Part shown: positions 1-64,000 of the stretch, one piece after another
Layout of the letters: the number at the start of each line of letters is the position of its first letter
Position numbering within the stretch: the stretch's first letter is position 1
DNA from: Blattabacterium cuenoti
GTDB lineage: Bacteria > Bacteroidota > Bacteroidia > Flavobacteriales > Blattabacteriaceae
Direction of reading: 5' to 3'
DNA: 64,000 bases
NCBI RefSeq assembly: GCF_014252035.1
Contig: NZ_CP059207.1
Location: 186,001 to 250,000 of the forward strand
The notes under the pieces: model-generated
The model's database searches: none
The model's input: only the letters and a program-made list of their open reading frames with translations
Told to the model about the DNA's origin: nothing
Position numbers and translations under genes: made by a program

Positions 1-1037
1 GGTAAAACAAGAGGCCTTAATCCAGAAAAAGCGCTCATTATATCGCTTTTTTTCAAATCAAAAATAAAATATTTATTAAAGTTTTGTAAAATAAAATCAA
101 TCTCTTCTTCCAATGGTTTTGGTTCAAGTACACTCTTTTCTAAATAAGAATCTGTTGTGCCAACCAAAACATGATCATACCATGGTACACAAAACAGAAC
201 TCTTCCATCGGAAGTTTTTGGAATGACTATAGCATCTGAACTACTAAAAAATGATTTTTTTAATACAATATGTGTTCCTTGACTTGGTTTTATCAATGTA
301 GTCCAATTAGATTCGTCCATTTTAGAAATAACATCAGAAAAAACCCCTGTAGCATTAATAACTATTTTTGAAAAAATTTTATATTTTTTATTAGTTTCAA
401 GATCACAAGCAACAACTCCAGATATTTTATTTTTTTCTTTTTTTATTAAATTTATTACTTGAAAATAATTTAATAGAACCCCTCCATTTTTAACACAACT
501 TTGTGCTAAATTAATGGCTAAACGTGCATCATCAAATTGTCCATCATAATATAAAATACCACCTTTTAATTTATCTATTTTCATTTCTGGAAAGTTACGA
601 ATAGTTTCATTTTTCGACAAAAATCTAGATTTTCCGAAACTGAATGATCCAGATAACCATTCATAAAATTTCAATCCACTCCAATAAAAAAAACCCATAC
701 TCCAACTAAAAATTGGAATGACAAATTTTTGTTTTTTAACTAAATGAGGTGCATTTTTTAGTAAAAATCCTCTTTCTTGTAAAGCCTCATAAACTAACTT
801 TATATTTCCCTGTGCTAAATATCGTATCCCTCCATGAACTAACTTAGTGCTTCTGCTAGAAGTTCCCTTAGAAAAATCAGATTGTTCTAAAAGTAAAGTT
901 TTGTATCCCCTAGAAGCAGAATCGAGAGCTATTCCTAAACCTGTAGCTCCTCCCCCAATGATGATGATGTCCCAAACATTTTCTTCATTTTCTAAAATGT
1001 TCAAAAATCTATCTCTATTTAAAAAACCTTTCATCAT
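1..1037 (-). CDS. glpD: Aerobic glycerol-3-phosphate dehydrogenase, 3' end cut by window
   Basis: FAD enzyme that oxidises glycerol-3-phosphate to dihydroxyacetone phosphate and passes electrons to the quinone pool. The first 345 residues are visible; the family is usually 500-550, so the C-terminal third lies beyond base 1. The N-terminal dinucleotide-binding motif GGGATGLG is at residues 28-35, followed by an EQSDFSKGTSSRSTKLVHGG block typical of GlpD. Two adjacent ATG codons (1037 and 1034) could start it. It lies 125 bp downstream of ffh on the same strand. In this setting it would feed host-derived glycerol into respiration. Identity is firm; only the end is unknown. Confidence 0.93.
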   Translation of the reverse strand, partial: MMKGFLNRDRFLNILENEENVWDIIIIGGGATGLGIALDSASRGYKTLLLEQSDFSKGTSSRSTKLVHGGIRYLAQGNIKLVYEALQERGFLLKNAPHLVKKQKFVIPIFSWSMGFFYWSGLKFYEWLSGSFSFGKSRFLSKNETIRNFPEMKIDKLKGGILYYDGQFDDARLAINLAQSCVKNGGVLLNYFQVINLIKKEKNKISGVVACDLETNKKYKIFSKIVINATGVFSDVISKMDESNWTTLIKPSQGTHIVLKKSFFSSSDAIVIPKTSDGRVLFCVPWYDHVLVGTTDSYLEKSVLEPKPLEEEIDFILQNFNKYFIFDLKKSDIMSAFSGLRPLVL

Positions 1038-1050
1038 GTTTCAATCATAT

Positions 1051-1091
1051 AAAATTCCAAATGGGCCATTATTCATCCTAATTGGAATTTT
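1051..1091. repeat. 10-bp inverted repeat between ffh and glpD
   Basis: Perfect arms AAAATTCCAA (1051-1060) and TTGGAATTTT (1082-1091) enclose a 21-nt loop. It lies in the leader of glpD and downstream of ffh, both minus strand. No T-tract follows the hairpin on the minus strand, so it is not a standard intrinsic terminator. Role unknown. Confidence 0.5.
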
Positions 1092-1162
1092 TAAAATATC
1101 AAACCAACAAAATTAAAAATATTTTTAATAAAAGAAAATTTTAATTTAATTAATAAATATTT

Positions 1163-2500
1163 TTAATTTTGCATCATTTTTGATAAAAAATCTTTTATCA
1201 TTTCCCTTCCAGAATTTGCATTAATTTTTTTCATTATTTTATTCATATTATAAAATTTTTTTAAAAAAATATCTATCTCATTTAATGATATACCACTTCC
1301 TTTAGATATTCTTTTTTTTCTATTAATATCACTCAAAATTTTGGGATTCCTTCTTTCATAAGGAGTCATTGATAAAATAATTGTTTCTATTTCTTGAAAA
1401 GAATCTTCTTTATCATTTAAAATACCGAAAAATTTTTCCGTACCAGGAATCATAGAAATGATATTCTTGATACTTCCTATTTTTTTTACTTTTTTAAGTT
1501 GTTCTAATAAATCTTCAAAATTAAAACGATTTTTTGATATTTTATTATAAATGTTCTTTGTTCTTTTTTCATCAAATTGCTCTTGTACTTTTTCAACCAA
1601 AGAGACTACATCCCCCATCCCCAAAATACGGTTAGCGATTCTGTCTGGATGAAATACTTCTATATCTTCTATTCTTTCTCCATTGCTAATAAATTTAATA
1701 GGTTTACCTATTAAACTCGACATAGTGATAGCTACCCCTCCCCTACTATCTCCATCTAATTTTGTCATTACAACTCCATCAAAATTCAGTATTTTTGAAA
1801 AAATTTTTGCAATATTTATTGCATCTTGCCCAATCATTGAATCAACAACAAATAAAGTTTCATCTGGTTTAGAATATTCATATATATTTTTGATTTCATT
1901 CATCATATATTTATCAATCGCTAATCTACCAGCTGTATCTATAATTACTACATTTCTATTTTTTTTAGCAGCATACAATATAGATTGATCTAATATATCT
2001 TTAACATTAGATATCTCCTTAGAAAAAAAAATAGGAACACTAGCTTTTTGCGCAAGTACTTCCAGTTGATCTATAGCTGCTGGTCGATGAATATCTGCGG
2101 CTACTAATAATGGATAATAATTTTTTTTCTTTAAAAATAGAGCTAATTTAGCAGAAAAAGTGGTTTTTCCACTTCCTTGTAATCCACAAATTAATATAAT
2201 AGAAGGATTTTTAGAAATATTTATTTCTTTACTTTTACTTCCCATTAATAATACCAATTCATCATATACTATTTTGACTATCAATTGTCTTGGATTTAAA
2301 GAAGTAATTACTTGTTGACCGATAGCTTTCTCTTTAACTCTTTGAATAAAATTCTTAACAATTTTATAATTAACATCCGCATCAATGAAAGCTCTACCTA
2401 TTTCCTTCAAAGAATTTGCAATATTAATTTCCGTTAATTTATTATTTCCCTTAATAATATGAAGGGATTCATCAATTTTTTTTTGTAAACGTTTAAACAT
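1163..2500 (-). CDS. ffh: Signal recognition particle GTPase Ffh
   Basis: SRP54-type GTPase that binds signal sequences on ribosomes and delivers them to FtsY at the membrane. The 445-residue protein has the usual N-G-M layout: helical N domain (1-90), G domain with P-loop GLQGSGKT at 106-113, DTAGR at 188-192 and TKLDGD at 246-251, then a methionine-bearing M domain (about 330-445) for signal peptide and SRP RNA binding. Length is normal. It sits 13 bp downstream of argS on the same strand. The SRP RNA gene was not seen in the window. Confidence 0.97.
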   Translation of the reverse strand: MFKRLQKKIDESLHIIKGNNKLTEINIANSLKEIGRAFIDADVNYKIVKNFIQRVKEKAIGQQVITSLNPRQLIVKIVYDELVLLMGSKSKEINISKNPSIILICGLQGSGKTTFSAKLALFLKKKNYYPLLVAADIHRPAAIDQLEVLAQKASVPIFFSKEISNVKDILDQSILYAAKKNRNVVIIDTAGRLAIDKYMMNEIKNIYEYSKPDETLFVVDSMIGQDAINIAKIFSKILNFDGVVMTKLDGDSRGGVAITMSSLIGKPIKFISNGERIEDIEVFHPDRIANRILGMGDVVSLVEKVQEQFDEKRTKNIYNKISKNRFNFEDLLEQLKKVKKIGSIKNIISMIPGTEKFFGILNDKEDSFQEIETIILSMTPYERRNPKILSDINRKKRISKGSGISLNEIDIFLKKFYNMNKIMKKINANSGREMIKDFLSKMMQN

Positions 2501-2513
2501 ATTTTAAAATTTT

Positions 2514-4286
2514 TTACATACGATCTAGCATTTCTATTCCTAGTAAATTCATTCCAGATTTCAAAATATTTCCCGTAACATGAATAATATTCATAGAGAT
2601 ATTACTACTAACTATATTTATAGGATCTATTAATTTCTTTTTTTGGTATAAATGATTAAATGTTTTAGCTGTTTCATAAATATAATTTGCTATCAAAGAT
2701 GGATTTAAATGATTTGCTGATTTTTTTAAAACCAATGGATATTGATAAAGTATCTTGATCATATTTTTTTCATATATATCAAATTTTACATTTGACCATG
2801 AATAATTTACTAACAAAAAAAGTTCAAAAAATTTCTTTTCTAAAGAACGAATTCTTGAGTAAGTATATTGAATATAAGTACCTGTATTTCCTTTAAAATC
2901 TATAGATTTTTCTGGTGAAAAAACGATCTTTTTTTTAGGATCTATTTTAAGTAAAAAATATTTTAATGCTCCTAAACCTATTATTTCAGAAGATTTTTTT
3001 TTTTCTTCTTTAGAATACTTATTAGGAAAATTTTCTATTGCAATAGAAAACATTTTTGAAATGATATCATCTGCATTGACTACTTTTCCACCTCTGGATC
3101 TCATAATACCACTAGGTAAATACACCATTTCATAAGATAAATGAGATAATTTATTTACCCACGGATATCCTAAACGCTTTAATATAATAAAAAGAACTTT
3201 AAAATGATAATCTTGTTCTCTCCCTACAATATAAATTAATTTATCCATATTGTATTTCTTAAAACGTTCTACTGCTGTACCGATATCTTGAGTAATATAT
3301 ACAGAAGTTTCATCGGATCGCAATAAAATTTTTTCATCAAATCCTTCATTAACTAAATCAATATAAATAGATCCATCTTTTTTCTGAAAAAAAATTCCTT
3401 TTTTTAAACCTTCTATAACTATTTTTTTTCCAATTTGATAAACATCACTTTCATATTCTACCTTATCAAAAAATATTCCTAACTTTTTATAAGTTTCATT
3501 AAATCCATTATAAACCCATCTATTCATTGTTTTCCAAACATTTCTAGTTTTGTAGTCCCCTTCTTCCCATTTTTTTAAAAGTATTTTTGCTTGATTCAAA
3601 ATTGGTGTTATAATTTGAATTTTATCATTATGCTTTGTTTTTTTTTCTATTATTTCTTTATGATAAATTTTATCAAATAAATTATAATACCTTCCAACAA
3701 AATGATCTCCTTTTTCTTTCTCACTATCAGGAGTTTTTCCATTACCAAATTTTAACCATGCTATCATAGATTTACATATATGTATTCCTCGATCATTAAT
3801 TATTTGAATTTTTATTATTTTATGTCCAAATAAATTTAATATTTTTGATAAAGAATTACCAATAAGGCTATTTCTCATATGCCCTAAATGAAGTGGCTTA
3901 TTAGCATTGGGAGATGAAAATTCTATAATTATTTTTTGATAATATTTTTTTTTTGATTCATCATGAAAAAAATTTGTAATTAGCATTTTTCTAATAAGAA
4001 AAATATAATAATTATCTTCAAATATAAAATTTAGAAACCCCCCTACAATTGAAAATATAACTAATCCTTTTAATTTATTTTGTACATAACTTCCTATATC
4101 ATAACCTATATCTTGCAATGATTTTTTTATTTTCTTAGATAAAGAAAATAAAACTAAAGTTAAATCTCCTCTACTATGATGTTTTTTTTTAGTGTATTGA
4201 AAATTCAATTCCGGGCAAATATCTAGTTTATATAGAATGTAAATCGATTTTTTTATTACTTTTTCTATAGATTGATCATCATTCAT
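2514..4286 (-). CDS. argS: Arginyl-tRNA synthetase
   Basis: Class I synthetase charging tRNA-Arg. Taking the ATG at 4286 gives 590 residues with the HIGH-type motif HLGH at 133-136; the second catalytic loop has the ArgS form around MRSRGGKVVNADD rather than a plain KMSKS. The C-terminal helical DALR anticodon domain follows. A longer frame opens at 4319 but would overlap ilvE by 19 nt and adds residues unlike the family start, so the shorter start is preferred. An A11 run on the coding strand (bases 2994-3004) encodes lysines and could be slippage-prone. Follows ilvE in the same direction. Confidence 0.95.
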   Translation of the reverse strand: MNDDQSIEKVIKKSIYILYKLDICPELNFQYTKKKHHSRGDLTLVLFSLSKKIKKSLQDIGYDIGSYVQNKLKGLVIFSIVGGFLNFIFEDNYYIFLIRKMLITNFFHDESKKKYYQKIIIEFSSPNANKPLHLGHMRNSLIGNSLSKILNLFGHKIIKIQIINDRGIHICKSMIAWLKFGNGKTPDSEKEKGDHFVGRYYNLFDKIYHKEIIEKKTKHNDKIQIITPILNQAKILLKKWEEGDYKTRNVWKTMNRWVYNGFNETYKKLGIFFDKVEYESDVYQIGKKIVIEGLKKGIFFQKKDGSIYIDLVNEGFDEKILLRSDETSVYITQDIGTAVERFKKYNMDKLIYIVGREQDYHFKVLFIILKRLGYPWVNKLSHLSYEMVYLPSGIMRSRGGKVVNADDIISKMFSIAIENFPNKYSKEEKKKSSEIIGLGALKYFLLKIDPKKKIVFSPEKSIDFKGNTGTYIQYTYSRIRSLEKKFFELFLLVNYSWSNVKFDIYEKNMIKILYQYPLVLKKSANHLNPSLIANYIYETAKTFNHLYQKKKLIDPINIVSSNISMNIIHVTGNILKSGMNLLGIEMLDRM

Positions 4287-4300
4287 ATAATAATTATTTA

Positions 4301-5359
4301 TTATATATGGACCCTCCATCCAAAAGGATCATTGGATAAATTATGCTGTACATCTAACAATATCTTTTTTAAACGAAGGGATAATCGTTTATTATCTGGA
4401 ATATTTGGTAACATAAAATTGGTATTTCTATAATTAATAACTTCAAAATAATTTATAACAGCTGCAGTTCCACACCCAAAAGCTTCTTTTAATTCTCCAT
4501 TAGTTAACCCTCTGATAACTTCTGAAACACTAAAATCTCTTTCTTCTACATCAATATTTTCATTTTCCGCTAAAGTAATAATACTTTTACAAGTAATTCC
4601 ATTTAAAATATTATCATTAGCCTTTGGTGTTATGAGTTTATCCTTTAATAAAAAGAAAACATTCATAGTTCCAGATTCTTCTATCATGGTATGGGTAGAA
4701 GAATCTGTCCATAAAATTTGATCAAATCCTTTTTCATTTGCTAACTTAGTTGGATAAAAGGAAGAAGCATAATTCCCAGCAGCTTTAGTAAAACCAACAC
4801 CTCCTGATGCAGAACGGCTATATTTTTCTTCTATTTTTACTTTAAGAGGATATTTATAATAAGAATCTGCAGGAGTAGATATAATCATAAACATATATTC
4901 TTTGGAAGGTTTTGCAGATAAAACACCATTTGTTGCTATTAAAAATGGACGTATATACAAAGATTTTCCATAATATTTCGGAACCCAATTTCTATCTATA
5001 TCTATCAATTTTTTTAGTCCATTCATAAAAATTTTTTCTGGAATAGTTGGCATTTCTAAACGTATAGCAGATCTATTAATTCTTTTAAAATTTTCTTCTG
5101 GACGAAACAAAAAAACTTCACTATTTTTATCTTTGTAAGCTTTCATTCCTTCAAAAACAGCTTGTCCATAATGAAAAACAGGAGATACAGGTGATAACTT
5201 TATTTTTCCAAAAGGTTCAATAATGGAATTTTTCCATTTTCCATTCGAAAATTCACAACGAAACATATGATCTGAATAATGCGTTCCGAAAGGAATTCGA
5301 TTAAAATCGACTTCATTAATTCTTGAAGACATAGCTATCTCTACTTTCATAACTTTCAA
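4301..5359 (-). CDS. ilvE: Branched-chain amino acid aminotransferase
   Basis: PLP enzyme of fold type IV that interconverts Leu, Ile, Val and their 2-keto acids with glutamate as amino donor. At 352 residues it is of the BCAT (eukaryote-like) length group. The PLP lysine is K192 in the GFTKAAGNY motif; YIRPFLIATNG (135-145) and FGCGTAAVI near the C terminus are family blocks. It lies between the fused 2-oxoacid dehydrogenase E1 and argS, which suggests a link between keto acid supply and transamination. A TATATTTG box 17 bp upstream of the ATG suggests its own promoter. Confidence 0.95.
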   Translation of the reverse strand: MKVMKVEIAMSSRINEVDFNRIPFGTHYSDHMFRCEFSNGKWKNSIIEPFGKIKLSPVSPVFHYGQAVFEGMKAYKDKNSEVFLFRPEENFKRINRSAIRLEMPTIPEKIFMNGLKKLIDIDRNWVPKYYGKSLYIRPFLIATNGVLSAKPSKEYMFMIISTPADSYYKYPLKVKIEEKYSRSASGGVGFTKAAGNYASSFYPTKLANEKGFDQILWTDSSTHTMIEESGTMNVFFLLKDKLITPKANDNILNGITCKSIITLAENENIDVEERDFSVSEVIRGLTNGELKEAFGCGTAAVINYFEVINYRNTNFMLPNIPDNKRLSLRLKKILLDVQHNLSNDPFGWRVHI

Positions 5360-5375
5360 AGAAAATTAATAAAAA

Positions 5376-5383
5376 CAAATATA
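5376..5383 (-). promoter_or_regulatory. Putative -7 box for ilvE
   Basis: The minus strand reads TATATTTG, a full match to the Bacteroidota -7 consensus TAnnTTTG. Transcription would start about 10 nt before the ilvE ATG. I see no good TTG at the -33 distance, so confidence is limited. Confidence 0.4.
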
Positions 5384-5414
5384 TATAATAACTATTATTT
5401 TGTAATAATATTAT

Positions 5415-7865
5415 TTATTCATAAATCATTTCCAATACTTTTTCCACAATATCTTCTACAGATGGCTTAGAAAAATAATCTCCATCAGAACCATAAGGTG
5501 GACGATGTTCTTTAGCTGTAATTGTAACAGGAGGAAGATCTAAATAGTAGTAACCTTTTTGTTCTTCTAATATTTTCTGCAAAATATAAGCCGATGCTCC
5601 TCCTGGAACATCTTCATCTATAATTAATAATCTATTTGTTTTTTGTAAACTTTTTACGATATTTTTATGTAAATCAAAAGGCAATAAAGATTGAATATCA
5701 ATAATTTCAGAATCTATATTATTAATTTTATATAATTCTTCCGCGGCTTCATTTACAATTCTCCATGTAGAACCATATGTAACCATAGTTATATCCTTAC
5801 CTTTTCTTGTAATGTCTACTATTCCAATAGGTGTTCTAAAAAAACCTAAATTATATGGTAACTTTTCCTTTACTCTATATCCATTTAAACATTCCACTAC
5901 AAGAGCAGGGTCATCTCCTGATAGTAAAGTATTATAAAAACCAGCTGCTTTTACCATATTTCTAGGAACAAGAACTAAAATGCCTCTTAAATAATTTAAA
6001 ATACCTCCCATAGGAGAACCAGAATGCCATATACCTTCTAGTCTATGTCCTCTTGTTCTAATAATAACAGGAGATTTTTGGCCACCTTTTGTTCTATACT
6101 GTAAACAAGCTAAATCGTCACTCATAATTTGTAAAGCATATAATATATAGTCTATATATTGAATTTCAACTATAGGTCTAAGCCCTCGCATAGCAAGACC
6201 TATTCCTTGTCCTAGTATAGTAGACTCTCGTATTCCAGTATCAAATATACGAGTTTCACCATATTTTTTTTGAAGACCTTCTAATCCTTGATTTACATCT
6301 CCTATTTTTCCAACATCTTCTCCAAAAATCAAAAGATCAGGATATAATTCTAATAATTTATCAAAATTTTCTCTCAATAGTATCCTACCATCAACTTCAA
6401 CAAAATTTTTTTTATAAATTGGAAAAACTTCTGTAATATTTATTGAAGATTTATTAGAAGCGCTATATAAATGTGATGAATAATTTTCTTGTTCTTTTGA
6501 ATATTTTTTATGAATCCATTTTTTCAAAAAATTCTTCTCTGGAAAAGATTCTACTTCATAAATAAGATATAAAAATCTTCTTGCAATACAAAATATTGAT
6601 TTTTTTGTGTTCTTTTTAGAATCGTTCTGCAATTCTTGCATATATTTTTTTACATATTTTTGTATCCATTTTTTATCCGTATAATAAGAAGCATTATAAA
6701 ATTTTTCTAAAATATTTAATATCTCATTTTTAATTTCATGAATAGGCTTTTGAAATTCTGACCACGCTTTTTCTTGTTCATTTTTTACATAATTTTTTGC
6801 TTCAAAATCTATCTTATCTAATAAACCAACATTTGCTATTTTTTTTAATGAACCTTTATTTGTCTCGAACTGAAATCTTAAAATCCAATCCCTAAATTTT
6901 TTGATTCCATCATGATCGATTTCCCATTGTAATCTTTCTTTTGATTTATATCGTTCATGCGAAGATGATGTAGAATGTCCTTGCGGTTGAGTTAAATATC
7001 TTACATGTATAATAACTGGGACATATTCATAACGCGCTATTTTATCTGCTTCTATATATTTATTCGTTAAATCCATATAATCATATCCATTTACTTGAAT
7101 GATTTCTATACCTTTTTCTTTTTTATTTCTTTTAAATCCAGATAAAAGATCACTTATTTTTTTCTTTGAAAATTGATATTTATTGGGAACAGATATCCCA
7201 TATTCATCATCCCAAATAGAAAGTATCATAGGAATTTGTAATACAGAAGCGGCATTCAATGTTTCCCAAAATATACCTTCAGATATACTAGCGTTCCCAA
7301 TAGTGCCAAAAGCTACCTCATTTCCATTACAAGAAAATATTTTATGAGATTTCCTTAAATTCTTTAATTTTTTATATATTTTAGAAGCTTGAGCCAAGCC
7401 TAATAATCTTGGCATTTGAGCTGCTGTAGAAGAAATATCAGCGATAGAATTTTTTTCTTTTATAAGACTTTTCCAGTTTCCATATTTATTTAAAAGTCTA
7501 GTTCCAAAATGAGCCGTCATCATTCTTCCAGATGAAATAGGTTCATATTCTAAATCTGAATGAGCATATAATTGAGAAAAAAAATTTTTAACAGTTAAAC
7601 ATCCAATAGCCATCATGAAAGTTTGATCTCTATAATATCCAGATCTAAAATCTCCATTTTTAAATACTTTTGCCATCGCTAATTGTGGAATTTCTTTTCC
7701 ATCCCCAAAAATTCCAAATTTCGCTTTTCCATTTAATACTTCTTTTCTTCCTAAAATACTCGTTTCTCTACTTATCCTAGCCAATTTATAATCATCAAGA
7801 ACCATTTTTTGAAAAGATTCAAAAGAATTATCATCATCATTGATATTATTATATCTATTATTCAT
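5415..7865 (-). CDS. Fused 2-oxoacid dehydrogenase E1 alpha-beta (branched-chain type likely)
   Basis: Thiamine diphosphate-dependent E1 of a 2-oxoacid dehydrogenase complex, with alpha-like (about 1-400) and beta-like (about 490-816) halves in one 816-residue chain, a fusion common in Bacteroidota. The beta half carries GEDVGKIGDVNQG and the block ending in SGSPMGG. In the alpha half the cofactor/metal motif reads GNAS (190-193) and WDDEYGIS (218-225), where E1 alpha chains usually have GDG and NN. Neighbour ilvE suggests branched-chain keto acids as substrate, but pyruvate cannot be excluded. A separate E1 beta (pdhB) is at 14.1 kb. No lipoyl E2 is in the window. Confidence 0.82.
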   Translation of the reverse strand: MNNRYNNINDDDNSFESFQKMVLDDYKLARISRETSILGRKEVLNGKAKFGIFGDGKEIPQLAMAKVFKNGDFRSGYYRDQTFMMAIGCLTVKNFFSQLYAHSDLEYEPISSGRMMTAHFGTRLLNKYGNWKSLIKEKNSIADISSTAAQMPRLLGLAQASKIYKKLKNLRKSHKIFSCNGNEVAFGTIGNASISEGIFWETLNAASVLQIPMILSIWDDEYGISVPNKYQFSKKKISDLLSGFKRNKKEKGIEIIQVNGYDYMDLTNKYIEADKIARYEYVPVIIHVRYLTQPQGHSTSSSHERYKSKERLQWEIDHDGIKKFRDWILRFQFETNKGSLKKIANVGLLDKIDFEAKNYVKNEQEKAWSEFQKPIHEIKNEILNILEKFYNASYYTDKKWIQKYVKKYMQELQNDSKKNTKKSIFCIARRFLYLIYEVESFPEKNFLKKWIHKKYSKEQENYSSHLYSASNKSSINITEVFPIYKKNFVEVDGRILLRENFDKLLELYPDLLIFGEDVGKIGDVNQGLEGLQKKYGETRIFDTGIRESTILGQGIGLAMRGLRPIVEIQYIDYILYALQIMSDDLACLQYRTKGGQKSPVIIRTRGHRLEGIWHSGSPMGGILNYLRGILVLVPRNMVKAAGFYNTLLSGDDPALVVECLNGYRVKEKLPYNLGFFRTPIGIVDITRKGKDITMVTYGSTWRIVNEAAEELYKINNIDSEIIDIQSLLPFDLHKNIVKSLQKTNRLLIIDEDVPGGASAYILQKILEEQKGYYYLDLPPVTITAKEHRPPYGSDGDYFSKPSVEDIVEKVLEMIYE

Positions 7866-7963
7866 TTATTTTATTTATATTATTTGAGTGAAAATATAGT
7901 AATTTTTATTTATGAATTTCTTTATTTAATTTTAGATTTTCTTCATTAATTATCATAATTATT

Positions 7964-8422
7964 ATGTATGGAAAAATTACTTTTTCTATTATCAAACCAG
8001 ATGCAGTAAAAAATAACTATGTTGTTCCTATTTTATCAAAAATTATTGATGAAGGATTTCATATAATAGGAATAAAAATGAAAAAAATATCTGAAATAGA
8101 AGCTAAAAAATTTTATGTAGAACATGAGAAAGAAATTTTTTTTAATTCTTTAGTTGAATTTATGTCTTCTGGACCTGTAGTCTTAATTGTATTAGAAAAG
8201 AAAAATGCTGTGAATGATTTTAGAATGTTAATAGGAGATAAAAATCCAATAAAAGCAAAAAATGGTACTATAAGAAATTTATATGCTACTTCATTAGAAA
8301 AAAATGCAATACACGGATCGGATAGTAATGAAAAAGCAATTAGAGAATATCAGTTTTATTTTTCTCATAGAGAAATTTTTTACAGTAAATTAGTTGACAA
8401 TAATTTGAATATTTCAAAATGA
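7964..8422 (+). CDS. ndk: Nucleoside diphosphate kinase
   Basis: Transfers the terminal phosphate from NTPs to NDPs through a phosphohistidine, balancing nucleotide pools. The 152-residue protein starts with the typical TFSIIKPDAV block and carries the active site NAIHGSDS with H117; the R-rich nucleotide-binding residues around RNLYATS (104-110) are present. Its stop overlaps the lemA start by 4 nt (ATGA), so the two are translationally coupled. It is divergent from the fused E1 gene across a 98-bp gap. Confidence 0.96.
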   Translation: MYGKITFSIIKPDAVKNNYVVPILSKIIDEGFHIIGIKMKKISEIEAKKFYVEHEKEIFFNSLVEFMSSGPVVLIVLEKKNAVNDFRMLIGDKNPIKAKNGTIRNLYATSLEKNAIHGSDSNEKAIREYQFYFSHREIFYSKLVDNNLNISK

Positions 8423-9024
8423 AAAAAAATTTTCTAATTACTCTATTTTCTATTTTTATATTTTTATTTTCAATAGGAATGTGGAGTATAAATACATATA
8501 ACGAATTAATTAAACTAAATGAAAATATAAAAACACAATGGGGACAAGTAGAAAATGTTTATCAACGTAGATCAGAATTGATTCCAAACTTAGTTAATAC
8601 TGTAAAGGGTTCTGCGAATTTTGAAAAAAATACATTAAATCAAGTTATAGAATCTAGATCTAGAGCAACTTCCATTAGTGTAAATCCAAATGATTTAAAT
8701 CAAACTCAAATCAACAGGTTTCAAAAAGTACAGGATGGGTTAAATAATTCCATAAATAGGTTATTATTAGTAGTGGAAAATTATCCAGAATTAAAGTCTA
8801 CACAAAACTTTTCGGAATTACAAAATCAATTGGAAGGAACAGAAAATCGTATTAATGTAGAAAGAATTCGTTTTAATGAAAAAGTGAACAATTTTAATAT
8901 TTATAGAAACCAATTTCCAAGAATTATTATTGCAAATTTTTTTTCTAAATTTAAAGAAAAAGGATATTTTCAATCTCAAATTGGATCAGAAAAATCTCCG
9001 TCTGTAGATTTTTCTACTAACTAA
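8419..9024 (+). CDS. LemA family membrane protein
   Basis: LemA-type protein of 201 residues: one N-terminal membrane segment (about 4-24) followed by a long helical domain outside the cytoplasm. The family signature WGQVENVYQRRSELIPNLV lies at about 40-60. The biochemical role of the family is not settled. The downstream gene for a TPM-domain protein is a common LemA partner in Bacteroidota, which points to an envelope maintenance function. Coupled to ndk by a 4-nt overlap; 26 bp before the next gene. Confidence 0.9.
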   Translation: MKKNFLITLFSIFIFLFSIGMWSINTYNELIKLNENIKTQWGQVENVYQRRSELIPNLVNTVKGSANFEKNTLNQVIESRSRATSISVNPNDLNQTQINRFQKVQDGLNNSINRLLLVVENYPELKSTQNFSELQNQLEGTENRINVERIRFNEKVNNFNIYRNQFPRIIIANFFSKFKEKGYFQSQIGSEKSPSVDFSTN

Positions 9025-9050
9025 ATCTAACAAATATTTCTCAAAAATAT

Positions 9051-9803
9051 ATGAGAAAATTTATGAATTTATTATTCATATTAGTTGTAATGTTTTTATA
9101 TAATACGGAATCAACTAAAGGACAATTTAGTATACCAAAAATACCTAAAAAAATAAATCCTATTCAGGATTATGTAGGAATTTTATCAAGTGAAGAAGTA
9201 GAAAAATTAAATCAAAAATTAATTTCTTATTCTAAAAAAACATCTACAGAAATTTTAGTTACAATTATACAAGATCTTCATGGAGAAGATCCAAATTTTC
9301 TAGCTATGAAATGGGGAGAAAAATGGAAAATAGGAAAATTACAAAAAAATAACGGAATCATTATATTATTATCTATCAATGATAAAAAAATATCTATCCA
9401 AAATGGATATGGAATAGAACCATATTTAACAGATTTATCAACTACAAAAATTATAAATAAAGTAAAACCATTACTAAAAAATAATTTTTATTATCAAGCT
9501 ATAGATTCCAGTACTCAAGAAATATTTAAAATTTTACAAGGAAAATTTCAAAAAGAAAGACAAAAAAAAACTATCCAATATAGGAATTATTTTAGCTACA
9601 TTTTATTATTATTCATTATATATTATATTCTTTTTTTCAAAAAATTAGGAAATTTTTCTTTATTAAAAACATTATTTTTCATAGATTTTATATTTCCTAC
9701 ATTAAATGAAAATTTAAAGGATGATGAAAATAAAGACGATTTTGACAATGGATTCGGAGGAGGAGGTAATTTTGGTGGAGGAGGAAGTAGTGAAAATTGG
9801 TAA
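9051..9803 (+). CDS. TPM-domain (YgcG-like) membrane protein
   Basis: Secreted or membrane-anchored protein of 250 residues. A signal-like segment spans about 5-24; the TPM domain (about 36-160) opens with VQDYVGILSSEEV-like sequence and includes GIEPYLTD; a hydrophobic segment lies near 180-200; the tail (231-250) is glycine-rich, as in the YgcG family. Catalytic function is unproven; plant TPM proteins act in photosystem repair and a phosphatase role has been proposed. Partner of the adjacent lemA. It ends 3 bp before the convergent valS stop. Confidence 0.82.
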   Translation: MRKFMNLLFILVVMFLYNTESTKGQFSIPKIPKKINPIQDYVGILSSEEVEKLNQKLISYSKKTSTEILVTIIQDLHGEDPNFLAMKWGEKWKIGKLQKNNGIIILLSINDKKISIQNGYGIEPYLTDLSTTKIINKVKPLLKNNFYYQAIDSSTQEIFKILQGKFQKERQKKTIQYRNYFSYILLLFIIYYILFFKKLGNFSLLKTLFFIDFIFPTLNENLKDDENKDDFDNGFGGGGNFGGGGSSENW

Positions 9804-9806
9804 TTT

Positions 9807-12452
9807 TTATTTCATTTTATCTTTCATAGACTTCAAATTTTCATTTAAATGATATATTTTTTCTAATGTATCACTTTCTTTTTTCCTTTCTTTCAAAAGA
9901 ATATCATGAGGTACAAATTTCACATATTTATCATTGGATAAATTCCTTCTAATCATAGATAATAAATTATAAAAATATTTTATTTTTTTTTCTAAATGAA
10001 AAATTTCATCATGTAAAATGTAATTTTTATTGACCGACAAAAAAAATTTGTCCTTTCCTATGGAAAATGGAATAAATGAAGTATTAACAGGTTCTTTTAA
10101 TACAGTAACTATTTTAGTTAAATTTGCTAATTTTAATATAATTGGATCATATATTTTGGAATGTCTTTTGATCATAATATATAATGATAGAGATTCCTTA
10201 TAAGGAATGTTTCTCATATTCCTTATATGACGTATTTTGGATATCACTTTAGTAGTATTTTCAAAACAAAATAAAACATTTTTATCAAAAATCTTTCTTT
10301 TAGGCCAAGAAGAAATGATTAAAGCTTCCTCTTTTTTTCTTTTTCTAATAATATTCCAAATCTCTTCCGAAATAAAAGGCATGTACGGATGTAATAATTT
10401 CAATATATTTTCTAACCAAAAAATTGTATTTGAATAAACTATTTTTGATATATTTTTATTTTTTGGTTTTATAATTTCCAAAAAATGGGAACAAAAATCA
10501 TACCATATAAATTTATATAATATCATCAATGATTCATCAAATTTATATTCTTTAAAAGAATTATTGAAAGAATCTAAAATAAAATAAAAACGATTTTTAA
10601 TCCACAACATAGCAATTTTTTCTGATTCAGAAATATTTTTATTTTCTATTTCAATATTCCAACTTTTAATTAAACGAAATGCATTCCATATTTTATTAGA
10701 AAAATTGCTACCCTGTAAACACATTTTGTCATCAAAATGAAAATCTTTTCCTGCACTAGTTTTTAACATAATCCCCATACGAATAGCATCTGCTCCATAT
10801 TTTTCAATTAAATCTATTATATTTGGAGAATTATTTAATGATTTTGATATTTTATTATTTTTATTATCTCTTACAATTCCAGTGAAATAAACTCTTTTAA
10901 ATGGCTTATTTTTTTTGAAAAAAAAACCTGATATAATCATACGAGAAATCCAAAAGAATAATATATCAGAACCTGTTACCATATCTTCTGTTGGATAATA
11001 GTAGCATATTTCATTATTTTTAGGATTACATATTCCATCAAATATAGATACCGGTAATAACCAAGAAGAAAACCAAGTATCTAAAACATCTTTATCTTGC
11101 CATATATATTTTATATGTGAATTTCCAGTTTTTACTTTTGCTTTTATCAAAGCTGTTTTCATATTTTCCGCAACTACAAAATCACTATCACCATTTCCAT
11201 AATAATATGCAGGAATACGATGCCCCCACCATAATTGTCTAGATATATTCCAATCTTTTATATGGTCCATCCATTGAAAATAATTTATCTTGAATTTACT
11301 TGGATAAAATTTAATTTCTTCATTTTTGATAGATTTTATGGCAGGAATAGATAATTCTTTCATTTTTAAAAACCATTGTAGAGATAATTTTTGTTCTACA
11401 ATAGAAGATGTCCTTTCTGAAAAACCAATTTTTTGTTTCAATTTTTCAGAATTAACAATAAAACCAAGTTTTCTTAAATCTTCAACAATTTTTTTTCTTG
11501 CATTAAAACGATCCATTCCTTGATATGAAAGTGGACATTTTTCATTGAGAGTAGCATCATCATTAAAGATATTAATAACATTCAACCGATGTTTATCAGC
11601 AATATTTTTATCATTAAAATCATGGGCCGGAGTTACTTTTAAACAACCTGTTCCAAAATTCATATCTACATATGAATCCTGTATAATAGGAATATTTCTA
11701 TTAGTCATCGGTATTTGTGCATATTTTCCTATTAAACTAAAATAACGTATATCATTTGGATGAATACAAATAGCTGTATCTCCAAACATGGTTTCAGGAC
11801 GAGTTGTTGCTATAGTAACATAAATATTTTCTTCATTTTGTATTTTATATCTTATATAATAAAGTATACCTATTTGTTCTTTATAAATTACCTCCTCATT
11901 GGAAAGAGTTGTTTTCGCTTTTGGATCCCAATTGACAATATGATTACCTCTATATACATATCCTTTATCATATAAATTAACAAAAGCTTTTATCACAGAT
12001 TTTGATAATTTTTCGCTCATAGTAAACTGAGTACGACTCCAATCACATGAACATCCCAATCTTTTGAGTTGATAAAATATAATATCCTGGTGTTTTTTTG
12101 TCCATTCTAAAATAAAAGACAAAAATTTCTCTCTTCCCAATAGTTCCTTAGATAGTCCTTTTTTTTTCAATAAAGAAATAACCTTAGCTTCTGTTGCAAT
12201 GGAAGCATGATCTGTTCCAGGTATCCAACAAGAATTATATCCATTCATTCTAGCATATCTAATCAATACATCTTGAATAGTATTATTTAGTATATGTCCT
12301 ATATGAAGGATTCCAGTTACATTAGGAGGCGGCATTATTATAGTATAAGGAACTCTTTTATCTGGATAAGATGAAAAGTAATGACCCTTTATCCAATTAT
12401 CATATATTTTTTTTTCTATTAATCTAGGATTATATTTAATTGAAATACCCAT
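9807..12452 (-). CDS. valS: Valyl-tRNA synthetase
   Basis: Class Ia synthetase charging tRNA-Val with post-transfer editing. The 881-residue chain has PPPNVTGILHIGH with the HIGH motif at 50-53, the CP1 editing domain with TTRPETMFGD (about 216-225), and the second catalytic motif as KISKS at 534-538 (KMSKS in most bacteria). The anticodon domain and a C-terminal coiled coil (from about 820) follow. Length is normal. Divergent from folA, with a 38-bp gap if folA starts at 12491. Confidence 0.97.
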   Translation of the reverse strand: MGISIKYNPRLIEKKIYDNWIKGHYFSSYPDKRVPYTIIMPPPNVTGILHIGHILNNTIQDVLIRYARMNGYNSCWIPGTDHASIATEAKVISLLKKKGLSKELLGREKFLSFILEWTKKHQDIIFYQLKRLGCSCDWSRTQFTMSEKLSKSVIKAFVNLYDKGYVYRGNHIVNWDPKAKTTLSNEEVIYKEQIGILYYIRYKIQNEENIYVTIATTRPETMFGDTAICIHPNDIRYFSLIGKYAQIPMTNRNIPIIQDSYVDMNFGTGCLKVTPAHDFNDKNIADKHRLNVINIFNDDATLNEKCPLSYQGMDRFNARKKIVEDLRKLGFIVNSEKLKQKIGFSERTSSIVEQKLSLQWFLKMKELSIPAIKSIKNEEIKFYPSKFKINYFQWMDHIKDWNISRQLWWGHRIPAYYYGNGDSDFVVAENMKTALIKAKVKTGNSHIKYIWQDKDVLDTWFSSWLLPVSIFDGICNPKNNEICYYYPTEDMVTGSDILFFWISRMIISGFFFKKNKPFKRVYFTGIVRDNKNNKISKSLNNSPNIIDLIEKYGADAIRMGIMLKTSAGKDFHFDDKMCLQGSNFSNKIWNAFRLIKSWNIEIENKNISESEKIAMLWIKNRFYFILDSFNNSFKEYKFDESLMILYKFIWYDFCSHFLEIIKPKNKNISKIVYSNTIFWLENILKLLHPYMPFISEEIWNIIRKRKKEEALIISSWPKRKIFDKNVLFCFENTTKVISKIRHIRNMRNIPYKESLSLYIMIKRHSKIYDPIILKLANLTKIVTVLKEPVNTSFIPFSIGKDKFFLSVNKNYILHDEIFHLEKKIKYFYNLLSMIRRNLSNDKYVKFVPHDILLKERKKESDTLEKIYHLNENLKSMKDKMK

Positions 12453-12490
12453 ATTATAACTATAAAATTATAAAAAAAATTGAAATAATA

Positions 12491-12970
12491 ATGATAATTA
12501 TTATTATCGCATCCGTATCAAAAAATGGATTCATCGGAAAAAATAATAAATTAATGTGGCATTTACCCAATGATTTAAAACGTTTCAAGACGTTAACTAT
12601 TGGAGAAACGATAGTAATGGGTAGAAAAACTTTTAATTCCATTGGAAAAATATTACCAAATAGAGAAAATATTATTTTAACGAAAAATGCTAATTTTTTT
12701 AAAAAAAAAGTGAAAACTATCTCATCCATAAAAGAAATGAGTTTTTTTACATATGAAAAAATATTTATTATTGGTGGTGAAGAAGTATATAAATCTACAA
12801 TTAATAAAGCAGATATCATAGAATTAACATTAGTACACCAAAGATTTTATGGAGATGCAAAATTTCCAATAATAGACAAAAAAAAATGGAGAAAAATACA
12901 TGAATTTTTTTATAATAAAGATGAAAATCATTTATATGATTATAGTTTTATAAGATTTGAAAAAAAATAA
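12491..12970 (+). CDS. folA: Dihydrofolate reductase
   Basis: NADPH-dependent reduction of dihydrofolate to tetrahydrofolate. With the ATG at 12491 the protein has 159 residues, the usual DHFR size, and begins with the family first strand. The active site LMWHLPNDL contains the acidic D28; GRKTFNSIG (NADPH site) and IIGGEEVYK are also present. A longer frame opens at 12440 but would overlap valS and adds a non-family lysine/tyrosine-rich stretch, so the internal start is preferred. With folD and metF it forms the one-carbon supply scattered over 12-19 kb. Confidence 0.93.
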   Translation: MIIIIIASVSKNGFIGKNNKLMWHLPNDLKRFKTLTIGETIVMGRKTFNSIGKILPNRENIILTKNANFFKKKVKTISSIKEMSFFTYEKIFIIGGEEVYKSTINKADIIELTLVHQRFYGDAKFPIIDKKKWRKIHEFFYNKDENHLYDYSFIRFEKK

Positions 12971-13648
12971 TCATTCTCTTCTATCTAACTCTTTTTTAAT
13001 TTTCGCAGCCAATTCATAATACTCGTTCACAACTGCCTGATTTAATAAAACATTTAAATCTCTATCTGTCATTTTTTCCAAATCTTGTTGACTTTTTTCA
13101 TTAAAAAAAATAAAAGTGTTATGATCATCTATCAATTCATAATTTTCATTTATATTATTATTATCATCAATAGTAAAACCATTTTCAAAGGAAATACCTC
13201 CCTTATCAAATATTTCTTTCGTTGCATATATAGGAGACTGGAATCTAACGGCTAATGCAATAGCATCAGAAGTTTTTGATTCTATTTTACATTCTTTTTT
13301 TTTATTTTCTTTTTTCTTTTTGTTTAATTCATCATTATTATTGTTACTTGATATTGATTCAAATAGGATATAAGAAAAAAATATTCCATTTATTAATTTA
13401 TAAATAACAACAGCATTTAATTTTATATTAAATGCTTGTAATAATGTAAAAAATAAATCATGAGTAAAATATCTATATGTATTTTTTTTTCCAATAGCAT
13501 AAGCAATAGATTGTGCCTGAATACTTTCTATTATTATGGGAAGTTTCACCCTTCCAGTTTCCTCTTCAAGTAACAAAACGTATATACCAGATTGTATTTG
13601 ACTTAAGGATATTCCCCTTATAGCTAATCTTATAAAATGATTCATCAT
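12971..13648 (-). CDS. Bifunctional nuclease family protein (DUF151) with UVR-like tail
   Basis: DUF151/bifunctional nuclease-domain protein of 225 residues. The N-terminal half carries the VLLLEEETGRVKLPIIIES block typical of the family; SDAIALAVRFQSPIYATKEI (about 126-145) is the second conserved block. A lysine-rich low-complexity linker sits between them at about 110-122. The C terminus (about 190-225) resembles a UVR motif as found in UvrB/UvrC. Family members have reported RNase/DNase activity, but the role in Bacteroidota is not clear. It converges on folA with adjacent ends. Confidence 0.85.
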   Translation of the reverse strand: MMNHFIRLAIRGISLSQIQSGIYVLLLEEETGRVKLPIIIESIQAQSIAYAIGKKNTYRYFTHDLFFTLLQAFNIKLNAVVIYKLINGIFFSYILFESISSNNNNDELNKKKKENKKKECKIESKTSDAIALAVRFQSPIYATKEIFDKGGISFENGFTIDDNNNINENYELIDDHNTFIFFNEKSQQDLEKMTDRDLNVLLNQAVVNEYYELAAKIKKELDRRE

Positions 13649-14078
13649 AGGAAAATATGATATTTTCTAATAATAATTTATACTAAATATTTTCCAGTCA
13701 GGTATTTTTAAGTATTCTAAGTATTTATTATAGCATAATAATATATACAAAATTATTTATGTAAAAAATTTTTATATATAAGTTTAAACTTGGTTCGTTA
13801 TGAATGAACACCTTTTTCATAAAATTTTTATAATAATATTACTGAAAAATAATAATATTCGCATGTTTTTATTTATTATTCACTATTGTTATTAAAATAA
13901 TAATACATTATTGGAAAAATAATATCAAAAAAGCAAGTAGTTTTTAACTGCAACAGATAATGAATTATTCATTATTTCCTGATCATACAAAAATAATTCC
14001 AACTACTAATAAACTATTTTTTTATACCTAGTTTTTTTTCTCTATATTTTCTGAATTTTATTTATACACCACATTCAT
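13649..14078. other. Gene-free stretch between bifunctional nuclease gene and pdhB
   Basis: A 430-bp AT-rich gap between divergent genes. No reading frame or RNA family was recognised. It contains a small hairpin GTTCGTT/AATGAAC (about 13794-13810, one G-U pair), an 8-bp perfect inverted repeat ATAATGAA/TTCATTAT (13957-13975), and wider arms AGTAGTT (13936-13942) and AACTACT (14001-14007) that enclose it. The last two nest and could form a leader structure for pdhB. It may equally be an eroded gene. Confidence 0.6.
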
Positions 14079-15062
14079 ATGAAAATGAAAGAAAGAACTT
14101 TTCGTCAAGTTATCACAGATGCTATGAGTGAAGAAATGAGAAGGGATCATTCTGTTTATCTCATGGGAGAAGAAGTAGCTGAATACAATGGAGCTTATAA
14201 AGCATCTAAAGGAATGTTAGAAGAATTTGGTTCAAAAAGAGTTATAGATACACCTATATCAGAGCTAGGATTTTCTGGAATAGGGATAGGTTCTGCAATG
14301 AATGGATGCCGACCTATAATTGAGTTCATGACTTTTAATTTTTCTTTAGTAGCTATGGATCAAATTATTAATAATGCAGCAAAAATACGTTATATGAGTG
14401 GAGGACAATGGGATATTCCTATTGTTTTTAGAGGACCTACTGGATCAGCTGGGCAATTAGGTGCTACTCATTCTCAATCATTTGAAAGTTGGTATGCGAG
14501 TTGTCCTGGATTAAAAGTAGTTATTCCATGCAACCCTTATGATGCTAAAGGTCTATTAAAATCATCAATTAGAGATAATAATCCAGTAATTTTTATGGAG
14601 TCTGAACAAATGTACGGGGATAAAATGATGATTCCAGAAAAAGAATATACTATTCCCATAGGAACAGCTGATATAAAAAAAAAAGGAACTGACGTCAGTT
14701 TGGTATCTTTTGGAAAGATTATGAAAATAGCTATGAAAATAGCAAAAAAACTAGATAAAGAAAATATAAGTATAGAAGTGATAGATATTCGAACTATTCG
14801 TCCATTAGATTATAATTCTATACTAAACTCTGTAAAAAAAACTAATCGACTAGTTATTTTAGAAGAATCATGGCCGTTTTCCTCTATTGGATCTGAAATT
14901 TCATATTTTATACAAAAAAAAGCATTCGATTATTTAGATGCTCCTATAAATAAAATAACTTTATTAGATACACCTGCTCCTTATGCTCCTAATTTAATTG
15001 AAATTTGGTATCCTAAAGAAAAAAAAATAATAAAATCTATAAAAGAAACTCTTTATATCTAA
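14079..15062 (+). CDS. pdhB: Pyruvate dehydrogenase E1 component, beta subunit
   Basis: Beta chain of the E1 heterotetramer that decarboxylates pyruvate with thiamine diphosphate. The 327-residue protein starts MKMKERTFRQV and carries the thiamine-site glutamate region MGEEVAEYNGAYK (about 27-39), TPISELGFSGIG, and the GATHSQSFESW block (about 129-139). The ATG 6 bp further in is an alternative start. The alpha subunit and E2/E3 are not in this window, so pdhA must lie elsewhere. Preceded by the 430-bp structured gap; its stop is 1 bp from the convergent metF stop. Confidence 0.93.
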   Translation: MKMKERTFRQVITDAMSEEMRRDHSVYLMGEEVAEYNGAYKASKGMLEEFGSKRVIDTPISELGFSGIGIGSAMNGCRPIIEFMTFNFSLVAMDQIINNAAKIRYMSGGQWDIPIVFRGPTGSAGQLGATHSQSFESWYASCPGLKVVIPCNPYDAKGLLKSSIRDNNPVIFMESEQMYGDKMMIPEKEYTIPIGTADIKKKGTDVSLVSFGKIMKIAMKIAKKLDKENISIEVIDIRTIRPLDYNSILNSVKKTNRLVILEESWPFSSIGSEISYFIQKKAFDYLDAPINKITLLDTPAPYAPNLIEIWYPKEKKIIKSIKETLYI

Positions 15063-15063
15063 T

Positions 15064-16026
15064 CTAATAGATAGCTTGAACTATTTTATAAATATTTTCT
15101 GGTTTATCCATTGTATAATAATGGATTACTTTTACTCCAGCATTTTTTAATTCTTTAGACTGATGAATTGCCCATTCAATTCCAATGTGGAATACTGTTT
15201 TTTTATCTTTTGCTTTTTCTATCTCTTTTACTAATTCATTAGGGATATTTAAATAAAAACGTGAAGGAAGGCTATTTAATTGATGTTTAGATGAAATAGG
15301 TTTAATTCCTGGAATGATGGGAATAGAAATTCCTTGGGATCGACATTTTTTTACAAAATCAAAATATTTTGTATTATCGAAAAACATTTGAGTCACAATA
15401 TAATCAGCACCTGCATCAACTTTTTTTTTCAAAAAAAATAAATCCCTATCTATATTAGGAGATTCTAAATGTTTTTCCGGATATCCAGCTACTCCAATAC
15501 AAAAATTAAATAATGGGTAATCTTTTTGTTTTACAAAAGTTTTATCAAGATATTTTCCTTTATTTAAATTTTTAACTTGCTTCACAAGTTCTGCCGCATA
15601 TTTATGTCCATTTGCTTTTGCAAGGAAACTATTTTCATATTTAAGTGAATCTCCTCTAAGGAGTAAAACATTATCTATCCCCAAAAAATTTAAATCTATT
15701 AGAGCATTTTCTGTCATTTGTTTATTAAACCCTCCGCAAATAAGATGTGGAACAGCATCAACTCCATATTTATTCATAATAGCTGCACAAATACCGACAG
15801 TACCAGGACGTCTTGAAATTTTTCTTCTTTGTAAAAGACCATTTTCTTTTTCTACATAAATAAATTCTTCACGATGATAAGTAACATCAATAAAAGGAGG
15901 ATTAAACTCCATAAGAGGATCTAAAGTAGAAAAAATATCTTGAATATCATGTCCTTTTAAAGGCGGTAATATTTCAAAAGAAAATAAACTTTTTTTGGCT
16001 TTATCTATATGATCAATGACTTTCAT
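15064..16026 (-). CDS. metF: 5,10-methylenetetrahydrofolate reductase
   Basis: FAD enzyme reducing methylene-THF to methyl-THF for methionine formation. The TIM-barrel protein has 320 residues. The catalytic glutamate is E18 in FSFEILPP; HLICGG, LLLRGD (about 119-124), GVAGYPEKH and the ADYIVTQMFFD block (about 201-213) are family motifs. Length is normal for bacterial MetF. It is 8 bp downstream of serS on the same strand, so the two may be co-transcribed. Methionine synthase is not in the window. Confidence 0.95.
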   Translation of the reverse strand: MKVIDHIDKAKKSLFSFEILPPLKGHDIQDIFSTLDPLMEFNPPFIDVTYHREEFIYVEKENGLLQRRKISRRPGTVGICAAIMNKYGVDAVPHLICGGFNKQMTENALIDLNFLGIDNVLLLRGDSLKYENSFLAKANGHKYAAELVKQVKNLNKGKYLDKTFVKQKDYPLFNFCIGVAGYPEKHLESPNIDRDLFFLKKKVDAGADYIVTQMFFDNTKYFDFVKKCRSQGISIPIIPGIKPISSKHQLNSLPSRFYLNIPNELVKEIEKAKDKKTVFHIGIEWAIHQSKELKNAGVKVIHYYTMDKPENIYKIVQAIY

Positions 16027-16034
16027 AAAAAATT

Positions 16035-17303
16035 TTATTTAATCTTATCAAATCCTGTATATGGTATCAAAACTTTAGGAATATTAATATGAGTATTGGT
16101 TTGATTATTTTCTAATAATACTGCAATAATTCTGGGTAACGCTAATGCGCTTCCATTAAGTGTATGACATAATTTTATTTTTCCTTTATTTTTATAACGA
16201 ATTTTTAATCTATTTGATTGAAAATCTGTACAATTAGAAACAGAACTTACTTCAAGCCATTTTTTTTGCGCGATAGAATAAACTTCAAAATCATAAGTTA
16301 TTGCAGAAGAAAATCCAAGATCAATTCCACTTATACGAAGTATACGAAATGGTAATTTTAAAGACTGAATAATATTTTTTACATGTAAAATCATTTCTTC
16401 GAAAGAATCATAAGAATTTTCGGAAGAAGCAATTTGAATAATTTCTACTTTATCAAATTGATGTAATCTATTTAATCCTCTAACCTTAGTACCATAAGAT
16501 CCAGCTTCTCTTCTAAAACATGAAGTATAAGTAGTAGCTCTAATTGGAAGATCTGAATACGAAAATATTTTATCTCTATAAAAGTTCATAATAGGAACTT
16601 CTCCCGTAGGAATAAGATAAAAATTATCTTTTTCTATGAAATACATTTGACCTTTTTTTTCTGGAATATGTCCAGTAGAATATGCAGAATTTTCATTTAT
16701 TAAATACGGCAAAACATATTCTTCATAAGAAGCTTTTATATTTTGATCTAAAAAATATTGAATTAAGCTTCTTTGTAATTTTGCACACTTTCCCATATAT
16801 ACAGAAAATCCACTTCCACATATCTTTGTTCCTAAACTTAAATTAAATAAATTAAACTTTTTTGATAACTCCCAATGAGGTAGCGGCTTTTCTAAATCTA
16901 GAATAGAAGTATATTTTTTTTCTTGAAAAATAATATCATTACTTTTTTTTTTTACTTTTTCATCTGGAATGTTTGGTATTTGATCTAAATTGTCTTTTAA
17001 TTTTTGAATAATTTTTTTTAATTGATCACTAATAATTATTTTATCCTTTTTTAGATATAATTTTTTTTCTTTTAAAAAATCAATTTCAAATTGATTTTTT
17101 AAATCAGAATTCAATATTTTTCCAATTTGATTGGATATAATATTTTCTTTTTCTAATATTTTATTTAAATGTGATTGTAATTTTTTTCTTTTTTCATCTA
17201 AAAAAAATATTTTATCTATTATGGAAATTTTATTAAAATTACGTTTTTTCAATCCTAATAAAATTTTTTCTTTATCTTTTTTTATAAAATATGTTTGAAA
17301 CAT
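16035..17303 (-). CDS. serS: Seryl-tRNA synthetase
   Basis: Class II synthetase charging tRNA-Ser (and tRNA-Sec where present). The 422-residue chain has the long N-terminal tRNA-binding coiled coil (about 25-110), then the class II core with motif 2 TSCFRREAGSYG (about 260-271) and motif 3 near the C terminus (GSALALPRIIAVLLEN). An A11 run on the coding strand (16943-16953) encodes lysines. A TATCTTTG -7 box lies about 28 bp before the ATG. Divergent from rsmA. Confidence 0.96.
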   Translation of the reverse strand: MFQTYFIKKDKEKILLGLKKRNFNKISIIDKIFFLDEKRKKLQSHLNKILEKENIISNQIGKILNSDLKNQFEIDFLKEKKLYLKKDKIIISDQLKKIIQKLKDNLDQIPNIPDEKVKKKSNDIIFQEKKYTSILDLEKPLPHWELSKKFNLFNLSLGTKICGSGFSVYMGKCAKLQRSLIQYFLDQNIKASYEEYVLPYLINENSAYSTGHIPEKKGQMYFIEKDNFYLIPTGEVPIMNFYRDKIFSYSDLPIRATTYTSCFRREAGSYGTKVRGLNRLHQFDKVEIIQIASSENSYDSFEEMILHVKNIIQSLKLPFRILRISGIDLGFSSAITYDFEVYSIAQKKWLEVSSVSNCTDFQSNRLKIRYKNKGKIKLCHTLNGSALALPRIIAVLLENNQTNTHINIPKVLIPYTGFDKIK

Positions 17304-17330
17304 TTTTGAAAATGAAGTCTATACGAATAT

Positions 17331-17338
17331 CAAAGATA
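17331..17338 (-). promoter_or_regulatory. Putative -7 box for serS
   Basis: Minus strand TATCTTTG matches TAnnTTTG; predicted start is about 20 nt before the serS ATG. No TTG at the expected -33 spacing was seen. Confidence 0.4.
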
Positions 17339-17359
17339 TAGATAACAAATAATATTATT

Positions 17360-17367
17360 TATATTTG
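17360..17367 (+). promoter_or_regulatory. Putative -7 box for rsmA, implying a leaderless or near-leaderless mRNA
   Basis: Plus strand TATATTTG matches TAnnTTTG and ends only 4 nt before the rsmA ATG at 17372, so the transcript would start at or within a few bases of the start codon. No clear -33 TTG. Confidence 0.4.
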
Positions 17368-17371
17368 CAAC

Positions 17372-18154
17372 ATGCGAAATTTTTTTCCAAAAAAAAAATT
17401 TGGTCAATCTTTTTTAAAAGATAAAAATATAGCAAAAAAAATAGTGAAAAGTTTATCTTTTAAAGGTTATAATACTGTAGTAGAGATAGGTCCTGGATTT
17501 GGGATATTAACGCAATATTTACATTTATTATATTCAGATCATAAAATTTTTTTAATAGAAATTGATGAAAGACTTACAAATTTTCTAAAACAAAAATTTC
17601 CTTTTTTAGAAAACAGAATTATTCATAAAAATTTTTTAAAATGGAACCCGGAAGAAATAGGACTGAACAATTTTGCTATTATTGGAAATTTTCCTTACGG
17701 TATTTCTTCACAAATATTATTTCATATACTAAAATATCATCAATATATACCGGAATGTATTGGGATGTTTCAAAAAGAAGTAGCAGAACGTATTGTTTCT
17801 AATAAAGGTAAAAAAAGTTATGGAATTTTATCTGTTTTAATTCAAACATTTTATGATGTAGAATACTTATTTTCTGTGACAAAAAATGTATTTACTCCCG
17901 TTCCGAATGTAAAATCTGCAGTAATTTATTTGAAAAAAAAAAAAGAAAATGACTATATATCGTGCAATAAAAATTTATTTTTTAAATGTGTTAAAACCGC
18001 TTTTAATCAAAGAAGAAAAAAATTAAAAAATTCTTTACAGCTATTTAATAATATTTCCAATTTTTATCAAATACCATTTTTAGACAAAAGAGCAGAAGAA
18101 TTATCTTTTAAAGAATTTATCCAATTAACAAAAGAAATAGAAATTAGAAAATGA
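17372..18154 (+). CDS. rsmA: 16S rRNA dimethyladenosine methyltransferase (KsgA)
   Basis: Transfers four methyl groups to the two adjacent adenosines in the 3' hairpin of 16S rRNA, a late 30S assembly step. The 260-residue protein has the N-terminal FGQSFLKD, the SAM motif EIGPGFGILT (38-47), and the catalytic motif as NFPY at 106-109 (NLPY in most). A run of twelve A (17933-17944) encodes KKKK. The stop overlaps the folD start by 4 nt, so it heads an rsmA-folD-queE unit. Confidence 0.96.
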   Translation: MRNFFPKKKFGQSFLKDKNIAKKIVKSLSFKGYNTVVEIGPGFGILTQYLHLLYSDHKIFLIEIDERLTNFLKQKFPFLENRIIHKNFLKWNPEEIGLNNFAIIGNFPYGISSQILFHILKYHQYIPECIGMFQKEVAERIVSNKGKKSYGILSVLIQTFYDVEYLFSVTKNVFTPVPNVKSAVIYLKKKKENDYISCNKNLFFKCVKTAFNQRRKKLKNSLQLFNNISNFYQIPFLDKRAEELSFKEFIQLTKEIEIRK

Positions 18155-19023
18155 CTAAATTACTGGATGGAAATCAATTAGCATTAAAAATAAGAGAAGA
18201 AATTTCAAAAGAAATAGAGGAAAAAATAATAAATAAAAAAAGACGTATTCCTCATCTTGGAATCATTTTAATGGGGAATAATGATTCTAGTATAACATAT
18301 GTAAATAGCAAAATAAAAGAATGTAAAAAAACAGGAATAAAATCTACACTTATTCATTTATCTTCCTCTATTTCAGAGAATATTTTATTAAAGGAAATAA
18401 AAAAAATGAATCTAAATCCATTAATAGATGGATTTATAGTTCAATTACCTCTTGGAAAACATATCAACCAAGAAAAAATAATTTTATCTATTGATCCAAA
18501 AAAAGATGTAGATGGGTTTCATCCTGAAAATTTCGGAAAAATGGCTTTGGGTATGAAATCATTTTTTCCTGCTACAGCATTAGGTATTATAACTATGTTA
18601 GAAAGAAATAAAATTGATATTTCAGGTAAACATTCTGTTATCATAGGAAGAAGTCGTATTGTTGGTACTCCTATCAGTATTCTAATGAGTAGAAAGGCAT
18701 ATCCTGGAAATAGTACAGTTACAATAACTCATAGTAAAACCCCTAATATAGAATCATTTACAAAACAAGCAGATATTATTATTGTAGCAATAGGTATTCC
18801 AAAATTTATTAAAAGTAATATGATAAAAAAAGGATCCATTATTATAGACGTAGGAATCAATAATATAAAAAATAACAATAAAAATATTTTAATAGGTGAT
18901 GTTGATTTTCATAACGTTTATGAAAAAGTTTCTTATATCACACCTGTTCCAGGAGGGGTAGGGCCTATGACTCGTATTATGTTATTAAAAAATACTTTAA
19001 AAGCAGCTTTAAAAAACAAATGA
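18151..19023 (+). CDS. folD: Methylenetetrahydrofolate dehydrogenase / cyclohydrolase FolD
   Basis: Bifunctional enzyme interconverting methylene-, methenyl- and 10-formyl-THF with NADP. The 290-residue protein has the catalytic lysine K54 in the YVNSKIKEC block, DGFIVQLPLG, DVDGFHPEN, the nucleotide-binding GRSRIVGTP (about 167-175), and the C-terminal TPVPGGVGPMTR. Length is normal. It overlaps both rsmA and queE by 4 nt. Confidence 0.97.
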   Translation: MTKLLDGNQLALKIREEISKEIEEKIINKKRRIPHLGIILMGNNDSSITYVNSKIKECKKTGIKSTLIHLSSSISENILLKEIKKMNLNPLIDGFIVQLPLGKHINQEKIILSIDPKKDVDGFHPENFGKMALGMKSFFPATALGIITMLERNKIDISGKHSVIIGRSRIVGTPISILMSRKAYPGNSTVTITHSKTPNIESFTKQADIIIVAIGIPKFIKSNMIKKGSIIIDVGINNIKNNNKNILIGDVDFHNVYEKVSYITPVPGGVGPMTRIMLLKNTLKAALKNK

Positions 19024-19637
19024 AAAAAATATTTTTTCCTATAAAAGAATTTTTTTATTCTCTTCAAGGAGAAGGATACCATTCTGGTATAGCTGCTTAT
19101 TTTATTCGTTTTGAAGGATGTGATATAAAATGCAAATGGTGTGATACCAAATATAGTTGGAAAATAAAAAAAGAAGATTTTGTTCCAATTGAAAAAATTA
19201 TTGATAATGTAAACAACGAAAAAACAAATACTATTATTATTACTGGAGGAGAACCTATGATGTGGAATTTATCACCTCTAACAAAAATTCTTAAAAAAAT
19301 GGGGTATAATATTCATGTAGAAACTTCTGGTTCTTATCTTATAAAAGATAAATATATAGATTGGATTACTATTTCTCCAAAAAAAAACAGATTTCCATTA
19401 AAAGAAAATTATGAAAAAAAAATTAGTGAATTAAAAGTAGTTATTTCCAATGAAAATGATTTTTTATTTGCTGAAAGACAATCATATTTTATTAAAAATA
19501 AAAAAAATTGTATACTATCATTACAACCTGAATGGAATAATTATGACAAAATGATTCCAAAAATCATTTATTATATCAAAAAAAATCCTAAATGGAGATT
19601 ATCTCTTCAAATTCATAAAATGATAAATATAAAATAA
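19020..19637 (+). CDS. queE: 7-carboxy-7-deazaguanine synthase QueE
   Basis: Radical SAM enzyme converting 6-carboxytetrahydropterin to 7-carboxy-7-deazaguanine on the queuosine path. The iron-sulfur motif C34-x3-C38-x2-C41 is intact, with the QueE start SLQGEGYHSG (14-23) and ITGGEP (about 75-80). At 205 residues it is of usual length. It is last in the rsmA-folD-queE unit and ends 4 bp before the convergent hisIE stop. Together with tgt at 61-62 kb it shows that queuosine tRNA modification is kept here. Confidence 0.94.
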   Translation: MKKIFFPIKEFFYSLQGEGYHSGIAAYFIRFEGCDIKCKWCDTKYSWKIKKEDFVPIEKIIDNVNNEKTNTIIITGGEPMMWNLSPLTKILKKMGYNIHVETSGSYLIKDKYIDWITISPKKNRFPLKENYEKKISELKVVISNENDFLFAERQSYFIKNKKNCILSLQPEWNNYDKMIPKIIYYIKKNPKWRLSLQIHKMINIK

Positions 19638-19641
19638 AATA

Positions 19642-20253
19642 TTAATTATTGTTGCATTTTAAATGTCTCTTTTCAAGAATTTTTATTACTTTTTTTAAAT
19701 TTATTCCTTTTTTATGTAAAAGAATAAGATAATGAAAAAGAACATCTGCAGATTCATTTAAAAATAAGTTTTCATCATTATCTTTCGATTCAATGATCAG
19801 TTCAACAGACTCTTCTCCAAATTTTTGTACTACTCTATTTATTCCTTTTTTCGATAATTTATATACATAAGAATTATCTTCTTCTTCTCTTTTTCTTATT
19901 ATTCGATTTGAAATGATATCTTCTAAAAAAAATAGAAAATTCTTTTTATTCTTTTCTTTCCAACAAGTATCTGTTCCTTTATGACAAATTGGACCAGTTG
20001 GTTTCGCTTTAATTAGTAAAGTATCTCCATCACAATCTACTAATATTTTTTCGATAATAAGGAAGTTTTTACTTACTTCTCCTTTTTTCCACAATCTTTT
20101 TTTAGATCTACTATAAAAAATAACTTTTTTTTCATGAATACTTTTTTCATAAGCATCAATATTCATATAACCCAACATTAGTACTTTATTTGTTTCTGAA
20201 TCTTGAACAATAACGGGAATCAATCCTTTTTTAAAATTTATTTCCTTTCTCAT
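19642..20253 (-). CDS. hisI: Phosphoribosyl-AMP cyclohydrolase / phosphoribosyl-ATP pyrophosphatase
   Basis: Bifunctional HisIE catalysing steps 2 and 3 of histidine synthesis. The 203-residue protein has the HisI domain (about 1-110) with a metal-binding region containing CDGD and CHKGTDTCW, and the HisE domain (about 112-203) with [13 protein letters not shown] and [11 protein letters not shown]. The start at 20253 overlaps the hisF end by 23 nt, compatible with coupling. It is the last gene of the his operon. Confidence 0.96.
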
Positions 20254-21004
20254 ATCGTACTGGAATTTGAAGATTATTTAAATAATGTTTTAAATTTGGA
20301 ATTTCTATTTCTCTGTAATGAAAAATACTTGCGGCCAAAGCTCCATGTGCTTTTCCAACTTGGAATATTTGATAAAAATCATGAAAATTTCCAGCACCAC
20401 CTGATGCAATAACAGGAATAGAAATATGTTCTGATACGTTTCGAGTAATATCTAAAGCAAATCCACTTTTTGTTCCATCATGGTTCATTGAAGTTAATAA
20501 TATTTCTCCTGCACCTCTTTCAGATACTTCTATTGCCCAATCTAAAGTTCTAGTATTAGTACAAATTCTTCCTCCGTTTAAATATACCCACCAATCATTT
20601 TTTTCATATTTTGTATCAATAGCTAACACAATAGATTGACTTCCAAATCTTTTGGAAAAATTTTCTATAAGTTTTGGATTTTTAAAAGCAGCTGTATTAA
20701 TGGATATTTTATCTGCCCCTGATTTCAATAGTAACTCTACATCTTCTTCATTTTTAATACCTCCTCCAACAGTAAAAGGAATATTGATATAACGAGAAAT
20801 ATCTTTAACTAAAGTAATTAAAGTTTTTCTATTTTCATTTGTAGCTGTTATATCAAGAAATATTAACTCATCAGCACCTTGATTCGTATACCATTGAACT
20901 AATTCTATTGGATCTCCAGCATCTATCAAATCCTTAAAATTTACTCCTTTCACTGTTCTACCGTCCCTTATGTCTAAACAGGGAATAATACGTTTCACTA
21001 ACAT
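20231..21004 (-). CDS. hisF: Imidazole glycerol phosphate synthase, cyclase subunit
   Basis: Synthase half of IGP synthase: uses ammonia from HisH to make imidazole glycerol phosphate and AICAR. The 257-residue TIM barrel has the catalytic aspartates D11 ([11 protein letters not shown]) and D130 (VLAIDTKYE), and phosphate-binding glycine loops (VGGGI at about 79-83, ASGGAG near the C terminus). Lies between hisA (14-bp gap) and hisIE. Confidence 0.97.
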
Positions 21005-21018
21005 AATTATTATTTATT

Positions 21019-21747
21019 TTATTTCCAATTTCTTAGTTCTAATAATGATATTCTTTTTTCGTATATAGCCTTTCCAATAATAACTCCATGACAACCCAAA
21101 TGAAATAAATTTTTAATATCTTCTATACTACTAACACCTCCACTTGCTATAAGTTTTATTTTAGGAAATTTTTTTATAATATTACTATACAGAGAAAAAG
21201 AAGGTCCAGATAAAACTCCATCTTTTGATATATCTGTGCAAAAAATTGTTCTTATTCCATCTTTCTCTTTTTTTTTTAAAAAATCCCAAAATGGGATATT
21301 AGAAAGTATTTTCCATCCATTAATTGCTATTTTTTTATTTTTAATATCTACTCCTAATAAAATTTTATCAGGTCCATAAGTATCAATCCAATTTTTAAGA
21401 AAAATAGGTTTTTTTACAGCTATGCTTCCTACAGAAACCATATGACCACCATTTTCAAATACAGTTTTTACATCATTTTCTGTACAAATTCCTCCACCAA
21501 AATCAATAGTTAAATGTGTATTTTTTGCTATTTTTTCTAAAGTTTTCCAATGTACTATTTTACCCTCTCTTGCTCCATCTAAATCTACCAAATGTAATCT
21601 CGATATTCCATTGTCTTCCAACATATAAGCAACATCTAATGGATCATTGTTATAAATTTTCTTTTTTTGAAAATTTCCTTGTATTAAACGAACACATTTT
21701 CCATCAATTAAATCTATAGCTACAATAATATTATTCATTATCATCAC
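21019..21747 (-). CDS. hisA: ProFAR isomerase HisA
   Basis: Isomerises ProFAR to PRFAR in histidine synthesis. The 242-residue TIM barrel carries the catalytic D12 in VAIDLIDGKCVRL, FGGGI, GVDIKN (second aspartate) and IASGGVSSIEDI. The start could be the ATG at 21747, or the in-frame ATG codons 3 and 9 nt further in; the true N terminus is uncertain by a few residues. Gap to hisH is 18 bp. Confidence 0.96.
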   Translation of the reverse strand: MMIMNNIIVAIDLIDGKCVRLIQGNFQKKKIYNNDPLDVAYMLEDNGISRLHLVDLDGAREGKIVHWKTLEKIAKNTHLTIDFGGGICTENDVKTVFENGGHMVSVGSIAVKKPIFLKNWIDTYGPDKILLGVDIKNKKIAINGWKILSNIPFWDFLKKKEKDGIRTIFCTDISKDGVLSGPSFSLYSNIIKKFPKIKLIASGGVSSIEDIKNLFHLGCHGVIIGKAIYEKRISLLELRNWK

Positions 21748-21765
21748 AAAAATTATTTTATAATT

Positions 21766-22356
21766 TTATAATTGAATAAAATTTTCTAATATTCGATGTC
21801 CGACATACGAAGATTTTTCAGGATGAAACTGTACTGCATAAAAATTTTTTCTTTGCAAAGCAGCACTGTAAAATGTTAAATATTCTGTTGTAGCTATAGT
21901 GTATTTTCCCAAAGGTGCATAATAACTGTGTGCAAAATATTGATAACTTCCATCTGGAATATTTTTGAATAAAGGACCTTTTAATTTATGAATGGTATTC
22001 CATCCTATTTTAGGAATCTTATCTTCTTTATTTTTTGATGAAAATTTTTTCACTAATAAATCAAATATTCCTATACATTTTGTATTACTTTCTTCTGAAT
22101 ATTTGCATAATAATTGCATACCTAAACATATTCCTAATACAGGTTTTTCAAACCTTGATAAAAGGATATCCAATTTCTTTTTTTTCAAATATTCCATAGC
22201 AAAATTAGCTTCACCTACTCCAGGAAGAATCACTTTATCTGCACTTTGAATATCTTCTACAGAATCTGTTAAAATCGCTTGTATTCCTATTCTTTCTAGA
22301 GAAAAAAGAACAGATTGTACATTTCCTGCAGGATATTTTATGATGATTATTTTCAT
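21766..22356 (-). CDS. hisH: Imidazole glycerol phosphate synthase, glutaminase subunit
   Basis: Class I glutamine amidotransferase giving ammonia to HisF. With the ATG at 22356 the protein has 196 residues, starts MKIIIIKYPAGN as the family does, and has the nucleophile C77 in GICLGMQ and the His-Glu pair in AVQFHPEKS. A longer frame begins at 22419 but overlaps hisB and adds 21 non-family residues, so it was not used. Confidence 0.95.
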   Translation of the reverse strand: MKIIIIKYPAGNVQSVLFSLERIGIQAILTDSVEDIQSADKVILPGVGEANFAMEYLKKKKLDILLSRFEKPVLGICLGMQLLCKYSEESNTKCIGIFDLLVKKFSSKNKEDKIPKIGWNTIHKLKGPLFKNIPDGSYQYFAHSYYAPLGKYTIATTEYLTFYSAALQRKNFYAVQFHPEKSSYVGHRILENFIQL

Positions 22357-22375
22357 AATTTTTATTAAAAATTTT

Positions 22376-23551
22376 TTACAATATTCCTTTAGAACTAGGT
22401 ATTTTTTTATATATATCATTTTTTTTTATTGCTATTTTAATAGCTCTTGCAAAACATTTAAATATAGATTCTATTTTATGATGTTCATTTTTACCTATAG
22501 CATGAATATGTATATTACATTTTGCATTTAAGGAAAAAGACTTAAAAAAATGATAGAACATTTCTGTAGGCATATTTCCTATTTTTTCTCTAAAAAATTT
22601 TACTTTCCAAAGTAATTTACTTCTTCCTCCAAGATCCAGTACAACAGTAGATAAGCTTTCATCCATAGGAAGAGAATAAAATCCATATCGTTCTATACCT
22701 ATTTTATTTCCTAATGATCTATAAAATGCAGTTCCTAGAGATATTGCTGTATCTTCTATTGTATGATGCTCATCTACATAATGATCTCCAACTGCATTTA
22801 TTTTTAAATCCATGCAGCTATGGAATGACATTTGTTGTAAAAGATGATCAAAAAATCCAATTCCTGTTTGAATATGAGATACTCCTTTTCCATATAAAGA
22901 AATATCTACTTTAATATTTGTTTCCGATGTAGTTCTATGATATGATATTTTTTTATTATAATTGATAGATGATAAATAATTATAAATATCTTCCCAATTA
23001 TCCGTTTTTAAAGATATTATTTTTTCTATACTATTTTTATCATGTATAGTGGAATAAAAATATTTTTCCTCCTTTGTAAATTGTTCATAATGACGATAAT
23101 TTTTTCTTATCCATATAGATTTACAGTTTAAATTTTTTGCTAATATTACATCTGTAAACCTATCTCCAATAACAAAAGATTCAGATAAATCATATAAATC
23201 TGAATTGATATAAGAAGTAAGCATTCCTACACCAGGTTTTCTTGTAGAAAGCTTTTCTTCAGGAAAACTTTTATCTATATGTATAGAATGAAAATTAATT
23301 CCTTCTGTTTTTAGAATATTTAAAATATGATTTTGTATAGACCAAAATATTTTTTCAGGAAACTTATTTGTTCCTAAACCGTCCTGATTACTGACCATAA
23401 CTACATCATAATTTAGTTTCCGTACAATTTTTGATAGAAAAAATATAACTCTTGGATAAAAAATTATTTTTTCAATTGAATCAATTTGATAGTTAGAAGT
23501 ATTTTCTTCTATAATAGTTCCATCTCTATCAATAAACAATATTTTTTTCAT
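22376..23551 (-). CDS. hisB: Histidinol phosphatase / imidazoleglycerol-phosphate dehydratase
   Basis: Bifunctional HisB. The N-terminal HAD phosphatase (about 1-165) has DRDGT with D8 and D10; the C-terminal dehydratase (about 195-391) has RTTSETNI, DHHTIED-like HTIEDTAI, and manganese-binding histidine motifs (DHYVDEHHTIED and NEHHKIE). The start at 23551 lies directly after the hisC stop and matches the HAD start MKKILFIDRDG; a frame opening 36 nt earlier overlaps hisC. The gene performs steps 7 and 9. Confidence 0.96.
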   Translation of the reverse strand: MKKILFIDRDGTIIEENTSNYQIDSIEKIIFYPRVIFFLSKIVRKLNYDVVMVSNQDGLGTNKFPEKIFWSIQNHILNILKTEGINFHSIHIDKSFPEEKLSTRKPGVGMLTSYINSDLYDLSESFVIGDRFTDVILAKNLNCKSIWIRKNYRHYEQFTKEEKYFYSTIHDKNSIEKIISLKTDNWEDIYNYLSSINYNKKISYHRTTSETNIKVDISLYGKGVSHIQTGIGFFDHLLQQMSFHSCMDLKINAVGDHYVDEHHTIEDTAISLGTAFYRSLGNKIGIERYGFYSLPMDESLSTVVLDLGGRSKLLWKVKFFREKIGNMPTEMFYHFFKSFSLNAKCNIHIHAIGKNEHHKIESIFKCFARAIKIAIKKNDIYKKIPSSKGIL

Positions 23552-23552
23552 T

Positions 23553-24674
23553 TTATTTTTTTTTTCTATCATGTGAATATTTTTCAATGTTATTAATTAA
23601 ACACTCATTTTCTTCATGAGTTCCTACTGTTATCCTCAAACAATTTTCACAAAGAATAACCTTTGAACGATCTCTAACAATAATTTTATTATTTATTAAA
23701 TACTTATAAAGATGTATGGATGGGGAATTTATTTTCACTAGAAAAAAATTGGATGAACTAGGATATACTTTATCTATAATAGGAATATTTTTTAATGAAT
23801 TTTTTAAATATTCTCTTTCCGAAAGGATATTTTTTAAATTATAAAAAAATAAATCTTTATTTTCAAGAGCTTTAATTGCTATTTCTTGTGAATTGATACT
23901 TACATTGTATGGAAATTTTATCTTGTTCATCCAACTAATAATAGCTTTTGAAGCTATAGCTATACCTATTCTTAGGCCTGCTAACCCCCAAGATTTAGAT
24001 AATGTTTGTAAAACAATTAAATTAGGAAAATTATCTATTTCATTTAAAATAGATTTTTTAGAGGAAAAATCTATGTAAGCTTCATCTATAACTACTATTC
24101 CTGAAAACTTTTTTATAACAAGTTTGATATCTTCTTTTATTATATCATTTCCAGTAGGGTTATTTGGAGAACAAATGAAAATAATTTTATTTTTGATAAA
24201 GGAATTACTACTATCACTAATAACTTTTTTTATTTCTTTCAAGTTCAATTGATATTTTTCTTTTATAAGAGGAATTTTTATTATATTAACTCCATGAATC
24301 CTTCCACTCACTTCGTACATACCATAAGTAGGAGGAAATATAATAACATTATCTTTACCAGGACAAGAAAAAATACGGTATATTAAATCAATAATTTCAT
24401 CGCTACCATTTCCTAAAAATATTTTGGAAGAATCAATATTTTTGATATACGATATTTTTTTTTTCAATTTTTCTTGTAATGGATCTGGATATCGATTATA
24501 AGAATTATAAAAAGAAAAAGGAGATCCAAAAGAATTTTCATTAGCATCTAAAAAAATAGAATCTTTTTTTTCTTTATGTTCTATTCTAGCAGAAATATAA
24601 GGATTAATATTTAAAATATTTTTCCTTATTAAGGAAACTAAATCAAAATCTGAATAACAACTATTCTTATTCAT
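23553..24674 (-). CDS. hisC: Histidinol-phosphate aminotransferase
   Basis: PLP fold type I enzyme making histidinol phosphate. The 373-residue chain has LDANENSFG (42-50), CSPNNPTGN (168-176), DEAYIDF (197-203), and the PLP lysine K227 in TLSKSWGLAGLRIG. The last codons include a run of ten A that ends the gene in KKK just before the hisB ATG, a possible slippage site at the junction. Second-step partner of hisD upstream (27-bp gap). Confidence 0.96.
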   Translation of the reverse strand: MNKNSCYSDFDLVSLIRKNILNINPYISARIEHKEKKDSIFLDANENSFGSPFSFYNSYNRYPDPLQEKLKKKISYIKNIDSSKIFLGNGSDEIIDLIYRIFSCPGKDNVIIFPPTYGMYEVSGRIHGVNIIKIPLIKEKYQLNLKEIKKVISDSSNSFIKNKIIFICSPNNPTGNDIIKEDIKLVIKKFSGIVVIDEAYIDFSSKKSILNEIDNFPNLIVLQTLSKSWGLAGLRIGIAIASKAIISWMNKIKFPYNVSINSQEIAIKALENKDLFFYNLKNILSEREYLKNSLKNIPIIDKVYPSSSNFFLVKINSPSIHLYKYLINNKIIVRDRSKVILCENCLRITVGTHEENECLINNIEKYSHDRKKK

Positions 24675-24701
24675 GTATTTTATTATTTATTAAAATTAGT
24701 T

Positions 24702-25991
24702 TTATTTTTTTAACCGAATGTCAATAGATTTTTTATGAGCAATTAAACCTTCTTCAGAAGATAAAATACTTATACATTCATGTAAATTTCTTAATCCTTC
24801 TTTAGATATCTTTTGAAAAGTTGTCTTTTTGACGAAACTATCTATAGATACTCCGCTATAAAATTTAGCAAAACCATATGTAGGAAGTACATGATTAGTT
24901 CCTGAAGCATAATCTCCAGCAGTAACAGGAGAATAATTTCCTATAAAAATGGATCCAGCATTTATAACTTTATCGGCCCAATAAGTAGCATTATTACAAT
25001 TAATAATAAGATGTTCTGGTGCAATTTCATTGGACAATTCCATTGCTTCTTCTAAAGAAGAAAGAACAATGATTTTTGCATTTTTTAATGAATTTTCAAT
25101 AATGTGCTGTTTATTTTTAAGAAAAAAAATTTGTTTTTCTAATTGAAATTTTACTTCATTTATCCAATACTCTTTATTTTTAGTAATTAGAACTATATAA
25201 CTTTCCGGATCATGTTCTGATTGTGATAATAAATCAGAAGCTACATATTTTGGATTAGCTTTATTATCAGCAATAATAACAATTTCTGAAGGGCCTGCTG
25301 GAATATCGATAGATACAACATCTCTATGTGATACGATTTGTTTAGCTTTTGTTACATAAGAATTTCCTGGTCCAAATATTTTGTATACAGAAGGAATACT
25401 TTCTGTTCCGTAAGTCATTGCAGCTATTGCTTGTGCTCCTCCTACTTTATAAATATGATTAATTCCTATGTATTGAGATGCATATAAAATAATGGGTGAT
25501 ATTTTTCCTTTTTTATTTGGCGGACTACATAAAATAATATTTTTACATCCTGCTAGTTTTCCTGGAATACCTAACATTAATACAGTTGATAGTAAAGGAG
25601 CAGTTCCACTAGGAATATAAAATCCTATTTTTTCTATAGGTATGCTTTTTCTCCAACAAAAAATTCCTTTTGATATTTCTATTTTTTTTTCTTTATGTAT
25701 TTGTTTTTCATGAAATATTTTAATATTATTGTATGCCTTTTCTATAGATTTTTTTAAACAATCTGAAATTGTTGTATTAGCTTCATAGAATTCTTTTTCC
25801 GTTACTATTAAATTATCAATATCAACATGATCATATTTTTTAGTATAGGATTTAACCGCTGTATCTCCATGTAGCTTAACATTATCTATAATAGAAATTA
25901 TTAAATTTTTTAAATTATCATTGTATTTAATTTTTCTTTTTGTTATGTTTTTTCTTTCTTTTAAAGAAGGATAGAAATACACTGGAATCAT
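24702..25991 (-). CDS. hisD: Histidinol dehydrogenase
   Basis: Zinc- and NAD-dependent four-electron oxidation of histidinol to histidine, the last two steps. The 429-residue protein has GTAPLLSTVLMLG, the signature IDIPAGPSEIVIIAD, zinc ligands in LLSQSEHDPES and GDYASGTNHVLPT, and the final HKKSIDIRL. Length is normal. 21 bp downstream of hisG. Confidence 0.97.
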   Translation of the reverse strand: MIPVYFYPSLKERKNITKRKIKYNDNLKNLIISIIDNVKLHGDTAVKSYTKKYDHVDIDNLIVTEKEFYEANTTISDCLKKSIEKAYNNIKIFHEKQIHKEKKIEISKGIFCWRKSIPIEKIGFYIPSGTAPLLSTVLMLGIPGKLAGCKNIILCSPPNKKGKISPIILYASQYIGINHIYKVGGAQAIAAMTYGTESIPSVYKIFGPGNSYVTKAKQIVSHRDVVSIDIPAGPSEIVIIADNKANPKYVASDLLSQSEHDPESYIVLITKNKEYWINEVKFQLEKQIFFLKNKQHIIENSLKNAKIIVLSSLEEAMELSNEIAPEHLIINCNNATYWADKVINAGSIFIGNYSPVTAGDYASGTNHVLPTYGFAKFYSGVSIDSFVKKTTFQKISKEGLRNLHECISILSSEEGLIAHKKSIDIRLKK

Positions 25992-26012
25992 ATTTATTTT
26001 TTATGTTGTTTA

Positions 26013-26870
26013 TTATAGTACAATTTTTTCTATTGGAAGAACTAATATATCTTGTGCTCCAAGTGATTTTAAATTTTCTATTATTCCCCAAAAATCATTC
26101 TCATTTACTACAGAATGTACTGAACTGCATTTAGAATTTGCTAAAGGAAGAACAACTGGACTTTTTATTCCAGGTAAATAAGAAATAATTTTGTCTAATC
26201 GTTCATTAGGTACATTTAGTAGAATGTATTTATTATTTTTTGCTTTTTTCACTGCTCTGATACGAAATAGTAATTTATCCATTATCATGTTCTGAGGGGA
26301 ACTTAAATGAAGATGGGAGGCTAATACTGCTTCAGATTGAAGGACTGTTTCTACTTCTTTAAGCCCATTCATAAATAATGTTGATCCACTACTAACTAAA
26401 TCACATATGCAATCAGCTAGTCCTATTCCAGGGGCTATTTCTACTGCACCTGATATTTCATGTATTTCTGTTTTTATGTATCTTTTCTTGAAAAATTCTC
26501 CAACTAAAAACGGATAGCTTGTAGCTATCCGTTTACCATCTAAATCTTTTATATTTTTGTATATATAAGATTTCGGTACAGCTATGGATAAACGACATTT
26601 TCCAAAACCTAAAGTTTCTTTTATTATTATTTTTTTTCTTTTTTCTAATAAAACATTTTTTCCAACAATTCCTATATCTGCTACTCCATCTTCTAAATAT
26701 TGAGGAATATCATCGTCTCGTAAGAAAAGTATTTCCATAGGAAAATTCATTGCTGTTGTTTTTAATTTATCTATTCCAATATTAATTTCAATACTGCAGT
26801 CTTTAAGTAATTTTATGGAGTCCTCATAAAGACGGCCTGATTTTTGAATAGCTATTTTTAGTTTATCCAT
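26013..26870 (-). CDS. hisG: ATP phosphoribosyltransferase, long form
   Basis: First and usually feedback-controlled step of histidine synthesis, from ATP and PRPP. At 285 residues it is the long HisG form with a C-terminal regulatory ACT-like domain (about 210-285), so no HisZ is needed. The AIQKSGRLYEDS start, DIGIVGKNVL (65-74) and the PRPP loop VSSGSTLFMNGL (about 160-171) are present. It heads the eight-gene his operon. The 5' leader holds a perfect 12-bp hairpin followed by seven T (see the terminator entry), suggesting control of operon entry. Confidence 0.96.
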   Translation of the reverse strand: MDKLKIAIQKSGRLYEDSIKLLKDCSIEINIGIDKLKTTAMNFPMEILFLRDDDIPQYLEDGVADIGIVGKNVLLEKRKKIIIKETLGFGKCRLSIAVPKSYIYKNIKDLDGKRIATSYPFLVGEFFKKRYIKTEIHEISGAVEIAPGIGLADCICDLVSSGSTLFMNGLKEVETVLQSEAVLASHLHLSSPQNMIMDKLLFRIRAVKKAKNNKYILLNVPNERLDKIISYLPGIKSPVVLPLANSKCSSVHSVVNENDFWGIIENLKSLGAQDILVLPIEKIVL

Positions 26871-26890
26871 ATTATTTTAGGAGTATCATA

Positions 26891-26925
26891 GAAAAAAATA
26901 AAAGCTTACAGGCGTAAGCTTTTAT
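26891..26925 (-). terminator. Intrinsic-terminator-like hairpin in the hisG leader
   Basis: Perfect 12-bp stem ATAAAAGCTTAC/GTAAGCTTTTAT (26898-26909 and 26914-26925) with a 4-nt loop. Read on the minus strand it is followed by seven T (26891-26897), the form of an intrinsic terminator. It lies 20 nt before the hisG ATG and downstream of a TATATTTG box, so it could act as an attenuator. No histidine-rich leader peptide is visible; the short frames here read MII and MKLL. Confidence 0.7.
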
Positions 26926-26958
26926 AGTAATTTCATATCAAATTATCATGAATTATGA

Positions 26959-26966
26959 CAAATATA
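26959..26966 (-). promoter_or_regulatory. Putative -7 box for the his operon
   Basis: Minus strand TATATTTG matches TAnnTTTG. A start about 7 nt downstream would give a leader of about 80 nt that includes the terminator-like hairpin. The nearest upstream TTG is at 25 bp, longer than usual. Confidence 0.4.
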
Positions 26967-26971
26967 ATAAC

Positions 26972-26998
26972 TATTTTGAATATTTTCTATTCAAAATA
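26972..26998. repeat. Perfect 11-bp inverted repeat between hisG and xth
   Basis: Arms TATTTTGAATA (26972-26982) and TATTCAAAATA (26988-26998) with a TTTTC loop. It sits immediately upstream of the his -7 box on one side and 6 bp before the xth ATG on the other. It could be an operator or a hairpin in the xth mRNA. Confidence 0.6.
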
Positions 26999-27004
26999 TA
27001 TATA

Positions 27005-27769
27005 ATGAAAATAGTAGGATATAACATAAATGGAATTAGATCTGGAATCAATAAGGGGTTGTCTATTTGGATTAAAAAATACAATCCTTACATTTTATGT
27101 TTACAAGAAATAAAAGCATTACAAAATCAAATAAATACAAATATTTTTGAAAAATTGGGATACTATCATTATTGGCATTCATCAGTAAGAAAAGGTTATA
27201 GTGGTGTTGCTATTTTATGTAAAGAAAAACCTATTCATGTAGAATATGGAATTGGTTTAGAATCTATTGATAAAGAAGGAAGAGTTTTACGGATAGATTT
27301 AAAAAATTTATCTATTATCAGTATTTATTTACCTTCAGGAAATAATATGGAGAAAAGATTAGATTTTAAATTTTTCTTTATGAAAAAATTTTTTATATAT
27401 GTAAAAAAAATACAAAAAAATTTAAAAAATATTATTATTTGTGGAGACTATAATATTTGTCATAAGCCAATGGACATATATGATCCTATTCGTAATAGAA
27501 ATATATCTGGATTTTTACCAGAAGAAAGGAAATGGATGACAAACTTTATGAGGTTAGGATTCATAGATAGTTTTAGAAACTATGTTAAAAATGCGGGACA
27601 TTACAGTTGGTGGAGTTATAAATATAAAGCTAGAATAAAAAATATAGGATGGAGAATCGATTACATAATGGTAAGTCATTCTTTAAAAAAGAAAATGATT
27701 AACGCATATTTATTACCCGAAATAATATATTCGGATCATTGTCCAACAGTATTAGAATTGAAAAAATGA
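27005..27769 (+). CDS. xth: Exodeoxyribonuclease III / AP endonuclease
   Basis: Base-excision repair nuclease of the EEP fold. With the ATG at 27005 the protein is 254 residues and starts MKIVGYNINGIRSG as the family does; E35 in CLQEIK, the GDYNICHKPMD block, WRIDYIMVS and the final SDHCPTVLELK are present. A frame opening at 26948 adds a non-family tyrosine-rich stretch and would run through the inverted repeat, so it was rejected. Divergent from hisG. Confidence 0.95.
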   Translation: MKIVGYNINGIRSGINKGLSIWIKKYNPYILCLQEIKALQNQINTNIFEKLGYYHYWHSSVRKGYSGVAILCKEKPIHVEYGIGLESIDKEGRVLRIDLKNLSIISIYLPSGNNMEKRLDFKFFFMKKFFIYVKKIQKNLKNIIICGDYNICHKPMDIYDPIRNRNISGFLPEERKWMTNFMRLGFIDSFRNYVKNAGHYSWWSYKYKARIKNIGWRIDYIMVSHSLKKKMINAYLLPEIIYSDHCPTVLELKK

Positions 27770-27786
27770 AAAACATATTATAATAA

Positions 27787-27859
27787 TGACCTGACTGGGA
27801 TTCGAACCCAGGACCCTTACATTAAAAGTGTAATGCTCTACCAGCTGAGCTATCAGGTC
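27787..27859 (-). tRNA. tRNA-Lys (anticodon TTT)
   Basis: 73-nt cloverleaf on the minus strand. The acceptor 5' strand GACCTGA pairs with TCAGGTC; D loop AGCTGGTAG; anticodon loop CTTTTAA (anticodon at 27824-27826 on the plus strand as AAA); T loop TTCGAAT. No CCA is encoded. A TATCTTTG box upstream (27894-27901) may drive it. Confidence 0.97.
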
Positions 27860-27893
27860 TTAATAACAGTATCATAGTATCTATGATAGATAA

Positions 27894-27901
27894 CAAAGAT
27901 A
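27894..27901 (-). promoter_or_regulatory. Putative -7 box for tRNA-Lys
   Basis: Minus strand TATCTTTG matches TAnnTTTG, the same octamer as before serS. Between it and the tRNA lies a palindrome ATCATAG-TAT-CTATGAT (27871-27887). No -33 TTG seen. Confidence 0.4.
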
Positions 27902-27920
27902 CTATAAATTTTGTGTTTTC

Positions 27921-28445
27921 ATGAAAATAACTCTGATAGGATATATGGGAAGTGGAAAGAGCTCTTTAGGAAAGAAATTATCTAAAAAGTTAAATTTTAT
28001 TTTTTATGATTTAGATTATATTATTTCTGAAACTTATGGAGTTTCCATTTCTTCGTTGTTTAAAGAAAAAGGAGAATCATTTTTTAGAAGAATAGAACAT
28101 TTGATGTTGAAAAAAATTCTAAAAAAAAACCATTCTTATATTTTATCTGTAGGAGGTGGAACTCCTTGTTACCATCAAAATATTCATTTTATGAATAAAC
28201 ATTCAAAAACTATATATTTGAAAGCCAATACTCATACTTTATTTAATAGATTAATTTTGGAAAAAGAAAAAAGACCTTTAATATCTCATCTTTCTAAAAA
28301 AGAATTGTTTAGATTTATAATGAAACATCTATTAAAAAGAATTCCTTTTTATGAAAAAGCTTCTATAAGAATAGAGGTACATAATAAAAAATATAAAAAT
28401 GATGTAATTAAAGAGATTATTAATTCCATTCATATTATATCTTAA
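27921..28445 (+). CDS. aroK: Shikimate kinase
   Basis: Phosphorylates shikimate at the 3-hydroxyl in the chorismate path. The 174-residue protein has the P-loop GYMGSGKS (7-14), the DxD substrate site in FYDLDYIIS (about 29-37), GGGTPC (about 80-85) and the RPLIS lid region. Its product goes on to AroA (encoded at 49.7-51 kb) and thus feeds the trp operon. It heads a plus-strand run aroK-tilS-serC-yggS. Confidence 0.95.
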   Translation: MKITLIGYMGSGKSSLGKKLSKKLNFIFYDLDYIISETYGVSISSLFKEKGESFFRRIEHLMLKKILKKNHSYILSVGGGTPCYHQNIHFMNKHSKTIYLKANTHTLFNRLILEKEKRPLISHLSKKELFRFIMKHLLKRIPFYEKASIRIEVHNKKYKNDVIKEIINSIHIIS

Positions 28446-28459
28446 TTTTTTATAAAAAA

Positions 28460-29827
28460 ATGAGAAAAAAATTATCTAATAATTATTTTTTAGAAAAAAT
28501 AAAAAAATATTTCGTTTTTGAAAAAATAAAAAATATATGCGTAGCTGTCAGTGGTGGTTTAGATAGTATGGTTCTTCTAAATTTATTATTGTGCATACCA
28601 TCTATTAAAAAATTAGATGTTGCTCATTGCAATTTTGGATTAAGGAAACAAGAATCAGATCATGATGAAATTTTTATACAAAATTTTTGTAAAAAAAAGG
28701 AAATAAACTTATATGTTAAGAAATTTAATCTTTTAAATTTTTCAAAAGAAAACAAGTTATCCATACAAATGGCTGCAAGAAAACTTAGATATGATTGGTT
28801 TAATCAATTGCTGAAGAATAATTTTTACGAAAAAATTGCATTAGGACATCATTTAAATGATTCTGTAGAAACTTTTTTTATAAATATTTTTAGAGGGACA
28901 AGTATTAAAGGATTATTAGGAATACCTAATAGAAACAAAAAATTTATTCGTCCTTTATCATCTTTTACAAAAGATGATATTTTTTATTATGCTAAAATGA
29001 AAAATATAAGTTGGAGAGAAGATAGTAGTAATTTAGAAAATAAATATCTAAGAAATAAGATTCGTTTTGCTTTAAAAAAATTTTCTTTTTTTTATCCATC
29101 ATTTATTAATGGAGTAAAAAGAACAATCAATTATCTTCAGGATGATAATTATATAATAGAAAATAAAATAAAAGATATATGTAAAAAAATTACGATATAT
29201 AAAAAATATGATCCTTTAGTATGGAAAATTAAATGTAAAAATTTAGAAAATTTGATTCCTTTATCTTTCTATTTATTTAAAATATTTTCTCCATATGGAT
29301 TTCGTGATATAAATGGTTTAAAAAATTTAATACACTCACAATCAGGTAAATACATTTTATCAAATAAATATTCTATTCTAAAAAATAGAAATCATTGGAT
29401 TTTATTTTCTAATGAAAAATTAAAAGAAAAGGATATAATTTATACTATAGAAAATATGAATAAAAAATATGATATACAGTATTTTCCTATTAAAATGAAT
29501 TTTTCTATTATAGAACCAAAAGAAGTAATAAATAGTTACTATAATAGTAGTAATAATCATCTATTCTTTGTAGATCTTGAAAAGATTCAGTTTCCATTAT
29601 GTTTAAGAACTTGGAGAAAAGGGGATTTTTTTTATCCGATTAATATGAAAGGGAAAAAAAAAATAAGCAAATATTATAAAGATAATAAGTTTTCTATTTT
29701 GGAAAAAAAAAGTACCTGGCTATTAATTAATGGAAATCATGATATTATTTTAATAATAGGAAATCGTTTAGATGATAGATTTAAAGTAACAGAAAAAACA
29801 AAAAATATTTTAAAAATAAAAATATAA
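28460..29827 (+). CDS. tilS: tRNA(Ile)-lysidine synthetase TilS
   Basis: Modifies the wobble C of the CAT-anticodon tRNA-Ile to lysidine so that AUA is read as Ile, a codon very frequent in this AT-rich genome. The 455-residue protein has the PP-loop SGGLDS (31-36), LGHHLNDSVETFF (about 128-140), and C-terminal TilS domains ending in GNRLDDRFKV. A run of ten A (29654-29663) lies in the C-terminal domain. 14 bp downstream of aroK. Confidence 0.94.
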   Translation: MRKKLSNNYFLEKIKKYFVFEKIKNICVAVSGGLDSMVLLNLLLCIPSIKKLDVAHCNFGLRKQESDHDEIFIQNFCKKKEINLYVKKFNLLNFSKENKLSIQMAARKLRYDWFNQLLKNNFYEKIALGHHLNDSVETFFINIFRGTSIKGLLGIPNRNKKFIRPLSSFTKDDIFYYAKMKNISWREDSSNLENKYLRNKIRFALKKFSFFYPSFINGVKRTINYLQDDNYIIENKIKDICKKITIYKKYDPLVWKIKCKNLENLIPLSFYLFKIFSPYGFRDINGLKNLIHSQSGKYILSNKYSILKNRNHWILFSNEKLKEKDIIYTIENMNKKYDIQYFPIKMNFSIIEPKEVINSYYNSSNNHLFFVDLEKIQFPLCLRTWRKGDFFYPINMKGKKKISKYYKDNKFSILEKKSTWLLINGNHDIILIIGNRLDDRFKVTEKTKNILKIKI

Positions 29828-29888
29828 TTTTTATTATTATGAAACTAGTATTTTTTTTAATTTTGATAAAGAATTAGTTATTCTGTTT

Positions 29889-30953
29889 ATGAAAATACAC
29901 AATTTCAATGCAGGACCTTCTGTTTTACCAAAAATAGTAATTAAAAAATCTGCAAAATCTGTTATTGATTTTAATGGAACCGGGATTTCTTTACTTGAAA
30001 TTTCTCATAGAAGTTTGGATTTTATGAAGATAATAGAAAGAACTACAAGTTTAGTAAAACAAATTATGAATTTAAATGATGATTATACGGTCCTATTTTT
30101 ACAAGGAGGAGCAACATTACAATTTACAATGGTACCATACAACCTAATGAATAAAAGAGCTGCTTATTTGGATACAGGAATTTGGGCTAATAATGCTATT
30201 AAAGAAGCAAAAAATTTTGGAGAAGTTAAAGTTTTGTTTTCTGGAAAAAAAAATAATTATGTATATATACCTGAAAATTATCAAATACCAAGTAAAGTAG
30301 ATTATTTTCATTGTACGTCTAATAATACAATTGTTGGAACACAAATGAAATTATTCCCTGAAACCTCTATACCAATAGTTTGTGATATGTCTTCTGATAT
30401 TTTTAGCAGAAAATTAAATTTTCATAAGTTTAGTTTGATTTATGCATCTGCTCAAAAAAATGTTAGTTCTTCTGGAATGACGATTGTTATAATAAAAAAA
30501 GAAATTTTAGATAAAATAAAAAAGAATATTCCTTCTTATTTAAACTATCGAATTCATATCAAAAATGATGGTATATTAAATACCCCCAATGTTTTTTCCA
30601 TTTACACTTCTATGTTAACTTTAGAATGGATAGAAAGAAAAGGTGGTCTTTCTATATTGGAAGAAGAAAATGAGTATAAAGCTCAATTATTATATAATGA
30701 GATTGATAAAAATAATTTATTTGAAAATAGAATAGATAAAAATAATCGTTCTAATATGAATGTTTCATTTTTTTTAAAAAATGATAATTTAGAAAAAAAA
30801 TTTAATAAAATGTGGAAAAGAGAAAATGTTGTTGGATTAGATGGGCATAGATTATTAGGTGGGTATCGCGCTAGTATATACAATGCTCTTCCAATAGAAA
30901 GTGTTCTATTTTTAATAGAAATTATGAAAGAATTTGAAAGAAAATTTACATGA
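29889..30953 (+). CDS. serC: Phosphoserine aminotransferase
   Basis: PLP aminotransferase giving O-phosphoserine from 3-phosphohydroxypyruvate (second step to serine). The 354-residue protein starts with HNFNAGPSVLP, has FLQGGATLQF (about 70-79), the PLP lysine K190 in YASAQKN, and HRLLGGYRASIYNA near the C terminus. The stop overlaps the yggS start by 4 nt. Neither serA nor serB is in the window. Confidence 0.96.
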   Translation: MKIHNFNAGPSVLPKIVIKKSAKSVIDFNGTGISLLEISHRSLDFMKIIERTTSLVKQIMNLNDDYTVLFLQGGATLQFTMVPYNLMNKRAAYLDTGIWANNAIKEAKNFGEVKVLFSGKKNNYVYIPENYQIPSKVDYFHCTSNNTIVGTQMKLFPETSIPIVCDMSSDIFSRKLNFHKFSLIYASAQKNVSSSGMTIVIIKKEILDKIKKNIPSYLNYRIHIKNDGILNTPNVFSIYTSMLTLEWIERKGGLSILEEENEYKAQLLYNEIDKNNLFENRIDKNNRSNMNVSFFLKNDNLEKKFNKMWKRENVVGLDGHRLLGGYRASIYNALPIESVLFLIEIMKEFERKFT

Positions 30954-31627
30954 TCATGATGATGAATAATATAGAAAATTTATATTTTTCATTTAAAAAA
31001 TATATTCCAAAAAATATTGAAATTTTAGCTGTATCTAAAAATCAGAATATTTCTTCTATAGAAAAACTATATCAAATAGGACATAGAGATTTTGGAGAAA
31101 ATTATGTTCAAGAAATAATAAAAAAATATAATTTTTTACCAAAAGATATTCGATGGCACATGATTGGAAAAATTCAAAGTAATAAAATAAAATATTTAAT
31201 TCCTTTTATTTATTTAATACATAGTGTTCAAAAAATGGAACATATTATAATGATTAATAAATTAGCTCGTAAAGAAAAAAAAATTATTAATTGTCTTTTG
31301 CAAATAAAAATTTCTGATGAAAAAAACAAGTCAGGAATAACAAATAAAGAAGCTGATAAAATATTAGAAAGTAATACCTATAAACGTATGAAAAATGTCA
31401 ATATAATTGGAATTATGGGAATGGCTTCTTTTAGTAATTCATCAAAAAAAATACATGATGAGTTTTCTTCTTTACAAAAATTATATAATAATTATAAAAA
31501 TAAGTATGGACATTACGTTCTTTCCATGGGAATGAGTAGAGATTATTCAATAGCTATCAAATATGGAAGTACACTAATTAGAATTGGAACGTCTATTTTT
31601 GGTAATAGAAAAAAAATATCTATATAA
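30950..31627 (+). CDS. YggS-type PLP homeostasis protein
   Basis: Alanine-racemase-like PLP-binding protein that helps control free PLP levels; not itself a known biosynthetic enzyme. The 225-residue barrel has the PLP lysine K30 in AVSKNQ, the HRDFGENYVQE block (about 45-55), RWHMIGKIQSNK (about 67-78) and LSMGMSRDY near the C terminus. Several ATG codons lie in the first 5 codons (MIMMM), so the exact start is uncertain. It follows the PLP enzyme gene serC with a 4-nt overlap and overlaps the convergent trpA end by 8 nt. Confidence 0.92.
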   Translation: MIMMMNNIENLYFSFKKYIPKNIEILAVSKNQNISSIEKLYQIGHRDFGENYVQEIIKKYNFLPKDIRWHMIGKIQSNKIKYLIPFIYLIHSVQKMEHIIMINKLARKEKKIINCLLQIKISDEKNKSGITNKEADKILESNTYKRMKNVNIIGIMGMASFSNSSKKIHDEFSSLQKLYNNYKNKYGHYVLSMGMSRDYSIAIKYGSTLIRIGTSIFGNRKKISI

Positions 31628-32393
31628 TAGATGTTATGTATTTTTTTATACTTGATTCTAAATTATTTGCGTCCAATGATTGAATAAAAGAACTTCCAAT
31701 AATCCCGCCATTTGCATATTTACAAGATAATTCAAATGTATTTTTATCTTTTATTCCAAATCCAATTAATATTGGAATATTTTTATTGATATATGATTTT
31801 TTTATTTTATTAAAAAATGATATTTGTTCTTTTCCAAAACAATCTATTTCTCCAGTTATAGAGTTTGAAGAAACTAGATATAAAAATCCATTTGATATTT
31901 TACTTAAAAAAATAGCTCTATTTAAATCTGTTTTGGGTGTTACCAAAAAAATCATAGATACTGAATATTTTTTGAATAAATCACGATATTTTTTTATAAA
32001 ATATTCAACAGGAAGATCTGGAAGTATTAATCCAGAAATATTTAATTTTTTACATATTTTCAAAAATTTTTCTTCTCCAAACTTATAAAATTGATTGTAA
32101 TAGCCCATAAGAACAACAGGAATTGTAATATGTTCTTTAAATTTTTCTATTTCCGAAAATAAATAAGAAATATTCATTCCATTTTTTAATGAAATTTTAT
32201 TACTATTTTGAATAATCATTCCATCTGCTAATGGATCAGAATATGGAATTCCTATTTCAATTAAATCTACAGGTAATTTCTGTAAAATTTTAACTATTTT
32301 TATAGTACTATCTATATTAGGATAACCTGCTGTAAAATAAATACATAATATTTTTTTATTCTTTTTTTTGAATAAATCATGTATTCTGTTCAT
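31620..32393 (-). CDS. trpA: Tryptophan synthase alpha chain
   Basis: Cleaves indole-3-glycerol phosphate to indole, which is channelled to TrpB. The 257-residue TIM barrel has the catalytic pair E46 and D57 in LIEIGIPYSDPLADG, VVLMGYYN (about 98-105) and GFGIKDKN. Last gene of the trp operon, overlapping trpB by 4 nt. Confidence 0.96.
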   Translation of the reverse strand: MNRIHDLFKKKNKKILCIYFTAGYPNIDSTIKIVKILQKLPVDLIEIGIPYSDPLADGMIIQNSNKISLKNGMNISYLFSEIEKFKEHITIPVVLMGYYNQFYKFGEEKFLKICKKLNISGLILPDLPVEYFIKKYRDLFKKYSVSMIFLVTPKTDLNRAIFLSKISNGFLYLVSSNSITGEIDCFGKEQISFFNKIKKSYINKNIPILIGFGIKDKNTFELSCKYANGGIIGSSFIQSLDANNLESSIKKYITSII

Positions 32394-33571
32394 AAATTTA
32401 ATAATTTTTTGTTGGAAGAAAATTTTTCATAAACATCTATATCTTTATCTCCTCTACCTGATAAAGTAATAACAACTATATCACTAGTTTTGAAAACTAT
32501 TTTTCTTAATGCAACTAACGCATGAGCACTTTCTAACGCCGGAATAATTCCTTCTAATCTAGTTAATTCACATCCTAAAATTAAAGCTTCATTATCTGTA
32601 GCATGAATAAAACGAACACGTTTTTTTACAAATAGATTGGAATGCATAGGACCTATACCTGGATAATCTAATCCAGGAGATATAGAATGTGCAGGGATTA
32701 CTTGACCATCTTTATCTTGTAATAATAATGTCATACTTCCATGTAGTACTCCTTTAGATCCACAAAATATAGAAGCAGATGTTTTATTTGTTCTTACACC
32801 TAATCCTGCTGCCTCTACTGCGATAAGATTTACAGATTTATCATTTAAAAAATGATAAAATGATCCTGCAGCATTACTACCTCCTCCTATACAAGCTATT
32901 ATATAGTTTGGATTGTTTTTTAATTGATTTTTTATTTCTTCACTAATAACAGACTGAAAGTCTGCAACCATTTGAGGGTATGGATGAGGACCGACTGTAG
33001 ATCCTATCAAATAATAACTATTTGGATGATTAATCCAATAACGTATTGCTTCATTAACGGCATCTTTTAATGTTTTCTCTCCACTAGTTACTGATACAAC
33101 TTTAGCCCCAAGAGATTTCATTCTTGTAACATTTGATGTTTGACGATGCATATCTTTTTCTCCCATAAAAATTAAACATTTTAAATCCATTAAAGCACAA
33201 ACGGTAGCAGTAGCTACTCCATGTTGACCAGCTCCAGTCTCAGCAATAATTTTTTTTTTCCCTAATTCTTTAGCCAGTATAGCTTGTCCTACAGTATTAT
33301 TAATTTTATGTGATCCAGTATGATTCAGATCCTCTCTTTTAAGATAAATTTTAGCTTTATATTTTTCCGAATATTTTTTACAAAAAAAAAGAGGAGAAGG
33401 TCTTCCAACAAAATTTTTTAATATATTTCTATATAAATTTTGAAATTTTTCACTTTTGATAATATTTTTATATTTATTTTGTAATTCTATCACATTGTGT
33501 GATAACATTTCTGGAATAAATGAACCTCCAAATTCTCCATAAAATCCATTTTTATCGACAAAAAAATTCAT
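32390..33571 (-). CDS. trpB: Tryptophan synthase beta chain
   Basis: PLP enzyme joining indole and serine to tryptophan. The 393-residue chain starts FGEFGGSF-like (YGEFGGSFIPE), has REDLNHTGSHKINN with PLP lysine K89, AETGAGQHGVATAT, and the phosphate loop CIGGGSNAAG (about 226-235). Length is normal. It overlaps trpA and trpF by 4 nt each. Confidence 0.97.
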   Translation of the reverse strand: MNFFVDKNGFYGEFGGSFIPEMLSHNVIELQNKYKNIIKSEKFQNLYRNILKNFVGRPSPLFFCKKYSEKYKAKIYLKREDLNHTGSHKINNTVGQAILAKELGKKKIIAETGAGQHGVATATVCALMDLKCLIFMGEKDMHRQTSNVTRMKSLGAKVVSVTSGEKTLKDAVNEAIRYWINHPNSYYLIGSTVGPHPYPQMVADFQSVISEEIKNQLKNNPNYIIACIGGGSNAAGSFYHFLNDKSVNLIAVEAAGLGVRTNKTSASIFCGSKGVLHGSMTLLLQDKDGQVIPAHSISPGLDYPGIGPMHSNLFVKKRVRFIHATDNEALILGCELTRLEGIIPALESAHALVALRKIVFKTSDIVVITLSGRGDKDIDVYEKFSSNKKLLNL

Positions 33572-34197
33572 AATTTTCTGATTTTTTTTATAAAATCTTT
33601 TAATAATTTTATGTTTTTATTTCCTGGATATATCTCAAATTTACTATTGATATCTATTCCAAATATTCTCGGATGTGAAAATTTTTTAATTGCATTTAAA
33701 TCTTCTATTCCTATTCCTCCACTTAAAAAAAAAGGAGTTTTAAAATTATATTCATCCAGTTTTTCCCAATTAAATTTTTTTCCACTTCCGCCATAATGAT
33801 GAGTAGTATAACTATCAAATAGAAAATAATTACAAAAATGAGTAAAATCCTTAATTTTTTTGAAGGAAAAAGAATTTTTTATTCTAAAAGATTTAATGAT
33901 TTTTAATCCCTTTTGAAATAATCTTTCACAATAAGAAACGTTTTCTTTTCCATGTAATTGAACAAAATCCAATTTTTTGGAATTATTTATTTTTATGATA
34001 TTATTTTCTGATTCATTTACAAAAACACCAACTTTAAATATTTTTGTATTTGATTTCTGATAATCAAAATTTTCCCCCACAAATCTTGGAGAATTTGAAT
34101 AAAATATAAATCCTATAAAATCAGGAAATAAATTATATATTTCTTGATAATTATATTTAATTCCACATATTTTTATTTTTAATGTTTTAAATAACAT
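33568..34197 (-). CDS. trpF: Phosphoribosylanthranilate isomerase
   Basis: Amadori rearrangement of PRA to CdRP. The 209-residue barrel has the catalytic cysteine C11 in IKICGIK, GFIFYSNSPRFV, VQLHGKE (about 78-84), FLFDSYT with the catalytic aspartate, and FLSGGIG. A separate TrpF rather than a TrpC-TrpF fusion, as is usual in Bacteroidota. 5 bp downstream of trpC. Confidence 0.95.
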   Translation of the reverse strand: MLFKTLKIKICGIKYNYQEIYNLFPDFIGFIFYSNSPRFVGENFDYQKSNTKIFKVGVFVNESENNIIKINNSKKLDFVQLHGKENVSYCERLFQKGLKIIKSFRIKNSFSFKKIKDFTHFCNYFLFDSYTTHHYGGSGKKFNWEKLDEYNFKTPFFLSGGIGIEDLNAIKKFSHPRIFGIDINSKFEIYPGNKNIKLLKDFIKKIRKL

Positions 34198-34202
34198 AAT
34201 AA

Positions 34203-34991
34203 TTATTTTAACAATAATTTTATAAAATTTTTACAAAATTTTCCAGGATTTTTATTTTTCATAAAATATTCTCCAATTAAAAAACCTTTAAATCCATGTT
34301 TTCTTAATTTTAAGATAAAATTAACATCATTTATACCACTCTCAGCAATTTTTATATAATTATTAGGTATTTTTGAGGATAAGTCTAAACAATTATTTTT
34401 TCTTACAATAAAATTCCGTAAATCTCTATTATTAATTCCTATAATATTTATATTTTTCGTTATTTTATCTAATTCAGATTCACTATGAATTTCTAATATT
34501 ACTTCTAACCCTATATTTTTTGCAAGTTTAGAAAAAATCTCAATTTCTTCCTTGGATAAAATTTCTGCTATTAATAGAATAACATCGGATCCTATACATT
34601 TAGATTCTATAATTTGATATTCACTAATGATAAAATCTTTTCTTAGAATAGGAAGAGTATCTTGAATTAAAAAACGTGATTTTTTTACATGATCATTACT
34701 TCCAGAAAAAAATTGATAATCTGTAAGTACTGATACACCACAAACACCTGAATATCTATAACCATTAATAACTTCTTCTAATGAGGAAGTATTATTTATC
34801 ACTCCTTTTGATGGAGATTTTGATTTAAATTCCGCAATGATTCCTGTATTACTTTTTTTTAAATTTTCAGATAAAGAAACACTTGTTCTTTCGAAAAGAA
34901 TATTTTTTTTCAACTTTTCTACTGGATAAAATTTCTCTTTATATGAGATTTCTTTTTTTTTATTCAATAATATCTTATCTAGTAGATTCAT
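34203..34991 (-). CDS. trpC: Indole-3-glycerol phosphate synthase
   Basis: Closes the indole ring from CdRP. The 262-residue barrel has IIAEFKSKSPSKG with E54 and K56, LRKDFIIS (about 115-122), IIGINNRDL, and AESGI near the C terminus. It overlaps trpD by 4 nt. Confidence 0.95.
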   Translation of the reverse strand: MNLLDKILLNKKKEISYKEKFYPVEKLKKNILFERTSVSLSENLKKSNTGIIAEFKSKSPSKGVINNTSSLEEVINGYRYSGVCGVSVLTDYQFFSGSNDHVKKSRFLIQDTLPILRKDFIISEYQIIESKCIGSDVILLIAEILSKEEIEIFSKLAKNIGLEVILEIHSESELDKITKNINIIGINNRDLRNFIVRKNNCLDLSSKIPNNYIKIAESGINDVNFILKLRKHGFKGFLIGEYFMKNKNPGKFCKNFIKLLLK

Positions 34992-35986
34992 AATCTTAAT
35001 AATTTTTTTAAAATATTCTTTGCTTTTCCACTTTTTAATGAATGTTTAGCTTTATCATAATTATTTTCAATACTATCCTTATTTAATAAACATAAGGCAA
35101 ATGTAGCATTGATTAAAACAACTTCATTTTGTGATAAAGTACCTTCTCCTGATAAAACACTAATAAATATGCGAACATTTTCTTTCGTATTTTTTCCTCC
35201 TTTCAATTCATGAGGATTAACTTTTACTTTTTTATTTATTTCCAATTCTTCTAAAGAATAAAAATGTTCTCCTTCAGGAGAATAATATTTTATATCACTA
35301 GTAAGTGTAATTTCATCATGGCCATCTAAACTATGAACAATTGCATAATTATTTTCCATATTTTGATAAAAATAATAATATATTCTTGCTAATTCTAAAT
35401 TGTTAACTCCTAGTAATTGATTTTTTGGATTTACAGGATTAACTAATGGTCCTAATGTATTAAAAATAGTCCTTAATCCTAATTCTTTTCTTACAGAAGA
35501 CATAATATTTATAATTGGATGAAATATAGGCGCATGTAAATAACACAATCCTACTTTATCTAATTGATTTTTTAAAGTTTCTTCTTTATTAGAAAAGTTA
35601 TATCCTAATTCTTTTAAAATATTAGATGAACCAGTTATAGAAGAAGAATTGAAGCTTCCATGTTTAATGACTTTTTCTCCAGTTCCTGCAACTATAAAAC
35701 ATGCTAAAGTAGAAATATTAAAAGTATTTTTACCATCTCCACCTGTTCCTACAATATCCACAGCATTAAATTCTGAAAGATTTATTTTCATTGATAATTC
35801 CATTATTGCTTGTCTAAATCCTGTTACTTCTTCTAAAGTAGGATATCTCATATTGTATATACTTATTATAGAAATCGCTTGAGTTTTATTAATTTTATTC
35901 ATTGATAAATTCATCATCAAATCTTTAGCTTCTTTTTTGTTTAAAGTTTTTCCTATAAAAAGTTTATCTAATAATATTTTGGTCAT
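34988..35986 (-). CDS. trpD: Anthranilate phosphoribosyltransferase
   Basis: Joins anthranilate to PRPP. The 332-residue protein has the PRPP loop GTGGDGKNTFNIST (80-93), KHGSFNSSSITGS (about 108-120) and GPLVNPVNPKNQLLGV. Not fused to trpG, which precedes it by 22 bp. Confidence 0.96.
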   Translation of the reverse strand: MTKILLDKLFIGKTLNKKEAKDLMMNLSMNKINKTQAISIISIYNMRYPTLEEVTGFRQAIMELSMKINLSEFNAVDIVGTGGDGKNTFNISTLACFIVAGTGEKVIKHGSFNSSSITGSSNILKELGYNFSNKEETLKNQLDKVGLCYLHAPIFHPIINIMSSVRKELGLRTIFNTLGPLVNPVNPKNQLLGVNNLELARIYYYFYQNMENNYAIVHSLDGHDEITLTSDIKYYSPEGEHFYSLEELEINKKVKVNPHELKGGKNTKENVRIFISVLSGEGTLSQNEVVLINATFALCLLNKDSIENNYDKAKHSLKSGKAKNILKKLLRL

Positions 35987-36008
35987 AATAACTTCATTTT
36001 TTAAACAA

Positions 36009-36581
36009 TTATATGTTTAACCAATTATTTATAATTTTTTCTCCACATGGTGTTAAAATAGATTCTGGATGAAATTGTACTCCACGAACATCATAAAATT
36101 TATGACGTAAAGCCATGATCTCCCCTTTATCTCCAATTGCTGTTATTTTAAGTTCTTTAGGAAAATTATGTGGAGATATTATCCAAGAATGATAACGTCC
36201 TACTTGAATTTTTTCTGGAAGTTTTTTAAAAAGTTTTTCTTGCGAATCAATAATTTTTATTAAACTCGATATACCATGATATACTTTTTTTGTATTGAGT
36301 AATTTTGCTCCAAAAACTTCACCTATAGCTTGTTGACCTAAACATACTCCAAAAATACTTTTGGTAGAAGCAAATTTTTTCACTAAAGGTTTTAATATAT
36401 GAGCTTCGTCAGGTATTCCAGGACCAGGAGATAAAATAATTTTATTGTATTTCTCTATATCTGAAAGATTAATTTCATTATTTCTACATACTCTTACAGG
36501 TTTTTTTGTTAGTTTTTTTACAGCATGAACAAGATTATATGTAAAAGAATCATAATTATCCAAAATCAATATTTTATCCAT
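36009..36581 (-). CDS. trpG: Anthranilate synthase, glutamine amidotransferase subunit
   Basis: Provides ammonia to TrpE. The 190-residue class I amidotransferase has LDNYDSFTYNLVH (7-19), ILSPGPGIPDEA (49-60), the nucleophile C80 in FGVCLGQQ and the His-Glu pair in VQFHPES (about 169-175). It may also serve as PabA. 9 bp downstream of trpE. Confidence 0.96.
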   Translation of the reverse strand: MDKILILDNYDSFTYNLVHAVKKLTKKPVRVCRNNEINLSDIEKYNKIILSPGPGIPDEAHILKPLVKKFASTKSIFGVCLGQQAIGEVFGAKLLNTKKVYHGISSLIKIIDSQEKLFKKLPEKIQVGRYHSWIISPHNFPKELKITAIGDKGEIMALRHKFYDVRGVQFHPESILTPCGEKIINNWLNI

Positions 36582-36590
36582 AAAAAAAAT

Positions 36591-38015
36591 TCATATAATA
36601 TTTTTAGCTAATTCTATGGCTTTGAATAAAGCCATAAGTTTATTATTTATTTCTTGTAATTCTATATCTTCTTTAGATTCAGATACAATACCTGCTCCGG
36701 CTTGAAAAAAAAGAGTGTTATTCTTGCTAATAAAAGAACGAATAACTATAGCTGTATTAATACAAGAATTATTTAATCCAAAAAAACCAATAGCTCCTCC
36801 ATATACACCTCTATGTTGATTTTCTATTTTATCTATTAATTCCATCGCTTTATATTTAGGAGCTCCAGATAATGTTCCTGCCGGAAAAGTGTCTCCAAAT
36901 ACTTTTATAATAGATGTGTTATCTTCTAACTTACCAGAAACTCTAGATACCATATGCAATACATGAGAAAAAGCCTGAATTTCTTTAAAACTTTCTACTT
37001 TAACATCTGAAGAATTTTTACTTAAATCATTTCTTGCTAGATCTACTAACATAACATGTTCTGCATTCTCTTTTGGATTATTTGATAAATCTTTGGACAA
37101 TTTTTTATCTTTTTCATTTCCCGATCTACGTATAGTACCTGCTATCGGATTAATATATGCTATTTTATTAGAAATAATTAATTGAGACTCTGGAGAAGAA
37201 CCAAATAATTTATAATTTCCATAGTCAAAATAAAAAAGATATGGAGAAGGATTAATAAAACGTAATGCACGATAAACATTGAATTCATCTCCTTTAAATT
37301 TTTGTTGAAATTGACGAGATAATACTATTTGAAAAACATCTCCACGTAAACAAGCTTTTATTCCTTTAGATACCATTTTTTTGTATTCTATATCTGTAAG
37401 GTTAGAAAAACGATTACCTACAGATTTAAACGGAAAAGAATAAAAATTTTTTCTTTTGATCAGTTCTATTAATTTATTGATACAAGAAGAATTTTGATGA
37501 TTATTATTAAGATTATAGAATTGGTGTTCTATTATGGATATTTCATTATATATATGATGGAATATAATCAAATTTTTATAAAATCCGAATCGTATTTCTG
37601 GAATATTATATGTTTCCTTTACAATGGTATTAAATTGTATCTTTTCAAAATATTGAATACTATCATAAGATATATATCCATATAAACCTGAATAAGGTTT
37701 AGAAAAAATATTCTCTTCTTTAAATTTTTCAAAAAAATCTTCTATTAAAGTTTGAATATCTAATTTGTTATTTAAAAAAATATCTTTATCTACACAATTA
37801 GGATATGATATTCGTAATACATTCTTATATAGAATAAATTCAGATATTGGATTTATACAAATAATTGATAAATTTTTTTTGGAAATTTGGTAGTCAGAAG
37901 ATTCTAATAACAATATTTTTGGAAAAACATTTCTTAATTTTAAATATAATTCTACCGGTGTAGTACTATCAGCTAAAATTTTTTTCTGGATAGTTCTAAA
38001 ATTAAATTTAAACAT
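36591..38015 (-). CDS. trpE: Anthranilate synthase component I
   Basis: Makes anthranilate from chorismate and ammonia, the committed and usually feedback-inhibited step. The 474-residue protein has the N-terminal domain with the LLESSD-type tryptophan-site sequence (about 36-41), and the chorismate-binding core with PSPYLFYFDYG, SPESQ, INPIAGTIRR and FPAGTLSGAPK. It heads the seven-gene trp operon. The leader is long if the TATATTTG box at 38205-38212 is the promoter, but no Trp-codon leader peptide or terminator is visible. Confidence 0.96.
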   Translation of the reverse strand: MFKFNFRTIQKKILADSTTPVELYLKLRNVFPKILLLESSDYQISKKNLSIICINPISEFILYKNVLRISYPNCVDKDIFLNNKLDIQTLIEDFFEKFKEENIFSKPYSGLYGYISYDSIQYFEKIQFNTIVKETYNIPEIRFGFYKNLIIFHHIYNEISIIEHQFYNLNNNHQNSSCINKLIELIKRKNFYSFPFKSVGNRFSNLTDIEYKKMVSKGIKACLRGDVFQIVLSRQFQQKFKGDEFNVYRALRFINPSPYLFYFDYGNYKLFGSSPESQLIISNKIAYINPIAGTIRRSGNEKDKKLSKDLSNNPKENAEHVMLVDLARNDLSKNSSDVKVESFKEIQAFSHVLHMVSRVSGKLEDNTSIIKVFGDTFPAGTLSGAPKYKAMELIDKIENQHRGVYGGAIGFFGLNNSCINTAIVIRSFISKNNTLFFQAGAGIVSESKEDIELQEINNKLMALFKAIELAKNII

Positions 38016-38396
38016 GTTTTATGGTATTTTTTACATGATGATGTAAAGCTTATTATTCTGTGTACTAAAGAAAATAAGAAAATATCTGTAAATTAAATAT
38101 TGTTCGAAATATTATCTTCTACCAATTTTAATTTCCTGAAGAAGTTTCATTTATTTTTATTTGTTTAGATGTTTATAAAGAAATGACATTATTTATATTG
38201 CTAGCAAATATAAATAAATTTTTTATATATGTAATTTTGAATAAAAACTACATAATTTTATCATGTTTCTTACTAGTTTTTTTTATATATAAAATTATAT
38301 TGTTAGTTTTGTGAATAAAATAATTTAACCATTGAAAAAAATTTTTTTTACAATGGTATGATTTTTTGTAATTCTAAATTAGAAATTCTAAATTCA
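38016..38396. other. Gene-free divergent gap between trpE and the glucosaminidase gene
   Basis: A 381-bp AT-rich region. It holds a palindrome centred on TTGCTAGCAA (38199-38208) with AT arms (about 38191-38216), a minus-strand -7 box inside it, a 7-bp inverted repeat TTTACAT/ATGTAAA (38030-38047) close to the trpE ATG, and a 10-bp direct repeat ATTCTAAATT (38371-38380, 38385-38394) next to the downstream start. Short frames on the trpE side encode SFLYKHLNK- and KLLQEIKIGRR-type peptides with no Trp. No RNA gene recognised. Confidence 0.6.
38205..38212 (-). promoter_or_regulatory. Putative -7 box for the trp operon
   Basis: Minus strand TATATTTG matches TAnnTTTG and overlaps the TTGCTAGCAA palindrome. 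It would give a leader of about 180 nt before trpE. No TTG at the -33 spacing seen. Confidence 0.35.
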
Positions 38397-39074
38397 ATGA
38401 AAAAATTATTTTATTTTTTTTTATTTATTTTATCATTTACTTTTTCATCTTTTTCAAAAGATAAAAAGGAAAAAGAGGATTTAAAACATGCAATTGAATA
38501 TATTAAAAAATATGCTCAATTTGCTATTGAGGAAATGGAAAAATTTGGAATACCTGCTAGTATTAAATTAGGACAAGGGATTTTAGAATCTTATAGTGGA
38601 AGAAGTTTTTTATCTAAGAATACAAATAATCATTTTGGTATTAAATGTGGAAAAAATTGGGTAGGAGGTATTTATTTTCATGATGACGATCTTCCAAAAG
38701 AATGTTTTAGAAAATATAAATCTGTACGAGAATCTTTTCGTGATCATTCCAAATTTTTAAAACAACCTCGTTACCATAAACTATTCTTTTTAGATAAGAA
38801 TGATTATCAATCTTGGGCAATGGAACTTAAAAAAGCAGGTTATGCAACTTCTATTAAATATGCAGAATCATTAATTAAACAAATAGAAAAATACTGTCTT
38901 TGGAAATTTGATAAAGAAAATTCTTATGAAATCAACAATAAAATTGATAAATATTTAACATTTATTATGGAAAAAAATATGGAAAAAAATAAAGTAGAAC
39001 AATCTAACTTTATAGTTAATTTTTTTATAAAAATAGCTGTTTTCCTAAAAAATAAAATTCAATTTAGTGAGTAG
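38397..39074 (+). CDS. Secreted glucosaminidase-domain peptidoglycan hydrolase
   Basis: Exported wall hydrolase of the FlgJ/N-acetylglucosaminidase type. With the ATG at 38397 (225 residues) it starts with a clear signal peptide of about 20 residues ending near SFSK. The catalytic domain has GIPASIKLGQGILESYSG-type sequence with the likely catalytic glutamate in GILESYSG, NNHFGIKCG, FRKYKSVRESFRDH, and a tail with GYATSIKYAESLI. A frame 39 nt longer would hide the signal peptide. No LysM repeat follows, unlike many flavobacterial homologues; the tail ends in a short hydrophobic stretch. Likely acts in wall growth or separation. Confidence 0.85.
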   Translation: MKKLFYFFLFILSFTFSSFSKDKKEKEDLKHAIEYIKKYAQFAIEEMEKFGIPASIKLGQGILESYSGRSFLSKNTNNHFGIKCGKNWVGGIYFHDDDLPKECFRKYKSVRESFRDHSKFLKQPRYHKLFFLDKNDYQSWAMELKKAGYATSIKYAESLIKQIEKYCLWKFDKENSYEINNKIDKYLTFIMEKNMEKNKVEQSNFIVNFFIKIAVFLKNKIQFSE

Positions 39075-39138
39075 TGAAATGATGATATATATTTTCAACC
39101 ATATTAGTTTTCATTAATTTTTTAATTGATTTTTAATT

Positions 39139-39546
39139 ATGATCAATAATAATTTAATTATAAGAAAATATAGCAAAAATCATGAATGGATTGTAAAAAA
39201 AAATGAAATTGATGAATTTTATTTTGTTGGTATTACAGATTTTGCTCAAAAAGAATTAGGTGATATAGTTTATCTAGATATAGATAATTCTATTATAGGT
39301 AAAAATATTCATGAAGGAAAAGTATTTGGTACGGTAGAGGCAGTCAAAACAGTTTCTGATTTATTTATGCCAGTTTCCGGTTTAATATTAGAATATAATA
39401 ATGATTTATTATCTCATCCAGAATTAATAAATAATAGTCCATATGATAAAGGATGGATTTTAAAGATTAAAATCTTATCAGAAAAAGAATATAATTCTCT
39501 TTTTTCTTTAAAGGAATATGAAAAATATATAGGATCTATAAAATAA
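39139..39546 (+). CDS. gcvH: Glycine cleavage system H protein
   Basis: Lipoyl carrier of the glycine cleavage system. The 135-residue protein has HEWIVKKN (15-22), GITDFAQKELGDIVYLDI (31-48), and the lipoylated lysine K70 in GTVEAVKTVSD, ending with a typical ETHYL-like C-terminal segment. It would support methylene-THF formation together with folD/metF. 3 bp upstream of ccoI, probably only a positional link. Confidence 0.95.
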   Translation: MINNNLIIRKYSKNHEWIVKKNEIDEFYFVGITDFAQKELGDIVYLDIDNSIIGKNIHEGKVFGTVEAVKTVSDLFMPVSGLILEYNNDLLSHPELINNSPYDKGWILKIKILSEKEYNSLFSLKEYEKYIGSIK

Positions 39547-39549
39547 TTC

Positions 39550-41802
39550 ATGAAACATAATCATATTTTTGATTCTTTTGATGATGATCAAATAGCAAAA
39601 AAGATAATAGATTTTAAACATAACAATATTACAAAAGTTCGATTTTTAATACCTAGTATCCATTGTAGTTCATGTATTTTTATTTTAGAAAAAATATCTA
39701 AAAGATATGAATATATCATTGATGTTAATGTTGATTTTAATAGAAAACAAGTATGGATTACTTTTAATAATAAAAAACTAAAAATTAGTGAACTAGCAAA
39801 TATATTGCATGATATAGGATATCCCCCATCCATGGATATGGAATTTATAGATAAAAAAACCAAAAATCAAAATTTTTTATTAAACAGAAAATTAATCGCA
39901 AAATTTGCTATTTCTTTCTTTTGTTTTGGAAATATAATGCTTTTATCGATTCCGGGATATGTAGGAGCTGATAATGAAGATATATGGTTTTTTAACCATA
40001 GAAATTTTTTCCGATATTTAATGCTAATACTATCTTTACCAATAGTTTTTTATTTTTCTATAGATCATATAAAATATGCTATTGTAGGTTTAAAAAAACA
40101 TATATTAAATATGGATGTTCCTATTTCTATAGGAATATTGGTTTTATTTTCTTGGAGTTGTTATGAAATATTTTTTGATTTGGGAGCCGGTTATTTTGAT
40201 AGTATTGCAAGTTTTTCATTATTTTTATCAATAAGTAAAATTTTTCAAAATTATACTCATAATAAAATTCTATCCTTTAATAGAAACTATAAATCTTATT
40301 TTTCTATTTTGATAACAAAAGTTAATTATCAAAATAAAAAAGAAGAAAAAACTATAATTTCTTCTATAAAAAAAGGAGATATTATTGTTATTAAAAATGA
40401 AGAAATTATACCAGTAGATTCTATTTTAATTAAGGGAAGTGCTATACTAGATAACAGTTTTATAACCGGAGAATCTTATTTAGTAAATAAAAAAATAGGA
40501 GACCATATTTATGCTGGATCTAAACAAAAAGGAGGAGCTATTTATTTAAAAGTTATTAAAGATATAGACCATAGTTATTTAAGTTTATTATGGAATAAAA
40601 AAAAACGTAAACTTTATCATTTAAATTCTATATCTAACAAATTTATACAATATTTTTTTACACCAGTTGTTTTAAGTATTTCAATGTTTACCGGATTATA
40701 TTGGTATTATATAGTAGGTGATATATCAAAAGTATTTCAGACAACTTTTTCTGTATTAATCATTTCTTGTCCATGTGCTATAGCAATTTCTACTCCTTTA
40801 ATTTTTGGAAATATTATACGATATTTTTCTAGAAAGGGATTTTATGTGAAAGATATTTATACAATGGAAAGAATTTCTGCAATAAAAACTTTGATTTTTG
40901 ATAAAACTGGAACTATAACAGATCCTAACAAAGATAAGGTATTTTTTTTTGGTAAAAATATTGGATATGAAGAAAAAAAAATAATTGCATCCTTATTAAG
41001 GAATTCTACTCATCCTTTGAGTAATAGAATATTATCTGAATTATCTATTAAATATTTTTATTCTGTAGATAATTTTAAAGAAGTTATAGGAAAAGGAATA
41101 GAAGGTATTATAAAAAATATGTTAGTTAAAATAGGTTCTGCAGAATATTTAGGAATATCACTAATTGATAATAATGCAAAAAATAAAACAGTAGTAGCAA
41201 TTTCCATTAATGATAAATTCATAGGTTATTTTCTATTTAGGAATTATTATCGCAAAAATATAGAAAACATTTTTCAAAAAATCAAAAAATATAAAATTAT
41301 CATTCTTTCTGGAGATCATAATGAATTAGAAAAAAGATATTTAAAATCAATATTGCCTAATAAGTATAGTGATGTTTTTTTTAGTCAAACTCCAGAAGAT
41401 AAACTTGATTACGTAAAAAAATTAAAAAATAAAGGAGAAAAAGTAATTATGATTGGAGATGGAATTAATGATTGTGCAGCATTGAATGAAAGTGATGTAG
41501 GTATAGCTATATCAGATAATCCTACAGGTTTTTTTCCTACTTGTGATGCTTTTCTTCAGTCCGATTTTTTGGATAGTTTTTTTTTGTTTTTAAAAATATC
41601 AAAGATATCTTCCAAATTAGTAATTATTAATTTTATTATTAGTTTATTTTATAATGGAGTAGGCCTCATATTTTCTATTACTGGTAATTTAAAACCTTTG
41701 ATAGCAGCAATTTTGATGCCTTTAAGTTCTTTTTCAGTGATTACTTTTTCTATTATATCTACTTGGTTTATTACAAGAAGATTATTTTCATATAATTTAT
41801 AA
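39550..41802 (+). CDS. ccoI: Copper-transporting P1B ATPase for cbb3 oxidase assembly (CcoI)
   Basis: Membrane pump delivering copper for the CcoN centre. The 750-residue chain has an N-terminal heavy-metal domain with C39-SS-C42, then about eight membrane segments, TGES (306-309), the transport motif C407-P-C409, the phosphorylation aspartate D451 in DKTGT, and the hinge GDGINDCAAL (about 639-648). Its place directly before ccoS and ccoNO identifies it as the FixI/CcoI type rather than a detoxification CopA. Confidence 0.93.
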   Translation: MKHNHIFDSFDDDQIAKKIIDFKHNNITKVRFLIPSIHCSSCIFILEKISKRYEYIIDVNVDFNRKQVWITFNNKKLKISELANILHDIGYPPSMDMEFIDKKTKNQNFLLNRKLIAKFAISFFCFGNIMLLSIPGYVGADNEDIWFFNHRNFFRYLMLILSLPIVFYFSIDHIKYAIVGLKKHILNMDVPISIGILVLFSWSCYEIFFDLGAGYFDSIASFSLFLSISKIFQNYTHNKILSFNRNYKSYFSILITKVNYQNKKEEKTIISSIKKGDIIVIKNEEIIPVDSILIKGSAILDNSFITGESYLVNKKIGDHIYAGSKQKGGAIYLKVIKDIDHSYLSLLWNKKKRKLYHLNSISNKFIQYFFTPVVLSISMFTGLYWYYIVGDISKVFQTTFSVLIISCPCAIAISTPLIFGNIIRYFSRKGFYVKDIYTMERISAIKTLIFDKTGTITDPNKDKVFFFGKNIGYEEKKIIASLLRNSTHPLSNRILSELSIKYFYSVDNFKEVIGKGIEGIIKNMLVKIGSAEYLGISLIDNNAKNKTVVAISINDKFIGYFLFRNYYRKNIENIFQKIKKYKIIILSGDHNELEKRYLKSILPNKYSDVFFSQTPEDKLDYVKKLKNKGEKVIMIGDGINDCAALNESDVGIAISDNPTGFFPTCDAFLQSDFLDSFFLFLKISKISSKLVIINFIISLFYNGVGLIFSITGNLKPLIAAILMPLSSFSVITFSIISTWFITRRLFSYNL

Positions 41803-41855
41803 AGAAGTTTTATCTTTAATTTTTAGTTTAGTTTTAGTTTCATGAATATGGAAAT

Positions 41856-42035
41856 ATGGATATAATAATTATTATGGTATTATCTAGTATTTTACTGGGA
41901 ATATTTTTTCTCATATTTTTTTTAATTTGTTTATATTCAGGTCATTTTGATGATTTTGAATCTCCTAGAATAAGGATATTAATTGATGATATTTATTATT
42001 ATAATCACAATAATGAAAAAGAAAAAAATTCATAG
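41856..42035 (+). CDS. ccoS: cbb3 oxidase assembly protein CcoS
   Basis: Small gene of 59 codons between ccoI and ccoNO. The peptide begins MDIIIIMVLSSILLG, has one membrane segment (about 3-27), then the family motif SGHFDDFESPRIRIL (28-42, with SGQFDDLESP as the common form). CcoS is needed to insert cofactors into cbb3 oxidase. An internal ATG 18 nt later is an alternative start. Ends 6 bp before ccoNO. Confidence 0.92.
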   Translation: MDIIIIMVLSSILLGIFFLIFFLICLYSGHFDDFESPRIRILIDDIYYYNHNNEKEKNS

Positions 42036-42041
42036 GTAGCA

Positions 42042-44225
42042 ATGAAATTAGAAACACATTATTACAATAACAATATTGTAAAAGCTTTTTTATATGCTAC
42101 AATATTTTGGGCATTAATTGGATTTTTAGCAGGTTTATTTATAGCATTACTATTATTTGAACCTAAAATACCAGAATTTATATTTGGAAATAATTTGAAA
42201 TTTTCTCAAGGAATGATGGGATTTGGAAGATGGAGGATGTTACATACAAATACTGCTATTTTTGCTTTTGTAGGCAATACAATTTTTACAGGATATTATT
42301 ATTCCATACAACGAATATTAAAAACAAGAGTATTCAGTGATACTTTAAGTTGGATTCATTTTTGGGGGTGGCAAATATTTATTGTTTTTACTTGGATTAC
42401 TTTCTTATTAGGAATAAACACAAGTAAAGAATATGCTGAGCATGAATGGCCCATAGATTTATTAATACTTTTTATTTGGCTTATTTATGGTATAAATATT
42501 ATAGGAAGTATCCTAAAAAGAAGAATAAAACATTTATATGTTAGTATTTGGTTTTTATTAGGAACATGGGTAGCTATGGCTATGTTACATATATTTAATA
42601 ATCTTGAATTACCAATTTCTGTTCTATCTTTTAAAAGTTATTCTATATATGCTGGAGTTCAAGATGCGTTAATGCAATGGTGGTATGGACATAATGCAGT
42701 CGCTTTTGTTCTAACCACTCCTATACTTGGTTTAATGTATTATTTTGTTCCAAAAGCTTCAAATCAACCCATTTTTTCTTATAGGCTTTCTATCATTCAT
42801 TTTTGGTCATTAATATTCATTTATATTTGGGCTGGCCCACATCATTTGATGTATACTTCTCTTCCTAATTGGGCTCAAATGTTGGGAACTATTTTTTCTA
42901 TAATGTTAATTGCTCCTTCTTGGGGTGGTATGTTAAATGGTTTATTAACATTGAGATATGATTGGAATAAAGTAAAAAAAGATCCAATATTAAAATTTTT
43001 TGTTGTTGGAATTATATGTTATGGAATGGCAACTTTTGAAGGACCTATGTTAGCTACTAAAACTTTAAATTCTATAGGACATTTTACAGATTGGGTGATA
43101 GCTCATGTTCATTTGGGAACTTTAGGTTGGAATGGTTTTATGGCCTTCGGAGTTTTATATTGGTTAACAAAGAAAATGTGGAATACAAAGTTATATTCTG
43201 TATCATTAGCTAATATTCATTTTTGGTTAGGAGTATTAGGTATTATATTATACATTTTTCCAATGTATTTTGGTTCTGTTTTGCAATCTATGATGTGGAA
43301 AAAGTTTAATCCAGATGGAACATTAACTTATAAAAATTTTTTAGATTCTGTTACATCTATTATTCCATTTTATAAAATACGTTTTATAGGTGGTTTTATT
43401 TATTTGATAGGTTTTATTTTAATGATATTTAATTTATTTAAAACTATCAAAAAAGGACATTTTATTAGTAATGAAGAATTTAAATTTGTATCTACTAAGA
43501 AAATAGAAGAAAATAAGGGTATTCATAATTGGTTAGAAAAAAGACCTATACAATTTACTATTTTATCTTTTATTACTGTAGCAATTGGAGGTTTTATTGA
43601 AATAATTCCTACTTTGGTAATTAAATCTAATGTTCCCACAATTCATAATGTAAAACCTTATAGTGCTCTAGAATTAGAGGGTAGGGATCTATTTGTAAGA
43701 GAAGGATGTAATGCTTGTCATAGTGCTCAGGTTCGTCCATTTAGGGATGAAGTCGTTCGTTATGGAGAGTATTCTAAAGCTGGAGAATTTGTATATGATC
43801 ATCCATTTCTTTGGGGTTCTAAAAGGACAGGACCAGATTTAGCTAGAGAGGGAGGAAAAAATCCAAGTTCCTGGCATTATAATCATATGAAAAATCCTCG
43901 TTCTACTTCTTCAGGTTCTATTATGCCAAGTTACCCTTGGCTTATTTTCAATAAGTTGGATATTTCTGATACGGAAAAAAAGTTAAAGGCAATGATTAGG
44001 CTAGGTGTTCCATATACTGATGAATATATAAAAAATTTTAAAAGAGATATTGATATTCAATCAAAAAAAATTGTAGATGATATTTATAAAGAATATCCTT
44101 CTTTAAAAGAAGAAATAAATATAAAACAAATAAAAGAAAAAAAGAATTTTATTCCTTTGGAAAAAAGAGAAATAATAGCTCTAATTGCATATTTACAACG
44201 TTTAGGAACGGATATTAAATCTTGA
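42042..44225 (+). CDS. ccoN: Cytochrome cbb3 oxidase, fused subunits I and II (CcoN-CcoO)
   Basis: Catalytic core of the high-affinity terminal oxidase. The CcoN part (about 1-480) has 12 or more membrane segments with heme/copper ligand motifs RMLHTNTA, WWYGHNAVAF, WAGPHHLMYT and HVHLGTLGWNG. After a short linker the CcoO part has a membrane anchor (about 505-525) and a mono-heme cytochrome c domain with C556-NA-C559-H560, GPDLAREGG and an IMPSYPWL methionine ligand region. The fusion (727 residues) is a Bacteroidota hallmark. Implies life at low oxygen. Confidence 0.96.
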   Translation: MKLETHYYNNNIVKAFLYATIFWALIGFLAGLFIALLLFEPKIPEFIFGNNLKFSQGMMGFGRWRMLHTNTAIFAFVGNTIFTGYYYSIQRILKTRVFSDTLSWIHFWGWQIFIVFTWITFLLGINTSKEYAEHEWPIDLLILFIWLIYGINIIGSILKRRIKHLYVSIWFLLGTWVAMAMLHIFNNLELPISVLSFKSYSIYAGVQDALMQWWYGHNAVAFVLTTPILGLMYYFVPKASNQPIFSYRLSIIHFWSLIFIYIWAGPHHLMYTSLPNWAQMLGTIFSIMLIAPSWGGMLNGLLTLRYDWNKVKKDPILKFFVVGIICYGMATFEGPMLATKTLNSIGHFTDWVIAHVHLGTLGWNGFMAFGVLYWLTKKMWNTKLYSVSLANIHFWLGVLGIILYIFPMYFGSVLQSMMWKKFNPDGTLTYKNFLDSVTSIIPFYKIRFIGGFIYLIGFILMIFNLFKTIKKGHFISNEEFKFVSTKKIEENKGIHNWLEKRPIQFTILSFITVAIGGFIEIIPTLVIKSNVPTIHNVKPYSALELEGRDLFVREGCNACHSAQVRPFRDEVVRYGEYSKAGEFVYDHPFLWGSKRTGPDLAREGGKNPSSWHYNHMKNPRSTSSGSIMPSYPWLIFNKLDISDTEKKLKAMIRLGVPYTDEYIKNFKRDIDIQSKKIVDDIYKEYPSLKEEINIKQIKEKKNFIPLEKREIIALIAYLQRLGTDIKS

Positions 44226-44229
44226 AAAA

Positions 44230-44421
44230 ATGATAAGTTTTCTCAAACATTATTTTACTGGGGAAAAAAATATAGGAATTTTCCAATCCATTATGCTTGT
44301 GATATTTTTTTTAACTTTTTTCTTGATAATATTATTTTTTATTTTTTTTAGATCTAAAAAATATTATCAAGAAAAAAGTATTTCTATTTTAGAAAATAAA
44401 GAAAATCATCAGAATTTATGA
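44230..44421 (+). CDS. ccoQ: Small membrane protein, CcoQ-like
   Basis: 63-residue peptide between ccoNO and ccoP. It has one strong membrane segment (about 18-44) followed by a short charged tail. There is little sequence signature; the call rests on position, size and topology, which match the CcoQ subunit. The stop overlaps the ccoP start by 4 nt. Confidence 0.7.
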   Translation: MISFLKHYFTGEKNIGIFQSIMLVIFFLTFFLIILFFIFFRSKKYYQEKSISILENKENHQNL

Positions 44422-45290
44422 GATATAAAATTTCATCTTTTATTATGATTTCCTCTACATTATCGATTATAGTATATATATTATACACTTTTTTTAAAAG
44501 TTATAATATGATGAATTACATTATTCATCCTATTACTATATTTTTCTTTATTATAATTACGATATTGTTAATAGTTTTAGAATTCATTGAAAATTTAATT
44601 TTTAAAAAAAGATTAGAATCTATTCCGGAAGAGATAAAAAAAAATATATTAGAAGAAAATGAAGGAAATTATTTTTATAGACTTTATAAATTCATATTTT
44701 TTGATCAAAAAAATGATAAAGTTAAAAAAATTGATCACGGATTTGACGGAATTATAGAATTAGATAATAAACTACCAATTTGGTGGGTTCATTTATTTTT
44801 AATTACAATTATATTTTCAGCAGTTTATTTTTTCTCTTATTTATTGATAGATTATTCTAATCCTTATAAAGAATATGACATATCTTATAAAGATCAACTG
44901 AAAAAAATTGAAATTTTTGAAAAAAATACTCCTCAAATTACCATAGAAAATGCTTCATTTAAAGAAGAACTCATAGATAGTGGAAAAACTCTTTTTGAAG
45001 AAAATTGTGCTACATGTCATCAATCAGACGGTAGTGGAAATATCGGTCCTAATTTAACAGATAATTATTGGATAAATATAAAAGAAAAAGATTTATTTAA
45101 AAACATATATTTTATAATATGGAATGGAAGTGATAATAATCCAACTATGCGAGCTTTTGGGAAATCAGGAGAAATAAAAGGAAATGATATTGAAAAAATA
45201 TCTAGTTATGTTTATTACATTAATAGAAACCCTAAAAAACCAAAAGGAAAATTACCACAAGGAAAAAAAAACTTGAATTGGAGTATATAA
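44418..45290 (+). CDS. ccoP: Cytochrome cbb3 oxidase subunit III (CcoP), mono-heme
   Basis: Electron-entry subunit. The 290-residue chain has two N-terminal membrane segments (about 5-25 and 35-58), a FixP-N region with IIELDNKLPIWWVHLF followed by a third segment (about 115-140), and one cytochrome c domain with C197-AT-C200-H201 and GPNLTDNYW. Proteobacterial CcoP has two hemes; here only one CxxCH exists, which I believe is usual in flavobacteria. Directly followed by fixH with no ccoG. Confidence 0.93.
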   Translation: MRYKISSFIMISSTLSIIVYILYTFFKSYNMMNYIIHPITIFFFIIITILLIVLEFIENLIFKKRLESIPEEIKKNILEENEGNYFYRLYKFIFFDQKNDKVKKIDHGFDGIIELDNKLPIWWVHLFLITIIFSAVYFFSYLLIDYSNPYKEYDISYKDQLKKIEIFEKNTPQITIENASFKEELIDSGKTLFEENCATCHQSDGSGNIGPNLTDNYWINIKEKDLFKNIYFIIWNGSDNNPTMRAFGKSGEIKGNDIEKISSYVYYINRNPKKPKGKLPQGKKNLNWSI

Positions 45291-45315
45291 AATAAAATTC
45301 ATCTATTTTTTTATT

Positions 45316-45777
45316 ATGAAAATAAAATTCAGTTGGGATGTTGGAATAGTGTTATCTTTGATTACTTTTATGATTTTTATCATTTACATAGCTTTTTTTT
45401 TCCCAAATGTAGAAAGTCAACTTGTATCAGATAGGTATTATGAAGAAGAAATAAAATATCAAGATACTATAAATGAGAAAAAAAATGTATTAAATCTCGA
45501 TAAAAAAGTAGAAATTATTGTCAATAATAATGGTATTAAAATAATAATACCATATGATAATAAAATAAGTAATGATAATATTATACATGGTTATTTTACT
45601 TTATTCAGATCTTCCTCTAAGGATTTAGATGTTACAAGACATTTCAAAATATCAAAATATTCTAACGTATTATTTATTCCAAAAAAAATGATGAAAAAAG
45701 GATGTTACAAAATTATAATTAAATGGAAATATCACACAAAAAAATATCTTTTTGAGAAAAATATATTCTGGAAATAA
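45316..45777 (+). CDS. FixH/CcoH-family oxidase assembly protein
   Basis: 153-residue protein with one N-terminal membrane segment (about 9-30) and an exported domain. The stretch NVESQLVSDRYYEEEIKYQ (about 36-54) is typical of FixH. It supports maturation or stability of cbb3 oxidase. It follows ccoP after 25 bp, where ccoG would be expected. Confidence 0.85.
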   Translation: MKIKFSWDVGIVLSLITFMIFIIYIAFFFPNVESQLVSDRYYEEEIKYQDTINEKKNVLNLDKKVEIIVNNNGIKIIIPYDNKISNDNIIHGYFTLFRSSSKDLDVTRHFKISKYSNVLFIPKKMMKKGCYKIIIKWKYHTKKYLFEKNIFWK

Positions 45778-45818
45778 TAAAAATTTCATTTATTTCGGAA
45801 TTATTAATATTTAGCATA

Positions 45819-48083
45819 ATGAGAAAAAAAACAAATAATTTTCGTGAAGAATCTTTAAATTACCATAGCCAGTTTCCTTCTGGAAAAATACAAATAACTC
45901 CTACAAAAAAATATAGTAGTCAAAGAGATCTTTCTCTTGCTTACTCACCTGGAGTAGCAGAACCTTGTAAAGAAATAGCTTCTTCTTCCAAAAAAGCGTA
46001 TAAATATACTTCTAAAGGGAATCTTGTTGCAGTAATAACTAATGGATCTGCAGTATTAGGGTTGGGAAATATTGGGGCATTAGCCTCTAAACCAGTTATG
46101 GAGGGAAAAGCCCTTTTATTTAAAATTTTTTCTGGAATCGATGTTTTCGATATAGAAATTAATGAATCAAATCCTGAAAAATTTGTAAATATTGTAAAAT
46201 CAATTTCTCCTACTTTTGGAGGAATTAATTTAGAAGATATTAAAGCTCCAGAAGCTTTTGAAATAGAAAGAAAACTTAAAATGGAATTAGACATTCCCGT
46301 GATGCATGATGATCAACATGGTACAGCTATTATTTCAGGAGCAGCATTACTAAATGCTATTGACTTTGTTAAAAAAGATATTCATAAAATAAAAATGGTA
46401 GTTAATGGAGCTGGAGCCGCTGCTATTTCTTGCACAAAAACTTACAAACAACTTGGAATAAAATCAGAAAATATACTTATGTTTGATAGTAAAGGTTTAT
46501 TACATTCTTCAAGAACTGATTTGAACAAAGAAAAAAAAGAGTTTTCTGTAAATAATTACCCAATTCTTACTCTAGAACAAGCTATAAAAAATTCCGATGT
46601 TTTTATTGGACTATCAATAGGAGGAATTTTAAAACCTCATATGTTGAAAAGTATGTCTATAAATCCTATTGTATTTGCTATGGCAAATCCTGATCCAGAA
46701 ATAGACTATAATTTAGCAATTAAAATTCGTCCAGATGTTGTTATGGCTACTGGTAGAAGCGACTACCCAAACCAAGTAAATAATGTTTTAGGTTTTCCTT
46801 ATATCTTTAGAGGAGCTCTTGATGTTCATGCTAGAGTGATCAATGATGAAATGAAATTAGCGGCTGTATATGCAATTGCCTCTCTAGCAAAAGAACCTGT
46901 TCCAGAACAAGTAAATATTGTATATAATAAGAAAAACCTTTCCTTTGGAAAGGAATATATTATTCCAAAACCTTTTGATAATCGTTTAATTACACGTGTT
47001 GCTCCTGCAGTTGCTAAAGCTGCTATAGATTCTGGAGTAGCAAAAAATCCTATTTTAAACTGGAAAGAATATAAAGAAAAATTATTAGATAGGATGGGTT
47101 ATGAAAGTAAAATACTTAGAATGATTCAAAATAGAGCAAAAACAAATCCAAAAAAAATTGTTTTTTGTGATGGAGAAGAATATAATATACTTAAATCAAT
47201 TCAAATTCTTAATGAAGAGGGAATTATATCTACTCCTATAGTACTAGGAAATGAAAAATGTATAAAACGCTTAATGGCTGAAAATCATCTTGATTTTAAA
47301 TTAAAAATAATAGATCCAATTAAAGAAGAAAATAAAATTGAATATTTTTCTAAAATTCTTTGGAAAAGGAGAAATAGGAAGGGTTTAACTCTATATGAAT
47401 CCAAAATTCGTATGCGGACCAATAATCACTTTGGAGCTATGATGGTTGATCAAGGAGAAAGTGATGCAGTTATTACAGGTTATTCTAGAAGTTTTTCTTT
47501 AAGTTTACGTCCAATGTTAGAAGTGATAGGAAAAGCTCCATCAGTGCAAAAAATAGCAGGAATGATGATTTTATTAACAAAAAAAGGTCCTTTATTTTTG
47601 GCAGATACAGCAGTAATACCAGACCCAACCAGTGAAGAATTAGCCAAAATTGCAATTATGGTATCTAACGTAGTTAAAGAATTTGATATTGAACCACATG
47701 TAGCTATGCTTTCTTTTCAAAATTTTTCTTCTGAAATTTCTTCTAAAGTTTCTAAAACAGTTTCTTTTTTACATGAAAAATATCCGGATCTAATAGTAGA
47801 TGGGGAATTACAACCAGACTTTGCATTAAATGAATTTCTGTTAGCTAGTAAATTTCCTTTTTCTAAACTAGTTAAAAAAAAAGCAAATATATTTATATTT
47901 CCAAATATGGAATCAGGAAATCTAACTTATAAATTTATTAGAGGGTTAGGTAATATTCAAACTATTGGACCTATAATGTTAGGAATGCGAAAGCCGGCAC
48001 ATGTTATGCAAATGCAATCTAATATAGAAGAAATAGTAAATTTAGCGACTATATCTGTTATAGATGCACAAATTAGAAATTAG
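45819..48083 (+). CDS. maeB: NADP-dependent malic enzyme with phosphotransacetylase-like domain
   Basis: Oxidative decarboxylation of malate to pyruvate with NADPH formation. The 754-residue chain has the malic domain (about 1-430) with AYSPGVAEPC (41-50), VMHDDQHGTA (161-170) and the nucleotide loop GAGAAA (197-202), and a C-terminal phosphate acetyltransferase-like domain (about 435-754) that is regulatory in the well-studied MaeB proteins. Full length suggests the regulatory domain is kept. Provides pyruvate for PDH and NADPH for biosynthesis. 41 bp after fixH. Confidence 0.94.
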   Translation: MRKKTNNFREESLNYHSQFPSGKIQITPTKKYSSQRDLSLAYSPGVAEPCKEIASSSKKAYKYTSKGNLVAVITNGSAVLGLGNIGALASKPVMEGKALLFKIFSGIDVFDIEINESNPEKFVNIVKSISPTFGGINLEDIKAPEAFEIERKLKMELDIPVMHDDQHGTAIISGAALLNAIDFVKKDIHKIKMVVNGAGAAAISCTKTYKQLGIKSENILMFDSKGLLHSSRTDLNKEKKEFSVNNYPILTLEQAIKNSDVFIGLSIGGILKPHMLKSMSINPIVFAMANPDPEIDYNLAIKIRPDVVMATGRSDYPNQVNNVLGFPYIFRGALDVHARVINDEMKLAAVYAIASLAKEPVPEQVNIVYNKKNLSFGKEYIIPKPFDNRLITRVAPAVAKAAIDSGVAKNPILNWKEYKEKLLDRMGYESKILRMIQNRAKTNPKKIVFCDGEEYNILKSIQILNEEGIISTPIVLGNEKCIKRLMAENHLDFKLKIIDPIKEENKIEYFSKILWKRRNRKGLTLYESKIRMRTNNHFGAMMVDQGESDAVITGYSRSFSLSLRPMLEVIGKAPSVQKIAGMMILLTKKGPLFLADTAVIPDPTSEELAKIAIMVSNVVKEFDIEPHVAMLSFQNFSSEISSKVSKTVSFLHEKYPDLIVDGELQPDFALNEFLLASKFPFSKLVKKKANIFIFPNMESGNLTYKFIRGLGNIQTIGPIMLGMRKPAHVMQMQSNIEEIVNLATISVIDAQIRN

Positions 48084-48091
48084 AAAATCTA

Positions 48092-48910
48092 TTAATTAAA
48101 AACATATCTTTTAAATAAAATATCTTTTCCAAATAGAGTATAAATTTTTTTTTTGAAAAAACATGGTATAAAAGTAGATGTATAAAAAATTTCCAATTTT
48201 TTATGATGATATGATGATGAAGTTGTTGTACTATATAATTTTTTTTCTTTTAATATTTTTTTTATCTCTTGTACTACTATTTTTTGTATATCAATTATAT
48301 GTATATGAACTCTTCCATAATATAAATTTTCTATTTCTTTTTTAAAAAATAGATAATGAGTACAGGCTAATAATAATGTATCTATTGATTTTAAATTATT
48401 CAAATAATTTTTTATTATATTTTTTATTTTTATAATTTCTATTCCTTTCTCTATCATGGGTGCAAGTAAAGGAGCAGATACTTGAATTATATCTAGATGA
48501 TGATAGTATTTATTTATTTCTTTTACATAAAAATTTGAACGTATAGTAGCAGGTGTTGCAATGATTCCTATTCTATTAGAAGTAAGTAATATTTTATTTT
48601 TTACTATGGGTTCTATTACATTAAATATTATGAACTTTCTATTAAATTTTTTTTTAATCTCTTCTAAAGCATTAGATGTAACAGAATTACATGCAATAAC
48701 TATAGCTTTACATTTTTTTTTCAAAAAAAAAGAAACTATTTTTATGGAGTTTTTTATAATAAAATCTTTCGATTTTTCTCCATATGGCATATTCATAGTA
48801 TCTCCAAAATAAATAATATTTTCATTCGGCATTTGCATTGTAATTTCTTTAGCTATAATTACTCCTCCAATACCAGAATCAAATATTCCTATAGGAGCAT
48901 CTATTTTCAT
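48092..48910 (-). CDS. murI: Glutamate racemase
   Basis: Makes D-glutamate for peptidoglycan by two-base cysteine catalysis. The 272-residue protein starts IGIFDSGIGG (7-16) and has both catalytic cysteines: C74 in IACNSVTS and C183 in LACTHYLF. Shows that wall synthesis is kept. Last of the minus-strand run tRNA-Glu, rpsT, murI. Confidence 0.95.
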   Translation of the reverse strand: MKIDAPIGIFDSGIGGVIIAKEITMQMPNENIIYFGDTMNMPYGEKSKDFIIKNSIKIVSFFLKKKCKAIVIACNSVTSNALEEIKKKFNRKFIIFNVIEPIVKNKILLTSNRIGIIATPATIRSNFYVKEINKYYHHLDIIQVSAPLLAPMIEKGIEIIKIKNIIKNYLNNLKSIDTLLLACTHYLFFKKEIENLYYGRVHIHIIDIQKIVVQEIKKILKEKKLYSTTTSSSYHHKKLEIFYTSTFIPCFFKKKIYTLFGKDILFKRYVFN

Positions 48911-48933
48911 TAGTTAATAAATAATAATATTTC

Positions 48934-49167
48934 TTATTTATTAGATATATTTTTTCTTAAACTATTTTTTAGTCTAGATGACTTATTCTTATGAATGATA
49001 TTTCTTTTAACTAATTTATCAATCATAGATATTACTTTAGAATAACCTTCTTTATTAATTAAAAATTTTTTTATAGCTGTTTTTGTGCTTTTATACGCAT
49101 ATTTATTACGTATACGTCTAATTTGATTTTGTCTAATTCTTTTAAAAGAGGATAAATGATTTGCCAT
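48934..49167 (-). CDS. rpsT: 30S ribosomal protein S20
   Basis: Primary 16S rRNA-binding protein, 77 residues and rich in lysine/arginine. It starts MANHLSSFKRIRQNQIRRIRN, the S20 start with the basic first helix (usually MANHKSAEKRIRQ). Long helices follow. It begins only 17 nt after the 3' end of tRNA-Glu on the same strand, so processing of that tRNA would define the rpsT leader. Confidence 0.94.
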   Translation of the reverse strand: MANHLSSFKRIRQNQIRRIRNKYAYKSTKTAIKKFLINKEGYSKVISMIDKLVKRNIIHKNKSSRLKNSLRKNISNK

Positions 49168-49184
49168 AAATAATTAAAAATACA

Positions 49185-49256
49185 TAGCCCATAGGGGAAT
49201 CGAACCCCTCTTTCCAGGATGAAAACCTGACGTCCTAACCAATAGACGAATGGGCC
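49185..49256 (-). tRNA. tRNA-Glu (anticodon TTC)
   Basis: 72-nt cloverleaf on the minus strand. Acceptor GGCCCAT pairs with ATGGGCT (one G-U at the end); D arm GTCTATTGGTTAGGAC; anticodon loop TTTTCAT; T arm with TTCGATT. No CCA encoded. Followed after 17 nt by rpsT. Confidence 0.97.
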
Positions 49257-49709
49257 TACTAGTAATGTAATGAATACAAATTATATTTTTTTTATATTTA
49301 ATACAAGTTTAAATTTAATTGTAAACTACAATGTTTTTCAATATGTAGGGAAAAAAAAGTGATATCACTATATATATATTTATTATCCATAAATCCACAA
49401 AAACATAAAAACTAAAACTATAAATATATATTATTAAGTTCCCTACCTAATTATATATAATAAATTAAGTAATAATAACAACAAAAAAATGTATTTTTCC
49501 TTATTATTATGACGAAAAAATAAAAAACATAGAAGAAAATTCATTATTTCAGTAGTACCGTACCATAACCTACAGTATATATAGTAGATAAGATAGTGAA
49601 AGTAATTAATTTACAGAATAAAAATAGTTATATCAAAATTATTATTCATAGAATATATGAAAAAAAATATCAATGAATATAATAAATACATTACGGAAAT
49701 AATAATACT
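49257..49709. other. Gene-free stretch upstream of tRNA-Glu and downstream of aroA
   Basis: A 453-bp AT-rich gap with no convincing frame on either strand. It contains the tRNA-Glu promoter-like elements (49277-49306), a 12-bp perfect palindrome AGTGATATCACT (49358-49369), and 8-bp arms GTAGGGAA (49345-49352) and TTCCCTAC (49439-49446) that could close a domain of about 100 nt. One TTATCCATA (49383-49391) is a single mismatch from a DnaA box. I looked for RNase P RNA, tmRNA and SRP RNA hallmarks and did not find them. Confidence 0.6.
49277..49306 (-). promoter_or_regulatory. Promoter-like elements for tRNA-Glu-rpsT
   Basis: On the minus strand a TTG (49304-49306) is followed after 18 bp by TATAATTTG (49277-49285), close to the Bacteroidota pattern TTTG-N19-TAnnTTTG. 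Transcription would start about 14 nt before the tRNA-Glu 5' end. Confidence 0.5.
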
Positions 49710-50963
49710 TTATTCAAAATAATTTTCGATAGAAAATCCTATAGATTTTAAGTCTTTCCAAAAATTAGGATATGATTTATTAACAACGTATGGATCTTCT
49801 ATACAAATAGTATTTAGTAATCCTAATGGAGCAAAAGACATCGCCATTCTATGATCTTGATAAGTATTTAAAAAAATATTATCATTTTTTTTTTGTTGAT
49901 AAAAATCATCTATTCTTATAGATGAATTTGTTATACTTGTTATAATTCCTATTTTATATAATTCTTCTTTTAATGCTATTAATCTATCAGTTTCTTTTAT
50001 TTTTAATGTTTCTAATCCTTTCAAATAACACTTTATTCCAATAATGGCGCAAGTTACAACGATAGTCTGTGCAAGATCCGGAGTATTATTCAAATCTAAT
50101 TCAAAAAACTTTGGTAAAGAAAAATTAAATTTTTTATAAATGGTTATTTTACTTTCTTTAAAAGAAGTGTATACGCCAAAATATTTTTCGTATATAGATG
50201 AAACATTTTTATCTCCTTGTAAACTATCAATATTATACGAAGATAAAGTAATCTTACTTTCTTTTGCAATAGCCGACATAGAATAATAATAAGAAGCAGA
50301 ACTCCAATCTGATTCTATATAAAAACATTTTTTTTGTTGTTTTTTACCTGGAAAAATATGAATAACTTTATTTTCCCATAATACTTTTATACCTGCCAAA
50401 GTAAGTAGATTAAAAGTCATTTTTATATATGGAAAAGATGTTATGTTATCTTTCATATAAATTTTGAGACCATTTTTAAATTTACTAGCTACTAACATTA
50501 AAGAAGTAATATACTGACTACTAATTTTTGCATTTATATCTATTTCTCCTCCCGTAATTTCTTTACCTAAAATTTTTATTGGAGGATAACCTTCTTTTTC
50601 TAAATAAAATATTTTAGCACCTAATTTTTTTAAAGCATTCACTAATACCAAAATTGGTCTTTCTTTCATTCTTTTTGATCCTGTTAATATCGTTTCTCTT
50701 TCTTTTTGTATAGATAAATAAGAGGTTAAAAAACGCATTGCAGTTCCAGCATGATGAATATTTAATACATTAGAATTACTGATTAAACTCGTCTTTAATA
50801 ACTCTGTATCTTCACAATTAGAAAGATTAACAATATCAATTTCATCTTTATAAATAGCCTTTAAAATTAAAAGACGATTAGATATACTTTTAGATCCATT
50901 GATTGATACAGATCCAAATAAAGAAGACTTATCTTTTTTTACTTTAATATAATCTATATTCAT
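49710..50963 (-). CDS. aroA: 3-phosphoshikimate 1-carboxyvinyltransferase (EPSP synthase)
   Basis: Adds enolpyruvyl from PEP to shikimate-3-phosphate. The 417-residue protein has the substrate-binding GSKSISNRLLIL (about 23-34), LHIHHAGTAMRFLTSYLS-type block with GTAMRF, DWSSASYYYSMSA, the KxTDR motif KETDRLIALKEEL and the final DHRMAMSFAPL. Last of a minus-strand run with the mazG-like and split transketolase genes. Provides the chorismate precursor for trp. Confidence 0.95.
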   Translation of the reverse strand: MNIDYIKVKKDKSSLFGSVSINGSKSISNRLLILKAIYKDEIDIVNLSNCEDTELLKTSLISNSNVLNIHHAGTAMRFLTSYLSIQKERETILTGSKRMKERPILVLVNALKKLGAKIFYLEKEGYPPIKILGKEITGGEIDINAKISSQYITSLMLVASKFKNGLKIYMKDNITSFPYIKMTFNLLTLAGIKVLWENKVIHIFPGKKQQKKCFYIESDWSSASYYYSMSAIAKESKITLSSYNIDSLQGDKNVSSIYEKYFGVYTSFKESKITIYKKFNFSLPKFFELDLNNTPDLAQTIVVTCAIIGIKCYLKGLETLKIKETDRLIALKEELYKIGIITSITNSSIRIDDFYQQKKNDNIFLNTYQDHRMAMSFAPLGLLNTICIEDPYVVNKSYPNFWKDLKSIGFSIENYFE

Positions 50964-50968
50964 TATTT

Positions 50969-51298
50969 CTATTTTAATTTTTCATTTTCATAATGTCGAT
51001 CATGGTCTCTGATTTTTTTATCTTTTAATTTTTTACAAAAAGATTTTTCCAAATCAATTCCTGTTTGATTAGCTAAACATATCAAAACAAATAAAACATC
51101 TGATAATTCGCTTCCAAGATCATCATTTTTTTTACAATTTTTTCTTTTAGATTGTTCGCCATAATTTCTAGCAACAATTCTAGAAACTTCTCCTACTTCT
51201 TCAGATAAAAGAATTGTATTAGTTAATATATCAAAATATCGTACACCATGATTCATAATCCAATTATGAACTAATTTTTGTATTTTTTTTATTTCCAA
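50969..51298 (-). CDS. MazG-like nucleotide pyrophosphohydrolase
   Basis: 109-residue all-helical protein of the MazG/dUTPase superfamily that likely hydrolyses NTPs or dNTPs to monophosphates. The metal-binding signature is visible as SEEVGEVSRIVAR (about 28-40) and ELSDVLFVLICLANQTGI (about 64-81). The exact substrate cannot be read from the sequence. It lies 5 bp upstream of aroA and 4 bp after the transketolase C-terminal gene. Confidence 0.85.
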   Translation of the reverse strand: MEIKKIQKLVHNWIMNHGVRYFDILTNTILLSEEVGEVSRIVARNYGEQSKRKNCKKNDDLGSELSDVLFVLICLANQTGIDLEKSFCKKLKDKKIRDHDRHYENEKLK

Positions 51299-51302
51299 AA
51301 TT

Positions 51303-52280
51303 TTATTCGAATTTTTTTTTCATTATATATTGAGCATGATTTATAATAGAATTACGATCAATATTATATTTTTTCATAAGTTCCATAGGTTTTCCACTTT
51401 CACCAAAAGTATCATTTACAGCTACAAAAGCTTGAGGAATAGATCCTATTTTCATAGCAATAACTCTAGAAATACTTTCACCTAAACCACCCCAATAATT
51501 ATGCTCTTCTGCCGTTATGATACATTTTGTTTTTTCAACAGATTTTAAAATAATATTATGATCCAATGGTTTAATTGTATGAATATTTATTACTTCACAT
51601 TCAATTCCATATTTTTCATATAATTCTTTAGAAGCTTCTAAAGATTCCCACACTAAATGACCTGTACTAACAATGGTAATATCCTTTCCTTTTATTAAAC
51701 GAATACCTTTTCCTATTTCAAATTTTTTGTTTTTATCTGTAAAATTAGCTACAGAAGGACGTCCAAAACGAAGATATACTGGTCCTAAATGCTCACATAT
51801 ACTTAAAGTTGCCGCATAAGTTTGATTGTAATCACAAGTATTAATAACAGTCATCCCTGGTAACATTTTCATCATTCCAATATCTTCTAAACATTGATGT
51901 GTAGCACCATCTTCTCCAAGAGTTAAACCGGAATGAGACGCACATATTTTGACGTTTTTATAAGAGTAACAAATTGATTGACGTATTTGATCATACACAC
52001 GAGATGTTGCAAAATTAGCAAATGTTCCTGTAAATGGAATATATTTTCCAATACTTATACCAGCAGCTATACCAATCATATTTGCCTCTGCTATTCCTAT
52101 TTGAAAAAATCTTTCCGGAAATTTTTTCGAAAAATCTTTCATACATAAAGAACCAGTAAGGTCAGCACATAAAGCTATCACTTTATTATTATTACTTCCA
52201 AGAAATGTTAATGCGTCACCAAATCCAGCTCTGGTTTCTTTTAAACCTTGATTTTCATATTTTTTTTTATATTCTTTCAT
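51303..52280 (-). CDS. Transketolase, C-terminal subunit
   Basis: Pyrimidine-binding and C-terminal domains of a two-gene transketolase. The 325-residue protein has the FFQIGIAEANMIGIAAG block (about 56-72) containing the catalytic glutamate, GEDGATHQCLEDIGMM (about 122-137), and a C-terminal transketolase domain (about 195-325). It pairs with the next upstream gene, 6 bp away. Needed for pentose-phosphate interconversion and for erythrose-4-phosphate used in aromatic synthesis. Confidence 0.93.
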   Translation of the reverse strand: MKEYKKKYENQGLKETRAGFGDALTFLGSNNNKVIALCADLTGSLCMKDFSKKFPERFFQIGIAEANMIGIAAGISIGKYIPFTGTFANFATSRVYDQIRQSICYSYKNVKICASHSGLTLGEDGATHQCLEDIGMMKMLPGMTVINTCDYNQTYAATLSICEHLGPVYLRFGRPSVANFTDKNKKFEIGKGIRLIKGKDITIVSTGHLVWESLEASKELYEKYGIECEVINIHTIKPLDHNIILKSVEKTKCIITAEEHNYWGGLGESISRVIAMKIGSIPQAFVAVNDTFGESGKPMELMKKYNIDRNSIINHAQYIMKKKFE

Positions 52281-52286
52281 ATATTT

Positions 52287-53144
52287 TTATGATAAAGGAT
52301 AATCTCCTAAACTTTCAGGTAGTTGAGACAAAGCTATATTTAATTCCTCTTTATTAGGAGATTTTCCATGCCAAATATGTTTCCCCAACATAAAATCTAC
52401 ACCATATCCCATTATAGTATGTAAAAGAATTAAAATCGGCCTACCTTTTCCTGTTTCATTTTTTGCTTTTTTTAGAATTCTAATAACTTTTTCAACATCA
52501 TTTCCATTGAATTCTTCTAATACGTTCCAATCAAAAGATTGGAATTTTCTTTTTAAATCTCCAAGAGGTAACACATCATCGGTAGTTCCATCTATTTGCT
52601 GTCCATTATAATCTATAGTTGCTATATAATTATCTATTTTTCTAGATCCAGCATATAAAGCTGCTTCCCAAATTTGTCCTTCATTTAATTCTCCATCTCC
52701 ATGTAAACTATATATAATAGAATTATACTCTTTACTTAATTTTTTTGATAAAGCCGCTCCTATTGATACGGACATTCCTTGTCCTAAGGATCCAGAAGAA
52801 ATTCTAATTCCAGGTAATTTTCCATGAACAGAAGGATGTCCTTGTAAACGTGAATTTAACTTTCTGAAAGTTGATAATTCTTTTATAGGAAAAAATCCAG
52901 AACGAGATAATACGCTATAGTAAACAGGAGATATATGACCATTAGATAAAAAAAATAGATCTTCTCCTTTTCCTTCCATAGTAAATCTTTTTGGGTCGTA
53001 ACGCATTATCTTATGATATAAAGCAACAAAATATTCCGTGCATCCTAAAGAACCACCCGGATGTCCCGATTCTGCATGATGAATCATACGTAATATATCC
53101 CTTCTTACTTGAAAACATAAACTATTTAAATAATGTACATTCAT
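52287..53144 (-). CDS. Transketolase, N-terminal subunit
   Basis: Thiamine diphosphate-binding half of the split transketolase, 285 residues. It has HHAESGHPGGSLGCTEYF (about 22-39), the cofactor motif HGDGELNEGQIWEA (about 148-161) and the paired IDYNGQQIDG. This carries the intact GDG...N motif, in contrast to the altered motif in the fused E1 at 7.2 kb. Heads the minus-strand run tktN-tktC-mazG-aroA. Confidence 0.93.
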   Translation of the reverse strand: MNVHYLNSLCFQVRRDILRMIHHAESGHPGGSLGCTEYFVALYHKIMRYDPKRFTMEGKGEDLFFLSNGHISPVYYSVLSRSGFFPIKELSTFRKLNSRLQGHPSVHGKLPGIRISSGSLGQGMSVSIGAALSKKLSKEYNSIIYSLHGDGELNEGQIWEAALYAGSRKIDNYIATIDYNGQQIDGTTDDVLPLGDLKRKFQSFDWNVLEEFNGNDVEKVIRILKKAKNETGKGRPILILLHTIMGYGVDFMLGKHIWHGKSPNKEELNIALSQLPESLGDYPLS

Positions 53145-53223
53145 TTTACTTATTTTTTTTATTCTATATTTTTGTTTCAGTCAATCCGGTAACATGACAA
53201 CAACACAAAAATAACAATTAATT

Positions 53224-53658
53224 ATGAGTATTATAAATAGAAAAGCGAAGTTTCAATACTATTTATTAGAAAAATATATTGCTGGAATTCAGCTTCTTGG
53301 AACAGAAGTAAAATCTATAAAGGAAAATAAAGCTAGTATAAACGAAAGTTTTTGCCATATAAAAAACGGAGAGTTATATTCAATTAATATGTATATATCT
53401 GAATATAAATTTGGAACAGATCGTAATCATTATAACCGAAGAGAAAGAAAATTATTATTAAATAAAAAAGAATTGATAAAAATAGAAAAAAAATTAAAGG
53501 ATCCAGGTATAACAATAATTCCTATAGAATTATTTATTAACAAAAAAGGGTATATAAAAATGAAAATAGCACTAGCAAAAGGTAAAAAAATATATGATAA
53601 ACGTGAATCTATACGAAAAAAAGATATAGATAGAGACAATAAAAAAATATTTTTTTAA
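53224..53658 (+). CDS. smpB: SsrA-binding protein SmpB
   Basis: Partner of tmRNA in trans-translation, rescuing stalled ribosomes. The 144-residue protein has NRKAKFQYYLLEKYIAGI (5-22), GTEVKSIKENKASINESF (about 27-44), and the basic C-terminal tail KGKKIYDKRESIRKKDI. The tmRNA gene was not seen in the window. Divergent from transketolase. Confidence 0.95.
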   Translation: MSIINRKAKFQYYLLEKYIAGIQLLGTEVKSIKENKASINESFCHIKNGELYSINMYISEYKFGTDRNHYNRRERKLLLNKKELIKIEKKLKDPGITIIPIELFINKKGYIKMKIALAKGKKIYDKRESIRKKDIDRDNKKIFF

Positions 53659-53688
53659 AAAAATTAATGATTTTCAAAGATTGCATTA

Positions 53689-53717
53689 TTGATTTTTAAA
53701 ATCAAATATTATATTTG
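53689..53717 (+). promoter_or_regulatory. Promoter of the OmpA-like gene
   Basis: TTG (53689-53691), 18-bp spacer, TATATTTG (53710-53717): the best match in the window to the Bacteroidota promoter. The -33 TTG lies inside a perfect inverted repeat TTGATTT-TTA-AAATCAA (53689-53705), a possible operator. Predicted leader about 20 nt. Confidence 0.6.
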
Positions 53718-53743
53718 TTTTAGTAAATAGAAATTATAGTTTT

Positions 53744-54466
53744 ATGAAAATCGTAAATTTTTTTATTATTTTATCTTTATTTATGTTTTCTTCATTTATT
53801 TTTTCACATAATCATAATACAGATAAAAAATGTTTTGTGAAAATAGGTACTCATGATATAAATTATTTTCCTATCAATTATCCTTTTAAAAATTTTTTTG
53901 ATAAAAAACAAAATAGTTTTGATCCTGTTATTTCTAATATCGAAATTGGACATAATTTAAATAAATATATAGTGTTATATACCAATGCTTCATCTGGTAT
54001 GATAAAAAATAATAAATGGGAACTAGAAGATGTATTTTTCTTTAAATCCGTAAGTGGAATTAATTTACATGTTATTCCGAATCATAAAATTGATCCTTAT
54101 TTAAAATTCGGAGCAGGTATACACAATTTTAATAATTATAAAGAAACAAAATTAAAAATATCAGATACAAAATATTTTCAAACTAATAAAAAAAACTTTT
54201 TTGTTATAGATGGAGGAATAGGTTTAAACTTATGGTTAGTACCTAATTTTGGGGTTAGTATAGAAAGTACTTATAATCATGTTTTTGCTAGACAATCTAA
54301 AGATTATTTAAACTTCTGGAAACATAATATAGGTTTTATATTCAGTTTTGGATCAAATAATAAATATATCAGTAAAAAAAATACAAAAACAAAAAAAAGT
54401 GGCAATAATATTTTATCTATCATCCATAGAAAAATGAAAAATATTCATCATCATAATTATTCATAA
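53744..54466 (+). CDS. OmpA-type outer membrane beta-barrel protein without peptidoglycan-binding domain
   Basis: Exported protein of 240 residues. A signal peptide spans about 1-20. The rest shows alternating strands of an eight-stranded OmpA-like barrel, with family-like pieces such as KIDPYLKFGAGIH (about 121-133), VIDGGIGLNLWLVPNFGVSI (about 153-172) and HNIGFIFSFG (about 196-205). The chain ends in a lysine/histidine-rich tail and has no OmpA C-terminal domain, which in free-living relatives anchors the barrel to peptidoglycan. Followed by a strong bidirectional terminator hairpin. Confidence 0.75.
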   Translation: MKIVNFFIILSLFMFSSFIFSHNHNTDKKCFVKIGTHDINYFPINYPFKNFFDKKQNSFDPVISNIEIGHNLNKYIVLYTNASSGMIKNNKWELEDVFFFKSVSGINLHVIPNHKIDPYLKFGAGIHNFNNYKETKLKISDTKYFQTNKKNFFVIDGGIGLNLWLVPNFGVSIESTYNHVFARQSKDYLNFWKHNIGFIFSFGSNNKYISKKNTKTKKSGNNILSIIHRKMKNIHHHNYS

Positions 54467-54471
54467 TAAAA

Positions 54472-54533
54472 AAAAAAGTGATACAACTAACTTCATTATC
54501 ATTTCATTTTTGAACGATGTTGTATCATTTTTT
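54472..54533. terminator. Bidirectional terminator between the OmpA-like gene and tatC
   Basis: A 15-bp stem (54473-54487 with 54519-54533, one G-U), 31-nt loop, core GTGATACAAC/GTTGTATCAT flanked by A and T runs that act as U-tracts in either direction. It overlaps the last codons of tatC. The long loop is unusual. One of only two clear terminator-type hairpins in the window. Confidence 0.75.
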
Positions 54534-55331
54534 CATATCATTTGAAGGTGTTTTTGCTGCATAAAATGATATGTATACACCACATTGATAAAGAAATAAA
54601 AAAGGAATAAAAACTACTATTGTACTTAATATATCTCCAGGTGTAATAGCAGATGCTATAATTAACATAATTAAAAATGCATGCTTTCTATATTTTTTCA
54701 AAAAAGAATAAGTAATTAATTCCATTTTTGTTAAAAAAAATATAAAAAACGGAAATAAGAAAATAATACCCATCGATAATGCAGAATGTGTAATTAAAGA
54801 TATGTAATCTGATAAGTCAAATATATTTTCCGGAAAATGACTTATTCTAAAAGAATATCCGAAATGAATTAAAAATGGAAATAATAAAAAATATCCAAAA
54901 AGAACTCCAGATGTAAATAAAAATGTTGCTATTATGAAAATAAATATAGAATATTTTTTTTCTTCATGATAAAGAGCAGGTTTTATGAATTTCCACAATT
55001 CATATATTATATATGGAAACGATAATATAATTCCTCCTATAAAACAAGTCCATACATATACATTAAATTGACCAAATATTTTTCTATTTTGTATTTTTAA
55101 ATTATCGAAATACACAAAATCTATTCCAAAAAAATAATGTGTTAAACTTTGAAATATACGGTAAGTAATAAAATTCTTTTTTGCTGGTCCAAAAATAATA
55201 TGATCAAATATAATTTCTTTATTTTTCATTAAAAAAATCATTGTAATAACAATTGCAAATAAACAATGAATTATATGTTTTCTTAATTCTTCAATATGTT
55301 TCCAGAATGGAATTTTTTTCTGTTGATTCAT
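54525..55331 (-). CDS. tatC: Twin-arginine translocase subunit TatC
   Basis: Core receptor of the Tat pathway for folded proteins. The 268-residue protein starts with the cytoplasmic PFWKHIEELRKHIIHC (about 8-23; the ELR motif is diagnostic) and has six membrane segments, ending FLFLYQCGVYISF. TatA is not in the window and must be encoded elsewhere if the pathway works. Its 3' end is inside the shared terminator hairpin. Divergent from ychF. Confidence 0.93.
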   Translation of the reverse strand: MNQQKKIPFWKHIEELRKHIIHCLFAIVITMIFLMKNKEIIFDHIIFGPAKKNFITYRIFQSLTHYFFGIDFVYFDNLKIQNRKIFGQFNVYVWTCFIGGIILSFPYIIYELWKFIKPALYHEEKKYSIFIFIIATFLFTSGVLFGYFLLFPFLIHFGYSFRISHFPENIFDLSDYISLITHSALSMGIIFLFPFFIFFLTKMELITYSFLKKYRKHAFLIMLIIASAITPGDILSTIVVFIPFLFLYQCGVYISFYAAKTPSNDMKK

Positions 55332-55413
55332 AATTAAAAAGACGAACCTTTTTTTATATAAAATGTTTTTTATATTTTATCGGAACTAACTAAGTAAAAT
55401 AAAATATTTAATC

Positions 55414-56466
55414 ATGAAATGTGGAATTATTGGATTACCAAATTCAGGTAAATCAACATTTTTTAATATAATTTCTAATTCTCAAGTTTTATCAGAAAAC
55501 TTTCCTTTTTGTACTATAGAACCTAATCACGGAATTACAAAAGTACCAGATCATAGATTATATCAACTAAAAAAAATAATTGATACAAAAAAAATCATAC
55601 CGGCTGAATTGAAAATAGTTGATATAGCAGGATTAATTAGAGGATCTCATAAGGGAGAAGGTTTAGGTAATCAATTTTTATCACATATACGAGAGACAAA
55701 TGTTCTACTTCATATGATTCGTTGTTTTCAAGATATTAGCATTCTTCATGTAGAAGGATCGGTGAATCCTATTAGAGATAAAGAGATTATTGATATAGAA
55801 TTACAACTGAAAGATTTAGAATCTATAGAAAAAAAAATAGAAATAATTAAAAAGAAAAGAGATAAAAAAGAAGAATATCTTCTAAATGTATTAAAAAATA
55901 TTCTTCTTTTTTTAAAAAAAGGAAAAAATATCAGAATGTTTCCTTTCAAAGAAGAAAAAGAAATAAATTGTATAAAGAATTTACAATTACTTACTGTTAA
56001 ACCTGTGATATATATATGTAATGTAAATGATAATGAAAATAATAATAAAACAATTAATGATCATATAGATCATTTGAAAAATATCATAAAAAAAGAGAAT
56101 TCTATTTTAGTCACTTTATCTTTAACAAAAAAGATAATAGAAAAAGAAAATAATTGGACAAATTTAGGAATAGAAAAAGTACTTAAAGAAACATTTAAAT
56201 TATTAAATTTACATACTTTTTTCACAGTAGGTAAAAAAGAAATACGTGCTTGGTCTATTCCTATGACATATACAGCCTATGAAGCTTCATCAGTCATTCA
56301 CACAGATTTAAAAAAAGGATTTATTCGAGCGGAAGTGATTCATTATAATGATTTTATTAAATATCGTTCAGAAGAAAATGCAAAAAAAGCAGGTAAAATG
56401 TTGATAACAGGAAAAAATTATTTGATCCAAGATGGGGACATTATTCATTTTCGTTTTAATCGTTAA
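55414..56466 (+). CDS. ychF: Ribosome-binding ATPase YchF
   Basis: Obg-family P-loop protein that binds ribosomes and prefers ATP. The 350-residue chain has the P-loop GLPNSGKST (7-15), DIAGLIRGSHKGEGLGNQFL (about 70-89), and a C-terminal TGS domain (about 265-348) with EIRAWSIP and DGDIIHFRF. The base-recognition motif, NxxE in the family, reads NVND here. It overlaps the convergent M42 peptidase end by 11 nt. Confidence 0.95.
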   Translation: MKCGIIGLPNSGKSTFFNIISNSQVLSENFPFCTIEPNHGITKVPDHRLYQLKKIIDTKKIIPAELKIVDIAGLIRGSHKGEGLGNQFLSHIRETNVLLHMIRCFQDISILHVEGSVNPIRDKEIIDIELQLKDLESIEKKIEIIKKKRDKKEEYLLNVLKNILLFLKKGKNIRMFPFKEEKEINCIKNLQLLTVKPVIYICNVNDNENNNKTINDHIDHLKNIIKKENSILVTLSLTKKIIEKENNWTNLGIEKVLKETFKLLNLHTFFTVGKKEIRAWSIPMTYTAYEASSVIHTDLKKGFIRAEVIHYNDFIKYRSEENAKKAGKMLITGKNYLIQDGDIIHFRFNR

Positions 56467-57550
56467 AAAATATATTATATCTATTATTATTAATTTCTTG
56501 TAAAGTTTCAAATATTAATGATACTGTTTTTTCTACATCACTTTTATGTACCATTTCTACTGTAGTATGCATATACCGTAGAGGTATAGAAATTAATGCA
56601 GAATATACTCCTTTATTAGAGTAAGCAAAAGCATCAGTATCTGTTCCTGTATATCTAGATGATACTAATCTTTGGAAAGGTATTTCATTATTTTTAGCAG
56701 AATCTATGATAGTTTCTCTAAGATTCTTATGAATAGAAGTAGCATATCCAATAACAGGTCCCAATCCGCATTTTATATCTCCTTGTGTTTTTTTATCTAC
56801 CATAGGTATTGATGTGTCATGTGTTACGTCTGTAACAATAGCAATTTTAGGTTTTAGAAATTGAGAAATCACTTTTGCCCCTTTTAATCCTACTTCTTCT
56901 TGAACAGAATTTACAATATATAATCCATATTGTAAATCGATACTATTTTCTACTAACATTTTTGTTACTTCTGCTATAATAAATCCACCTATTTTGTTGT
57001 CTAAAGCTCTAGATACAAAATAATTATCATTCATAATAAAGAATTTATCAGGATATGTTACAATACATCCCACATGAACTCCTAAATTTATCACTTCATT
57101 TTTATTAGAAGCTCCGATATCGATAAATATATTATCTACATTAGGATGTTTTTCATCTGTAGATTTTCTTATATGAATAGCAGGCCATCCAAATATTCCA
57201 TATACTGGACCTTTTTTTGTGTGAATGACAACTTTTTTGGATATTGCAATCTGGTGATCAGTCCCTCCATTACGAGAAACGTAAATAATTCCATCTTCTG
57301 CAATGTAATTGACATACCAAGATATTTCATCAGCATGAGCTTCTATAACTAACTTATGTTTAGATTTTTTAGGATTTATGATACCTACTGCTGTACCATA
57401 TAAATCTACATGTATTTTATCAACAAAAGTCTTCATATGGTTGATCCATATTTTTTGTCCCTCGGTTTCTTCTCCACTTGGAGAAACTCCATCAAGATAT
57501 TTTTCTAAAAATTTCATTGAATCGTTATCAATATAATAATTTTTTTCCAT
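56456..57550 (-). CDS. M42 family metallopeptidase
   Basis: Two-metal aminopeptidase of the M42 (FrvX/PepA-like) family, 364 residues. Metal and catalytic residues are visible in EAHADEISW (about 70-78), SRALDNKIGG (about 180-189), NSVQEEVGLKGA (about 208-219, Glu pair) and VTDVTHD. It probably recycles peptides in the cytoplasm. 10 bp downstream of dapF. Confidence 0.9.
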   Translation of the reverse strand: MEKNYYIDNDSMKFLEKYLDGVSPSGEETEGQKIWINHMKTFVDKIHVDLYGTAVGIINPKKSKHKLVIEAHADEISWYVNYIAEDGIIYVSRNGGTDHQIAISKKVVIHTKKGPVYGIFGWPAIHIRKSTDEKHPNVDNIFIDIGASNKNEVINLGVHVGCIVTYPDKFFIMNDNYFVSRALDNKIGGFIIAEVTKMLVENSIDLQYGLYIVNSVQEEVGLKGAKVISQFLKPKIAIVTDVTHDTSIPMVDKKTQGDIKCGLGPVIGYATSIHKNLRETIIDSAKNNEIPFQRLVSSRYTGTDTDAFAYSNKGVYSALISIPLRYMHTTVEMVHKSDVEKTVSLIFETLQEINNNRYNIFFND

Positions 57551-57560
57551 ATATTTAATT

Positions 57561-58358
57561 TTAAATCAAAATACTTCCTTTAAACACAAATTCAGCAGGT
57601 CCCGTTAAATAAATATCCCTATATTCTTCTTCTGTTTTTTTTAACGAAAGTAATAAACTACCTCCTGTAGTTTTAATGGGAATTTTTGTTTTATCTTTGT
57701 AAGATATTTTATTTGTTTCGTATGCTGCAATAACAGCTGCTGCTACACCTGTACCACAGGATAAAGTTTCTTTTTCAACTCCTCTTTCATAAGTTCTAAC
57801 ATGTAAAATATTTTTTTCTAATATTTTCACAAAATTTACATTTACTCCTTTTTTCAGGTAAGGATTGTTAAATCTAATTTTTCTTCCTTCCTTATAAACA
57901 TCTATTTTATGTAAATTTTCTACAAATAAAACACAATGTGGAGACCCGGTATTAAGAAAAATATGTTCTAGATGAATTACTATATCAGTTTTTTTTAAAT
58001 TTTTAAGTTTTATCGAAACTAAATTATTTTCTTTAATAAAACCATAATGTGGACCATCCTCTGCTCTAAAATAAGTTTTATTATCTTTTATAATTCCTAA
58101 TTGTTTGGAAAAAAAAATGACACATCTTCCTCCGTTTCCACACATAGTGCTTTCTTTTCCATCTGAATTATAATATTTCATATAAAAGTCAAAATTTTCA
58201 TCATTTTGAATTGAAATAACTCCATCCGCTCCAATACCAAAATTTCTATCACATAATGTTTTGAACAATAAAGTGCTTTCTGTAATATTTTTTTCTCTGA
58301 AATCTAGCATAATAAAATCATTTCCTGTTCCTTGATATTTAAAAAAGTTTAATTTCAT
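57561..58358 (-). CDS. dapF: Diaminopimelate epimerase
   Basis: Converts LL- to meso-diaminopimelate for lysine and peptidoglycan. The 265-residue protein has GTGNDFIMLD (10-19), the first catalytic cysteine C73 in STMCGNGGRC, and the second C201 in LSCGTGVAAA. Both are intact. Divergent from htrA across a 121-bp gap with a 7-bp inverted repeat. Confidence 0.96.
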   Translation of the reverse strand: MKLNFFKYQGTGNDFIMLDFREKNITESTLLFKTLCDRNFGIGADGVISIQNDENFDFYMKYYNSDGKESTMCGNGGRCVIFFSKQLGIIKDNKTYFRAEDGPHYGFIKENNLVSIKLKNLKKTDIVIHLEHIFLNTGSPHCVLFVENLHKIDVYKEGRKIRFNNPYLKKGVNVNFVKILEKNILHVRTYERGVEKETLSCGTGVAAAVIAAYETNKISYKDKTKIPIKTTGGSLLLSLKKTEEEYRDIYLTGPAEFVFKGSILI

Positions 58359-58414
58359 AAATAACGAATTTAATATTATTTTTTTGAATTTTTCCTTATA
58401 TTATTGTACAGTTT

Positions 58415-58431
58415 TTGATATCATATATCAA
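58415..58431. repeat. Perfect inverted repeat between dapF and htrA
   Basis: TTGATAT-CAT-ATATCAA, 7-bp arms, in the middle of the divergent dapF/htrA gap. Position fits an operator, but AT-rich DNA makes short palindromes common, so the functional claim is weak. Confidence 0.35.
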
Positions 58432-58479
58432 CATACTATCAATATAAATACATAAATAGATAAAATATAAAATAAATAT

Positions 58480-59991
58480 ATGAAGAGAATCGTTTTTTAT
58501 ATTGTACTTAGTAGCATGATGAGTTCAATAATTTCCATAGCTGCATATAAACAATATTATAAAGAAACATCTACATCTTTTCCCACATATAATAATTATA
58601 AATCAAAAACAGAATCTTCAGAAAATTCATCATTAGTTAGTTCTGCAGGACTTCCTGATTTTACTAGAGTTGTAGATAAAACAATATATGCAGTAGTTAA
58701 TGTAAGAAATTATTCTAGCAATAATAGCCAGTTTGATCCATTTGATTTCTTTTTTGGATTTCCTGATGATTTTGGAGGAGGAGGTAGAGAAAAAAAACAC
58801 CAAAAAAATAATAATGATATGCCTGGACTTCATGGGTCCGGTGTGATTATATCTCCGGATGGATATATTGTAACTAATAATCATGTAGTAAAATATGCAG
58901 AAAGAATTGAGGTTACTCTTAGTGATCAAAAAACTTATAGAGCCAAATTGATAGGAAAAGATCCAAGTACAGATATAGCATTATTGAAAATAAATGATAA
59001 AAATTTACCTTTTATATATTTTTCTGATTCTAATAAAGTCCAAGTTGGAGAATGGGTTTTAGCTATAGGGAACCCCTTTGATTTAAATTCAACGGTTACG
59101 GCAGGTATAATAAGTGCTAAAAATAGAAATTTGGGAATATTAAGAGGAGAAACTCCATCAGCTATAGAATCTTTTTTTCAAACAGATGCAGCTGTAAATC
59201 CGGGAAATAGTGGTGGGGCGTTGGTAAATACTAATGGAGAATTAATTGGTATAAACACAGCTATTTCTTCTTCTTCAGGAAACTTTATAGGGTATAGTTT
59301 TGCGGCTCCTTCTAATTTAGTGGCAAAAGTAGTAAAAGATATAAAAAAATATGGATCTGTACAACGTGCTTATTTGGGAATAAAAGGAATAGATTTATCG
59401 AAAATAGAATATATAAAATATTATAATAAAGAAACAAATCAAAATATAAAACCACAGAAAGGCTTTTTAATAGCAGAAGTTTTTGAGAAAAGTGGAGCAT
59501 ATGATGCTGGACTTAGAAAAGGAGATATAATAAAAAACATAGATGGAAAGCCAATACAAAATATTGCTGATCTTTCTTTTATTATTGGAACAAAATATCC
59601 AGGTAATAAAATAAAAGTAAATGTTATTAGAAATGGTGAAAATAAAACTTTTAACGTTATTTTAAAAGATATACAAGGAAGAATAAAAATAAGAACTAAA
59701 GAAGAAATTAGTCCATCGGAATTATTAGGAGCGACTTTTGAATATATGACCCAAGATTACAAAAAGGATTTTGGTATTGATTATGGTATTATAATAAAAG
59801 AAATTAAAGAAGGTGGTCGTCTCAGTTCTATAGGAATGGAAGAAGGAGATATTATTTTATCCATTAATGGAGAAAAAATGAAAAAACCTAGTGATGTTGA
59901 TAGAATTTTAAAACGATATTCAGGAGATGTTACTATAAAATCTCTTAAGCAAGATGGACAAGTATATATAGCTGGATTTGAAATGGATTAA
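58480..59991 (+). CDS. degP: Periplasmic serine protease HtrA/DegP
   Basis: Envelope quality-control protease and chaperone. The 503-residue chain has an N-terminal membrane/signal segment (about 4-23), trypsin-like domain with the triad H135 (TNNHVV), D165 (STDIALL) and S244 (GNSGGAL), and two PDZ domains (about 290-395 and 405-500). A glycine-rich loop follows residue 98. All catalytic residues are intact. Keeps outer-membrane and secreted proteins in order. Confidence 0.95.
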   Translation: MKRIVFYIVLSSMMSSIISIAAYKQYYKETSTSFPTYNNYKSKTESSENSSLVSSAGLPDFTRVVDKTIYAVVNVRNYSSNNSQFDPFDFFFGFPDDFGGGGREKKHQKNNNDMPGLHGSGVIISPDGYIVTNNHVVKYAERIEVTLSDQKTYRAKLIGKDPSTDIALLKINDKNLPFIYFSDSNKVQVGEWVLAIGNPFDLNSTVTAGIISAKNRNLGILRGETPSAIESFFQTDAAVNPGNSGGALVNTNGELIGINTAISSSSGNFIGYSFAAPSNLVAKVVKDIKKYGSVQRAYLGIKGIDLSKIEYIKYYNKETNQNIKPQKGFLIAEVFEKSGAYDAGLRKGDIIKNIDGKPIQNIADLSFIIGTKYPGNKIKVNVIRNGENKTFNVILKDIQGRIKIRTKEEISPSELLGATFEYMTQDYKKDFGIDYGIIIKEIKEGGRLSSIGMEEGDIILSINGEKMKKPSDVDRILKRYSGDVTIKSLKQDGQVYIAGFEMD

Positions 59992-60003
59992 TTAACTGAG
60001 TAG

Positions 60004-61086
60004 TTATTTATTATTAATTACTTTGTAATAATAAAATAATGTTATTATTCCGAAAGAAATATTAGGTAGTAAAACAGAGAAATAGGATGGAATATAATTT
60101 TTTGTAGAATATATTTTTGTAATTTTTATGAGAAAAATGTAAATGAAAGATAATATTATTCCAATAATGATATTTAATCCTATATCTCTTTTTTTTAAAG
60201 AAATAGATAATCCCAATATAGTAAATATAAAAGTTGAAAAAGGAAGATTTATTCTTTGATAAAATTCATTTAAATAAATATTGACATCGTTATTCCCTCT
60301 TTTTTTTTCTATTTCGATAAATTTTTTTAACTCATGAATGTTCATATTCTCTGCTATATATTCTTCTGGTAAAAACTCTTCCGGTGTTAAAGATAATTTT
60401 TTGATTTTATAAAATCCCTTAACAAAAAAAGTATCATGATTTTTTTTTATTATAGTTTCTATATAATCATGTAAAATATATATTTTACTTTTTTTACTAC
60501 ATAAAATATTTTTGGCTTTTATAATGCATATTAATTTATTTCCAATAAATTTTTGATATACAAAATTTTTTCCTGTATTTTTTTTTTTTGAAAAATTTCT
60601 GATGAATATATATTCGTTATCTGAAATTTTAGCACTAACGTTATGATATTCATACTTATATTTTGGACTCAATAAATATTGATAGAAAAATTTATTTTTA
60701 TTTTTATTTGCTATTGGAAGAATATAATAATTTATAACAATGGAAATTAATACGATGAAAATAGCCGATAGTAAATATGTAAAAGTAATTCTTTTTAAAC
60801 TAATCCCACTTGCTAAAAGAGCAGTTATTTCTGAGTTTTTTGTTAATTGATATGTGAAAAATATGACAGATAAAAGAACAGATATAGGACTAAAAATATT
60901 AGCTAACCATATGGACCAAAATGGATAATAAAAAATCAAAGCTTCTTTTATTGATACATGGTTATTTTCTAAACGATGCATCCGTTGAGAAATATCTATC
61001 ACTACTGATAATAACTGAAGAAAAATAGTTATGACTATGAAGCTTATCATAAAATTACGAAAAATATAACGGTCAATAATTTTCAT
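60004..61086 (-). CDS. LptF/LptG family permease
   Basis: Membrane subunit of the lipopolysaccharide transport complex (YjgP/YjgQ family), 360 residues. Three N-terminal segments (about 10-32, 53-75, 98-120), a periplasmic domain (about 130-260) and three C-terminal segments (about 275-355). The start KIIDRYIFRNFMISFIVI and SEITALLASGISLKRI (about 84-99) are family blocks. Which of the two paralogues it is cannot be decided. 24 bp downstream of tgt. Confidence 0.88.
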   Translation of the reverse strand: MKIIDRYIFRNFMISFIVITIFLQLLSVVIDISQRMHRLENNHVSIKEALIFYYPFWSIWLANIFSPISVLLSVIFFTYQLTKNSEITALLASGISLKRITFTYLLSAIFIVLISIVINYYILPIANKNKNKFFYQYLLSPKYKYEYHNVSAKISDNEYIFIRNFSKKKNTGKNFVYQKFIGNKLICIIKAKNILCSKKSKIYILHDYIETIIKKNHDTFFVKGFYKIKKLSLTPEEFLPEEYIAENMNIHELKKFIEIEKKRGNNDVNIYLNEFYQRINLPFSTFIFTILGLSISLKKRDIGLNIIIGIILSFIYIFLIKITKIYSTKNYIPSYFSVLLPNISFGIITLFYYYKVINNK

Positions 61087-61110
61087 ATTTATTATGTTGT
61101 TAAATAAAAA

Positions 61111-62244
61111 TTACAAACGTTGTTTTAATAATGGTATTACAGATTTTTTCCAAGATGAAAAGTTATTGTTTATAATATGAATTCTTGCTTTTTGAAGTAA
61201 ATTAGAATAGAAAGATATATTATGAATAGATGCAATTTCTTTAGCTAAATTTTCCTTAGAAATAAAAAGATGTCTAACATAAGATTTACTGTATAAACGA
61301 TCTATATAAGAATTTCCAAATTCGTCTAAATATGAAAAATCTTTTTTCCATTTACTATTCTTTATATTCATTATACCGTTCCATGTGAATAACATTCCAT
61401 GACGTCCATTTCTTGTTGGTATAACGCAATCAAACATATCTATTCCTAAAGATATTCCTTCAAGGATATCAACAGGAGTTCCCACTCCCATCAAATATTT
61501 TGGTTTATCTTTAGGTAATAAATCTGTTAATAAATTAATAATATTATAAGTTTCTTCTTTTGTTTCTCCTAAACTTAGCCCTCCTATAGCATATCCATCT
61601 ACTTGAAATGAAGATATTTTGTCTGCAGAATATTTTCTCAAATCCTTATAAATACTTCCCTGTATAATAGGGAAAAAACTTTGTTTGTAATTATATTTTT
61701 CTGGATTTTTTTGTATATATGAATAACATCTATCTAACCAATAATGTGTTTTTTTTAAGGATAATTTTGCATAACTATAACTACAAGGAAAAGCTGGGCA
61801 ATCATCAAAAGCCATTATGATATCTCCTCCTATAAAACGTTGAATTTCCATAGATTTTTCTGGAGAAAATAAATGAGAAGATCCATTTATAATGGATTTA
61901 AAAATTACACCTTCTTCAGTTATTTTATTTAATTTTCTCATAGAAAAAATTTGAAAACCTCCACTATCTGTTAAAATAGGATGATTCCAATTCATAAAAG
62001 AATGAATACCACCTGCTTGATATAATACATCAATTCCCGGTTGAATATATAAATGATAGGTATTACCAAGTATTATATTTGGCATATTTTTATTATACAA
62101 TAATTCCGATGTAGGTACGGATTTAATATATCCTTTTGAAGCTACTGGCATAAATATTGGAGTTTCTATTTTTCCGTGATCTGTTTCAATAATACCTGCT
62201 CTTGCCTTAGAAGAGTTATCTGTTTTTATTAAATGAAATTTCAT
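61111..62244 (-). CDS. tgt: tRNA-guanine transglycosylase (Tgt), lacking the usual zinc cysteines
   Basis: Exchanges the wobble guanine of GUN-anticodon tRNAs for preQ1 on the queuosine path. The 377-residue barrel has the catalytic region LTDSGGFQIFS (91-101, D93), GGLSLGE (221-227) and IDMFDCVIPTRNGRHG (268-283). The zinc site, normally CxCxxC...H, reads G310-N-S312-YI-D315 with the histidine at 325: all three cysteines are missing. This may be a trait of the whole phylum. Function is likely kept, as queE is also present. Confidence 0.93.
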   Translation of the reverse strand: MKFHLIKTDNSSKARAGIIETDHGKIETPIFMPVASKGYIKSVPTSELLYNKNMPNIILGNTYHLYIQPGIDVLYQAGGIHSFMNWNHPILTDSGGFQIFSMRKLNKITEEGVIFKSIINGSSHLFSPEKSMEIQRFIGGDIIMAFDDCPAFPCSYSYAKLSLKKTHYWLDRCYSYIQKNPEKYNYKQSFFPIIQGSIYKDLRKYSADKISSFQVDGYAIGGLSLGETKEETYNIINLLTDLLPKDKPKYLMGVGTPVDILEGISLGIDMFDCVIPTRNGRHGMLFTWNGIMNIKNSKWKKDFSYLDEFGNSYIDRLYSKSYVRHLFISKENLAKEIASIHNISFYSNLLQKARIHIINNNFSSWKKSVIPLLKQRL

Positions 62245-62324
62245 TTTAAAAATTTACAATATTTAAATAATGTATATAACATATGATGATTATAAAGTAT
62301 AATTTCGCATTATCATAGTTTAAA

Positions 62325-63218
62325 ATGAAGAAAAATTACCATCATCAATCGGTTCTTATAAAAGAAAGTATAGAAAATTTAATTACAGATAAAAATGGAA
62401 TTTATGTAGACGCCACGTTTGGAGGAGGAGGACATTCTTATGCTATTTTGAATAAATTAAGTAAAAATGGTATTCTAATAGCATTAGATCAAGATAAAGA
62501 TTCAATAAAAATGAATTGCATTCAGGATAAAAGATTACACTTATTTCACAGTAACTTTATTCAAATAAAAAATATACTAAAAAAGAAAAATATTCCAAAA
62601 GTATCTGGAATATTAGTTGATTTAGGGATGTCTTCTTATCAATTAGACAATGTTGAAAGAGGTTTCTCTAATCAACATAATTGTATTATGGATATGAGAA
62701 TGAATAAGGAATCTTCTTATTCAGCTATAAATGTTCTCAATGAATCTTCTAGAGAAAAACTATTATACATATTTAGAAAATATGGAGAGTTTAAAAATGC
62801 GAATATAATTTCGAAAAAAATAATAAAAGAACGTTCAAAAAAAAATATGATATTTTCTTCGGATCTAGTTAATATTTTCTTTATAAAAGGAAATTTTTAC
62901 AAACGGAAAAGATTCTTATCTAGAATTTTTCAGTCTATACGAATAGAAGTGAATAATGAAATTCATGCTTTAGAAAATCTTTTGTTAGAATCTTCTAAAA
63001 TTATTTTTCCAAAAGGAAGAATAGCAGTTATTTCATACCATTCTATAGAAGATAGAATTACTAAATATTTTTTTAAAAAAGGATTTTTAATGGAAAAAAT
63101 ATTTCAACCTATTCCATTTAGAATGATACATAAAAAAGTTATTAAACCTAGTTATAAAGAAATCATAAATAATACAAGATCAAGAAGTGCTAGACTAAGA
63201 ATTGCAGAAAAAATTTAA
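62325..63218 (+). CDS. rsmH: 16S rRNA (cytosine-N4) methyltransferase RsmH
   Basis: Methylates N4 of the conserved cytosine at position 1402 (E. coli numbering) of 16S rRNA. The 297-residue protein has YHHQSVLIKESI (5-16), the SAM motif ATFGGGGHSYAIL (about 30-42), LVDLGMSSYQLD (about 98-109) and the final RSRSARLRIAEK. First gene of the division and cell wall cluster, followed by ftsL and ftsI. Confidence 0.96.
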   Translation: MKKNYHHQSVLIKESIENLITDKNGIYVDATFGGGGHSYAILNKLSKNGILIALDQDKDSIKMNCIQDKRLHLFHSNFIQIKNILKKKNIPKVSGILVDLGMSSYQLDNVERGFSNQHNCIMDMRMNKESSYSAINVLNESSREKLLYIFRKYGEFKNANIISKKIIKERSKKNMIFSSDLVNIFFIKGNFYKRKRFLSRIFQSIRIEVNNEIHALENLLLESSKIIFPKGRIAVISYHSIEDRITKYFFKKGFLMEKIFQPIPFRMIHKKVIKPSYKEIINNTRSRSARLRIAEKI

Positions 63219-63237
63219 ATAATAAGAGTAAAAGGAA

Positions 63238-63573
63238 ATGAAAAATAATATGAAGGTATTTATAAGAGTTGTTAAAGATATTTTAAAGGGTAATTTTCTA
63301 GTAAAAGAAGATGCTTATCGCAATTGGAATTTTATTGTTTTTCTTACTATACTATCTTTAATTAGTATCACTAGTTCTCATATGATGGATAGAAAAATTA
63401 AGAAAATCAATAAAATTAATGAAGAAATAAAGGAGTTAAAATCTGAATATGCAGACATACATAGTAAATGTATGCAAATGCAATTATCTTCATTTATAAG
63501 AAAAAAATTGGTAAATGGATTGAAACATTTAGAATCACCTCCATATGAATTATTTTTAAATGAAAATAAATAA
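63238..63573 (+). CDS. ftsL: FtsL-like division protein
   Basis: 111-residue bitopic protein between rsmH and ftsI. A cytoplasmic start is followed by one membrane segment (about 29-47) and a coiled-coil stretch (about 50-80). The sequence ..NFLVKEDAYRNWNFIVFL.. fits the Bacteroidota FtsL family. Position in the cluster strongly supports the role in the FtsL/FtsI divisome complex. Confidence 0.85.
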   Translation: MKNNMKVFIRVVKDILKGNFLVKEDAYRNWNFIVFLTILSLISITSSHMMDRKIKKINKINEEIKELKSEYADIHSKCMQMQLSSFIRKKLVNGLKHLESPPYELFLNENK

Positions 63574-63632
63574 TGTAATCATATAACAATAGAAAATAAA
63601 ATATAGAATAAAGAATATTCAAGGAAATAAAA

Positions 63633-64000
63633 ATGAAACAAGAAAAAAAGGATAGAAAATATACTTTATTATACAAATCTTACTTAATTAGTTTTATTTT
63701 CATATGTATTGCAGTATTAATTATTTTTAATTTATTATATATTCAAAATTATTCCGAAGAATATTATAAAAAATATGTTATAGAAAGAGCAATAAGAACA
63801 AATATTATTAAGGCTAAACGTGGGAATATTTATGCATCAGATAATAGTGTATTAGCTACATCTGTTATAAGATATGATATTCATATTGATTTTAAATCAA
63901 TATCTGATAAACTGTTTCAAGAAAATATTACTTATTTATGTCGATCATTAGAATTTTTATTTAAAAAACCAAAAATTTTTTTTTATAATAAGTTTCAGGA
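63633..64000 (+). CDS. ftsI: Penicillin-binding protein FtsI, 5' part (cut by window)
   Basis: Start of a division transpeptidase; 122 residues are visible. It has a short basic cytoplasmic tail, one membrane segment (about 14-38) and the start of the pedestal domain with the block KAKRGNIYASDNSVLATS (about 67-84), typical of class B PBPs (RGxIxDxNGxxLA). The frame starts at the ATG of 63633 with AAGGA about 8 bp before it, an unusual clear Shine-Dalgarno-like sequence for this genome. Not listed as complete because the window ends. Confidence 0.88.
   Translation, partial: MKQEKKDRKYTLLYKSYLISFIFICIAVLIIFNLLYIQNYSEEYYKKYVIERAIRTNIIKAKRGNIYASDNSVLATSVIRYDIHIDFKSISDKLFQENITYLCRSLEFLFKKPKIFFYNKFQ

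Follow-up and report, generated by a model that had tools for sequence, protein, structure and literature searches.

A terminator-like hairpin in front of hisG in Blattabacterium, probably the remaining half of an ancestral his attenuator

The his Operon and the Sequence in Front of hisG

The stretch of DNA analyzed here (the window, 64,000 nucleotides) is part of a 621,526-bp Blattabacterium genome and carries a his operon on its minus strand. The leading gene, hisG (26013..26870, TIGR00070), is followed by hisD, hisC, hisB, hisH, hisA, hisF, and hisIE (19642..25991), which are tightly packed and run in the same direction; the order of the eight genes is G-D-C-B-H-A-F-IE with hisG at the head. 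The xth gene (27005..27769, plus strand, TIGR00633) is divergent from hisG, an arrangement found in 49/49 genomes of the genus. The next gene on the minus strand is tRNA-Lys (27787-27859), about 860 bp away with xth antisense in between. It had been stated beforehand that no minus-strand protein gene lies upstream which would need a terminator here, and this is correct.

Reading the minus strand toward hisG, a conserved block, AAAATATTCAAAATAG (26971..26986, recognized by pairwise identity in alignment A1, described below), lies 5′ of a promoter-like -7 box, TATATTTG (26959..26966), and is possibly an upstream promoter element. A short leader of 33 nt follows (26926..26958) in which no His-rich uORF could be read; the only ORFs that start in it are the short MII and MKLL. 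Then comes a terminator-like hairpin (26898..26925) with the arms ATAAAAGCTTAC-GCCT-GTAAGCTTTTAT, which form 12 pairs without mismatch around the core GCTTAC/GTAAGC and enclose the loop GCCT at 26910-26913. The hairpin runs into a T7 tract (26892..26898) whose first T doubles as the final stem base (26898). The hisG ATG at 26870 lies 27 nt past the stem and 21 nt past the T run, one more than the 20 nt of the original prediction; its box, perfect 12-bp hairpin, 4-nt loop, and seven T before hisG were all confirmed by direct reading of the sequence.

The fold of the leader RNA has an energy of -16.6 kcal/mol (z = -4.2), which none of 200 shuffles equaled. In the whole window the hairpin is the sole site with a perfect stem of at least 10 bp, at least 3 G-C pairs, and at least 6 T in the next 8 nucleotides, where a mean of 0.03 such sites per window is expected from 60 dinucleotide shuffles. 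With a looser cut-off (at least 8 bp, 3 GC, and 6 T) just one further site appeared, and the claim that intrinsic-type terminators are nearly absent elsewhere thus holds at a stringent cut-off. A terminator scan of the surrounding 20 kb likewise gave the longest terminator-like stem to the hisG hairpin. The genome has a Rho gene, so other transcript ends need not rely on hairpins. The d score of the hairpin, an E. coli-calibrated measure, was 18.8; among the 48 hairpins of the genus it was above zero in 26 and below zero in 22, a marginal outcome that speaks against termination in all of these genomes. Such moderate predicted strength would suit partial rather than full termination.

The box alone is not above chance, since TAnnTTTG occurs 117 times in the window against 125 expected. 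The leaders inspected have no second TAnnTTTG box after the hairpin and before hisG, and the second boxes present in four leaders precede the stem. If the box is the promoter, and no other lies downstream of the hairpin, then all his transcripts carry the hairpin, and the operon is damped if the hairpin terminates at all. A weak second DNA match of this region in its own genome was set aside; it spans the AT-rich promoter block and excludes the hairpin.

Conservation across the Genus

The genus set consisted of 49 genomes (leaders L081-L110 and L113-L131). The named Blattabacterium strains L001-L006 were left uncounted because their leaders recur in this set, as were L132-L139, which are further copies of its genomes. 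Both hisG and a TAT(A/C)TTTG box at the corresponding place were present in 49/49 genomes, the box as TATATTTG in 46 and as TATCTTTG in three. The hairpin was found in 48/49 genomes and its exact core GCTTAC..GTAAGC in 45/49. Core variants occur in L116, L119, and L122; the L116 hairpin contains one mismatch, though its stem and T run are both longer. Genome-wide, the pattern AAGCTTACN{3,20}GTAAGCTT matched once in each of 45/49 genomes, always at hisG, and its reversed control gave 0 matches. Another pattern, TTAAGCTT..., was poorly chosen and carries no information.

How evenly is the leader conserved? Mean pairwise identity was 0.95 in the 5′ arm and 0.97 in the 3′ arm, 0.70 in the T tail, 0.55 in the linker between box and stem, and 0.39 upstream; the 36 nt ending at the box reached 0.73 against 0.39 in the preceding 36 nt. 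Alignment A1 comprised 43/49 leaders, with L097, L099, L104, L106, L123, and L127 omitted as near-identical, overlong, or hairpin-less. The ten core pairs are near-invariant, and the outer pairs are variable and co-vary in some genomes. By pair counts in these 43 leaders, both-sided changes occurred at five pairs, of which three belong to the outer stem; 0/500 shuffles matched this number. The near-invariance of the core may be due to AT bias, because a change from G-C to A-U weakens a stem with three G-C pairs and a change from A-U to G-C opposes mutation. This bias is a possible explanation for the lack of compensatory drift in the core after loss of an antiterminator, and the core could conceivably have a second, unseen partner.

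A T run of at least 5 follows the core in 38/48 hairpins, three genomes have lost the T tract, and the distance from hairpin to hisG varies from 7 to 41 nt. The proposed comparison of leaders across the genus yielded co-varying pairs and a T tract preserved in most genomes rather than in all. Loss of the stem in related strains without compensation had been named as evidence against the hairpin; a single genome (G043) has lost it and 48/49 keep it, which mostly favours the hairpin. When the 1,500 bp preceding hisG were compared among 30 genomes, no second hairpin turned up with similar regularity; one is common to just two genomes, L082 and L083.

Loop length ranges from 4 to 15 nt in the genus, and loops occur in both orientations. 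Between close relatives they are often exact reverse complements (AAGA/TCTT, TTTTT/AAAAA, TATATT/AATATA), in leaders that are otherwise up to 0.93 identical. AAGA was found in 10 genomes and TCTT in 7, and on the hisG tree this loop has changed at least six times. This pattern suggests recurrent inversion of the spacer between the arms, which may help to keep the arms matched. The inversions also indicate loose constraint on the sequence and orientation of the loop.

One clade, G001, G041, G043, and G047, has a broken terminator (support 100/98 on the hisG tree). The T tract is lost in G001, G041, and G047 and the hairpin in G043, while hisG is intact; termination is thus not essential throughout the genus. 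The stem persists in all three T-less genomes, as a perfect 12-bp one in two of them. A stem kept without its T tract would favour either a role beyond termination or recent decay. The leaders of this clade are L104 (G043), L117, L120, and L128.

His Attenuators of Relatives

For comparison we used 74 Chitinophaga-type loci (L007-L080) and 40 Flavobacteriales loci, the latter hand-picked to span the families of the order out of 74 non-Blattabacterium genomes with a hisG match. A leader uORF with at least three His codons precedes hisG in 70/74 Chitinophaga-type and 40/40 Flavobacteriales loci (110/114 overall), and a terminator was found in 73/74 and 39/40, respectively. Antiterminator pairing at p<=0.05 was obtained for 69/73 terminators of the first group and 33/39 of the second (102/112 overall). 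A transcriptome report on a free-living flavobacterium gives clues for leader-peptide attenuation ahead of amino-acid operons, and describes structured 5′ elements, that of hisG included, as conserved across other Flavobacteriaceae genera (PMC9723704).

The Chitinophaga terminator core is GCTTACC..GGTAAGC, with an antiterminator arm GGTAGGC or GGTAAGC. The core GCTTAC..GTAAGC, the same as in Blattabacterium, was found in 47/74 Chitinophaga-type loci by a strict and in 71/74 by a loose definition, compared with 1/23,800 shuffled upstream regions. It lies at a median of 25 nt from hisG, near the Blattabacterium distance. Most Flavobacteriales terminator cores are CCCGTCTGA or CCCGTTTGA, and a GCTTAC-type core was found in just 2/40 of these loci (L140 strict, L142 a near match); the Chitinophaga-type loci are therefore the main support for descent of the GCTTAC core in its exact form. 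Many Flavobacteriales his leaders (L140-L179) also have a TTTACTCAGAC-like repeat just before hisG which is complementary to the terminator 5′ arm and loop, possibly an additional switch element.

Within the Blattabacterium family, the less reduced member G218 (L181, 1.3 Mb) has the terminator AGAAGTTTGC..GCAAGCTTTT plus ATTGTTTTTA located 17 nt before hisG, with GCAAGCTTTTATTGTTTTT as its 3′ arm and tail. Its leader is eroded and has few His codons; a GGTAAGCA stretch resembles an antiterminator arm, and the pairing was not significant (p = 0.475). To judge by these sequences, the his attenuator of G218 looks like a half-eroded intermediate. In four tiny-genome members of the family with hisG (L180, L182, L183, L184) no recognizable attenuator was found.

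Search for a Sensor in Blattabacterium

If relatives have a complete attenuator, then we can ask: What is left of its sensor in Blattabacterium? By the criterion used for the relatives, at least three His codons, a His-rich uORF was present in 2/49 genus leaders, the window not among them. Antiterminator pairing in the 90-nt segment, again as for the relatives, reached p<=0.05 in 2/48 hairpins. For the leader in the window, a separate calculation of antiterminator pairing gave p = 0.985. The absence of a His-codon leader and of an antiterminator, noted in the original prediction for the window, thus extends across the genus under criteria that detect both in relatives. Presence of both in relatives and absence in Blattabacterium by the same criteria is read most economically as loss of the sensor with retention of the terminator.

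Several other sensors were considered and rejected. At gathering score, Rfam models (T-box, His_leader, riboswitches) matched only two tRNAs in the window, and a known riboswitch or T-box was rejected on this ground. The weak, bulged pairing of GTRATGCA with AGCTTAC was discarded as a genus-wide antiterminator: pairing at p<=0.05 was seen in 8/48 hairpins with box-to-stem segments and in 2/48 with 90-nt segments. ATGCAT lies exactly 5 nt past the box in 21/49 leaders and reads Met-His-stop in 18. As a mini-leader this was rejected, because ATG drifts to ATA (ATACAT in 9/49) while CAT stays, and the window has none; judged by its pattern of change, ATGCAT/ATACAT resembles a conserved sequence at the start site more than it does a Met-His ORF.

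As a separate observation, a second small hairpin of at least 6 bp is present at the presumed 5′ end, in the first 30 nt past the box, in 11/15 leaders of the clade with L085, L089, L096, L110, and L121. Its stem is changed yet paired in L089, L096, and L121, and it occurs in only 5/34 other leaders.

Interpretation

We consider that the hairpin probably derives from an ancestral leader-peptide his attenuator, of which it is the terminator half, the sensor having been lost. It would now probably set his expression by constitutive, partial termination. An ancestor would have had a full attenuator before hisG, as free-living Bacteroidota have. The lineage of Blattabacterium would then have lost the His leader peptide and the antiterminator arm by decay and kept the promoter, the terminator stem, and, for the most part, the T tract. 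RNA polymerase starting at the TATATTTG box would transcribe the hairpin ahead of hisG, and a fixed fraction of it would stop in the T tract. In this way the element could fix the expression of all eight genes, hisG-D-C-B-H-A-F-IE, independently of histidine. The original prediction of a possible his attenuator is upheld as to origin and position, with the attenuator of relatives standing at this place and its terminator core kept. Its doubt about a classical His attenuator is likewise borne out. Of the alternatives it named, plain dampening of expression, taken here as constitutive partial termination, is the best of those that remain. Loss of regulation is a general expectation for symbionts with shrunken genomes.

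Could the stem have ceased to terminate, being kept as a 5′ hairpin which stabilizes the his mRNA or holds the ribosome start site accessible? We regard this as unlikely. The stems without a T tract in G001, G041, and G047, two of three of them perfect over 12 bp, speak for such a role, as do a T tail more variable (0.70) than the stem (0.95-0.97) and d scores below zero in 22/48 hairpins. However, a non-terminating stem agrees poorly with the T run of at least 5 after the core in 38/48 hairpins, and the terminator-like architecture, the position, and the core all correspond to the attenuator terminators of relatives. The hairpin is, moreover, lost in the sister of the T-less genomes, which looks like decay.

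It is still less probable that the element remains a conditional attenuator whose sensor is something other than a His-rich peptide, such as a 5′ AUG-CAU(-stop) mini-ORF or GURAUGCA pairing with the terminator 5′ arm. The 21/49 leaders with ATGCAT 5 nt past the box, 18 of them with Met-His-stop, and complementarity between GTRATGCA and AGCTTAC in part of the leaders (8/48 at p<=0.05 with box-to-stem segments) are consistent with it. Yet ATG is the part that drifts (ATACAT in 9/49; 9 changes on the hisG tree) while CAT persists, the opposite of start-codon conservation; an antiterminator was obtained in only 2/48 with the 90-nt segment, and the window leader has neither the ATGCAT mini-ORF nor the GTRATGCA pairing. 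It is very improbable, in our view, that the repeat acts at the DNA level instead of as an RNA element of the his leader, whether as an operator for a regulator of hisG and xth or as an insulator that blocks read-through from tRNA-Lys. Strong conservation of both arms and a site between divergent genes would fit a DNA element, but a T tract is present on just one side. A palindromic protein operator was rejected, because a dimer site has fixed half-site spacing and this spacer varies from 4 to 15 nt and inverts; an insulator at this place would likewise block transcripts that begin at the his promoter box. In the leaders inspected, no second box separates the hairpin from the ATG.

Returning to the sensorless terminator, a more far-reaching version can be offered as speculation, and we doubt it as a whole: before the genus diversified, the attenuator was reduced to its terminator, which has since been a permanent brake without a sensor, the GCTTAC stem is perhaps read by a non-peptide sensor, and loop inversion helps to keep the arms matched. 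The sensor of this regulator seems to have been outlasted by its output half, which is more conserved than the rest of the same leader. This makes the locus a testable case of a switch becoming a fixed setting for an amino-acid pathway, and the 49 natural variants, including the clade with the broken terminator, allow comparison of his transcript levels.

Comparison with Known Systems

A search of titles and abstract openings in the literature surfaced no earlier description of a his attenuator in Blattabacterium. In the minute hairpin-loop inversions reported for chloroplast spacers (PMC2903610), related sequences likewise carry the loop in either orientation, flanked by short inverted repeats, whereas the case here concerns a bacterial symbiont and an operon leader. 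An ordinary intrinsic terminator also has a stem followed by a T tract, but the Blattabacterium hairpin stands at the start of an operon instead of its end and is conserved genus-wide. The his attenuator of E. coli has a terminator before hisG. The Gammaproteobacteria his leader (Rfam His_leader) shares this placement with Blattabacterium, which differs in having neither an Rfam leader match in the window nor a leader peptide. In contrast to the leader-peptide his attenuators of Bacteroidota (Chitinophaga, Flavobacteriales), Blattabacterium has an AT-rich stem and a short leader with no His-rich peptide and no antiterminator arm. What it shares with them is the place before hisG and the terminator hairpin with its T tract, and with the Chitinophaga type also the same GCTTAC..GTAAGC core.
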